Shown here: positions 1 through 41,042 of the stretch, piece by piece
Numbering within the stretch: position 1 is the stretch's first letter
Layout of the letters: each line of letters opens with the position of its first letter
Source: an uncultured Spirochaetales bacterium
Lineage (GTDB): Bacteria; Spirochaetota; Spirochaetia; Sphaerochaetales; Sphaerochaetaceae
Length of the DNA: 41,042 nucleotides
NCBI GenBank assembly: GCA_949295505.1
Contig: CASFLH010000039.1
Coordinates: 1 to 41,042 of the forward strand
Direction of reading: 5' to 3'
Made by a program: the position numbers and the translations under genes
The notes under the pieces: generated by a model
Told to the model about the DNA's origin: nothing
Databases searched by the model: none
The model's input: only the letters and a program-made list of their open reading frames with translations

Positions 1-161
1 ACAAAAGAAATTTTCTATATTTGGCTTGACATATACTGATGATAATAATAACTATGCGAAAATAGCAACTAAACTTACTAACTCAATATATCAAATCAAA
101 TTACATACGAAATCACTAGTTGATAAAATAGAGTTTAGGTTTCTACCTCTTCTTTCACTAT

Positions 162-311
162 ATGCTTCTATTGGTTCTGGTTTTTGTGGCAATCTTAATA
201 TCTCGATTCTTATCAAACAAATATGAGGAGAGTGTAGAAAAGATTGCCAGAATAATACTACATCGGGAGAAACTCTTCATGCAGATTGTGCGCAGCAATG
301 ATGTATTATAA
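162..311 (+). CDS. Possible small single-TM protein (49 aa), doubtful
   Basis: A short reading frame starts at an ATG and runs to TAA. It encodes a strongly hydrophobic N-terminal segment of about 14 residues (LLLVLVFVAILI) followed by a charged, probably helical tail rich in Lys, Arg and Glu. That layout resembles a one-pass membrane peptide or the C-terminal end of a decayed membrane protein. No convincing ribosome binding site precedes the ATG, and an in-frame stop lies about 30 bases upstream, so it may be a remnant. I recognise no family. A different frame over 26-226 is also open but has no protein-like character. Confidence 0.2.
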   Translation: MLLLVLVFVAILISRFLSNKYEESVEKIARIILHREKLFMQIVRSNDVL

Positions 312-321
312 AAGAGCAGAG

Positions 322-379
322 GATTGGCCTGGAGCGTTGTTTACCATTTATTTGGGTGCGCTCCAAGAACACGCCAATC
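322..379. repeat. Two-armed inverted repeat downstream of barrel gene
   Basis: GATTGGC (322-328) pairs with GCCAATC (373-379), and inside it GGAGCG (331-336) pairs with CGCTCC (359-364). Together they would form a long interrupted hairpin. It lies about 37 bases beyond the stop of the minus-strand barrel gene. It could be a weak terminator for that gene, since a pyrimidine-rich stretch follows on the minus strand, but there is no clean T-run. Function unproven. Confidence 0.35.
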
Positions 380-416
380 ATTTCATACTTGTCCATTTTA
401 TTCTCGTCAGATGAAT

Positions 417-2075
417 CTAAAGCAAAGAATACCTGACAAACAGGAATGCCTGAGGAATGAATCTCTGGGCTCCCTGCTCATTCTGATAATTCCACTTGTA
501 AGGCAGATATACATCAGCTCCTATAGCAAGATGGGAGCTGAATCTGTATGAGGCAGATAAGCCTAATGCAAGGGTGTACTCCATTATGTTCTCTTCCTCT
601 CGCCAGTCTTCATTCACCGTGTCTATGGAATTCTTATTGAAAGCGATGCCATGCATGCCGTGCATCATGAAATCCATATTTCCTCCAAGGGAAAGTCCAT
701 AATCAGCAATATATTCGGAGCCGATTGAGAATTTCAGGGTATCCGGACCTTCTGGATATCCTGAAAAACCGATTTCACTCCCTCCTGTGATTTTATGTCC
801 CAGGATCCAATCGTAGTTGTAATCCCTGCCATCTTCACCGAGTTTGGCTCTGTTCAGATACAGATATGGCATTGTGTACACAGCTTCCGCATATGAATGC
901 AGATAATCATCATTGACAATAGATGTATTCTGTACATTCAGGAGGAAACCAAATGCATTTGGCATGAAATTTCCTTTCTCATATGAAAGCTGGAACTGGT
1001 CCATTACAGCTTCGAAATGAATCATCCAGGAGGGAAGGAATGACCAGGATATGTCAAAGCCGAGCATGTTATTTGCTTCATCGCCAGGCCTTAGTGCCGC
1101 GTCCTCTGAGAAATTGTTAAATGAATGCGGAATCATCATAGGGATGAAAACTCTCCAGTCAAAAATGCTGTCAGACTGGAACAAGCTGCCGATTGTAGCC
1201 GCAAAGATAAGATTGTCTGTCGGTGAGAATTCGAATCTGTGCGCGGCTCTTATCTGATGATTGCCGGACATCTGGAATGGTGCAAAAGTCAGAGGGTCAA
1301 TCTGTTGGTCAAAATGCGTTATATCCAGATAATAGCTGAAGAGATCCGAATAGAATGTCACCCTTGCGTATTCTTCATAGCTGTAATTATCAGAAATGAA
1401 GAGGTTCCCGGTAACTCCATGCCCATATGATTGCCTGTTCCTTGCAAGCTGGAAATTGAACCAGTCATTGCCGACGGAGATTCCAGCCTTGAATGGCTGA
1501 TAAGACTGTGTAAGATGCTTGAGAACGCCAAGCTTCCCATCTTCAATGGATACTAGAGTGTAGAAGTTCGTCCAGTGTTCCATAGGATCGGCGGCTGCCA
1601 TCATCGGGTCTTTTTCCATGAATTCAAGGTACAAATCCGCAGTGCTGGCAAATGAGGCGTTGACGGAACCTGCAATCATGGGATCAATATCGCGATATGG
1701 CACAAAGAATTCATAGCTGTCTATGGTTCCATGGAGCAACGCATTGGCACCGCCGTAGATATCAACATCAAAATTCAGCGAACCTTCATTATATATAGAG
1801 TTCTCGCCTTTGAGTGTGTTTACCAACTCTGATTTCTTCTCAAGGATAGCCGTGGAAGATGAAGCAGGAATACGATCCAGTGCGGATATCAGTTCATTTG
1901 CAGAGACAGGAGTCACTGCAGGATATCTTACTCCTGCCGCCTGGCAAAGGAGCATTACGTTCTTATATTCTTCATCCTGAAGGTCATAAACTCTCTGTGC
2001 TGCTTCTGAAGAAAAGGCCGGGCACAATACGAAAAGCAGCAGTATGGATATGATGAGTTGTATTCTTGCTTTCAT
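417..2075 (-). CDS. Outer-membrane beta-barrel protein, Wzi-like, paralogue 1
   Basis: The 552-residue product starts with a classic signal peptide (MKARIQLIISILLLFVLCPAFSSEA) and then shows alternating aromatic and hydrophobic strands through to the C-terminus, typical of an outer-membrane barrel. The block with NRQSYGHGVTGNLF and the HRFEF block resemble the capsule-assembly Wzi family seen in spirochaetes and Bacteroidetes. The product at 4473-6185 shares the same landmarks in the same order: GR/NR-x3-S-x-G-x-G-x2-GNL, HRFEF, FxxFxPxxIxH, YNY and MxHG. The two are therefore paralogues. The role is probably surface or polysaccharide related, but this rests on weak family resemblance. The 200-base gap upstream is shared with the divergent RloA-like gene. 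Confidence 0.6.
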   Translation of the reverse strand: MKARIQLIISILLLFVLCPAFSSEAAQRVYDLQDEEYKNVMLLCQAAGVRYPAVTPVSANELISALDRIPASSSTAILEKKSELVNTLKGENSIYNEGSLNFDVDIYGGANALLHGTIDSYEFFVPYRDIDPMIAGSVNASFASTADLYLEFMEKDPMMAAADPMEHWTNFYTLVSIEDGKLGVLKHLTQSYQPFKAGISVGNDWFNFQLARNRQSYGHGVTGNLFISDNYSYEEYARVTFYSDLFSYYLDITHFDQQIDPLTFAPFQMSGNHQIRAAHRFEFSPTDNLIFAATIGSLFQSDSIFDWRVFIPMMIPHSFNNFSEDAALRPGDEANNMLGFDISWSFLPSWMIHFEAVMDQFQLSYEKGNFMPNAFGFLLNVQNTSIVNDDYLHSYAEAVYTMPYLYLNRAKLGEDGRDYNYDWILGHKITGGSEIGFSGYPEGPDTLKFSIGSEYIADYGLSLGGNMDFMMHGMHGIAFNKNSIDTVNEDWREEENIMEYTLALGLSASYRFSSHLAIGADVYLPYKWNYQNEQGAQRFIPQAFLFVRYSLL

Positions 2076-2233
2076 ATGGAGATTCTCTCTTTTAAATCAG
2101 ATTGCATCAACCGGAAGAACGGCGCAGATAGGTTCAAGATGAACCTTTTTTCGATTAATTTAATTGTCTTAAATGAGAAAAAATATACTTATTATCCATA
2201 AAAAAGAGAGGTACTTGAAGAAAATGTTGATTT

Positions 2234-2254
2234 ATATGTGAAATAACCACATAT
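2234..2254. promoter_or_regulatory. Inverted-repeat operator candidate before RloA-like gene
   Basis: ATATGTG (2234-2240) and CACATAT (2248-2254) form a perfect 7-bp inverted repeat with a 7-base spacer. It lies immediately before the Shine-Dalgarno AAGGAG (2262-2267) of the ATPase gene. A TTGATT hexamer at 2227-2232 sits 17 bases before CATATT (2250-2255), so the repeat would lie within the promoter core and could bind a repressor. No regulator gene is present in the two-gene cassette. Promoter assignment is tentative because the resulting leader would be very short. Confidence 0.4.
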
Positions 2255-2275
2255 TATTTACAAGGAGAAGGGCTG

Positions 2276-3601
2276 ATGCTTATTAGATTTGCTGTTGAGA
2301 ATTTTCTATCTTTCAAGGATAAACAGGTGTTTTCAATGGTGGCTGCAAAACATACCAGGCATCCGGAGCATATAACTGATGTCGGGGGTAAGCGTATATT
2401 GAAGGGTAGTTTTCTTTTCGGAGCAAATGCTTCTGGGAAGTCTAATTTCATCAAAGCTGTCGCAGCAGCAAGGCATATTATCTTCTCTGGTCTTTCCGGG
2501 ATGGACAGAAAGTATTTCAGGCTGGATCCTTCATTCGCTGCCAGGCCTGGATCATTCCAGTTTGATATATACTCGAACGGGAATTTCTATTCATACGGAT
2601 TTGCTTTTTCTTATTCAGATAATATGATCATCTCCGAATGGCTGTATAGAATAAACGGCAATAATGAGGTATGCATATTTGAGCGTCTGATTGAGGATGG
2701 TCACACTGTAATCCATACTGGTGCAAAACTCAATGAGGATAACCAGTATCGTTTCAGAATATATGGTGAAGATATTAATAATACCAAGACACTCCTCCAG
2801 GACATCTCCGAAAAAGAGATTGTGAAGGATGATGATTTCAAGGCTTTCAGAGATGTCTGGAAGTGGTTCGGTGAATTGGTGATTATCTTTCCTGATATGC
2901 CTCTCGGGCTAAATACCTGGAGAAGCCTGGTATCTGATAACCGAGTTTATCAGATGGTTCGGACCTTTGACACTGGTATCAGATCTGTTTCAATCGAAGA
3001 GCAGTCTTTGGATAAGATCCTGAGCGGAACACCTGAGCGGATAAGAGAAAGGTTCTTTGATGATGTTGAAAGGATAATCAAGACAGGAGAGAGAAAAGGG
3101 ACGAATATCATACTGGGGGATGATCTCTATTCATTTGAGATGAGAGGCAATGAGCTGGTGGCTTTCAAGCAGCTTATGGATCATGGCAATCCCGATGAGC
3201 TGTTTTCATTTGACGATGAATCAGATGGAACAAAGCGGTTGTTTGATCTGCTGCCTTTTGTTACTGCTGTTAAAGAATCTGGTGTGATATTGATTGATGA
3301 GATAGACCGCAGTTTCCACACAAATCTGATAATCAGGTATATCGAATTGTTTTATGACAATACAAAGAATCTGAATATGCAGCTTATCGCCACGCTTCAT
3401 GATGTAAATCTGATGGATATGGATATTATCAGGCAGGATGAAATCTGGTTCATACATAGAGATGAGATTACCAATGCTTCGGATATGTATTCACTGAATC
3501 GATTCCAGATCCGATTCGACAAAAAAGTTATCAAGGATTACCTGATTGGGCGATTCGGTTCAGTCCCATTGTTTGGTCAGATGGAGGAAAACAATGAATA
3601 A
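2276..3601 (+). CDS. AAA15/RloA-type ATPase, defence-like
   Basis: The product is a 441-residue ABC/SMC-fold ATPase of the COG1106 (RloA, AbiLi-like) group. The N-terminus has the typical start (IRFAVENFLSFKD) leading to a Walker A, GANASGKS, at residues 49-56. A signature-like segment, DDESDGTKRLFDLLP, precedes Walker B (VILIDEID, residues 337-344; catalytic pair D341/E342). TLHDVNLMD follows as the His-switch region. Length is normal for the family. AAGGAG stands 8 bases before the ATG. The stop overlaps the start of the RloB-like gene by 8 bases, so the pair is co-translated. In such two-gene modules the ATPase is thought to sense or gate, and the TOPRIM-like partner acts on nucleic acid. 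The gene looks AT-richer than its flanks. Confidence 0.85.
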   Translation: MLIRFAVENFLSFKDKQVFSMVAAKHTRHPEHITDVGGKRILKGSFLFGANASGKSNFIKAVAAARHIIFSGLSGMDRKYFRLDPSFAARPGSFQFDIYSNGNFYSYGFAFSYSDNMIISEWLYRINGNNEVCIFERLIEDGHTVIHTGAKLNEDNQYRFRIYGEDINNTKTLLQDISEKEIVKDDDFKAFRDVWKWFGELVIIFPDMPLGLNTWRSLVSDNRVYQMVRTFDTGIRSVSIEEQSLDKILSGTPERIRERFFDDVERIIKTGERKGTNIILGDDLYSFEMRGNELVAFKQLMDHGNPDELFSFDDESDGTKRLFDLLPFVTAVKESGVILIDEIDRSFHTNLIIRYIELFYDNTKNLNMQLIATLHDVNLMDMDIIRQDEIWFIHRDEITNASDMYSLNRFQIRFDKKVIKDYLIGRFGSVPLFGQMEENNE

Positions 3602-4466
3602 TCCCTATAGATTGAGGTCATCAGATTTGTTCATACGGCTTGATGATGGTACCAATGATAAACCAAGACGTATTGTTTTCCTGTCTGTCGAAGGAAATGA
3701 AACCGAAGTGGATTATTTTCGTCATCTTGACAGGTTCGGAACTCAGCTGGGGATTAACGCGATGGTACGAGTCGAGGTAATCAGAAGGAGCAATAATGAT
3801 ACGAGAAGCGATCCTTGGGCTGTTTTCGCATTGCTGGAAGAAATGGTGGATCTTCATGATAATGGTGCGGATGTCTCCCGATTCGCTGAACTTCTCCCTG
3901 ATGGCTATGATATTGATTTTGTGAGAACATTTCTTCTTGATCCTGACCAGATATCTCTCGCAAAGCGTCAGGATTTTCTGGGTAAGATGCAGGGTAGAAG
4001 CATTGATATCGCATATTTCAGATTTGTTTCAGAATGTGATGAACGCGATGATAGTTTCTGTGTTTTGCTTGATAAGGATTCCTCAAGTCATAGTTCTCAG
4101 CAGCTGAATGAAATATGGCAGAAGTGCCGGGAGAAGGGATATGGATTCTATCTTTCTTCGCCATGCTTTGAATTCTGGCTGCTCTTGCATTTGTGTGACG
4201 TGCAATCAGATTATGCCAATAAGATTGGATTCATAAGGCATAATCCACGTATCTCGAATAGACATACTTTCCTGAGCTATGAGGTCTCTCGCAAAGCAAG
4301 GCACGCAAAGAGAATTTCCGAGACTGTCTTCCGGAAAGAATACCTGCCTCGTATTGATTATGCAATCAAGCAGTCTCATGCCTTTGAAACAGATGTGTCC
4401 AGTCTCATATCTTCGGAAAATGCGGGGACCAATATCGCTGATCTTGTAACATTCCTTCGTCAGTAA
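3594..4466 (+). CDS. RloB-like TOPRIM-type protein, partner of the ATPase
   Basis: The 290-residue product belongs to the RloB family. FLSVEGNETEVDYF near the N-terminus carries the TOPRIM-style acidic residue E33 with E36 and E38 nearby. VLLDKD (D160, D162) is the DxD motif, and SSPCFEFWLLLHL is a hallmark RloB block. I chose the ATG at 3594 because GGAGG lies 7-8 bases before it inside the ATPase gene and because family members start close to this point; a longer frame opens at 3546. The ATGAATAA overlap with the upstream stop implies coupled expression. RloB proteins occur next to RloA-type ATPases in restriction-linked loci and in abortive-infection systems such as AbiL (family knowledge). 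Nuclease activity here is inferred. Confidence 0.85.
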   Translation: MNNPYRLRSSDLFIRLDDGTNDKPRRIVFLSVEGNETEVDYFRHLDRFGTQLGINAMVRVEVIRRSNNDTRSDPWAVFALLEEMVDLHDNGADVSRFAELLPDGYDIDFVRTFLLDPDQISLAKRQDFLGKMQGRSIDIAYFRFVSECDERDDSFCVLLDKDSSSHSSQQLNEIWQKCREKGYGFYLSSPCFEFWLLLHLCDVQSDYANKIGFIRHNPRISNRHTFLSYEVSRKARHAKRISETVFRKEYLPRIDYAIKQSHAFETDVSSLISSENAGTNIADLVTFLRQ

Positions 4467-4472
4467 AAGATG

Positions 4473-6185
4473 CTAAAAGAGGTTGTATTTCAGGGTTACC
4501 GTCCACTGGATGTCGAACTGGTTTCCTGGCATGTTGTCGAAGTTGACTGCATAGATGAAGTCTATTGATGAAGAGAGCATCAGGTTGTCAAGAATATAGT
4601 ATTCGCCATCGAGCCCGATATTATATGTGTATTCAATCTCCCCATTCTCTTCAGGGTCGAAAGGATTCATTGTCGCGAGCCAGCCTGGAACTGCCGTGAT
4701 TGTTCCGTCATATTTCTTGGCGATGCTGTTTTCATCAGTTACGCCATGGACCATGAAGAACAGCTTAATGCCTGCACTCCAGTCCTGGGGTACTGTATAG
4801 GCAAAGCCGGTATAAACCGTAAAAGCATCGGAGCCGAACGGGAAACTCAGGTATTCCCTGTGGTATCGGCCGTTGCTCAGTCTTACAGAACCGACATAAT
4901 CGAGAGCATAGTTGTATCGTGAATCGCTGTTATAGCTGTCCTTGTGGTACATGAAGGGAGAAGCGTAGACAGTTTCAAGATTGATTGAGAAGTATCCGTT
5001 CCCATGCGGAATTGCAGCCCTTGCTCCGCCCATGATTCCCCACATATTGAGAGTGGCATCTTCTGCCGGTGCCTTTGGCTCTCCGCCAACTGAAAGGTCA
5101 TCGACAGCGAATGAGAGATATAGCTGCAGATTCCTGATGGGGGCGAATTCTATTTCAGCAGAAGCAAGGGAGTTTGCGTTTGCAGGAATGTAGAGCCCAT
5201 GGAGTATCAGCAGCGGGCTGAATGCCCTGAAATCTATTGTATTATCAGGAGAGTGATACATTATCGCTTCATTCAGTGTCAGCCTCAGCTTATCCCATAG
5301 CATCCTGAATTCGAATCGGTGGCCGATGAACATCTGTGTCCCATGAATCTTGTCAGTGAAGCTCTGGTAGTAATTCATCGGATGAGAGAAGAAGCTCACC
5401 AGCATTGTGTAATCAAACCAGGAATTGTTTGAAGCTGAGAGGCTTATATAATCGTGATAAGGCAGTGTGTTGCCAAGAATCAGATTGCCCATTATGCCAT
5501 TGCCCCATGATACCTGTCCTCTGCCAAGCGAGAATGATATGTATTGATTCCCGATGGATATGAATGAATTGTCCGTGATATCCGGATCAATGGAGCCATT
5601 GGAAATGAATGGGATGTTTGTTGCGAATGATGAACTGAATCTGTCTTCATCAGCGGAATCCAGGAAGCGATAGACACCATCATCATTAATCCCTCTGGAA
5701 TTCGTTGCATCCCTGAATCCAAGAGAGATACCGATTCTTCCTGCAAAATAATCGCTGACATATAAGCTGAACTGAGCTCCGATCAGTTTGTCATTAAGTA
5801 CATCAACAGCCCAATCGCTGCTTGTGTCAAAGTTTTTATTGTTGCTATGCGCTGCCATTGACGGAGTCAGGAAAAGATTGAAATCAGCTGACACGGCAGT
5901 TCCATTGCTGCTGGAAAGCTGCTCCTCGATGATTTCATACAGGTGCTTTGCTGCAGTGCTTGATGGAGTGATTCTGTCCAGCTGCTGCCGAAGGTCAGCT
6001 TCTGTCCATGGGCGTGCCCCCTGCGGTGCCGCATGACCTTCCATTGTGTATAGCGCATCCACGAATTCATAGATAGGGGATGAGAGCGGAATGATGGCAG
6101 CATTTCCGGAGGCATAAATAAGTGATCCTGGTATAAAGAGGATCGCGGCGAGGATGACTGTTATGATTTTCTTTCCTGCTCTCAT
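4473..6185 (-). CDS. Outer-membrane beta-barrel protein, Wzi-like, paralogue 2
   Basis: The 570-residue product has a signal peptide (MRAGKKIITVILAAILFIPG...YASG), an N-terminal helical stretch and a long run of amphipathic strands ending in ...YNLF. A terminal aromatic residue is typical of proteins inserted by the BAM machinery. Motifs shared with the 417-2075 product include GRGQVSWGNGIMGNL, HRFEF and FFMVHG. I chose the ATG at 6185: it opens the signal peptide, has GGAG 7 bases upstream, and lies just after the rfbB stop. An upstream extension to 6293 would run into rfbB. Placement directly downstream of rfbB suggests a role in surface glycan assembly or export, which is inference. Its stop is only 6 bases from the convergent RloB-like stop. 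Confidence 0.6.
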   Translation of the reverse strand: MRAGKKIITVILAAILFIPGSLIYASGNAAIIPLSSPIYEFVDALYTMEGHAAPQGARPWTEADLRQQLDRITPSSTAAKHLYEIIEEQLSSSNGTAVSADFNLFLTPSMAAHSNNKNFDTSSDWAVDVLNDKLIGAQFSLYVSDYFAGRIGISLGFRDATNSRGINDDGVYRFLDSADEDRFSSSFATNIPFISNGSIDPDITDNSFISIGNQYISFSLGRGQVSWGNGIMGNLILGNTLPYHDYISLSASNNSWFDYTMLVSFFSHPMNYYQSFTDKIHGTQMFIGHRFEFRMLWDKLRLTLNEAIMYHSPDNTIDFRAFSPLLILHGLYIPANANSLASAEIEFAPIRNLQLYLSFAVDDLSVGGEPKAPAEDATLNMWGIMGGARAAIPHGNGYFSINLETVYASPFMYHKDSYNSDSRYNYALDYVGSVRLSNGRYHREYLSFPFGSDAFTVYTGFAYTVPQDWSAGIKLFFMVHGVTDENSIAKKYDGTITAVPGWLATMNPFDPEENGEIEYTYNIGLDGEYYILDNLMLSSSIDFIYAVNFDNMPGNQFDIQWTVTLKYNLF

Positions 6186-6228
6186 CTTGAATCTCCGTAT
6201 CAACGATATCATAGCACTCACTCTTGAT

Positions 6229-7173
6229 TTATCTGTACCATTCAATAGTCTCTTTGAGTTTCTCCGCAAATGGGGAAATGGCAATCGGGCCAAGTTCGTT
6301 CTGCAGCTTTGTGTCGTCTATGGCATATCTCAGATCATGGCCTTTCCTGTCTGCAGTGAATTCAATGAGATCCTCCGGCGCATTAAGGAATGAGAGAATC
6401 ATCTTTATGAGTTTGATATTGCTTATCTCAAAGTTTCCACCGATGTTGTAGACTTCACCGCTTCTGCCTCTGTGGATCACTGCGTCAATGGCTCTGCAGT
6501 GATCTTTGACGTATATCCAGTCTCTGACATTCTCTCCAGTTCCATATACTGGGATTGTCTTTCCCGAAAGGGCATTGCTGATGGTTTTGGGTATCAGTTT
6601 CTCTTCATGCTGAAAGGGACCATAGTTGTTAGAGCAACGTGAAATCGTCACATCAAGGCCATATGTCCTGTGATACGCAAGCGCAAGAAGATCAGCGGCT
6701 GCTTTGGAGGCGCTATAAGGTGAGCTTGGGCGTAGGGGAGATGTTTCCGTGAACTTCAGGTCAGGCCGCGCGAGGGGAAGATCACCATACACTTCATCCG
6801 TTGATATCTGATGAAAACGCTGCACGCCATGTATTGCTGCAGCCTCTAGCAGGACTTCCGTCCCCATCACATTCGTCTCCAGAAAAATAGAAGGATTCTC
6901 TATCGATCTGTCCACATGGCTTTCTGCCGCGAAATTGACAACCATATCTGGCTTGTTCTCTGCGAATGTTTTTGCAACGGTTTCCCTGTCCCTGATGTCA
7001 CCTTTGATGAAGCTGAAATTCCTGTGGGGCATCGCTTGCTGCAGATTCTCGATTTTCCCCGCATAGGTAAGTGCATCATAGGCTATGATGCGGTAATCAG
7101 GATGGGTATCCAGCATATAGTAGACGAAGTTCGTGCCGATGAAGCCGGCAGCACCGGTGACTAAGATCTTCAT
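6229..7173 (-). CDS. rfbB: dTDP-glucose 4,6-dehydratase
   Basis: A 314-residue extended short-chain dehydrogenase. KILVTGAAGFIG at the N-terminus is the NAD-binding glycine motif. STDEVYGDL supplies the Thr-Asp-Glu catalytic triad of RmlB enzymes, and YSASKAAADLL is the YxxxK motif. NNYGPFQHEEKLIPK and the late ENVRDWIYVKDHCRA block are characteristic. It converts dTDP-glucose to dTDP-4-keto-6-deoxyglucose, the entry step to dTDP-rhamnose and other deoxysugars. It is slightly shorter than the usual 340-360 residues. An ATG at 7191 would add six residues; neither start has a strong ribosome binding site, and 7173 fits the family. The partner genes rfbA, rfbC and rfbD are not in the window. Confidence 0.9.
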   Translation of the reverse strand: MKILVTGAAGFIGTNFVYYMLDTHPDYRIIAYDALTYAGKIENLQQAMPHRNFSFIKGDIRDRETVAKTFAENKPDMVVNFAAESHVDRSIENPSIFLETNVMGTEVLLEAAAIHGVQRFHQISTDEVYGDLPLARPDLKFTETSPLRPSSPYSASKAAADLLALAYHRTYGLDVTISRCSNNYGPFQHEEKLIPKTISNALSGKTIPVYGTGENVRDWIYVKDHCRAIDAVIHRGRSGEVYNIGGNFEISNIKLIKMILSFLNAPEDLIEFTADRKGHDLRYAIDDTKLQNELGPIAISPFAEKLKETIEWYR

Positions 7174-7216
7174 ACCTTTTTTATATGTCATTTACCAATC
7201 ATTGTGAATGCATGAA

Positions 7217-7247
7217 TGAAAAAGGGCTGCCATCTGACAGCCCCTTT
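7217..7247 (-). terminator. Terminator after the VPVEV-repeat protein gene
   Basis: On the minus strand GGGGCTGTC-AGAT-GGCAGCCC is followed by TTTTTC, a standard intrinsic terminator. It sits between the gene at 7263-8099 and the downstream rfbB gene. The pair of A- and T-runs on either side could make it bidirectional. Confidence 0.75.
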
Positions 7248-7262
7248 GGGAATATATGGCGC

Positions 7263-8099
7263 TCAGAAGCGTGAAGCTTCCTGTATGAATTCCTCCGGAT
7301 TGATTTCCGCACTGACGGTCACAACGTTCCTTGGTGCAAAAGCCTCAGTTGCGTTCTCAGCTTCTTCCTTTGTGTAGAATGGAAGCACTGCAAAGAAGCA
7401 GCCATTCTCGCTGAAAACGAGCGTGTCCTCTCCGAAGGACGCCTCGATAGATTCCTCCGTGAGTCCATCGCGTTCCTTTATCGCGACGACGGAGAGATCG
7501 TATGCCATTTGTTCCGCAGCCTTTGATTCCTCTTTCAGGACATCATGGAAGCTGAGAACAGCATCAGGTGTTCCCACAGCAACTTCCTTGATTACCTCTA
7601 CCGGGACCTCCTTGACGACTTCAACCGGGACCTGGATTTCCCTGATGCGTTCGACAGGAACCTCTACTTCCCTTACGACCTCTACCGGAACTTCCTTGAC
7701 AACCTCAACAGGAACTTCTTTTATGACTTCTTTGACTTCTGTCTGTGCAGCGGCTCTCGTGCCAGTACCGAATACCTCTGGAGCAACCTTGCCACGGAGC
7801 ATTGGATCATCTTTCGGCTCTGTATAAAGCGAGCTGTCATATGCATTTGGGGACAGCTTATCTATCGTATCCTTGTATTCAGGCTCTCCTTTCTTTGCCG
7901 CCATGACTCCGATCTGAATGAGAATCAGTCCGATAAGCACCGGGAAGAGGCGGGTGAGGACAGAATAAATCTGATCTTCTGTTATCTGATATGCAGGTAC
8001 GATGAAATTGATGAATACCAGAGTGAATGCTGCCAGCACGATAAGGGTTATCACGATGCTGGTGATAACCAGCTTTGCTGTTTTCGAGGGTTTGGCCAT
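7263..8099 (-). CDS. Two-TM protein with VPVEV repeats and degenerate GGDEF-like domain
   Basis: The 278-residue product has two membrane helices (about 10-35 and 45-66). A linker (about 118-172) follows, made of repeated EVPVEVVKE/EVIKE-type octapeptides. The C-terminal domain (about 178-278) runs FHDVLKEESKAAEQ...YDLSVVAIKERDG...FGEDTLVFSENGCFFAVLPFYTKEEAENA. That order mirrors a GGDEF diguanylate cyclase: helix, the DLS strand, the 'R-x-sD..fR-GGDEF' turn, then 'LLP.t..eeA'. The signature itself is replaced by ENGCFF, so catalysis is unlikely. I chose the ATG at 8099 because GGAGG stands 5 bases before it. Possible roles are nucleotide sensing or envelope scaffolding. The GGDEF assignment is my reading of the pattern, not a database hit. 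Confidence 0.6.
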   Translation of the reverse strand: MAKPSKTAKLVITSIVITLIVLAAFTLVFINFIVPAYQITEDQIYSVLTRLFPVLIGLILIQIGVMAAKKGEPEYKDTIDKLSPNAYDSSLYTEPKDDPMLRGKVAPEVFGTGTRAAAQTEVKEVIKEVPVEVVKEVPVEVVREVEVPVERIREIQVPVEVVKEVPVEVIKEVAVGTPDAVLSFHDVLKEESKAAEQMAYDLSVVAIKERDGLTEESIEASFGEDTLVFSENGCFFAVLPFYTKEEAENATEAFAPRNVVTVSAEINPEEFIQEASRF

Positions 8100-8302
8100 T
8101 GATTCCTCCGCGGCGTATTGCATACGCTTTTGCATATTATATCAGTGCTATATGATGATTAGCAAGGAAATATTCGTCAGAAAAACGGCTGTTTTGCACC
8201 GAAAACCGCATTTCAGGCCATCAAATGGCACTCCTGGCCTACTTGATGCTGCTTTCAGAGTGCAGTATTCCATAAGCTATGGCAGCTATTATCGGATATG
8301 GA

Positions 8303-8824
8303 ATGGATAGTGTTAAGGAAGTTGGGGACAGGCTGAAAGCCGGAGAAGTCGGGATCTTCCCCTGCGACACGATTTACGGACTTTGTGGCATCGCCACTGA
8401 GGAAACGGCAGACAGGCTTTATGAGATAAAGAGGAGGCCGCAATCGAAATCATTCATCACGCTGATGACGATGGATGATGTCAGGAGATCACAGCTTTCC
8501 GTTCCCGATGACATACTCTCGCGCTGGCCAGCGCCGCTTACCGCGATTCTTGCCTCTCCAGACGGAACGACAGCGGCTGTGCGTGTTCCGGCAGACCCGT
8601 TTGTTCAGGCTGTTATGGCCATCTGTGGCCCGGTTTTCTCGACATCCGTCAATTTCTCAGGAGAGAAGAGTCTTCTCACGTTCCAGGATATTCTTCCTGT
8701 ATTTGAGTCCTCTGTTGATTTCATCGTGAATGCACCGGAGGTGAAAGGAGGAATGGCGTCAACGCTCGTCGACGCCACTCATTATCCATATAAAGTGCTG
8801 AGGCAGGGAGCCTACGTCCTCTGA
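8303..8824 (+). CDS. tsaC: Sua5/YrdC-type threonylcarbamoyl-AMP synthase
   Basis: The 173-residue single-domain protein matches the YrdC/TsaC fold: LKAGEVGIFPCDTIYGLCG, KRRPQSKSF (the KRxxxKP-like nucleotide site), WPAPLTAIL, AAVRVPADPF and VFSTSVNFSGE. It makes threonylcarbamoyl-AMP from threonine, bicarbonate and ATP for the t6A37 tRNA modification. TsaB and TsaE, needed for the transfer step, are encoded at the other end of this window. I chose the ATG at 8303, since GGATATGGA precedes it; an ATG at 8279 would add eight residues. The stop overlaps the end of the convergent DUF1015 gene by 13 bases. A YciO-type paralogue cannot be excluded. Confidence 0.8.
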   Translation: MDSVKEVGDRLKAGEVGIFPCDTIYGLCGIATEETADRLYEIKRRPQSKSFITLMTMDDVRRSQLSVPDDILSRWPAPLTAILASPDGTTAAVRVPADPFVQAVMAICGPVFSTSVNFSGEKSLLTFQDILPVFESSVDFIVNAPEVKGGMASTLVDATHYPYKVLRQGAYVL

Positions 8825-10098
8825 ATCATTCTTGCTTCGACGTAGTACCGCTTCTCATTCGCGTGCCCGATGGAGAATGTCTTTCTCGGGAATGCCTTGT
8901 CGCGGAGAATTGACTGGAAGAATGTCTCCTTGGAGATATCAGGCAGGATGATGCCGATTGCGCTCTTTCCGGCTAACGCGATGACAGTATCCGTGCCATG
9001 GATATAATCAACTTCTCCCTTCTTCTCCTCGAGCATCTCGTCAATCACGCCCTGGATTGTCCAGGCCGGCATCTCGCGTGCTGTGCCTTCAAGCGAATAG
9101 GTATAGCACCTGCCTTCGTAGGCGAGCAGGAAGCTTCTGGGTGTATTGTTTATAGTCCTGATGCCATCATCGAGGCTCTTTGCTTCCTTCTTTATGATAT
9201 TCCCCGCGTGATGCGAGAGTATTTCCTCAAATGCTGTCAGGCTGATAGAGAAGAACGCGCGATGAATCGGTTCAAACTGGAGGCCGGGGTCAAAGATGTT
9301 CTCAATCTCCACCAGGGCAAAGCGTGCAGGATGGTTTTCCTGTTCCTTTTCAGAGAGCCCTTTCTTGATATCCTCCCAGCAGCTTTTCGCTGAAGCCAGG
9401 CTGTGATTGCCATCGCCCATGGCGAAGAGAAGCGGGTTCTTTGGATCAAGGGTGGCGTGGATTCCTGAAAGCGCATTTCTGATAGCGTCCTTGTCCTGCT
9501 CGCTCTCGACAAGGTATCCGGTGATTTGGCCGCCTCCAAGCATCAGAGGGGAATCATAGACTTTCCTGAGGGTCTCCCTTCTTGCTGCAAGCGGTTCAAT
9601 GACACTCCTTCTGCTGTCGGATATCAGAACCATGATGTGGGGAAGCTCCAGCAGCGCATTCTTCCGGATCTCCTTTCTTGGCGGAATACGCGAGAGGATT
9701 GTGCCCTCCGTCGCTCTTATCAGCGAAACCGAATCGGCGGAATAATCATATTCCTCAAGATCCAGTTTCCCTACAAGGCCATATCTGGTTCCTGTCTCCG
9801 TGTCTCTCTTCACGAGGATATATGAATCGGGGAATGTCCTGAAAACCCCTGTTTCCAGGTAGCTTTTCATGCTCTTCTCCACATCCTTGATCCTCTCTTC
9901 CTTCCCGCTCTCTTCCAGATAGCATTCAGGGAGTATCATCCTGAGTGTTGACGGAGCATCTCCGACTATCCTGTCCGCTTCTTCCCAGTATTCTTTCTGG
10001 GAGGTGTACTGATCACAGGCAACGACCGCCCATCGTTCCATGTCTATGCCTTCCTGCGGGAGCAGGATATCGGCAGGAGAGAATCCTAAGTCTTTCAT
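8812..10098 (-). CDS. DUF1015 family protein
   Basis: The 428-residue protein belongs to the DUF1015 (PF06245) family. It starts MKDLGFSPADILLPQEGIDMERWAVVACDQ, followed by TSQKEYWEEAD, and has the internal blocks LFAMGDGNHSLASAKSCWE and VDYIHGTD that mark the family. Length is as expected. The family is widespread in spirochaetes, clostridia and Thermotogae and has no established biochemical role. I chose the ATG at 10098 because GGAGG precedes it by 7 bases. It is divergent from the thiamine pyrophosphokinase gene 31 bases away and overlaps the convergent tsaC end. There is no signal peptide, so it is cytoplasmic. Confidence 0.85.
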   Translation of the reverse strand: MKDLGFSPADILLPQEGIDMERWAVVACDQYTSQKEYWEEADRIVGDAPSTLRMILPECYLEESGKEERIKDVEKSMKSYLETGVFRTFPDSYILVKRDTETGTRYGLVGKLDLEEYDYSADSVSLIRATEGTILSRIPPRKEIRKNALLELPHIMVLISDSRRSVIEPLAARRETLRKVYDSPLMLGGGQITGYLVESEQDKDAIRNALSGIHATLDPKNPLLFAMGDGNHSLASAKSCWEDIKKGLSEKEQENHPARFALVEIENIFDPGLQFEPIHRAFFSISLTAFEEILSHHAGNIIKKEAKSLDDGIRTINNTPRSFLLAYEGRCYTYSLEGTAREMPAWTIQGVIDEMLEEKKGEVDYIHGTDTVIALAGKSAIGIILPDISKETFFQSILRDKAFPRKTFSIGHANEKRYYVEARMIQRT

Positions 10099-10129
10099 TT
10101 CATGTCCTCCGCGGATTATTATATCATGG

Positions 10130-10738
10130 ATGAAGGATCTGGTTATAATCGGCGGAGCGGCACCTGAAAGGCTCTCTCTGGATATGTCAGCATACAGCCG
10201 CATCATTGCGGCGGATTCGGGTTATGATACTGCGAAAAGACTCGGGATCATTCCGGATACTGTGGTCGGGGATTTTGATTCCACATCATTTTCGTCCGAG
10301 CTTGCAGTTGCGGGCTACATGCCTTGCACGCGTGACAAAGATGACACGGATGCTGCGATTGCCATCCGCGAGGCACGAAGCGATTACGATCTCGTGGGAG
10401 GCGGAGAAGGGCGCATTGATCATACGCTTTCACTTTTCGTCGCTTTCCGGACTATTCGTCCACCTCGGCTGTGGCTGATGCGTTCTGATTCTCTTGTATC
10501 ATTTTCCGGATCAGTTTCATTCAGGGCTCCTTTCGGAACTGACATCTCCTTGATTCCCCTCAGTGTGAGTACGGTGAGGACGGAAGGACTGAAATGGGAC
10601 ATGGATGGCTGGAAGCTTTCAGATAGCTTCATATCGCAATCAAACCGGGTTGAACGCCCCTTTGTAAGGATAGAAGCATCCGGTGTTGTCTTCCTGCGTT
10701 TCTTCCCTGATGATTTTCACCGTGTGGAGTTCCTATGA
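10130..10738 (+). CDS. Thiamine pyrophosphokinase
   Basis: The 202-residue enzyme transfers pyrophosphate from ATP to thiamine to give TPP. Family landmarks are IIAADSGYD, VVGDFDS (metal and nucleotide-binding aspartates), RDKDDTDAAIAI, and GGGEGRIDHTL, the GGRxDH motif. The C-terminal half is a beta-rich thiamine-binding domain. I chose the ATG at 10130, which opens the typical MKDLVIIGG start; no clear Shine-Dalgarno is visible. Together with the riboswitch-controlled thiamine transporter at 17661-21297 it forms a salvage path for thiamine. Its stop overlaps the pectinesterase start as ATGA. Confidence 0.9.
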   Translation: MKDLVIIGGAAPERLSLDMSAYSRIIAADSGYDTAKRLGIIPDTVVGDFDSTSFSSELAVAGYMPCTRDKDDTDAAIAIREARSDYDLVGGGEGRIDHTLSLFVAFRTIRPPRLWLMRSDSLVSFSGSVSFRAPFGTDISLIPLSVSTVRTEGLKWDMDGWKLSDSFISQSNRVERPFVRIEASGVVFLRFFPDDFHRVEFL

Positions 10739-11646
10739 TGAGAATAACTGTTGGCCACGATGATGAGGATTATGCCACCATTCAGGAAGCGATCAACGCT
10801 GTACCTTATCACGCCGCGGCTGAAATCGAGATTCACAGCGGAATATATCGAGAGAAGCTTTTCTCAGATAAGGAGGACATCTCCATCCGCGGGATAGGGG
10901 ATGTGTCCATAATATGGGATGATGGAGCTGCTGAGATTCTCGATGACGGCAGGAAGCGGGGTACTTTCCGTTCCTATACGGCATTCTTTTCCGGGAATCA
11001 TCTTGTTCTTGAGAATATCTCAATCATCAACGCTTGCGGGAGCGGAAGGACAGCAGGCCAGGGAATCGCTCTCTATCTGGATGCCGCGGAGGCTGAGATC
11101 ACGAGCGTTTCTCTACGCGCGCATCAGGATACGCTTTTCCTCTCTCCTCTCCCTCGGGAAGAGCGGGAAGCCGGGGGATTCTATGGTCCCCGGCACCTGG
11201 TGCCCCGCAGAAAATGCCGGAGCACATTCTGTAAATGTCTAATAGAAGGCGATGTGGATTTCATATTCGGTGGAGGGGATGCTCTCTTCGAGGATTGTGA
11301 GATCCGCAGCATCGGACCGGGGTACGTTGCGGCGCCATCGACCGATGCTGATGGCACGGGATTTATCTTCAATCGATGTGCTTTCACTTCAGAACATGCG
11401 GAGAATGGATCCGTGTTCCTGATGAGACCCTGGAGAAAGCATGGGAAGGCAGTATTCGTCTCCTCGTCGTTCGGATCCCACATCGCAGGAAGCGGGATGT
11501 GTCCATGGCCAGGGCTTGAGGATGAGGCAAACCTGTGCACCTTCCTTCTCTCGGGCTGTTCATTTCAGGGCAATGCTGACATTGATTCTTCTCACATGAT
11601 TTCTGAGGAAGAAGCCGGGCGCATTATGGAGGCTTTCCGATGTTGA
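10735..11646 (+). CDS. Pectinesterase (CE8), apparently intracellular
   Basis: The 303-residue protein is a right-handed beta-helix pectin methylesterase. The five residues that define the family are in place: Q109 (QGIALYL), Q131 and D132 (HQDTLF), D175 (GDVDFIFG) and R231 (RPW). It removes methyl esters from galacturonan. There is no signal peptide and the protein starts directly with the beta-helix, so it should act on imported oligogalacturonides. The start codon overlaps the thiamine pyrophosphokinase stop, with GGAG 5 bases upstream; an ATG three bases later is also possible. No other pectin genes lie nearby, which makes the location odd. Confidence 0.85.
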   Translation: MMRITVGHDDEDYATIQEAINAVPYHAAAEIEIHSGIYREKLFSDKEDISIRGIGDVSIIWDDGAAEILDDGRKRGTFRSYTAFFSGNHLVLENISIINACGSGRTAGQGIALYLDAAEAEITSVSLRAHQDTLFLSPLPREEREAGGFYGPRHLVPRRKCRSTFCKCLIEGDVDFIFGGGDALFEDCEIRSIGPGYVAAPSTDADGTGFIFNRCAFTSEHAENGSVFLMRPWRKHGKAVFVSSSFGSHIAGSGMCPWPGLEDEANLCTFLLSGCSFQGNADIDSSHMISEEEAGRIMEAFRC

Positions 11647-11650
11647 CGTC

Positions 11651-12937
11651 ATGGGCGTTGGGAAGTATGGTTTTCCTGAAATGAAGAAACAGCGTCCGTC
11701 GGTTCCCGGGATAATCACTATCGTTCTGGTTGCAGTGGTCTCCATTCTTGCCTTTGCGCTCCTTGCGATATGGACAAGAGAGCTTAACAAGGCGGAGGAG
11801 GCAGAGCTTCTGCGTTCAGTGCTTTCCAGTGTGATTGATGAGCGGGGAGAGAAAGGCCTGATGGAAATGGCAGGGGTACCTGTAGATGAGATTCATTACA
11901 GCTATGAGGATCTTCCTCTCTTCGCAGGTGATAACCCTGTCTGGGAGATGACTGCTGAAGAGCGGCGGACGATTGCTATCTACAGCAAAGCAGTGGGAAG
12001 CGTTGTGCAGATTGTCTCAGCTTCTGAACTTGCCGATACCGGACAGGGCGCGGGCGTGATCATCTCGCCTGATGGATACATAGTCACTAACAGTCATGTG
12101 ACAGGCAGCGGGAAGGACTTCATCATCCGGCTCTACGATGGTACTGTCCGCCAGGCTTCCCTTATCGGATCGGACCCCCTCTCTGATATCTCTGTGCTCA
12201 AAGCCGATGCGGCAGGCTTGGATGCCATCGAAGTCGGATCTTCTGCTGATCTTACGGTCGGCAGCACTGTTTATGCGATCGGTCATCCATATGGATACAC
12301 ATGGTCGCTTACGCGGGGTATTGTCTCCGGGCTCGAGAGGATGGTCGCGGCTGATACGGGAGCGGTAATACCTTCGATGATCCAGACAGATGCGCTTATA
12401 AACCCTGGCAACAGCGGAGGGCCTCTTCTTTCCACGAAAGGCACGATGGCTGGACTTGTGAGCTCAATCTATTCGCGCTCGGGAGGCGCCGAGGGCGTAT
12501 CGTTCGCGCTCCCATCGGAAGTTGTTATGGATGTGGCGGAGCAGATCATAAGCACAGGTACCGCGAACCGCGGCTGGCTTGATATCCTCTCTGTGGAACT
12601 GAATCCGCAGATAGCTGAATATTCCGGTCTTTCCATATCCGACGGTATTCTTGTCTCGCAGGTAGTCCCGGGCGGAGAGGCCGATAGAGGTGGCCTCAGG
12701 GGAGGCTCGGAGGCTGTCCAGTATGGTCAGAGCGTAATCTATCTCGGAGGCGATGTCATAACAGCGATAAACGGCAAGGAGATAAAAGATTACAGTGATT
12801 ATTTCACAGCGCTTTTCGATACCCGTTCCGGTGATTCTGTCGACCTGACAATCATGAGGGATGGGCGCAGCATTGTGCTGAGGAATGTTGTTCTTGTGGA
12901 GCAGACGGAGGATAATTCCAGATGGCTGGTGAGGTAG
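11651..12937 (+). CDS. HtrA/DegP-type membrane-anchored serine protease
   Basis: The 428-residue protein has an uncleaved N-terminal anchor (about 20-41), a trypsin-like domain and one PDZ domain (about 295-410). The catalytic triad is H149 in IVTNSHVTG, D179 in DPLSDISVLK and S255 in NPGNSGGPL. HtrA proteases degrade misfolded envelope proteins and act outside the cytoplasmic membrane. A second ATG at 11681 (MKKQRPSVPG) would give a more typical anchor start; neither start has a clear Shine-Dalgarno. The end overlaps uvrB by 16 bases, so the two are likely co-translated. Confidence 0.9.
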   Translation: MGVGKYGFPEMKKQRPSVPGIITIVLVAVVSILAFALLAIWTRELNKAEEAELLRSVLSSVIDERGEKGLMEMAGVPVDEIHYSYEDLPLFAGDNPVWEMTAEERRTIAIYSKAVGSVVQIVSASELADTGQGAGVIISPDGYIVTNSHVTGSGKDFIIRLYDGTVRQASLIGSDPLSDISVLKADAAGLDAIEVGSSADLTVGSTVYAIGHPYGYTWSLTRGIVSGLERMVAADTGAVIPSMIQTDALINPGNSGGPLLSTKGTMAGLVSSIYSRSGGAEGVSFALPSEVVMDVAEQIISTGTANRGWLDILSVELNPQIAEYSGLSISDGILVSQVVPGGEADRGGLRGGSEAVQYGQSVIYLGGDVITAINGKEIKDYSDYFTALFDTRSGDSVDLTIMRDGRSIVLRNVVLVEQTEDNSRWLVR

Positions 12938-14988
12938 AGCAGGGCTATAGCATCGCGGGTGAGCCATTCATCAATTTCCAGGCCGGTTTCTCAAAGCCGT
13001 TCCATGTTGTCTCGGATTATGATCTCGCAGGAGATCAGGGTGAGGCCGTTGACAGGCTTTATGAGGGATATCTGAATGGTGACAGGGCCCAGACGCTGAA
13101 GGGCGTTACAGGGTCCGGAAAGACGTTCACCATGGCGAAGCTCATCGAGCGCATACAGAAGCCGACGCTCGTGCTGTCACACAACAAGACGCTCTCTGCG
13201 CAGCTTTACAGAGAATTCAAATCCTTCTTCCCTGAGAATGCTGTCACGTATTTCGTCTCTACATACGATTACTATCAGCCGGAAGCATATGTACCTGGCA
13301 AGGATCTCTACATCGAGAAGGAAGTTGATATCAATGATGAAATCGACAGGCTCCGTCTCAATGCCTCCTTCTCGCTGATGGAGAGAAGGGATGTCATTGT
13401 CGTAGCAACTGTCAGCTGCATTTACGGTCTTGGCAATCCCGTGTCACTTCGCGATATGCTTTTCACGTTCCGTGTCGGTGATGACTTCAATCAGAACCAT
13501 GTCTTCGGACAGCTCACGAGGATGCTCTATGACAGGAATGACATGATTCTTGAGCGCGGCACATTCAGACCACGAGGGGAGACTGTGGAGATTTATCCGG
13601 CATATCTCGAGACCGCTTTCAGGATTTATCTTGACTGGGATTCCATTTCTGACATTGTCTGGTTCAATCCTCTGACAGGGGAGCGCATCGCCTCGGTAGA
13701 TGTCGTCACGCTCTATCCCGCAAAGCAGTTCGTAATGCCGCAGGACCAGATCAACAGGGCAATCGACCAGATCAACCAGGAGAAAGAGGAGCGTGTCCAG
13801 TACTTTCTGTCAAATGGCAAGCCGGTGGAGGCTGAACGCATAAAGAGCCGTGTCGAGTATGATCTTGAGATGCTGCAGGAAGTCGGGTACTGCTCAGGAA
13901 TAGAAAATTACTCCAGGATACTCTCTGGGAGGGCTCCTGGAGAGCGGCCTGCCGTGCTTCTTGATTATTTCCCCGATGATTTCGTCACCTTCATCGACGA
14001 GTCACATGTGACGCTGCCACAGATCGGTGCGATGTATGAGGGCGACAGATCCCGCAAGACTAATCTGGTGAATTATGGATTCCGGCTTCCTTCCGCCCTC
14101 GATAACAGGCCTCTGAAATATGAGGAATTCGATCATAAGGTCGGACAGCGCATTTATGTCTCCGCGACTCCGGGAGAACGCGAGAGGAAGGAGTCCGCGC
14201 AGATTGTTGAGCAGCTTATCCGCCCCACAGGCCTTCTTGACCCCAAGATTGAGGTCCGGGCTACAGAAGGCCAGATGGAGGATCTTTATGGAGAGATCCG
14301 CAAGACCATAGAGAAGAATGAACGTGTTCTTGTCACAACACTCACAAAGAAAATGGCAGAAGACCTCACGGACTATCTTTCCGGTCTCGGATTGAATGTT
14401 CGCTATCTTCATTCAGAGGTTGAGACCATCGAACGCGTGGAGATTCTCAGGGATCTGCGCCTTGGCAAGTTTGATGTGCTTGTTGGTATCAACCTGCTGA
14501 GAGAGGGCCTTGATCTTCCCGAGGTCTCTCTTGTCGCGATTCTCGATGCGGACAAGATCGGATTCCTCCGCTCGGCGACATCCCTTATCCAGACTATCGG
14601 GCGCGCGGCAAGAAATGCTGATGGCCGTGTGATTATGTACGCTGACCGGATGAGTGAGGCGATGGCAGAAGCTATCGAGGAGACTGAGCACAGGCGAGCG
14701 GTGCAGATGGCCTATAATGAGGCGCATGGCATCACGCCAAAGACAATCAGGAAAGCCGTCGAGGATATCCTTGAGCGCGAGAAGAGCGACGACGAGGCAA
14801 TCGCGAAAGAGGAGATGAAGATAATTAGCTCGAATTATAACCTGCTTGTCGAGAGGGACAGAAAGCGCTACATCGCGGATCTCACCCGCCAGATGACTGA
14901 GCTTGCCAAGAATCTTGAGTTCGAGAAAGCCGCGCTTCTGAGGGATGAGATACAGCGCATAAAGGATAGGAAGGACCTGACTGACTGA
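12922..14988 (+). CDS. uvrB: UvrABC system protein B
   Basis: The 688-residue helicase-like subunit handles damage verification in nucleotide excision repair. Walker A GVTGSGKT is at 61-68. The beta-hairpin region STYDYYQPEAYVPG, the FIDESHVTLPQ block (DExH-type motif), GINLLREGLDLPEVSLV and QTIGRAARN are all conserved. The C-terminal UVR helix pair ends the protein (LTRQMTELAKNLEFEKAALLRDEI), where UvrC docks. GGAGG lies 10 bases before the ATG, inside the htrA end. Length is normal. Four copies of CTGA span the stop codon. Confidence 0.97.
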   Translation: MAGEVEQGYSIAGEPFINFQAGFSKPFHVVSDYDLAGDQGEAVDRLYEGYLNGDRAQTLKGVTGSGKTFTMAKLIERIQKPTLVLSHNKTLSAQLYREFKSFFPENAVTYFVSTYDYYQPEAYVPGKDLYIEKEVDINDEIDRLRLNASFSLMERRDVIVVATVSCIYGLGNPVSLRDMLFTFRVGDDFNQNHVFGQLTRMLYDRNDMILERGTFRPRGETVEIYPAYLETAFRIYLDWDSISDIVWFNPLTGERIASVDVVTLYPAKQFVMPQDQINRAIDQINQEKEERVQYFLSNGKPVEAERIKSRVEYDLEMLQEVGYCSGIENYSRILSGRAPGERPAVLLDYFPDDFVTFIDESHVTLPQIGAMYEGDRSRKTNLVNYGFRLPSALDNRPLKYEEFDHKVGQRIYVSATPGERERKESAQIVEQLIRPTGLLDPKIEVRATEGQMEDLYGEIRKTIEKNERVLVTTLTKKMAEDLTDYLSGLGLNVRYLHSEVETIERVEILRDLRLGKFDVLVGINLLREGLDLPEVSLVAILDADKIGFLRSATSLIQTIGRAARNADGRVIMYADRMSEAMAEAIEETEHRRAVQMAYNEAHGITPKTIRKAVEDILEREKSDDEAIAKEEMKIISSNYNLLVERDRKRYIADLTRQMTELAKNLEFEKAALLRDEIQRIKDRKDLTD

Positions 14989-14994
14989 CTGACC

Positions 14995-15888
14995 TTATGT
15001 CGAGAACAGAATGGGATCTGAAAGCGCGAGTGTCACTTGCGGTGTTGCTTCTTTCCTCAGATCCGCTGCCATGCTGCTCTGTATTTCATGGTATATGCCA
15101 TAAAAGGTGATCTCTGTGCCTTCTGCTGGGATGCCTGGCCTATCATGCTCCATGTCATATCCAAGCGCGGCAGCCAGGTAATATGAAAAAGCTCCGAAAC
15201 CATCTTGGCCAGGAAGCCCGTTATCCCAGCTGTCGAATGAATTCTGCTCATCTGTGGCGGCAGCTAGCACCCAGATGCTGTCGTTGCCATGTTCTTTCTT
15301 CAGAGAATCAAAAGCGGGCATTATCGCATTTACAAGATTGTCTGTCTCAAGGTTGCCATCCCTGAACTTCTCTCCGTTTGCCATGTAGCCGGCATCTTTC
15401 ACGAAATGACCGGAGAAGCAGGAATCAAGGAAGAGGCATTTTCTGCCATCAATGCCCGTCATTGCATCAAGAAGCCGTTCCGGCTGCAGCCTTGACGCTG
15501 TATTGGCGTCGGTGACAAGCGCTCCGGTTTCATCACCATGTCCTGAGTAATGGAAGATGATGAGGTCTGTCGAGATTGTGTCCAGTTCTGACAAAATCCA
15601 GAGAATGTCATCGTAGTTCCATTTCAGATCTTCGCCATTCAGGCTCCTTTTGCCGTTCTTCTCGAGGAAGAGGTACTCCTCGTAGATATCCCCGGAGGCT
15701 GCTGTCAGCGTCTCTATCTGCGCCGAGAGCACCCTCTGGTGCTCGGGAGGATTCTCCAGCGCATTCACACCGCTTGGCGCACCATAATCTATGGCAACGG
15801 AAACGAACACGACTTTGCCTTGCTCTTTTTCCATCTCGCAGGATGAAGCGAGAATGGCAGCAAGGATGATTATCATCAGTTTTCTCAT
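14995..15888 (-). CDS. Caspase-fold (C14) lipoprotein
   Basis: The 297-residue product begins with a lipoprotein signal whose lipobox is LASS-C17, so it should be exported and lipid anchored. The rest is a caspase/metacaspase p20-like domain: FHYSGHGDE supplies the catalytic His (H117) and LFLDSCFSG the catalytic Cys (C157), with LAAATDEQNSFDS after them. Bacterial C14 proteases usually cut after Arg, Lys or Asp, but the substrate cannot be predicted here. The start overlaps the stop of the small barrel gene upstream (ATGA), so the two form a unit and may work together at the outer envelope. Its stop faces the uvrB stop 6 bases away. Confidence 0.85.
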   Translation of the reverse strand: MRKLMIIILAAILASSCEMEKEQGKVVFVSVAIDYGAPSGVNALENPPEHQRVLSAQIETLTAASGDIYEEYLFLEKNGKRSLNGEDLKWNYDDILWILSELDTISTDLIIFHYSGHGDETGALVTDANTASRLQPERLLDAMTGIDGRKCLFLDSCFSGHFVKDAGYMANGEKFRDGNLETDNLVNAIMPAFDSLKKEHGNDSIWVLAAATDEQNSFDSWDNGLPGQDGFGAFSYYLAAALGYDMEHDRPGIPAEGTEITFYGIYHEIQSSMAADLRKEATPQVTLALSDPILFST

Positions 15889-16412
15889 ATGTGACCTCTA
15901 AGTTTCAGGACGATTCCGAGTCCTGTACTGAAATGAAATGCCCCGCCGCTCCATGAAACGGAGAGCGGCAAGGATATCCCGAGATAAGCGAGTGGATAAT
16001 ATGTTCCAGAGAGTGAGGCACCGAACCTCCATGACAGAGCATTCTGTTTGATGTGCCACAGCACTGCCGCATCTGCCGATAGAGAGAGTTCGGCGCTTTC
16101 CTGGAACATGTAGCCATAGCGCAGCGACAGCTCGCCTGAGAATGCTCCCGGTATCCTGCGCCCTGAACTGATAGCGCTGTCAGATATGTACGCGACTTCC
16201 ATGGGGATGGAAACAGTATGCTTTCCAAATGCCAGGGAAAGAGGGGAGAGAATGATCCCGGTTCTGGCTGCGTGCCAGAGAGGGGTCTCTCTTTCAAGCT
16301 CCTCGATCCTGCTTGCCGCATACTGGACGGAGAATCCCAGAGAAGGATTCCATTGGACAGCATGCAGGGCAGGGGAAAGCGCAATGAATAAGATAATAAG
16401 AACTCTTCGCAT
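15885..16412 (-). CDS. Small outer-membrane barrel-like protein
   Basis: A 175-residue exported protein with a clear signal peptide (MRRVLIILFIALSPALHA). The mature part is made of short alternating strands (SLAFGKHTVSIPMEVAYI, ELSLRYGYMF, LSLSADAAVLWHI, WRFGASLSGTYYPL, LGISLPLSVSW). That suits an eight-stranded or similar small barrel in the outer membrane. I recognise no named family. GGAGG lies 4 bases before the ATG. It is the first gene of a two-gene unit with the caspase-like lipoprotein, whose start it overlaps by 4 bases. The conserved pairing might indicate a surface-located proteolytic module. Confidence 0.6.
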   Translation of the reverse strand: MRRVLIILFIALSPALHAVQWNPSLGFSVQYAASRIEELERETPLWHAARTGIILSPLSLAFGKHTVSIPMEVAYISDSAISSGRRIPGAFSGELSLRYGYMFQESAELSLSADAAVLWHIKQNALSWRFGASLSGTYYPLAYLGISLPLSVSWSGGAFHFSTGLGIVLKLRGHI

Positions 16413-16500
16413 CTTGCCTCCGTACTATTAATGCGCAGTAAATGACGGATATGGTGAAAATGCGTGAGTCAGGACAGCGTCATAAAGCAGCGATGGAATT

Positions 16501-17565
16501 TTAAAGTATGAGGGAATAATGTGTGTTCTTGCTTCCGCCTTTTTCTTTCACGACAAGTCCGGCTGACACTAGTTTCTTGAGGTCCCTGTTTGCTGTGTCC
16601 GGGTGGCATGAATTGATTATTGCATATTTCTTTGCGGTCAAGGCTCCCTGCCAATCATCGCGAAGGACTCTTTCGAGGAACTTCCTCTGCCGGTCATTCA
16701 GATCAGCATCCTTTGCCCTGGTGAAGAAGGCCCTGACTTTAAACGACATGTGTATCTTTGTTATTGCAGTGGCATATGCATCGATAAGTCTCTCCAGAAA
16801 CCAGGATACCCATTCTGTCACATCCAACGAAGAGCCTCTCGATGTTTTGTCGAGCAGTGCGTAGTATTCTTTTTTCTTGTTCCTCAATTCGTTTGACAAA
16901 AAGACTATGGGAAGATCATGAGATCCCCGACTCAGAAGATAGTCACTGATTATCCTTGCAACTCTCCCGTTACCATCTTCAAACGGATGAATTGCCACAA
17001 AATAGTATTGTGCTATTGCAGCCATTATATGATCAGGGTAAGAGTGCCCGTTAACGAAAGCAATGAATCGATCCATCATTGAGAGGACATCCGAAGCGGG
17101 GGGAGCTTCGTAGATTATCTTTGTATTCTTTTTCATGTTGCCCGAAATTACATATACCGTATCATCACGGAATACGCCTTTTCTCACCAGAGGGTCCGCT
17201 TCTACGATTCGGCTCTGCCATGACAGTATGCGCTCTGCTGTCAAGGGTTCATGATTCTGAACAGCATCGAAAAGTACATCCACGATTCCATCGTAATATG
17301 TCCTTGTTCCCGAATCTGGAAAAGGAAGGCCAAGGCGTCTTGCGACTGATGAGCAGATATCCCGTTCTGAAAGGCTGATTCCTTCGATTTCCCAGGAAGA
17401 GCAAAGAGAATCAGCAATCGCGTTTCTTACTTCATTTTCATCTCTGACGACACTGGTCAATCCTGCAAGGAATCCTCTGCTTTCGATGAGCCTTTCTTCG
17501 ATGTCTCTGATTGTGCCCATTTCAACATGGAAAGCGGGCCAGTCTTTGTTCTGGTAGAGAAACAT
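16501..17565 (-). CDS. Fic-family AMPylase with wHTH tail (class II)
   Basis: The 354-residue protein carries an N-terminal DUF4172-like region, a Fic domain and a C-terminal winged-helix-like region (about 290-350). The Fic active site HPFEDGNGRVAR is complete, with H193 catalytic and R201 phosphate-binding. The auto-inhibitory motif S/T-x3-E-G is present as S57-WEI-E61-G62, placing it in class II, where the inhibitory helix lies N-terminal in the same chain. Fic enzymes transfer AMP or other nucleotide moieties to target hydroxyls. No antitoxin gene is adjacent. The upstream gap holds an array of short boxes that the C-terminal DNA-binding region could recognise, suggesting autoregulation. 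Confidence 0.9.
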   Translation of the reverse strand: MFLYQNKDWPAFHVEMGTIRDIEERLIESRGFLAGLTSVVRDENEVRNAIADSLCSSWEIEGISLSERDICSSVARRLGLPFPDSGTRTYYDGIVDVLFDAVQNHEPLTAERILSWQSRIVEADPLVRKGVFRDDTVYVISGNMKKNTKIIYEAPPASDVLSMMDRFIAFVNGHSYPDHIMAAIAQYYFVAIHPFEDGNGRVARIISDYLLSRGSHDLPIVFLSNELRNKKKEYYALLDKTSRGSSLDVTEWVSWFLERLIDAYATAITKIHMSFKVRAFFTRAKDADLNDRQRKFLERVLRDDWQGALTAKKYAIINSCHPDTANRDLKKLVSAGLVVKEKGGSKNTHYSLIL

Positions 17566-17585
17566 AGAAAGAGAATAAAGAAAAA

Positions 17586-17660
17586 TTTCTGAGAAAACAA
17601 TGATATTCTCAGTAAAATTACTGATTTCTTACTGAGAATCCAGTCCTTTTTCTCAGTGAA
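17586..17660. promoter_or_regulatory. TTCTCAGTAA box array upstream of the fic gene
   Basis: The gap between the fic start and the ABC ATPase stop holds repeated boxes. TTCTCAGTAA is at 17606-17615, its inverse TTACTGAGAA at 17629-17638, and TTCTCAGTGA at 17650-17659. A half-like palindrome TTTCTGAGAAA is at 17586-17596. TCAGTAA-AA-TTACTGA (17609-17624) is itself a 7-bp inverted repeat. The arrangement looks like a cooperative operator. It probably controls fic, since the ABC operon reads towards this region rather than away from it. Confidence 0.5.
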
Positions 17661-18638
17661 TCAGGATAGCGAGAGGATGCTTTCTCTGAGGATCATAACG
17701 GAAACTGTTTTCTTCCTGGGCTTTGTCGTGCTCTGGCAGAGAATCGGATAACCCTGATACTGCAGGCCGAGCATGTATGCGGAACCACAGAACTCGCATG
17801 ACAGAATCTCTGCATCGTTGAAGATCACATGCATCGGATACATCGCAGGATTGATGTTCTCCTCTGATATAACTGCATTCTCAGGGCGGAAGAAGATGCT
17901 GCCATCACTGTTCTCAAAGACAAGATGGGCTGGCAATGATGTCCCTTCCCCGGTGAAGAATGCCGTGAATAGATCCGCGGGGTGTCTGTACAGCTCTTCC
18001 GCAGTACCCATTGCAACTGTCTTCCCTTCATGCATGATGAGGATGGAATCAGAGATGGAGAAAGCCTCTTCCCTGTCATGCGTGACATACAGCATTGTGA
18101 TTCCCAGAGTATCGTGGATTGCCCTGATTGATGACCGGATGCTCTTTCGAAGCGGTGCGTCAAGTGCGGAGAGAGGTTCATCAAGCAGCAGTATCCTTGG
18201 TTTCGCCGCAATGGCCCTGGCAAGCTGGACACGCTGTGCTTCACCTCCTGAAAGGGAAGATACGGATCTCCTGGCATATCCCTCCAGCCCAACGAGTTTC
18301 AGTAGGGCGTCGGAGATCTTCTTTCTTTCCGCTTTCTTCTCCTTCATCCCGAACTGGATGTTCCTCTCCACGTTCATTGATGGGAAGAGCGTGAAATCCT
18401 GGAACACCATGCCTATTCCTCTGCTTTGTATCTTCTCCCCGGTAATATCCTTGCCATCGAGCGTGATTGTTCCCCCGTCGGGCTTGTCCAGTCCTGCAAT
18501 CAGCGAGAGCAGCGTCGATTTTCCCGATCCGGATGGTCCTATGATGCATAGGAACTCTCCCTCATCGACTCCGAAGGAGGCCGAGAGCGTGAAATCCTTG
18601 TACTTCTTCTCGAGTTTCCTGATCTCAAGATATGGCAT
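17661..18638 (-). CDS. thiQ: Thiamine ABC transporter ATPase (ThiQ-like)
   Basis: A 325-residue ABC ATPase: Walker A GPSGSGKS at 34-41, Q-loop VFQDFTLFPSM, signature LSGGE at 129-133, Walker B ILLLDEP (D153/E154) and switch H187. A C-terminal extension of about 100 residues forms a TOBE-like regulatory region, as in iron and thiamine transporter subunits. It energises import through the permease encoded just upstream, with which it overlaps by 14 bases. AGGAGG precedes the ATG by 8 bases. The thiamine assignment comes from the ThiB-like binding protein and the TPP riboswitch at the head of the operon. Confidence 0.85.
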   Translation of the reverse strand: MPYLEIRKLEKKYKDFTLSASFGVDEGEFLCIIGPSGSGKSTLLSLIAGLDKPDGGTITLDGKDITGEKIQSRGIGMVFQDFTLFPSMNVERNIQFGMKEKKAERKKISDALLKLVGLEGYARRSVSSLSGGEAQRVQLARAIAAKPRILLLDEPLSALDAPLRKSIRSSIRAIHDTLGITMLYVTHDREEAFSISDSILIMHEGKTVAMGTAEELYRHPADLFTAFFTGEGTSLPAHLVFENSDGSIFFRPENAVISEENINPAMYPMHVIFNDAEILSCEFCGSAYMLGLQYQGYPILCQSTTKPRKKTVSVMILRESILSLS

Positions 18639-20250
18639 GTTTCTTTCCTCCTTCGCCGATGGCGAATACCAGCAGGGCTTCTGCCAGAAGCAGCGTTCCC
18701 AATGCCGCGGCTCCCTGATAGTTATAGGAGCTTATCATGCGGTAGATGAGTATAGGCAGCGTTGACACGTGCCCGTCCGAGAGGGTGAGAGTTGCATTGA
18801 CTTCTCCCAGAGAGAGCGCGAACGCGAAAGCGAACGCCTTACGTCTATATGAAGAGAGAAGCGGATATTCCACTTTCCTCATCGTCTTGCCTGAAGAGAC
18901 ACCGAGAGTGTATGCAGCGGCGGGGAGCGAGTCTGGGATGGCTTTTGCCCCTGGTATGATTGTCCGCACCGCAAATGGAAGTATGATTGTCAGATGCGCG
19001 AGGGACACGAGTATGTATGAGAGCAGGAGAGAATCCTGTCCTATCACAGCAGCCAGGAATGAGAATCCCAGCCCCAGCGTCACTGATCCAGTGGCCATCG
19101 GAAGCGAGGAGAGCACTGGCAGGAACCAGGAATTCCTCTTTGCGGCGGCCATCGCGATTCTCGCTCCAAGGAAAACCGCCAGAAGCGATGACACGAGCGC
19201 TATCATGAAGCTATTCACGATGCCGTTCGTAGCTGTGCTCATCAGCCCGGTGCTTCCTTCTGCTATGTCGCGCCAGGCGCGCAGCGTGAAATCACCGTTT
19301 TTCGTGAAGAAAGCCCTGTAGATGACGCTGAGTATCGGAGGAAGGATGAAAAGCAGTATCAGAAGCATGATCAGAATGGCAGCGGCAAGGTATCTGCCCC
19401 TGGCCCGAATCAGGACCCTCTGCTGTCTTGAGGCCTTTGATTCCTTCCTGGCGGGACTTGTGAGAATCAGCATGATACCTGTGATGAAGAATGCGAATAT
19501 GGAGAGCGCTGCGGCCCCCTCCCTGTCGACGTTTATATGAACGCGTCTGTAGATTTCTGTTTCGAATGTTGAATAAGCGGGGTTCCCTCCAAGCACGAGG
19601 ATGATCGAGAAGGAGGAGAAGCAGAAGAGGAAGATCAGGATGAATGCGGATAGAATGGCAGGCAGAAGGCGAGGGAACGTGACTGAGAAGAACGTCCTTT
19701 TCCTGTCCGCTCCCAATGTGTACGCGGCTTTCTCCGGCGTGTCAGGCAGCTGGGACCACGCATTCGTGATCAGAAGGAATGCTATGGGGAAATTCAGATA
19801 GACGTGTGCGAGGATTATCGCCTTGAATGAATAGAGTATCCTCAGAAGGCTGTAATCCTTTCCTGTTATATTCATCAGGAGTGTGTTAAGCAGCCCGTTG
19901 TTTCCATACCAGATGACGAACCCGAGAACCACAAGGATTGTCGGTATTGTAAATGAAAGCCCGGACAGGGTAAGTACCGCCCTGCGTCCGGGGAATGCAT
20001 ATCTTGAGAAGAACGCGGCGAACGGCAGCGCCGCCACGACGGAAATGAGCGCCGAGAGCAGTGCCCCCTCAAGCGTGAAGGCGAGAAGACGGTAGGTGTA
20101 TGGATCCGTGAAGACCTCGATGAGGGCCTTCCCGTCATCCCGGAAAGCATAGCTGAATGTGAGGAAGAGAGGGATGAGAAAGAGCACGGTCAGGACAGCG
20201 ATGCCTGGCAGAGCCTTCAGTGTGTAGTAACCAGAGAATTTCCTTCTCAT
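18625..20250 (-). CDS. thiP: Thiamine ABC transporter permease (ThiP-like)
   Basis: The 541-residue membrane protein has two fused permease halves of about six helices each, as in ThiP and FbpB. Each half has an EAA-type loop for the ATPase, seen in the first as PDTPEKAAYTLGADRKRTFFSVTFPRLLPAI and in the second as PDSLPAAAYTLGVSSGKTMRKVEYP. It forms the membrane channel for thiamine or TPP. AGGAGGAG lies just before the ATG. The binding-protein gene ends 33 bases upstream and the ATPase gene overlaps its end. Confidence 0.85.
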   Translation of the reverse strand: MRRKFSGYYTLKALPGIAVLTVLFLIPLFLTFSYAFRDDGKALIEVFTDPYTYRLLAFTLEGALLSALISVVAALPFAAFFSRYAFPGRRAVLTLSGLSFTIPTILVVLGFVIWYGNNGLLNTLLMNITGKDYSLLRILYSFKAIILAHVYLNFPIAFLLITNAWSQLPDTPEKAAYTLGADRKRTFFSVTFPRLLPAILSAFILIFLFCFSSFSIILVLGGNPAYSTFETEIYRRVHINVDREGAAALSIFAFFITGIMLILTSPARKESKASRQQRVLIRARGRYLAAAILIMLLILLFILPPILSVIYRAFFTKNGDFTLRAWRDIAEGSTGLMSTATNGIVNSFMIALVSSLLAVFLGARIAMAAAKRNSWFLPVLSSLPMATGSVTLGLGFSFLAAVIGQDSLLLSYILVSLAHLTIILPFAVRTIIPGAKAIPDSLPAAAYTLGVSSGKTMRKVEYPLLSSYRRKAFAFAFALSLGEVNATLTLSDGHVSTLPILIYRMISSYNYQGAAALGTLLLAEALLVFAIGEGGKKHAIS

Positions 20251-20283
20251 TTCTCCTCCTTCCTGGATTATAGCAGATTCGCG

Positions 20284-21297
20284 TCAGTCGTTCTCAGTCA
20301 TGATGCTGAGCCACTTTGCCTGAAGCTCCTCCGTCTTCTCCTGCGGCGTTGCCCCGCTTCTGAAGAGCACGGACGGCTTCGGTGCGTAATCAAACGCTTC
20401 AGGAAGCTCAATCGCGCTGTTGACAGGATACATGGAATTGGCGACTGCGATATCAATCTGGGCTTCTGTGAGGATGAAGTCCACGAAAGCCTCTGCCTCT
20501 TCTCTCATGTCAGTGCCCTTGACTATTCCAATGCCCTCAATCGTCGCCTCATGGCCTTCAGGGAATACCAGTGCCTGATAGCGCGTCGTGTTGTCATTCA
20601 TCACATGATAGACAGGGCTTGTCGTGTAGGAAAGGACGATCGGCGCTTCTCCCTCCGTGAAGAGGCCATAGGCCGATGACCATCCGTCAGCGATCGTGAG
20701 AGCATTTTCCTTCATTGCTTCCCACCATGACACGAACTCATCGCCATCTCCGTAGATATTGTATGTCCAGAGGAGAAGTCCAAGGCCGACAGAAGATGTC
20801 CTTGGATCGATGAGTATCACGTTGTCCTTGTACTCGGGATCAGCAAGGTCGGAAAGGGATTGAGGTTTATCGAGTCCGCATTCAGAATCCCATACGAATG
20901 CGAATGCACCGTAGTCAAATGGAATAAGGCGGTTCTCCGGATCGAATCTGAGCTCTTCCGGGATATCGCTGATGATGGGGGAGTCATAGCTCTCGAGATA
21001 AGGGTATGCCCTGTAGGCGAAATCATCTGTGATGCCGAGGATGACATCAGCCCTGGTGTCTTCTCCTTCCAGCTCGACGCGGGAGATCATCTCAACCGCA
21101 TCGCCTGCGCTGACAAGATTCACCTTGATTCCTGTCTCTTCCTCGAATGCCGGGATAAGTGTCCCTGCCGGGCCCCAGTCACTGGCGAACGAATCATAAG
21201 CATAGACTGTGAGGACATCCTCCTCAGCCGCTGCCTGTGCCATGACAGCCGTCATGGTCACTGCTGCGAAAAGCAGTACAAAGAGTGCCTTCTTCAT
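20284..21297 (-). CDS. thiB: Thiamine-binding periplasmic protein (ThiB-like)
   Basis: The 337-residue binding protein has a signal peptide (MKKALFVLLFAAVTMTAVMAQA) and then LTVYAYDSFASDWGPAG, the typical ThiB opening. VELEGEDTRADVILGITDDF and the late SAYGLFTEGEAPIVLSYTTSP block support thiamine or TPP binding. The ATG at 21297 has GGAG 6 bases upstream. It is the first gene of the operon and follows a TPP riboswitch, so it should be repressed when TPP is plentiful. Whether the ligand is thiamine, its phosphate or TPP cannot be read from the sequence. Confidence 0.9.
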   Translation of the reverse strand: MKKALFVLLFAAVTMTAVMAQAAAEEDVLTVYAYDSFASDWGPAGTLIPAFEEETGIKVNLVSAGDAVEMISRVELEGEDTRADVILGITDDFAYRAYPYLESYDSPIISDIPEELRFDPENRLIPFDYGAFAFVWDSECGLDKPQSLSDLADPEYKDNVILIDPRTSSVGLGLLLWTYNIYGDGDEFVSWWEAMKENALTIADGWSSAYGLFTEGEAPIVLSYTTSPVYHVMNDNTTRYQALVFPEGHEATIEGIGIVKGTDMREEAEAFVDFILTEAQIDIAVANSMYPVNSAIELPEAFDYAPKPSVLFRSGATPQEKTEELQAKWLSIMTEND

Positions 21298-21339
21298 AAG
21301 CATCTCCAAAAAGATAGATTATCCGGGGATTGAAAAATG

Positions 21340-21411
21340 CCGTTCCCTTCGCTGGTATTACCCAGATCAGGTTCGAGGGTATGATCTCAGGCCTTAGCCA
21401 CCCCTAGACGA
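21340..21411 (-). promoter_or_regulatory. TPP riboswitch (THI element)
   Basis: On the minus strand the conserved TPP aptamer is complete: GGGGTG, CTGAGA, ACCC, GAACCTGATC and AATACCAGCG followed by AAGGGAA. A short closing stem (TCGT with ACGG) brackets it. It lies about 43 bases before the thiB start. I see no strong terminator hairpin with a U-run between aptamer and start codon, so control of translation initiation is more likely. A possible promoter is TTGACT (21446-21441) with TAGTGT (21422-21417) on the minus strand. Confidence 0.95.
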
Positions 21412-21481
21412 CCAAAACACTAGAACGGAAACGCCGCTGTAGTCAAGTGACAATATCATGAAGAGGCTGTATTATCACAGC

Positions 21482-22846
21482 ATGCAGCCGATTCTGTCCC
21501 TTACATCAGCCTCAGACCTGGATCATGCGCTTATACGGGAATATGGTCTTCAGGAATCCCTTCTGATAGAGAACGCAGCCAAGGGAGCCTTCATGCTGAC
21601 GCGTGACATGATTCACGGCAAGGTGCTTGTGGCTGCAGGGCCTGGCAATAATGGCTCAGATGGGCTTGCCATGATCCCTCTGCTCCAGGAAGCCGGATAC
21701 AGCCCTGATCTTCTTCTGCTCTATGACAAGGGAAATGAGGAGAACATCAGGCGTCGTGACGCACTACGTGGAAAGGTCCGGCTGGTTGACAGCGCGGAGG
21801 GTTACGACACTGTGTATGATGCGCTCTTCGGCTTCAGCTTCCATGGGGAGGCGGATGAACGAACGCTTTCTGTAATCGAGGCTATAAATACATGCAGGAC
21901 TGTCATATCTCTCGATGTTCCTTCCGCTTCGCTGGTGCGCGCTACGGCAACTGTCGCATTCATGGCAATGAAGGATGTGCTGTATGAACCCATGCTGCGC
22001 CCATATGCTGGAAAGATTCTTCTCCATAACCCGGGCTTCCCCGAGAAAAGACTTCAAGAGGCTGCAAGTGACATGCATCTGCTCTCCGATGATGATTCTT
22101 CCATTCCCCCTGTCTCCTCGTGGGCTTACAAGAACAGCAGGGGACACCTGTGTATAGTCGGTGGATCCGACCGGTATACGGGCGCTCCCAGGCTCTCTGC
22201 CCGCGCCGCGTTCTTCTCAGGTGCTGGCCTTGTTACGGTCATGACGGATTCGGAGAGGGTAAGGGATGAGAATCCCTCCCTGATCATCTCCCGTCCTTGC
22301 GATGATTTCTCCCCATATGGCGCTGCAGTCATAGGACCGGGGTGGGGTGACGGTGACGATTCCATATTGGCTGCGGCCATAAGATCCGGGAAGAATCTTG
22401 TCATTGATGCTGACGCGCTGAAACTGGTTCTGCGCCATAAATTCTGCCATCACGCAGTGCTTACTCCTCACATAGGGGAGTATAAACATCTGATGGAAAG
22501 CCTCTCCATTCCAGATGGACTTGGGAATCCCCAGTCGCTTGCCTCTTCGCTCAGAAAGCTTGCTGAGAGAACCGAGTCTGTCATTGTCCTTAAGTCCTCT
22601 GTTGTATGGATTACCGACGGAAAGGAGATTCTTGTATACGACGGCTCGAATCCATCTCTCGGTGTCGCTGGCTCCGGAGATGTGCTTGCCGGGATCATCG
22701 GCGCATTGCTGGCTGCTGGTGAGATTCCTTCCGATGCCGCGCGCGACGGCGTTATACTCCATCAGAAAGCAGGACGCAAAGCTCATGAGGAATATGGGTT
22801 CTATTCCGCGGAGGAGCTGATACTCTCAGTGGGGAGGTGCAGATGA
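21482..22846 (+). CDS. nnr: Bifunctional NAD(P)HX epimerase/dehydratase
   Basis: The enzyme repairs hydrated NADH and NADPH. The N-terminal epimerase half has LLIENAA and VAAGPGNNGSDGLAM. The C-terminal ADP-dependent dehydratase half has IVGGSDRYTGAPRLSARAAFFSGAGLV, VIGPGWG, LVIDADAL, LTPHIGEY and VAGSGDVLAGIIGALLA. The epimerase half looks trimmed: after LDVPS the usual SGLxxxTG and ADLTVTF stretch is shortened, so epimerase activity may be altered. I chose the ATG at 21482 because MQPILSLTSASDLDH matches the family start; an ATG at 21458 adds eight residues, and neither has a clear ribosome binding site. The stop overlaps the next gene (ATGA). Confidence 0.85.
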   Translation: MQPILSLTSASDLDHALIREYGLQESLLIENAAKGAFMLTRDMIHGKVLVAAGPGNNGSDGLAMIPLLQEAGYSPDLLLLYDKGNEENIRRRDALRGKVRLVDSAEGYDTVYDALFGFSFHGEADERTLSVIEAINTCRTVISLDVPSASLVRATATVAFMAMKDVLYEPMLRPYAGKILLHNPGFPEKRLQEAASDMHLLSDDDSSIPPVSSWAYKNSRGHLCIVGGSDRYTGAPRLSARAAFFSGAGLVTVMTDSERVRDENPSLIISRPCDDFSPYGAAVIGPGWGDGDDSILAAAIRSGKNLVIDADALKLVLRHKFCHHAVLTPHIGEYKHLMESLSIPDGLGNPQSLASSLRKLAERTESVIVLKSSVVWITDGKEILVYDGSNPSLGVAGSGDVLAGIIGALLAAGEIPSDAARDGVILHQKAGRKAHEEYGFYSAEELILSVGRCR

Positions 22847-23244
22847 TACAGGTATATCTTCTGTCCGTTTTCTATCTGGTGTTCTCCGCGCTGCTTCTGC
22901 TTGTCGATTCATACAGACGCAGGCTTTCCTTCATGCTGAAGGCAAAGTCCAGGATCAGGGAGGATGTCAGGAAGCTTAACATCTATTTCCTTTCCGGCAT
23001 CGCCATTTCGCTCCTGCTTCTCTTTCTGCCGATGAAGCCAGGTCCTGTCATCGCGGGTGACCTGCTGCCTTCCCTCCTGATACTCGGCATGGCGTTCTTC
23101 TTCCGTCTTCTCTATTCAGAACGCAACAGGGATCGCTCCGATGCCTATCTTTCAGGCAGGAAGCAGAAGATAAAGAGGCTGGGATTCATATGCCTCTATG
23201 CTGCGGCGATTCATTTTCTCTTTCCGTCGATAATATTGCTATAA
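22843..23244 (+). CDS. Small integral membrane protein, unknown function
   Basis: The 133-residue hydrophobic protein has about four membrane segments: an N-terminal helix (VYLLSVFYLVFSALLLL), a pair of central helices and a C-terminal helix. A basic loop (YRRRLSFMLKAKSRIREDVRK) and an arginine-rich loop lie between them. GGGGAGG stands 5 bases before the ATG, and the start overlaps the stop of the NAD(P)HX repair gene. I do not recognise the family. It is probably translated with its upstream neighbour; the Nudix gene follows after 8 bases. Confidence 0.65.
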   Translation: MIQVYLLSVFYLVFSALLLLVDSYRRRLSFMLKAKSRIREDVRKLNIYFLSGIAISLLLLFLPMKPGPVIAGDLLPSLLILGMAFFFRLLYSERNRDRSDAYLSGRKQKIKRLGFICLYAAAIHFLFPSIILL

Positions 23245-23252
23245 TTTCAGGT

Positions 23253-23651
23253 ATGAATGAAAGGGTAACGACTGCAGGAGTTGCGGTCAGGGACGGCCGC
23301 GTGCTTGTCGCACACAGGACTCAGGGTGGTGCGCTTTCCGGTAAATGGGAATTCCCCGGAGGAAAGCAGCGCTGGGGAGAGAGCGATGATGACACGCTCA
23401 GAAGGGAGTACATGGAAGAGCTTGGCGTCAGCGTGCGCACAGGAGAGCTGCTCCTTTCCTTTGATTTCACCAACAATGACACGCTCTACCATCTTCATGC
23501 CCATCTTGTAGAGCTGGAATCCTGCGAATTCACGCTGAATGTGCATTCTGAAGTTCGCTGGGTGGGACCAGATGAACTGAATCTCCTTGATATGGGGCAA
23601 TCTGATCAAAGAATCCGCGAGATAGTGACCTCTCTTCTCTTGAATAGCTGA
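23253..23651 (+). CDS. Nudix hydrolase, MutT-like
   Basis: The 132-residue protein has a perfect Nudix box, GKQRWGE-x7-REYMEELGV, after WEFPGGK. It starts TTAGVAVRDGRVLVAHR, and the C-terminal part has the WVGPDELNLLDM block common in MutT-type (8-oxo-dGTP) enzymes. It hydrolyses nucleoside diphosphates linked to another moiety; the exact substrate is inferred. I chose the ATG at 23253 because the fold begins there. The Shine-Dalgarno is weak. Its pairing with NAD(P)HX repair suggests a metabolite-housekeeping cluster. Confidence 0.85.
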   Translation: MNERVTTAGVAVRDGRVLVAHRTQGGALSGKWEFPGGKQRWGESDDDTLRREYMEELGVSVRTGELLLSFDFTNNDTLYHLHAHLVELESCEFTLNVHSEVRWVGPDELNLLDMGQSDQRIREIVTSLLLNS

Positions 23652-23694
23652 TTTCAGAGTTCTACTATCATTGTTATCTTCAGAGAGGTGCATT

Positions 23695-24720
23695 ATGGAA
23701 AAGAAGAATATCAAATGGGGAGAAATCGGCTTCGGCTACATTCCAACCGACTATCGTTATTTCGCAGAATGGAAGGATGGAAAGTGGGGAGAGGGCAAAC
23801 TCACCACTGACAACACCATTACGATGTCGGAGTGTGCCGGTGTGCTTCAGTATGCACAGACATGCTTTGAAGGTCTCAAGGCCTATACGCAGAAAGATGG
23901 AAGCATCGTCACCTTCCGTCCTGACCTGAATGCCGAGCGCCTGCAGCGTTCTGCCCGCCGTCTTCTCATTCCGGAAGTCTCAACGGAGATGTTCCTTGAT
24001 GCGCTTGATCAGACAGTGAAGGCTAATGCCGCCTGGGTTCCTCCATACGGTACAGGTGCAACGCTTTATGTACGTCCGTTCCTTTTCGGATCGGGGCCGG
24101 TCATTGGTGTCGCTCCCGCTCCTGAGTATCAGTTCAGGCTTTTCTGCACACCTGTCGGACCATATTTCAAAGGCGGGATCAAGCCGCTTAAGATCTGTGT
24201 CTCTGATTATGACAGGGCAGCTCCTCATGGGACGGGGGATATCAAGGCAGGACTCAATTATGCGATGTCACTCTATGCAGGTGACCAGGCACACAGGAAT
24301 GGCTATGCGGAGAACATGTTCCTTGATGCGGCAACACGCACGAATGTCGAGGAGACTGGCGGCGCGAACTTCCTCTTTGTCACGAAGGATGGAAAGATAG
24401 TTACACCTAAATCATCAACGATACTCCCGTCGATAACCAGACGTTCTCTCATCTCCGTCGCTGAGAAGTATCTTGGCATCACGGTAGAGGAGAGGGTTGT
24501 CCCATTCGAGGAAGTCAGGGAATTCGCAGAAGTGGGTGTCTGCGGCACAGCAGCTGTCATCTCTCCTGTCGGCGAGATTGACAACCATGACGAGAAAATC
24601 ATGGTTCCTTCGGGAATGGAAGCATTCGGTCCTGTTCTTGGCAAGCTCCGCGAGACGCTTACCGGAATCCAGAACGGTGACATCGAAGCCCCTGAAGGAT
24701 GGATCAGGAAAATCTGCTGA
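23695..24720 (+). CDS. ilvE: Branched-chain amino acid aminotransferase
   Basis: The 341-residue fold-type IV PLP enzyme has the catalytic lysine K184 in GDIKAGLNYA, YAQTCFEGLKAY near the N-terminus, RPFLFGSG, and EETGGANFLFV and TILPSITRRSL later on. It interconverts leucine, isoleucine and valine with their 2-oxo acids. GAGAGG lies 6 bases before the ATG. It is followed by an intrinsic terminator. No other branched-chain pathway genes lie nearby. Confidence 0.95.
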   Translation: MEKKNIKWGEIGFGYIPTDYRYFAEWKDGKWGEGKLTTDNTITMSECAGVLQYAQTCFEGLKAYTQKDGSIVTFRPDLNAERLQRSARRLLIPEVSTEMFLDALDQTVKANAAWVPPYGTGATLYVRPFLFGSGPVIGVAPAPEYQFRLFCTPVGPYFKGGIKPLKICVSDYDRAAPHGTGDIKAGLNYAMSLYAGDQAHRNGYAENMFLDAATRTNVEETGGANFLFVTKDGKIVTPKSSTILPSITRRSLISVAEKYLGITVEERVVPFEEVREFAEVGVCGTAAVISPVGEIDNHDEKIMVPSGMEAFGPVLGKLRETLTGIQNGDIEAPEGWIRKIC

Positions 24721-24741
24721 AAAAAGCAGTTTGTTTGCTCT

Positions 24742-24777
24742 CCCATGCACCGAAAATGCATGGGATTTCTTTTTTTC
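24742..24777 (+). terminator. Terminator after ilvE
   Basis: CCCATGCA and TGCATGGG form an 8-bp stem with a 7-base loop, followed by ATTTCTTTTTTT. It lies 22 bases after the ilvE stop. Confidence 0.9.
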
Positions 24778-24816
24778 CTCTTCTTTATCATGGGGATAAT
24801 GCCATGCGTATTTTCC

Positions 24817-24845
24817 TTGACAGCTCGTATAGGCGGATTTAAAAT
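24817..24845 (+). promoter_or_regulatory. Sigma-70 promoter of the amino-sugar operon
   Basis: TTGACA (24817-24822) and TAAAAT (24840-24845) are separated by exactly 17 bases. The predicted start point falls right at the first LacI-type operator, about 70-80 bases before the GH20 start codon. Confidence 0.8.
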
Positions 24846-24852
24846 TTGAATG

Positions 24853-24911
24853 ATAGAAAACGTTTTCTATTCGTGTCTCTTCTTTTTTTGCTGATAGAAA
24901 ACGTTTACTAA
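24853..24911. promoter_or_regulatory. Pair of LacI-family operators
   Basis: ATAGAAAACGTTTTCTAT at 24853-24870 is a perfect 18-base palindrome with the central CG typical of LacI/GalR sites. A second copy, ATAGAAAACGTTTACTAA, lies at 24894-24911. The centres are 41 bases apart, close to four helical turns, so two dimers would lie on the same DNA face. The second site abuts the Shine-Dalgarno of the first gene. The LacI-type regulator encoded as the second gene of the operon is the obvious ligand. Confidence 0.85.
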
Positions 24912-24923
24912 GGAGGTGCTGAG

Positions 24924-26693
24924 TTGCGTCTGCCTATAATCCCCGCTCCGAAAGAAGCAATATGCAATGGAGAAAGAATTGATGCAAGAGCTCTGTTTGG
25001 CAGCTTCGTGCTCAGCAGTCCGGAAGAAGACCCCAGGCTCGGCTTTCATCTGAAGAGGATAGGGATCAGCTATGCAAGCGCCGTGATGGAGGCCGGGCTC
25101 TGGGAATTCCATTCAGCGGGTTATGATGTATCTCCTGTCATTGTTGATGGCAGTGACTCGTATTATCTGAAGATATCAAAAGATGGGATAGCGGCGTTCG
25201 CATCCACGGGACGCGGTCTGTACTATGCCATCACAACGCTCTCGAAGCTGGTGGAATGCTATTCTCTGGAGAGCCTTCCTGTGGTGGAAATCAGGGATTT
25301 CTCAGATGCTGCTATCCGCTGCGATTATCTTGATCTGCGTTCAATCCATCCTCCTTTTGACCATATTCTCAGCAATATCGAGGTGATCTCGCAGGCCAAG
25401 CTGAATGGTGTTGTCATCGAGTATGAGGATAAGCTTCCCATAGGGGAGCCTTTCAATGCCCGCAATGAGCATTTCTCGATAACGGATGAAATGCTCCAGG
25501 CCCTTAAGGACAGATGCTGGCAGTATTTCATAGAGATTATTCCTCTCCAGCAGTCTTTTGGTCATCTGGAATACATACTCAAGGACGAGAGATACAGCTA
25601 CCTGAGGGAGACGGAGGCTGCCGTCGGGGAGATGTGTCCGCTTCGCAGCGGTTCCTTTGAAGTCTCCAAGGCGCTTGTGGATGCGATGGCGAGGCGTCAT
25701 CCGGAGTCAAGGTTCCTGCATATTGGCTGCGATGAGGTGTGGAGTCTCGGACAGTCCGAGGAATGCAGGGAAGACGGCCGCAGCCGCAACGCCATATTCA
25801 TTGAGTATGTGAACAGAATCATTGATGAGGTCTGCCGCTGCGGGAAGATTCCGCTTTTCTGGCATGACATGCTTGAGGATGCTTCGGTGGAGGAACTCTC
25901 ACTCCTTGATAAGAGAGCCATCGTATGTATCTGGATTTACAATGGGAACAACCTGGTGAAGCGTGTGCGCGATTTCACAGGGAAGCTTGATGCCCTTGGA
26001 ATCAGATACTGGGCGTGCCCCTCAGTGCGTGCGTGGGATGAGGATGACAGGCAGGACTATCCTGTATTGAAGGAAAGGCTCAGGAACATAGATTACTGGA
26101 GCCAGTGCGTGTCGCAGCTTCATATCGAAGGTGTAATAAACACCAATTGGGCGGCATGCTTCGCCCTTGCAAAGCCATATGGCGTATATGAATCAAGCTT
26201 CTTCACGATTCATTATGCATCTGAGCGATGCTGGAATACCGCAGCGGACTCTGAATCATTCCTTTCGCGCTATCTTCTCTTCTTCCATGGATATGACGGA
26301 GGAGATGCCTTATGGAAGGATGGCTGGCGCAACGAGGATTTCTACCAGATCCTGGCTTCTCTTGATGGTTGCCTAGAACGCAACGGAGGGATTGCCCATC
26401 TGATTGCGCTCCTCCGTCAGTTCGAACTCCCTACAAGAAGATATTTCCCCTTGACCGTGGTCCTGTACAGAAGCGAATTCTTCGGCTCATCAGATGAGAT
26501 CGGGTCGCTGCGGAATAAGCTTGAGGCGGTGAAGAGCACATTGGCGGAGGTGAAGCCTCTTTTGGAGGAAGAGCTGTCATATTATCTGGATGGGTATGCA
26601 GTCGAGCAGTTCATGAGATCCAGGTACTTCGTAGAGGAACTGCTGATTCATAAGGCAGAGGAGATACTGAGGATTGATGAAGAAAGGGAATAG
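24924..26693 (+). CDS. GH20-type beta-N-acetylhexosaminidase, cytosolic
   Basis: The 589-residue protein has a GH20b-like N-terminal domain (IPAPKEAICNGERI, then STGRGLYYAITTLSKL) and a TIM barrel. The catalytic pair D270/E271 lies in HIGCDEVW, and LFWHDM follows. It removes terminal beta-GlcNAc or GalNAc. There is no signal peptide, so it cleaves imported oligosaccharides. Translation starts at a TTG: AAGGAGG is 7 bases upstream and no ATG or GTG competes. It is the first gene of the operon behind the LacI operators, and its end overlaps the regulator gene. Confidence 0.8.
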   Translation: MRLPIIPAPKEAICNGERIDARALFGSFVLSSPEEDPRLGFHLKRIGISYASAVMEAGLWEFHSAGYDVSPVIVDGSDSYYLKISKDGIAAFASTGRGLYYAITTLSKLVECYSLESLPVVEIRDFSDAAIRCDYLDLRSIHPPFDHILSNIEVISQAKLNGVVIEYEDKLPIGEPFNARNEHFSITDEMLQALKDRCWQYFIEIIPLQQSFGHLEYILKDERYSYLRETEAAVGEMCPLRSGSFEVSKALVDAMARRHPESRFLHIGCDEVWSLGQSEECREDGRSRNAIFIEYVNRIIDEVCRCGKIPLFWHDMLEDASVEELSLLDKRAIVCIWIYNGNNLVKRVRDFTGKLDALGIRYWACPSVRAWDEDDRQDYPVLKERLRNIDYWSQCVSQLHIEGVINTNWAACFALAKPYGVYESSFFTIHYASERCWNTAADSESFLSRYLLFFHGYDGGDALWKDGWRNEDFYQILASLDGCLERNGGIAHLIALLRQFELPTRRYFPLTVVLYRSEFFGSSDEIGSLRNKLEAVKSTLAEVKPLLEEELSYYLDGYAVEQFMRSRYFVEELLIHKAEEILRIDEERE

Positions 26694-27705
26694 GATAACC
26701 ATCCGTGATGTCTCGCTGATGGCAAACACATCGATAGCGACTGCTTCCAGGGTCCTCAACAACACAGGCTATCCGGTAAGCCCGGATATGAAAGCCAGGA
26801 TTCTTAAAGCCGCAAAAGAGCTGGGGTATACGCCGAATATGCTCGGTAAAGCCCTGAAGACCGGCAAGAGCCATGAAATCGGTGTGGTTGTTCCCTCCCT
26901 TCTGAATCCATACTATGCAGAGGCCGTCAACGGGATTGAGCGTGAGTGCAATGCCAGAGGCTACACTCCTGTTTTCTGCAGTTCTGATAACAACCCGGAG
27001 AAGGAGCTCGCGAATGTGGAGTTCCTTATCCGCATGAGGATGGACGGGATACTCCTTTCGAAGATTGAATATGGTGATGATGTGATCCAGCGGGTAAGCA
27101 GGGCCGGTATCAACACAGTTTATTTCGACCAGCCTGTCGCGGATGAGAAACTGACATGCATCACGTATGACTTCTTTGAGGCTGGCAGGATGGCTGCTGA
27201 GTATCTTACATCGCGCGGACACAGAAGAATTGCCTTCTTCTCCCTGCCGTTCGACCGTCAGAGCCGCCGGAGCCGCTATGAGGGATTCCTGGCGGGCCTT
27301 GGGGATGCGGAAGGTTTTCTGTATCAGAGCCCCGCAGAGAATGAAGGAGGAGAGTTCCTGAGTGAATTCCAGGCTGGCGAACGTCTTGTTGACAGCTTCC
27401 TGGTGGACAGGAACGCCACCGCGGTCGTCGCCATAAACGATCTTATTGCGATCGGGGCGATGAATGCATTCAGCAAGAGGGGCATTGCCGTGCCTTCTGA
27501 TATCTCGGTGGTGGGGCTTGACGATATCTCATTCGCAGCGATATCGAACCCTGCGCTCACAACGGTGAAGCAGCCGTCTTATGAGATGGGAAGCGCGGCT
27601 GCAAAGGTTCTGATAGACAGCCTTGAAGGTTTTGAAGAAGAGGGAAGGACGGTGAGAATGCCGCCTTCCCTGGTGGAGAGGGATTCAGTATGCGACCTTG
27701 TATAA
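26677..27705 (+). CDS. LacI-family transcriptional regulator
   Basis: The 342-residue repressor has an N-terminal helix-turn-helix and hinge helix (ITIRDVSLMANTSIATASRVLNN, then RILKAAKELGYTPN) and a periplasmic-binding-type effector domain (IGVVVPSLLNPYYAEAVNGIE, VVAINDLIAIGAM, ISVVGLDDISFA). GAGG precedes the ATG at 26677. It is the second gene of the operon and probably binds the two operators in front of the first gene, releasing them when an amino-sugar signal binds. The end overlaps the amidohydrolase start. Confidence 0.93.
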   Translation: MKKGNRITIRDVSLMANTSIATASRVLNNTGYPVSPDMKARILKAAKELGYTPNMLGKALKTGKSHEIGVVVPSLLNPYYAEAVNGIERECNARGYTPVFCSSDNNPEKELANVEFLIRMRMDGILLSKIEYGDDVIQRVSRAGINTVYFDQPVADEKLTCITYDFFEAGRMAAEYLTSRGHRRIAFFSLPFDRQSRRSRYEGFLAGLGDAEGFLYQSPAENEGGEFLSEFQAGERLVDSFLVDRNATAVVAINDLIAIGAMNAFSKRGIAVPSDISVVGLDDISFAAISNPALTTVKQPSYEMGSAAAKVLIDSLEGFEEEGRTVRMPPSLVERDSVCDLV

Positions 27706-28568
27706 TCGATGCTCATAATCATCCTGACTGGTATGGGATGAGTGCGGACTCGTTTGTAAGGGAGATGGATGAGAACGGGATCAGCAGATGCTGGCTTCTC
27801 AGCTGGGAGGCTCCTTCTGATGAAGTCGATCCAAGTCAGTTCAATGTTCTCAGCGAGCGTCCGTATAGGATGGGGTCAGGACCCATAGATTTCTCACGCT
27901 GCCTTGCATTCAAGGATAAGTATCCTGACAGATTCATCCTCGGATACGCGCCAGACCCGCGCTCTCCGGAATGCCTTGATAATCTTGAGGCTGCGATGTC
28001 GCTCTATGGGATCAGGATTTTCGGTGAAGTCAAGATCAGGACAGTGTATGACAGTCCTGACTGCGTCTACGTCTTCCGTTTCTGCGGCTCCAAGGGCCTT
28101 CCCGTCATTCTCCATATAGAGAATCCCGGCCCGACAGGCGCGAAGTATCCTAGAAGGGATTACTGGTATGGCGGAGGCCTTGAGGCCCTTGAGAGGCTCC
28201 TGGAAAAGTGTCCTGAAACGACTTTCATCGGACACGCGCAGGGCTACTGGGCGGGAATCTCCCTTGAAGGGGCGAAGGAGGGAGAGTCATATCCTACAGG
28301 AAAAGTCATTGAGGGTGGGAAGGTTCCATTCCTGATGAGAAAATACCCGAATCTCTATTGTGACCTTTCCGCAAACAGCGGACTTAACGCAATGAGACGG
28401 GATCCGGGCTTTGCCAGGGAGTTCCTGACGGAATTCCAGGACAGATGCCTTTTTGCTAGGGATAAGTTCGGAAACGAGCTTCTGAAATTCATATTGGATC
28501 TAAATCTTCCGGAGAACGCAGCTGAAAAGATTCTAGGAGGTAATGCGATCAGATTGCTGAACGGATGA
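27690..28568 (+). CDS. Amidohydrolase-2 family protein
   Basis: The 292-residue TIM-barrel metal hydrolase has the N-terminal HxH metal pair (H9, H11 in DAHNHPDW), VILHIENPG, FIGHAQGYW and a late LFARDKFG Asp. That matches the amidohydrolase_2 superfamily (PF04909). The substrate is unknown. It lies inside the amino-sugar operon between the regulator and the transporter, and overlaps the regulator stop by 16 bases. A role on a modified sugar, such as an acid or lactone form, is possible but not shown. No signal peptide. Confidence 0.75.
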   Translation: MRPCIIDAHNHPDWYGMSADSFVREMDENGISRCWLLSWEAPSDEVDPSQFNVLSERPYRMGSGPIDFSRCLAFKDKYPDRFILGYAPDPRSPECLDNLEAAMSLYGIRIFGEVKIRTVYDSPDCVYVFRFCGSKGLPVILHIENPGPTGAKYPRRDYWYGGGLEALERLLEKCPETTFIGHAQGYWAGISLEGAKEGESYPTGKVIEGGKVPFLMRKYPNLYCDLSANSGLNAMRRDPGFAREFLTEFQDRCLFARDKFGNELLKFILDLNLPENAAEKILGGNAIRLLNG

Positions 28569-28610
28569 GTTAGAAGTCGAACCGTATCAAGGAAAAACGG
28601 AGGTAAGGTT

Positions 28611-29909
28611 ATGAAGAAATGGATGTTGATCCTATTGGTAGCAACGCTTTCCCTGACGGCTTTATCTGCTGGCGGCTCAGTAGAAGCAGAAAATCCCGAT
28701 GAGCCGGTTACCATCAGATTCATGTGGTGGGGATCCCAGACAAGGCATGATACGACAATCAAGGTGATTGAGCTGTTCATGGAAGAGAACCCGGATATCA
28801 TCGTCGAGTATGAATATGGCAGCTTCGAGAATCATTTCGACAAGATTCTGACGATGATGACGGCAGGTGATGCCCCTGACGTGTTCCAGAATTCCACGGC
28901 ATACATCCTGATGCATGCACAGAATGGACAGCTTCTGGATCTGCAGCCATATATTGACAGCGGCGCGATTGACCTCAGTGACTGGGATGATGTCTTCAAG
29001 ACACTTGGCGTCGTCGAAGGCGGTACATATGGCCTCACAATGGGTAATTCCGCATTCGGCATGCTTTATGATCCAATTCTTTTCGAGGAGGCAGGAATTC
29101 CTGCACCGACAAATGACTGGACATGGGATGACTATCATGAGGCACTCCGCCTTGTGAAGGAGAAGACAGGGCTCTATGGAGATTCCTGCTATCCGGCATC
29201 GATGATTGAAGGCTACGTGATGTATCTGCGCCAGCATGGTTATATCGGACTCTTCAATGAGACACGTGATGGCCTTGCATATGATGGCACCGATCTCTGG
29301 GTTGAGTATTTCACGAAGCAGCAGGAGATGATGGACAAGGGTTATGTGATGCCTTATGACCAGGCGATTGATTCAATCATCTCATTCGAGCAGTGCGGCC
29401 TCGCGCTTGGAACAGCAGGCATGCTCGGCTGTATAAACAGCAACCAGGCTGTTGCCATTGCCAATGCAAAGGGCTCTCCTGTAGCTCTGATGCCGTTCCC
29501 GCACATGGAAGGCGAACCGCAGCCAGGCACTTTCATCGGTCCTACGATGTTCCTCAGTGTTGCGAAGACTACAAAGCATCCTGAAGCGGTTGCCCGTTTC
29601 ATCGACTTCTTCCTCAATGATCCTGAAGCCAATGAGATCATGATGATGGAGCGCGGTGTTCCGGCAAGCGCAGGAGTCAGGGCAGTACTCGAGCCTCAGC
29701 TTGATGAAGTCGCGGCGGATTCCTCCAGATATGTCGGAGAGACGGCTGCGGTCTCTGTTCCGTTCGATAATATCTATCCGGCAGCCTACAATGAGATTCT
29801 CGATCTCTATAGAAGGACTGTTGAGGATATGATGTTCGGCCGTGTCTCGATTGAGGAAGGCGGAATCGCATTCAACCAGCAGGCAGCTGCGCTTCTGGCA
29901 GGCCGCTGA
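28611..29909 (+). CDS. ABC sugar-binding protein
   Basis: The 432-residue family-1 extracellular solute-binding protein has a signal peptide (MKKWMLILLVATLSLTALSAGG). The mature protein begins VTIRFMWWGSQTRHDTTIKVIELF, and DKILTMMTAGDAPDVFQ and TNDWTWDDYHEAL are typical carbohydrate-binding features. There is no lipobox cysteine, so it is soluble or retained in another way. GGAGG is 7 bases upstream of the ATG. From its operon, the ligand is probably a GlcNAc-containing oligosaccharide. Confidence 0.9.
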   Translation: MKKWMLILLVATLSLTALSAGGSVEAENPDEPVTIRFMWWGSQTRHDTTIKVIELFMEENPDIIVEYEYGSFENHFDKILTMMTAGDAPDVFQNSTAYILMHAQNGQLLDLQPYIDSGAIDLSDWDDVFKTLGVVEGGTYGLTMGNSAFGMLYDPILFEEAGIPAPTNDWTWDDYHEALRLVKEKTGLYGDSCYPASMIEGYVMYLRQHGYIGLFNETRDGLAYDGTDLWVEYFTKQQEMMDKGYVMPYDQAIDSIISFEQCGLALGTAGMLGCINSNQAVAIANAKGSPVALMPFPHMEGEPQPGTFIGPTMFLSVAKTTKHPEAVARFIDFFLNDPEANEIMMMERGVPASAGVRAVLEPQLDEVAADSSRYVGETAAVSVPFDNIYPAAYNEILDLYRRTVEDMMFGRVSIEEGGIAFNQQAAALLAGR

Positions 29910-29930
29910 ATCAGTTAACCGGAGGGGCAT

Positions 29931-30839
29931 GTGTCCAGAGAGCATAGAAGATTCGGTATAACCGGGAATGATATCGCGGGTTATCTCTTGATCAGTCCTT
30001 GGCTGATTGGGTTCGCGGTGTTCACCCTTGTTCCGCTTGTGTCGTCTTTCCTTTACTCGCTTACGTCTTACAACCTGCTTTCAGCTCCTGAGTTCGTTGG
30101 AATCAGCAACTATCTGCAGGCATTCGAGGATGACAGATTCTATCAGAGCTTCCGTGTCACATTCACTTACGCTCTTGTACATGTGCCCCTTAAGCTTGTT
30201 TTCGCTCTGTTTGTTGCCATGCTGTTCAACTGTGATAGGAAAGGTGTCGGTATCTACCGCGCTTTATACTATCTTCCTTCCATCATAGGAGGCAGCATCG
30301 CAGTATCCGTCATGTGGATCCAGATGTTCGGATCCGCTGGCGCGTTCAATTCAATTCTCGGGAAAATCGGTATCGAGACAACAACGAACTGGATCAAGAA
30401 CCCGAAGACTTCGCTCGCGGCTGTCATCATACTGGCAGTCTGGCAGTTCGGTTCGCCGATGCTTATATTCCTTGCAGGACTGAAGCAGATCCCGAGAACA
30501 TATTATGAGGCTGCGGAGATTGATGGGGCTGGGGCGGCAAGACGCTTTCTTAGCATCACGCTGCCATCCCTTACGCCAGTGATCTTCTTCAATCTTGTCA
30601 TGCAGCTCATCAGTGCGTTTATGGCTTTCACGCAGGCATACATCATCTCAGGAGGAGCCGGTGGACCGAGCGATACCACGCTCTTCTATGCGCTTTATAT
30701 CTATCTGCAGGGATTCAGATATGGCCGTATGGGATATGCCTGTGCGCTTGCCTGGATAATCATCGTGCTCATCGCAATCGTGACGGCTGTTCTTTTCAAG
30801 ACCTCCGGACGATGGGTTTTCTATGGTGAGGATGAATAG
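29931..30839 (+). CDS. ABC sugar permease, MalF-type
   Basis: The 302-residue membrane protein of six helices starts with YLLISPWLIGFAVFTLVPLVSSF and has the EAA loop PRTYYEAAEIDGAGAARRFLSITLPSLTPV. It begins at a GTG with GGAGGGG upstream. It pairs with the next permease, 8 bases downstream, to form the transport channel. Confidence 0.93.
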   Translation: MSREHRRFGITGNDIAGYLLISPWLIGFAVFTLVPLVSSFLYSLTSYNLLSAPEFVGISNYLQAFEDDRFYQSFRVTFTYALVHVPLKLVFALFVAMLFNCDRKGVGIYRALYYLPSIIGGSIAVSVMWIQMFGSAGAFNSILGKIGIETTTNWIKNPKTSLAAVIILAVWQFGSPMLIFLAGLKQIPRTYYEAAEIDGAGAARRFLSITLPSLTPVIFFNLVMQLISAFMAFTQAYIISGGAGGPSDTTLFYALYIYLQGFRYGRMGYACALAWIIIVLIAIVTAVLFKTSGRWVFYGEDE

Positions 30840-30847
30840 GAGGTAGT

Positions 30848-31702
30848 ATGAGAGCACAATCGAAACTGAAGAGAGCTGCAGCAACCGTTATTTACCATGT
30901 GTTCGTGATTTCACTGTGCTTCGTGATGCTTTATCCTATCCTGTGGCTGATAATGAGTTCATTCAAGCCATCCGATGAAGTATTCAGAAATGCCTCATCC
31001 CTCTGGCCGGAGCATTTCACTTTCCGCAATTACGCGGAAGGATGGAAAGGATTCGGAGGAACATCATTCGGCACGTTTTTCAAGAATTCATTGTTTGTCG
31101 CTTCCGTCTCCACTGTCGCGCAGGTAGCCTCATCTGCTGTGGTGGCATATGGGTTCGCGCGAGTTAAATTCAAGGGCAGACAGCTCTGGTTCGCCATCCT
31201 TGTGATGACGATGCTCATACCTTCACAGGTCCTGATGATACCGCAGTATCTGCTTTTCAATAATTTCCACTGGATAAACAGCTTCAAGCCTCTGATTGTC
31301 CCGGCATTCACGGGGTTGCCGTTTTTCATCTTCCTTATCATGCAGTTCATCAGGGGAATCCCGAAATCAATAGATGAATCAGCGCTCATGGACGGCTGCG
31401 GACATGTGCGGATATTCTCTTACATGATACTTCCGCTGAGTGTGCCATCCATAATAACTTCAGCAGTCTTCGCCTTTTACTGGAAATGGGATGATTTCAT
31501 GGGACCGCTTTTGTATCTGCAGAGGCCGAAGATGTACACGGTCTCCCTTGCTTTGCGGTCCTTCTCGGATCCTGCCGCCGGCACGGACTGGGGCGCTATG
31601 TTCGCAATGCTGATGCTTTCCCTTCTGCCTTGCTTCCTCATTTTCATCTTCTTCCAGAAGTATCTGGTTGAAGGCATCGTGACCACAGGAATGAAGAATT
31701 GA
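30848..31702 (+). CDS. ABC sugar permease, MalG-type
   Basis: A 284-residue inner-membrane permease. LYPILWLIMSSFKPSDEVF opens the protein, MTMLIPSQVLMIPQYLLFN is central, and the EAA loop is PKSIDESALMDGCGHVRIFSYMILPLSVP. AGGAGG precedes the ATG. No ATPase gene follows, so a shared MsiK/UgpC-type ATPase from elsewhere in the genome must drive transport. Confidence 0.93.
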   Translation: MRAQSKLKRAAATVIYHVFVISLCFVMLYPILWLIMSSFKPSDEVFRNASSLWPEHFTFRNYAEGWKGFGGTSFGTFFKNSLFVASVSTVAQVASSAVVAYGFARVKFKGRQLWFAILVMTMLIPSQVLMIPQYLLFNNFHWINSFKPLIVPAFTGLPFFIFLIMQFIRGIPKSIDESALMDGCGHVRIFSYMILPLSVPSIITSAVFAFYWKWDDFMGPLLYLQRPKMYTVSLALRSFSDPAAGTDWGAMFAMLMLSLLPCFLIFIFFQKYLVEGIVTTGMKN

Positions 31703-31715
31703 CGAAAGGAGCCTT

Positions 31716-32513
31716 ATGAACAAAAAGCTTATCATCGACAACGTATGGATCGCAGTCTATGAGAACAGGGAAGAGATGGGGGTGGCGGCTGCGCGGCGCG
31801 TGGAGGAGCTGTACCGGCGCGTTGCTGAAGAGAAAGACACTCTGAACATGATCTTTGCGGCGGCTCCTTCCCAGAACGAGTTCCTGGACGCTCTCTGCGG
31901 CAGCAGCGTAATCGATTTCTCCAGGATCAATGCTTTTCACATGGATGAATATGTGGGTTTAAGCCATGATTCCCCACAGTCATTCAGCCATTATCTTACT
32001 GAGCATCTTTTCTCAAGAAGGGAATTCAGGAGCGTGAACCTGATAAATGGCAATACAGATAATCCGGAAGGGGAATGCAGACGATATGGTTCATTGCTGG
32101 ATTCCTATCCCCCTGATATCGTATGTGCGGGAGTCGGGGAGAATGGGCACATCGCCTTCAATGATCCAGGCGCGGCTGATTTCATTGATCCTCTCTGCAT
32201 GAAGGTTGTAACACTCGATCCAGTCTGCAGGCAGCAGCAGGTCAATGATGGCTGTTTTCAATCACTGGATGATGTGCCGGAAAAGGCTATGACACTTACG
32301 ATTCCTACGCTTGCCTGTGCCAGATACAAGGTTTTCGTTGTTCCGTCTGAGCGGAAGGCGAAGGCTGTCCATGATATGTTCCTTGCTGAGAGAAGCGAGA
32401 AAGTGCCGGCTTCGGTCATCAGAGGTGATTCATCGTCCAGCGTCTTCCTCGACAAGGATAGCGCTGCGCTCCTTCTTGAAGGAAAGGGAATACGATGGGA
32501 AGCCTGCTTATAA
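31716..32513 (+). CDS. nagB: Glucosamine-6-phosphate deaminase
   Basis: The 265-residue enzyme converts glucosamine-6-phosphate to fructose-6-phosphate and ammonia. FHMDEYVGL supplies the proton-abstracting Asp, and GVGENGHIAFNDPG holds the ring-opening His. The last acidic residue of that motif is Asp where Glu is usual, a conservative change. AAGGAG lies before the ATG. The end overlaps nagA by 19 bases. Confidence 0.92.
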   Translation: MNKKLIIDNVWIAVYENREEMGVAAARRVEELYRRVAEEKDTLNMIFAAAPSQNEFLDALCGSSVIDFSRINAFHMDEYVGLSHDSPQSFSHYLTEHLFSRREFRSVNLINGNTDNPEGECRRYGSLLDSYPPDIVCAGVGENGHIAFNDPGAADFIDPLCMKVVTLDPVCRQQQVNDGCFQSLDDVPEKAMTLTIPTLACARYKVFVVPSERKAKAVHDMFLAERSEKVPASVIRGDSSSSVFLDKDSAALLLEGKGIRWEACL

Positions 32514-33670
32514 AGAATGCGCGTCTTGTTCTTGATGACTGCATCAAGGATGGAGCGGTACTTATTGAGGATGGACGTATTGTCCGCATCCTGGATGGTG
32601 ATTCGTGTGTTCATTCCGATCGCGTTGCTGATCTCAAGGGTATGTATCTTTCTCCAGGTTTTGTCGAGACGCATTTCCACGGAGGCGGCATGTGTGATTT
32701 CTCCGATGGAAGCGCTGATGAATTTCTGACAGCAATCGACACCTTCCTCTCTCATGGGGCTACTACATTGTTTCCCACGATCATAGCGACAACAGAGAAT
32801 GAGATCTGGAATGCAATCAGGGCATTTTCTGAGGCGGCCATGACAGCGGGAGGCAGGGTGACGCTTCCTGGCCTGCATCTTGAAGGTCCGTATCTGAGCC
32901 CTGCGCAGAAGGGATCGCTTCCTGAGCGCTTCCTGCGTGATCCTGATAAGAAGGAGTATAAGGCCATAGCGGAAAGCGGGGTTATCAGGAGATGGACACT
33001 GGCCCCGGAGCGCAGCGGTTCGATGGAATTCATCGATTATCTGGTCTCCAGATCCATCGTGCCGAGCATCGGGCACTCCGACGCGGAGTATTCATGTGTG
33101 CTGGAGGCTTTTAAGCATGGCTGCCATCTCATTACCCATCTGTATTCCGCGATGTCCACGATAGTCAGGCGAGGTGGATTTCGTTTCCCCGGAATCATCG
33201 AGAGTGCTTTCTGCATCGAGGGAATGGATTCCGAGATTATCGCTGATGGCGCTCATATACCGCCGGAGCTTCTTCACATGGTATGGAGACATATCGGCAA
33301 GGATCATCTTCTGCTCACGACAGATGCGTCCCGCTGTGCTGGTTCCGATGTGAAGGAAGCGACTATAGGAAGCCGTGAGAACGGCACCCCGATAATCGTG
33401 GAGGACGGGGTAGCGAAAATGCTGGACAGAAGCGCTTTCGGTGGGAGCATCGCGACACCTGACAGGCTTGTCAGGGTGATGTGGAAGACAGCAGGTGTCC
33501 CTCTTGAGGATGCTGTGAAGATGTATACTGCAACCCCTTCTCGCGTGTTCGGTCTTGAGAAGAAAGGAAGGATTGCAGAAGGAATGGATGCGGATCTTGT
33601 CTGCTTTGATGAGTCTGTTTCCATCATGGGAGTTATGACTCGTTCTTTCATGTCCGGAGTCTTTGCGTAA
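32495..33670 (+). CDS. nagA: N-acetylglucosamine-6-phosphate deacetylase
   Basis: The 391-residue amidohydrolase removes acetate from GlcNAc-6-phosphate. ETHFHGGG carries the HxH pair, LEGPYLSPAQKG the metal-binding Glu, GHSDA and THLYSAMS the metal-binding histidines, and LTTDASRCAG the catalytic Asp. AFGGSIATPDRLV and GRIAEGMDADLV close the fold. It acts before NagB in the same operon. Confidence 0.93.
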   Translation: MGSLLIKNARLVLDDCIKDGAVLIEDGRIVRILDGDSCVHSDRVADLKGMYLSPGFVETHFHGGGMCDFSDGSADEFLTAIDTFLSHGATTLFPTIIATTENEIWNAIRAFSEAAMTAGGRVTLPGLHLEGPYLSPAQKGSLPERFLRDPDKKEYKAIAESGVIRRWTLAPERSGSMEFIDYLVSRSIVPSIGHSDAEYSCVLEAFKHGCHLITHLYSAMSTIVRRGGFRFPGIIESAFCIEGMDSEIIADGAHIPPELLHMVWRHIGKDHLLLTTDASRCAGSDVKEATIGSRENGTPIIVEDGVAKMLDRSAFGGSIATPDRLVRVMWKTAGVPLEDAVKMYTATPSRVFGLEKKGRIAEGMDADLVCFDESVSIMGVMTRSFMSGVFA

Positions 33671-33680
33671 GGAGGGAATG

Positions 33681-34439
33681 ATGAGTGGATTGCTGATGGA
33701 TAGGTATCGTGATGAGGTGTTCAGCATCATCAATGATATTCATGATAATGAGAAAGAGAGGATTCTTGCCGCAGCAGAGGTTGTTGCCGCGCAGGTGGCG
33801 AAAGACAGGCTTGTCTATGTCTTTGGTCCCGGTGGTCACTCCAATCTGGCTGCAATGGAGGTTTTCTTCAGGGCCGGCGGCCTGATGCACGTGTCCGCCA
33901 TCATTGACCAGGAAACGATGCTTTCATCCGGCGCGCTCAAATCGATGCAGGTTGAACGCCTTCCGGGTTATGGCAGCATCATCGTCAATGATTACGGGAT
34001 AGGGGAAGGAGACCTTCTTATTGTCATCAATGCATATGGTATAAACTCGGCGACAATTGATGCCGCGCTCACGGCGAAGAAGAACGGAGCGACAGTTATA
34101 GGAATCTGCTCACATGCGCATTCGTCAGGCACGGCTCCTGATCATCCTGCCAGGCATCCTTCAGGAAAGAATCTGCAGGATGTTGTCGACTACACTGTGG
34201 ACTGCAAGATAAAGATAGGGGATGCTGTGCTGGAGATTCCAGGCTTCGAGCAGAAAGTCGGAGCGCTGAGCACTTTTGCCAATGCCTATGTCATGAACTC
34301 CATCTTCATAGAAGCTATCGGGATGCTGGTTGAGAAAGGCATTAATCCTCCTGTCTGGAGAAGCGGGAATGCTCCAGGCGGAGATGAATGGAACAACCAG
34401 TTCATAGAGCGGTTCAGAGGAAAGGTCCGCTGTCTCTGA
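33681..34439 (+). CDS. SIS-domain protein (UPF0309-like)
   Basis: The 252-residue protein has one SIS sugar-phosphate-binding domain: VYVFGPGGHSNLAAMEVFFRAGG, DLLIVINAYGINSATIDAAL and KKNGATVIGICSHA. The C-terminal GNAPGGDEWN tail is a UPF0309 mark. The family is thought to isomerise or bind phosphosugars. I chose the ATG at 33681, where GGAGG is 5 bases away; the ATG at 33678 is too close. As the last gene of the amino-sugar operon it may handle an alternative sugar such as a muramic or galactosamine derivative, which is inference. Confidence 0.8.
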   Translation: MSGLLMDRYRDEVFSIINDIHDNEKERILAAAEVVAAQVAKDRLVYVFGPGGHSNLAAMEVFFRAGGLMHVSAIIDQETMLSSGALKSMQVERLPGYGSIIVNDYGIGEGDLLIVINAYGINSATIDAALTAKKNGATVIGICSHAHSSGTAPDHPARHPSGKNLQDVVDYTVDCKIKIGDAVLEIPGFEQKVGALSTFANAYVMNSIFIEAIGMLVEKGINPPVWRSGNAPGGDEWNNQFIERFRGKVRCL

Positions 34440-34448
34440 TTGCAAAAA

Positions 34449-34480
34449 GAAGACCGCCGTACAGCCATACGACGGTCTTT
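34449..34480. terminator. Bidirectional terminator between amino-sugar operon and glgC
   Basis: GACCGCCGTA (34452-34461) pairs with TACGACGGTC (34468-34477), one mismatch, loop of six. A T-rich run follows on the minus strand (TCTTCTTTTT) and TTT on the plus strand. It can end both converging transcripts. Confidence 0.8.
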
Positions 34481-34496
34481 CCGCAATGTGTGATTC

Positions 34497-35789
34497 TTAC
34501 ATCACAGTGCCATCTGGAATGACGGCATTCTTGTTGATGACGATGATTCCATCATGAATTGAATACATCTCGAAATCTCCATCCGGGCGTGGAATGTTGT
34601 CGATTCCGATGCGGCAGTTGGATCCGATTCTCGCATTCTGGTCGATGATGGCTCTCTTGATGATCGTAGCCTTGCCGATTCCGATATTCGGAATACCTTT
34701 CTTGGCATTCTCCGCCTTCTCTTCCTCGGTCTCGTAGAATGTCGCACCCATGCAGTATACGCCATCGAGGGAAGCACCGGCTTCGATGAATGTACGGACA
34801 CCAACAATTGAATTGACGATGTATGCATTCGTGATGATCGATCCCTCTGATGTGAGTGAGCATGAGATGTTGCAGAAGTTGGCCTTTGTAGCAGGAAGGT
34901 GCCTTCTGTGTGTATAGATCGGCATTTCCTCATCATAGAAGTTGAATGCCGGTTTCTCTGAGGCAAGGTTGAGGTTTGTCTCATAGAACGCCTTGATTGT
35001 TCCGATATCCTCCCAGAAGTCATCGAAGAGGTAAGCGCCTACACGGCGGGTCTTGATGATCTCAGGAATGATTTCCTTTCCGAAGTCCGTCTTGTCGTTG
35101 TTGAGAGCTTCCTCCATCGTCTTCGCATTGAAGATGTAGATACCCATCGAGGCAAGGTATTCGTTGTCCGTGGTCCTTGCGACGCCGAGCTGGCTCTTGA
35201 GGCAGTCATCGGAAACCTTGTATTCCGTGATATCCATATCAGGAGCTGGCTTCTCATAGAACTTCCTGATGATTCCCTCATCATCGGCTCCGATGATTCC
35301 GAGACCTGTTGCCTGTGCCCTGGAAATAGGCTTTGCAGCGATGGTCAGTTCCGCGCCGGAATCAATATGCCTGTCAAGCATCTTCTGGAAGTCCATTCTG
35401 TACAGCTGGTCTCCAGAGAGGATGATGTAGTAATCAGCATTCTGGTCATGGAAGTGCTTGAGGTTCTTCCTTACGGCATCTGCTGTTCCCTGGTACCAGC
35501 TCTCACTGGCATATGTCTGCTCAGCTGCGAGAATCTCGACGAATCCGCCAGAGAACTGATCGAACTGGTATGTGTTCGCGATATGATTATGCAGTGAGGC
35601 GCTGTTGAACTGTGTGAGAACGTAAATCTGCCTTATGCCGCTGTTGATGCAGTTTGAGATAGGGATGTCCACGAGCCTGTATTTACCTGCGAACGGAACA
35701 GCTGGTTTTGCCCTGTCCATCGTAAGCGGATAAAGTCTTGTGCCGCGGCCACCGCCGAGTACAATCGCAATCGCTTTCTTCTTCTTCAT
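34497..35789 (-). CDS. glgC: Glucose-1-phosphate adenylyltransferase
   Basis: The 430-residue enzyme makes ADP-glucose from ATP and glucose-1-phosphate for glycogen synthesis. LGGGRGTRLYPLTMDRAKPAVPF is the nucleotidyltransferase signature with the activator-site region. ISNCINSGIRQIYVLTQF, ILSGDQLYRMD and WEDIGTIKAFYETN follow, then a left-handed beta-helix tail (GIGKATIIKRAIIDQNARIG). AGGAGG is 9 bases upstream. It lies 22 bases after glgA in the same direction. Confidence 0.96.
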   Translation of the reverse strand: MKKKKAIAIVLGGGRGTRLYPLTMDRAKPAVPFAGKYRLVDIPISNCINSGIRQIYVLTQFNSASLHNHIANTYQFDQFSGGFVEILAAEQTYASESWYQGTADAVRKNLKHFHDQNADYYIILSGDQLYRMDFQKMLDRHIDSGAELTIAAKPISRAQATGLGIIGADDEGIIRKFYEKPAPDMDITEYKVSDDCLKSQLGVARTTDNEYLASMGIYIFNAKTMEEALNNDKTDFGKEIIPEIIKTRRVGAYLFDDFWEDIGTIKAFYETNLNLASEKPAFNFYDEEMPIYTHRRHLPATKANFCNISCSLTSEGSIITNAYIVNSIVGVRTFIEAGASLDGVYCMGATFYETEEEKAENAKKGIPNIGIGKATIIKRAIIDQNARIGSNCRIGIDNIPRPDGDFEMYSIHDGIIVINKNAVIPDGTVM

Positions 35790-35811
35790 TTTTCCAATCC
35801 TCCTAATGTAT

Positions 35812-37251
35812 TTATCCTTTATTGCTCAGAGTATTATATAGCTCTATGTATTCTCCTGCGGACTTGTCCCATGACAGATCCGTTGTCATGGCGCGCTTTA
35901 TGGCTTTCGCCATGCCTTCCTTCTCTTCATTGTAATACCTTATTGCGCGGTTGACAGCATCACTTATCGATTCTGATGAAAGATTCTCCATCAGGAATCC
36001 GGTTCCGCTCTCAGGATTAGCTGTTATATCCACTATCGTGTCCGCCAGGCCTCCTGTGCGATGCGCGACAGGGAGAGTGCCATAATGGAGTGAATACATC
36101 TGATTGAGCCCGCATGGTTCATATCGTGACGGCATCAGAAAGAAGTCCGCAGCCCCTTCAGCTTCATGTGCCGTCACGCTGCTGAATGCGATTTTTACAG
36201 CCAGGTTGTCATGGCGCTTCTCAAGCTCTTTGAGTTTGTCCTCATAATGTTTGTCACCTGTTCCGATGATGAGCATCTGGAAGTTCTCCTGATACAGGAG
36301 CTCTTCCAGGACGGGATGATTTCCTCCCAGAAGCTCTGCGTATCCTTTCTGGTCAGCAATGCGGGAAATCATCGTGAAAAGAGGGATATCAGGGTCTTCC
36401 TTGAGACCATATTCCTTCTGGATACGCGCTTTGAGCGCCTTCTTGCCAGAAAGATCCCTTGAAGAGAAATGCTCTGGGAAGAACTTGTCTGCCTTCGGGT
36501 TCCACTCATGTGTGTCCATGCCGTTGAGGATGCCTTTCAGATCATCTTTCCTCTCCCTCAGCAGCCAGTCCAGGGAACAGCCATATTTCTCTGTCTGGAT
36601 CTCCTTGGCATAAGTGGGGGAGACTGTCGTTATGCTGTCCGCCGTCTCAAGCCCGGCCTTGAGCATGTTCAGCCGCTCCTCTCCAGGTTTTCCTGAGAAG
36701 AGCTCCGGAAGCATCCTGTCTCCTCCGAGAACGGCGTCATAGCGCGAGAAATCACCCTGATAAGCAAGATTGTGAATCGTGAATACCGTGTGTGAGCTTA
36801 TTCCCGCCTGCTTGATATAAAATGGCACCAGCCCAGCTGTCCAGTCATGGCAATGGACGACATCGGCAATCCAGCCGGAAGCCTTCATGTAACCGACAGC
36901 GGCTTTCGCGAAAAGCATGAATCGCCGTCCATTATCCGCATACGGTGTGAATGATGTGTCGCCGTAGATGCCGCTGCGCTCTGTGAAGTATGGATGCTCC
37001 AGTCCCACATACTCAACGCCATCGAGTTTTCTGGACACTGTTGATACAGGTTCATCAACAGCAAGCATCGGGACGGTGAATGATGGTCCCTTCCTGAATC
37101 CCTTGCGATCTATGAACGAATACATAGGCATGAAAATACGCACTTCCACGCCTTTTTTGGCGAGAGCAGGGGATAATGCACCTAAAACATCAGCCAATCC
37201 CCCCGATTTGGAAAAGGGGACAGCTTCGCTTGAAACCATCAGGATATTCAT
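35812..37251 (-). CDS. glgA: Glycogen synthase
   Basis: The 479-residue GT5 enzyme transfers glucose from ADP-glucose to growing glycogen. The N-terminal VPFSKSGGLADVLGAL binds the ADP moiety, HCHDWTAGLVPFY is conserved, and MPSRYEPCGLNQMYSLHYGTLPVAHRTGGL is the C-terminal GT-B active-site block. No strong Shine-Dalgarno is visible before the ATG. It is the first gene of the glgA-glgC pair; branching enzyme and phosphorylase are not in the window. Confidence 0.96.
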   Translation of the reverse strand: MNILMVSSEAVPFSKSGGLADVLGALSPALAKKGVEVRIFMPMYSFIDRKGFRKGPSFTVPMLAVDEPVSTVSRKLDGVEYVGLEHPYFTERSGIYGDTSFTPYADNGRRFMLFAKAAVGYMKASGWIADVVHCHDWTAGLVPFYIKQAGISSHTVFTIHNLAYQGDFSRYDAVLGGDRMLPELFSGKPGEERLNMLKAGLETADSITTVSPTYAKEIQTEKYGCSLDWLLRERKDDLKGILNGMDTHEWNPKADKFFPEHFSSRDLSGKKALKARIQKEYGLKEDPDIPLFTMISRIADQKGYAELLGGNHPVLEELLYQENFQMLIIGTGDKHYEDKLKELEKRHDNLAVKIAFSSVTAHEAEGAADFFLMPSRYEPCGLNQMYSLHYGTLPVAHRTGGLADTIVDITANPESGTGFLMENLSSESISDAVNRAIRYYNEEKEGMAKAIKRAMTTDLSWDKSAGEYIELYNTLSNKG

Positions 37252-37287
37252 ACAGAAGATTATCAGCTAAGCGATTCATAAAGGCAA

Positions 37288-37336
37288 GGAAAAAACACCT
37301 CCCGAGGCGTTAATGATATGCAATTCGAGAGGTGTC
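37288..37336 (-). terminator. Terminator after trxB
   Basis: On the minus strand ACACCTCTCG pairs with CGGGAGGTGT across a loop of about 20 bases, followed by TTTTTTCC. It ends the TPR-tsaE-tsaB-trxB operon upstream of glgA. Confidence 0.75.
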
Positions 37337-37342
37337 TGCGCT

Positions 37343-38239
37343 TCAGAGATTCTGGATGTACTCGTCTGCGGAATGTGCTGCGGCGGCTCCATCCCCGGCG
37401 GCGGTCACAACCTGCCTGAAAGGTGTTGTCCTCACATCCCCTGCCGCGAAAAGCCCGGGCACGGAGGTTCTCATGTGGTTATCGGTGATAACAAATCCAT
37501 GATCCAGCTCGGCAAAGCCTTCGAGAAGCTCGGAGTTGGGGATGATCCCGACGAAGATGAAAATCGCGTCCACGGCAAGCTCTGAACCGTCTGACAGCCT
37601 GACTGATTTCACACCCTTTCCATCTCCCCTGATTTCATCGACCGTAAGACCGAGATGAAGGAAGATGTTGTCTTTCTCATTCACCCTGTCCTGCAGGACC
37701 TTCTGTCCTCTGAACTCCGTTCTCCTATGGATGATATGCACCTCGCTCCCAAGCTTGGAAAGGTAGAGGGCATCGGTGAGGGCTGTGTCACCACCGCCGA
37801 CGACCGCGATTTTCCTGCCTTTGAAGAAAGGACCATCGCATGTCGCGCAGTAGCTGACGCCCTTTCCCTGGTATTCCTCTTCTCCTGGGCAGCCAAGGTG
37901 GCGATGACGTGCGCCAGAGGCGAATATTACGGCTTTGGCATGAACTTCGTCATCATTTGTCTTCACGATGAATTGATTGCCTTCTTTTCTTATTGATTCC
38001 GCGCCCCAGAATTCGACGCGCACGCCGAAAGAGACAGCCTGCTTCTCAAAGCTCTCTGCCAGCGCATATCCTGAAGTCTTTCCTGTCCCTGGGTAATTCT
38101 CGATCTCATCGATATATAGAAGCTGTCCGCCAGGAGCAAGCGAATCTATTGCAAGTGTATTGTAGCCGGCACGCGCGGCATATCCGGCGGCAGAGAGTCC
38201 CGCAGGACCGCAGCCGATGACAAGAACATCACATTCCAC
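37343..38239 (-). CDS. trxB: Thioredoxin reductase
   Basis: The 298-residue FAD/NADPH enzyme reduces thioredoxin. VLVIGCGPAGLSAAGYAARAG is the FAD site, SYCATCDGPF the redox pair (C131, C134), VVGGGDTAL the NADPH site, and GLFAAGDVRTTPFRQVVTAAGDGAAAA the second FAD motif. It begins at a GTG with GGAGAGGG upstream and overlaps the tsaB stop by 11 bases. It is the last gene of the operon. Confidence 0.95.
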   Translation of the reverse strand: MECDVLVIGCGPAGLSAAGYAARAGYNTLAIDSLAPGGQLLYIDEIENYPGTGKTSGYALAESFEKQAVSFGVRVEFWGAESIRKEGNQFIVKTNDDEVHAKAVIFASGARHRHLGCPGEEEYQGKGVSYCATCDGPFFKGRKIAVVGGGDTALTDALYLSKLGSEVHIIHRRTEFRGQKVLQDRVNEKDNIFLHLGLTVDEIRGDGKGVKSVRLSDGSELAVDAIFIFVGIIPNSELLEGFAELDHGFVITDNHMRTSVPGLFAAGDVRTTPFRQVVTAAGDGAAAAHSADEYIQNL

Positions 38240-38933
38240 TTTTTTCCCTCTCCTTCATTTTCTTCTCAAGCGCCTCCTCGGCATCCGAGCGCCTGATGTA
38301 TACGGGGCCTTCTCCGATATCATCGGCACCTTTTTCCCTGTATTTCTCCAGACCGAGCGCCAGAAGCGCCTTTGAAAGATTCCTCGGAGCTTCAGGGTCG
38401 ATCAGAAGTGGGATTGAATCGTCGATTTCAGCAATCCTGCTGGCGAAAAGAAGCGCATCAGGGCCGGTGACAAGTACCGGCATATCCTCTCTCTTCAGGG
38501 CAGGAATGGCATCTTCTTCCGTGCCGTCCCTGTCTTCGATTATTGTCTCTCCGCCTTTCTTCAATGAGAAATAGAAGCGCTTCTTCTTCGCGTCGATAAC
38601 GGAAAGTATCGCTCCCGGATAGATACCGACAGCTTCAGATGCAGCGTCAAGCGTTGGGACTGATACGAGCGGGATTGAGAGCGCTGATGAAATACCCTTC
38701 ATTGAAGCCATGCCGATTCTCAGCCCTGTGAATGAGCCGGGGCCTTTTGCCACGACAAGAAGATCCAGATCCTTCATGGCAATGCCAGCTCTTGCGAGAA
38801 TGGCCTCGATTTCCGGAAGAAGGTCCTCTGAATGCGAGAAGTTCCCGTCCACCAGTCTCTCTTCGTAGGAGCTCCCCGTCAGAAGGGCAATTGACAGAAT
38901 CTGGGTTGATGTATCAGCTAAGAGAACATTCAT
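38229..38933 (-). CDS. tsaB: tRNA t6A biosynthesis protein TsaB
   Basis: The 234-residue ASKHA-fold protein has VLLADTSTQILSIALL at the N-terminus and VVAKGPGSFTGLRIGMASMKGISSALSIPLVSVPTLDA, the TsaB signature. It scaffolds TsaD and TsaE during transfer of the threonylcarbamoyl group to A37 of tRNA. I chose the ATG at 38933, since GGGGG is 5 bases upstream; it overlaps the tsaE end by 20 bases. The protein C-terminus has a lysine-rich coiled tail (EEALEKKMKEREKSGM). Confidence 0.93.
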   Translation of the reverse strand: MNVLLADTSTQILSIALLTGSSYEERLVDGNFSHSEDLLPEIEAILARAGIAMKDLDLLVVAKGPGSFTGLRIGMASMKGISSALSIPLVSVPTLDAASEAVGIYPGAILSVIDAKKKRFYFSLKKGGETIIEDRDGTEEDAIPALKREDMPVLVTGPDALLFASRIAEIDDSIPLLIDPEAPRNLSKALLALGLEKYREKGADDIGEGPVYIRRSDAEEALEKKMKEREKSGM

Positions 38934-39342
38934 GAGAACCCCCTTTGATTTCGATATTCCTTGTGCCATCATCGAGGATGGTTATGGTGACAAGGAATGC
39001 ATCCGGACGCATCATGCCGCCTATCTTCTCCGCCCATTCAACAAGCGTGATCCCGTCAGGATAAAGAAATTCCTCTCCACCCATTGATTCGAATTCGTCC
39101 TCTCCGGAAAGCCTGTACAGATCAAGATGATAGAGCTTATCACTGCCCTCATATTCCTGTACAAGCGTGAAAGTGGGGGAGACGATTGACTCGGTAATGC
39201 CAAGCGCCTTCGCGATGCCTTTCGCAAGCACAGTCTTTCCAGCCCCCAGCGAGCCTGTAAGGGAGACGACGTCTCCACGCCTGAGCTCGCAGCCTAGCCT
39301 GTATCCTATATCCATGGTCTCTTGCTCGGAATGTGAAATCAT
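38914..39342 (-). CDS. tsaE: tRNA t6A biosynthesis ATPase TsaE
   Basis: The 142-residue P-loop protein has Walker A GSLGAGKT at 30-37, SPTFTLVQEYEG, LYHLDLYRL and ITLVEWAEKI, all TsaE hallmarks. It drives the TsaB-TsaD complex. Its ATG immediately follows the stop of the TPR gene, and its end overlaps tsaB, which implies coupled translation. Length is normal for the family. Confidence 0.95.
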   Translation of the reverse strand: MISHSEQETMDIGYRLGCELRRGDVVSLTGSLGAGKTVLAKGIAKALGITESIVSPTFTLVQEYEGSDKLYHLDLYRLSGEDEFESMGGEEFLYPDGITLVEWAEKIGGMMRPDAFLVTITILDDGTRNIEIKGGSHECSLS

Positions 39343-40602
39343 TCACTCCTCCTCATGGTGATGGTGATGGCCGCAGCCGCAGTCATCCTTCTCGATCTCT
39401 GCTATCTCCGCAGCATAAGCATCATCGTCATCATCTTCATGCTTCGAATCATCATGCACAATCTCTTCGTGGATCAGCTCTCCGATTTTCTCCCCGGTCT
39501 TCTTCTCATATTCCCCGATGAGATTCTTCACTATCTCATCGCTGCCGGAGAGGTATCTGGCTTTCTCAAGATACTCCCTTGCCTCATCAAACTGATTGTC
39601 CTGAAGATACAGATAGGAGAGGTTGGAGGCAACAGTGAGATTCTCCGGGTCGAGATCTGCCGCTGTCTCAAGATAAGTCTTGGCAAGCTCTCTGTCGCCG
39701 ACTTCAAGCTCGTCAATTGAAAGCTCGTTGTAGATATCTGCGCTGCGCTCTCCCAGTTCAAGGCACTTCATCAGGTCGTTTCTGGCTTCCTCGAACCTTG
39801 CTGCCTTCCTCAGTGCCCAGCCCCGGAGGAAGTATCCATTCCATACCTTCGGATTCTTCGCGATGAAGCGGGATGCGGCATCGATGGCTTTTTCGTTATC
39901 GTCAAGCATGATGAAGTCATAGGCTTCCTTTATCTCCTCGTCGTTTTCAAGCTGGAGCTCGATGCGGGAGAGCAGCTTCTTCATCTCCTGCTTCTTCTCT
40001 CCTTCTTCCGCTACTGCCATGTATCTTTCAAGGTAATCCTTCGCTTCTTCAAGGTTGCCGGTGAATGCTTCATAGGAGGAAATCTCCGCAAGGATGTCAG
40101 GTTCCTCTCCGAATCTTCTCAGTCCGTCCTTGAGCGTGTGCTTTGCGGAGAGCAGGTATTCATCCTCCTTCTCCTCATCTCCTCTGTCCCTTGCATCGAC
40201 TGCCATGTATGAATAAAGCGTCGCGAGATTGATGCAGGAGGCGCTCTGCGGAAGCAGATGATATACGGCAAGGAAGAGCTCCTCGGAGAATTCATAATCC
40301 TTCTGTTCTTCCTTGGCTATCGCGGCTTTGAGAAGCTTGTCCGGAAGCGTAGGATCGACTGTGAGGACAAAATCCTTGTAGTATGAGGCGTTGCTGTTGT
40401 TCTCGTCATAAGCGATGACTGTCAGCATACCTGATACGATTGACTCCAGCGAGATATCCTTCTCCGTAAGCCTTGCAGATCCTGCCTGAAGCTGTACAGG
40501 CAGCAAGATGCTGCTGTCGAGACGGAAAGTGTCGCTCTCGATTCTCATTCCCTTCGGTACTCTTATGTATCTGATTGACCTGAGGCTTTCTTCTTTATTC
40601 AC
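39343..40602 (-). CDS. TPR-repeat protein with His-rich metal-binding tail
   Basis: The 419-residue protein has several tetratricopeptide repeats from about residue 90 to 375, for example the units starting WNGYFLRGWALRKAARFEEARNDL and LTVASNLSYLYLQDNQFDEAREYLEKA. The N-terminal 80 residues form a beta-rich region of unknown type. The C-terminus is acidic and ends CGCGHHHHHEEE, a likely metal-binding tail. There is no signal peptide. It begins at a GTG with GAGG 5 bases upstream. It is the first protein gene of the tsaE-tsaB-trxB operon and sits only 12 bases after the U-run of the structured RNA at 40614-40782. Confidence 0.8.
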   Translation of the reverse strand: MNKEESLRSIRYIRVPKGMRIESDTFRLDSSILLPVQLQAGSARLTEKDISLESIVSGMLTVIAYDENNSNASYYKDFVLTVDPTLPDKLLKAAIAKEEQKDYEFSEELFLAVYHLLPQSASCINLATLYSYMAVDARDRGDEEKEDEYLLSAKHTLKDGLRRFGEEPDILAEISSYEAFTGNLEEAKDYLERYMAVAEEGEKKQEMKKLLSRIELQLENDEEIKEAYDFIMLDDNEKAIDAASRFIAKNPKVWNGYFLRGWALRKAARFEEARNDLMKCLELGERSADIYNELSIDELEVGDRELAKTYLETAADLDPENLTVASNLSYLYLQDNQFDEAREYLEKARYLSGSDEIVKNLIGEYEKKTGEKIGELIHEEIVHDDSKHEDDDDDAYAAEIAEIEKDDCGCGHHHHHEEE

Positions 40603-40613
40603 GCTTACCTCAC

Positions 40614-40782
40614 AAAAAAGTCCTATAGATACGGCTGCTGGTTGCTCTTGAACTAATGTTCAAGGGGGGATCTCTGTTGCCCGCTTTCTGTTCCCCGCAA
40701 GAGGGATCAATGCCGCTAAGGCTATGCCGGATCCCGGATATATGGTTTGCTCCAAGAGGCTTCAGATGAGCCGTTCTATAGG
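40614..40782 (-). ncRNA. ssrS: Structured RNA with closing stem, 6S-like (or leader attenuator)
   Basis: On the minus strand CCTATAGAACGGCT at the 5' end pairs with AGCCGTATCTATAGG at the 3' end, with a single bulge, and TTTTTT follows at once. Inside, near the 3' end, is the hairpin CTTGAAC-ATTA-GTTCAAG, in the same place as the CUUGAACC..GGUUCAAG hairpin of Escherichia coli 6S RNA. A GGGATC/GATCCC stem lies in the apical part. Length of about 169 bases fits 6S RNA. TGG-TAAACT upstream is a possible extended -10 box. The 6S call rests on shape and the shared hairpin only. An attenuator for the operon 12 bases downstream is the main alternative. Confidence 0.55.
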
Positions 40783-40826
40783 TGATTGAAGTTTACCACA
40801 GTTTCATTCAGGGTGGAAGAGCTCTT

Positions 40827-40843
40827 GATAATCGGGTATTATC
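40827..40843. repeat. GATAAT-CGGGT-ATTATC inverted repeat
   Basis: A perfect 6-bp inverted repeat with a 5-base spacer lies between the structured RNA and the start of the last gene. It ends 5 bases before the ATG at 40849. It could be an operator or contain a -10 element on either strand; no choice can be made from the sequence. Confidence 0.35.
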
Positions 40844-40848
40844 CCAAT

Positions 40849-41042
40849 ATGGAAATGTTTATTTACGGTCTTGGAGCCGGTCTTATCATAGCAGCATTGG
40901 TGGCTTTCTATTTCTCGACGAAGATCGGGAAGGTCAATGACGAGAAGAAAAAGGAAGTCCAGAAGTATAAGGATATGCTCTCCGACAGGATGGAGCTTGA
41001 GGCAGAGGGTCTCAAGAAGGTCAGGGATGAGAATGAGGAGCT
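40849..41042 (+). CDS. Membrane-anchored coiled-coil protein, cut by window end
   Basis: The partial frame encodes MEMFIYGLGAGLIIAALVAF, an N-terminal membrane anchor, then a charged helical stretch (KIGKVNDEKKKEVQKYKDML, followed by DRMELEAEGLKKVRDENEE) that continues past the end of the window. The layout fits RNase Y or an RmuC-type protein, but no catalytic domain is visible, so I do not name it. An ATG at 40855 is an alternative start; neither has a clear Shine-Dalgarno. Confidence 0.6.
   Translation, partial: MEMFIYGLGAGLIIAALVAFYFSTKIGKVNDEKKKEVQKYKDMLSDRMELEAEGLKKVRDENEE

What the first reader, a model, noticed from the sequence alone, without database searches (positions are those of the whole stretch)
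2234..4466. RloA/RloB-type two-gene defence cassette inserted between paralogous barrel genes
An AAA15-type ATPase (Walker A at residues 49-56, D341/E342) overlaps by 8 bases with an RloB-like TOPRIM-type protein (E33, D160, D162). The pair lies on the opposite strand between two related outer-membrane barrel genes that share orientation. It looks AT-richer than its flanks and has its own inverted-repeat operator candidate. ATPase plus TOPRIM-type pairs (AbiL, PARIS, Gabija) are known anti-phage designs; this pair is RloAB/AbiL-like. No restriction-modification gene is next to it.
Basis: partly seen in the sequence, partly recalled or inferred. Interest (0 to 1): 0.72.

Follow-up and report, generated by a model that had tools for sequence, protein, structure and literature searches.

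The report
AbiL-type phage-defence gene pair with operator
A bacterium related to spirochaetes carries a known kind of two-gene phage-defence (AbiL-like) cassette, apparently horizontally acquired, and it brings along its own conserved 21-base control site, which hints that the pair's expression is regulated by a switch specific to the cassette.

Summary
Window 2276-3601 encodes an ABC/AAA ATPase (PADLOC AbiLi, E=4e-80). It overlaps by 8 bases a 290-aa RloB/AbiLii protein (3594-4466; Pfam RloB PF13707, E=1e-24). The RloB protein has intact TOPRIM residues E33, D160 and D162. The pair is a new member of the known AbiL (RloA/RloB) kind. PARIS and Gabija are only analogues.

The cassette is accessory: 5 of 48 genomes of the genus carry the close form. 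Its identities do not follow those of a core gene, it has the lowest GC3 in the window, and a remote relative sits on a Fusobacterium plasmid. It lies in a variable surface-polysaccharide/defence region beside conserved g7263-sua5-DUF1015. A clean empty site between the two barrel genes was not found, so "inserted between the barrels" is only partly supported.

A 21-bp palindrome, ATnTGTGAAAnnAtCACATAT, sits 35-41 bp before the ATPase start in all six close cassettes. It is 90% identical there, in flanks that are 28-40% identical. The ATPase start is its only perfect site in this genome.

Side finding: the same genome has a second, core ATPase-RloB pair beside gltX. It is present in 29 of 30 sampled family members and has lost its TOPRIM catalytic residues.

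The parts
2234..2254 (+). 21-bp palindrome ATATGTGAAATAACCACATAT, candidate operator; lies between a TTGATT box just upstream and the -10-like CATATT/TATTAT that its right arm overlaps
   Evidence: Sequence; conserved 35-41 bp before the AbiLi start in 6 of 6 close cassettes, 90% identity against 28-40% in the flanks; only perfect site in the genome. The promoter boxes are inferred; the consensus scan did not list them.
2276..3601 (+). AbiLi/RloA-like ABC (AAA_21) ATPase, 441 aa; Walker A 49-56, Walker B D341/E342, signature-like SDGTKR, C-terminal YLxGRFGSxP motif
   Evidence: Pfam AAA_21 9.5e-23; PADLOC AbiLi 4.3e-80; alignment
3594..4466 (+). AbiLii/RloB-like TOPRIM protein, 290 aa; E33, D160, D162; clade-specific helical insert about residues 90-150
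   Evidence: Pfam RloB 9.8e-25; PADLOC AbiLii 3.3e-15; conservation; predicted secondary structure, pLDDT 85
417..2075 (-). Flanking outer-membrane barrel gene 1 (context, not part of the system)
   Evidence: No Pfam hit; family members across the genus
4473..6188 (-). Flanking barrel gene 2, weak similarity to the capsule-assembly protein Wzi (context)
   Evidence: Pfam Wzi 5e-5, below the curated cut-off
6229..8824 (.). Context anchor: rfbB (-), g7263 (-) and sua5 (+), next to the variable region
   Evidence: g7263-sua5-DUF1015 conserved in relatives with variable content on the g7263 3' side

Best explanation
This is a horizontally acquired AbiL-type (RloA/RloB) two-gene abortive-infection cassette. 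The ATPase AbiLi is the sensor and restrainer. AbiLii is a TOPRIM-fold metal-dependent nuclease effector that is held inactive by AbiLi and set free when a phage product is sensed, stopping the infected cell, most likely by cutting RNA (a tRNA, as AriB of PARIS does) or DNA. Translation is coupled by the 8-base overlap, which would help keep the toxin in ratio with its keeper. Transcription starts from the cassette's own promoter, which carries a conserved palindrome and is probably repressed in uninfected cells by a dimeric regulator. Shown here: family membership, intact active-site motifs, overlap, patchy distribution, incongruent identities, conserved palindrome. Inferred: defence, restraint of the toxin, the nuclease target, the promoter boxes and who binds the palindrome.
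For: Family matches. Active-site residues conserved in both proteins. Predicted order b1-E33-a-b2-a-b3-D160/D162-a-b4-a, as expected for a TOPRIM domain (the rule is from general knowledge of the TOPRIM family). Close forms in 5 of 48 genus genomes and in another genus, G370, whose AbiLii is closer to the window's (60%) than two same-genus copies are (51%, 46%), although its gltX is further away (81% against 87-90%). Lowest GC3 of 32 ORFs. In G323 the cassette lies at the same chromosomal neighbourhood with a second AbiL-like pair, a TOTE primase-helicase and Fic. A remote relative is on a mobilizable Fusobacterium varium plasmid, ATPase 35% identical. Literature: F. nucleatum AbiLii is toxic in E. 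coli (PMC3985639); an RloB-type toxin of Clostridium algidicarnis is neutralised by its AAA partner (PMC10440598); AriA sequesters AriB, which cleaves tRNA (PMC12409363). Palindrome.
Against: No phage test exists for this clade. For F. nucleatum AbiL, the AbiLi partner did not neutralise AbiLii in E. coli (PMC3985639), so restraint by the ATPase is not universal. Structure searches gave no significant match, so the TOPRIM fold rests on family and motif order. The consensus scan did not flag the proposed promoter. No regulator gene lies in the cassette.
Confidence: 0.8

Rival explanations
1. A toxin-antitoxin addiction module maintained for stability, with phage defence incidental or absent.
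For: AAA-RloB pairs behave as toxin-antitoxin pairs in E. coli (PMC10440598); a relative is on a plasmid.
Against: In G323 the cassette sits among defence genes; L. lactis AbiL is an abortive-infection system (named in PMC3985639 and PMC10440598). The two readings overlap mechanistically.
Confidence: 0.12
2. A domesticated housekeeping ATPase/TOPRIM pair, not defence.
For: The same genome has another ATPase-RloB pair that is core to the family; an archaeal OLD protein, Cran1, acts in the cell cycle (PMC12796447).
Against: The window pair is patchy, incongruent and has intact catalytic residues, unlike the core pair.
Confidence: 0.05
3. A decayed remnant without function.
For: The G017 copy has lost all but about the first 62 residues of AbiLii.
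Against: In the window both frames are full length and catalytic motifs are intact.
Confidence: 0.03

Closest known systems
AbiL (AbiLi/AbiLii) of Lactococcus lactis and relatives (Fusobacterium AbiL); RloA/RloB
   Same: Two-gene order ATPase then RloB-family protein; strong AbiLi and RloB profile matches; short gene overlap
   Different: AbiLii carries an extra helical insert of about 60 residues; a cassette-linked palindrome lies before AbiLi; spirochaete host; sequence identity to known AbiL-like proteins is low (35% for the F. varium ATPase)
PARIS (AriA/AriB)
   Same: ATPase plus separate TOPRIM effector; likely sensor/effector logic
   Different: The AbiLi profile wins clearly over the AriA profile (4e-80 against 4.5e-21); AbiLii matches RloB, and no AriB model was reported for it
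Gabija / OLD nucleases
   Same: ABC ATPase and TOPRIM domains
   Different: There the two domains are fused in one protein (GajA, with partner GajB); here they are separate and no UvrD-like helicase is next to them
Septu / retron PtuA ATPase
   Same: Nearest solved ATPase sequences by profile (E=0.003)
   Different: Partner is an HNH protein (PtuB), not RloB

Membership tests
AbiL (AbiLi/AbiLii; RloA/RloB) | ATPase matches the AbiLi profile | tested here: met
   PADLOC AbiLi 4.3e-80, next family AriA 4.5e-21
AbiL (AbiLi/AbiLii; RloA/RloB) | Second gene is an RloB/AbiLii protein | tested here: met
   PF13707 88.3 bits, cut-off 31.5; AbiLii 3.3e-15
AbiL (AbiLi/AbiLii; RloA/RloB) | Adjacent bicistronic order, ATPase first | tested here: met
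   8-base overlap; same order in six loci
AbiL (AbiLi/AbiLii; RloA/RloB) | Walker A/B and TOPRIM residues intact | tested here: met
AbiL (AbiLi/AbiLii; RloA/RloB) | Abortive infection against phage | not testable with these tools
   Needs phage assays
TOPRIM fold | Match to a solved TOPRIM structure | tested here: inconclusive
   No Foldseek hit at E<=0.001; VIA rows are generic Rossmann-like folds; motif and strand order agree with TOPRIM
PARIS | AriB-type second gene | tested here: not met
   AbiLii is the only PADLOC family reported for the second protein at E<=0.1
Gabija | GajA fused ATPase-TOPRIM plus GajB helicase | tested here: not met
   Separate genes, no neighbouring helicase

The most novel reading that the evidence does not exclude
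The AbiL pair controls its own promoter: AbiLi, AbiLii (through its clade-specific helical insert) or their complex binds the conserved TGTGA-N5-TCACA palindrome, so that phage sensing both frees the toxin and derepresses the operon. The alternative is a widespread host regulator that recognises this site mainly at AbiL cassettes.
Probability: 0.2. Interest if true: 0.6.

Novelty: new member of a known kind. Interest (0 to 1): 0.42.

Why it matters
AbiL-type pairs are widely annotated, but how they are kept silent is little known; the papers read here report toxicity and neutralisation, not transcriptional control. A conserved palindrome that accompanies the cassette across genera gives a concrete, testable handle on that question. 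The same genome also holds a catalytically degenerate, vertically inherited relative of the pair next to tRNA-synthetase genes, a natural comparison of a defence module and its apparently domesticated form.

Tried and rejected
Clean empty site: barrel orthologues in G004 and G012 are tandem in the reverse order, G001 has an IS66 transposase gene between them, and G023 has glycan genes, so no exact empty site was found. Flanking repeats of an insertion: only weak chance-like repeats. RNA hairpin reading of the palindrome: stability is not conserved, with z-scores from -3.7 to +0.8 in six loci, so a DNA operator is preferred. A palindrome as a general trait of ATPase-RloB pairs: not seen outside this clade apart from a few isolated cases. 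A large regulon for the palindrome: only one perfect site in the own genome; about ten unlinked perfect sites across 119 family genomes. Solved-structure relatives of AbiLii: none by sequence, and no AriB, OLD or GajA chain appeared in the structure rows. Phage records: no match; IMG/VR gave two remote matches to residues 144-199 of the query, L041 and L042; L041 holds a complete ATPase-RloB pair.

Full report
What is there. Window 2276-3601 encodes a 441-residue ATPase and 3594-4466 a 290-residue protein that overlaps it by 8 bases. The first is an AAA_21 ABC-type ATPase (Pfam 9.5e-23) and matches PADLOC AbiLi at 4.3e-80; the second matches Pfam RloB at 88.3 bits (cut-off 31.5) and PADLOC AbiLii at 3.3e-15. 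Walker A (49-56) and D341/E342 are conserved in five homologues. E33, D160 and D162 are conserved in 24, 25 and 24 of 25 RloB proteins. An AlphaFold2 model of AbiLii (mean pLDDT 85) puts E33 right after the first strand of the core and D160/D162 at the end of the third, the order known for TOPRIM domains; the clade has an extra helical insert at about residues 90-150. Solved-structure searches gave no significant match, so the fold assignment rests on family and motifs.

Accessory nature. A search of 48 genomes of the genus finds the close form in five: the window, G025, G010, G323 and a truncated G017 copy. G015 and G024 have only remote, partial matches. A cassette in another genus of the family (G370) is closer to the window's (AbiLii 60%, AbiLi 67%) than same-genus copies in G025 (AbiLii 51%) and G010 (46%), while gltX shows the reverse order (81% against 90% and 87%). 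The two ORFs have the lowest third-position GC (0.41, 0.44; median 0.56) of the 32 ORFs of 200 aa or more in the window. A remote pair, ATPase 35% identical, sits near transposase genes on a mobilizable Fusobacterium varium plasmid. This argues for horizontal acquisition.

Place in the chromosome. The neighbours g7263, sua5 and DUF1015 (and in closer relatives rfbB) are conserved, and the 3' side of g7263 varies from genome to genome, with rfbB, barrel genes and glycan genes. In G323 the AbiL cassette lies between rfbB and g7263, with a second ATPase-RloB pair (its RloB frame is split), a TOTE primase-helicase, a Fic protein and other ATPases. In G027 another ATPase, next to a protein with a VEGEKTE motif, lies there. 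So the locus is a recurring site for such genes. The barrels themselves occur in various orders, in G001 with an IS66 transposase gene between them; no exact empty site was found, and 'inserted between the barrels' is true as an arrangement but not demonstrated as an event.

A cassette-linked palindrome. Anchored there, mean pairwise identity is 0.90 within the site and 0.28-0.40 further upstream. Among the 155 loci held at that point, perfect matches were found only in loci that carry the AbiL cassette, and the own genome has one perfect site. Across 119 family genomes 14 hold a perfect TCACATAT-form match; four of these are the AbiL sites of G010, G017, G323 and G370, and the other ten lie at unrelated places. 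Predicted RNA hairpin stability is not conserved, which favours a DNA site. It falls between a TTG-type box and a TATnnT or CATATT box; these promoter boxes are inferred, and the consensus scan does not list them. The cassette has no regulator gene, so either the pair binds its own operator, as many toxin-antitoxin modules do, or a host regulator does. Shared ancestry of the cassettes explains part of the conservation, but not why only these 21 bases are kept.

Mechanism. From the literature: F. nucleatum AbiLii is toxic in E. coli, though its AbiLi did not neutralise it (PMC3985639); a C. algidicarnis RloB-type toxin is neutralised by its AAA partner (PMC10440598); in PARIS the ATPase AriA sequesters the TOPRIM tRNase AriB until a phage trigger appears (PMC12409363). 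The best reading is therefore a sensor ATPase that restrains a TOPRIM nuclease, freed on infection. The target (tRNA, other RNA or DNA) is not known.

Comparison. Membership of AbiL is met on every feature testable here; PARIS and Gabija are analogues, not families it belongs to. Novelty is therefore limited: a new member of a known kind, with a clade-specific insert and a conserved control site for which I found no description in the papers searched.

A relative that looks domesticated. The own genome has three ATPase-RloB pairs. The one on contig C58 lies in a conserved gene order (lipoprotein, sometimes a PHP-type gene, ATPase, RloB, LuxR-type, hydrolase, gltX, glyS) in the members of the family examined. 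Its RloB profile is found in 29 of 30 sampled family members, and further in a few other families. Yet its TOPRIM positions are lost: E33 is A/K/G/S, D160 is G or S, and D162 is variable across the 13 sequences. Profile comparison still confirms homology to RloB (99.8% probability). Its ATPase keeps Walker A but has DD in place of DE in Walker B, and CNP where the window ATPase has HDV. It is best seen as a pseudo-nuclease pair with a non-defence or regulatory role; an archaeal OLD protein with a cell-cycle role gives a precedent for such recruitment (PMC12796447).

Noticed in passing
L036 2378-3016 and 3003-4319 (G000:C58); L086-L098: Core ATPase-RloB pair in a conserved gene order beside gltX-glyS; its RloB profile is in 29 of 30 sampled family members; RloB has lost TOPRIM E33 and D160 in all 13 sequences, and the ATPase Walker B is DD instead of DE. 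Looks like a domesticated pseudo-nuclease pair.
   Followed up: partly
L035 8655-10680 (G000:C95): A third ATPase-RloB pair in the same genome (PADLOC AbiLi 6e-70, AbiLii 4e-16), next to an FMN/NAD oxidoreductase-like gene; its TOPRIM DxD reads D-x-E instead of D-x-D.
   Followed up: no
L084 3463-15037 (G323): Defence island with AbiL, a second AbiL-like pair whose RloB frame is split, TOTE primase-helicase, Fic and DUF4143 ATPase between rfbB and g7263.
   Followed up: partly
L034 1-760 (G017): AbiLii is cut off after about 62 residues while the ATPase is full length; a similar stretch of about 45 nt (GGAAGGAAGAGATAAT.AGGCACTGA) lies before the cassette and just after the truncation.
   Followed up: no
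L033 9773-12735 (G010) and L084 7319-10258: By sequence resemblance, a TOTE-type primase-helicase (split into pieces in G010) lies downstream of AbiL in two genomes.
   Followed up: no
L146 5370-7185 (G027): Another ATPase next to a VEGEKTE-motif protein at the g7263 hot spot.
   Followed up: no
window 21327-21417 (-): TPP riboswitch (Rfam RF00059, 59 bits), ending just before a gene for a substrate-binding-protein-like product at 20284-21309 on the same strand.
   Followed up: no
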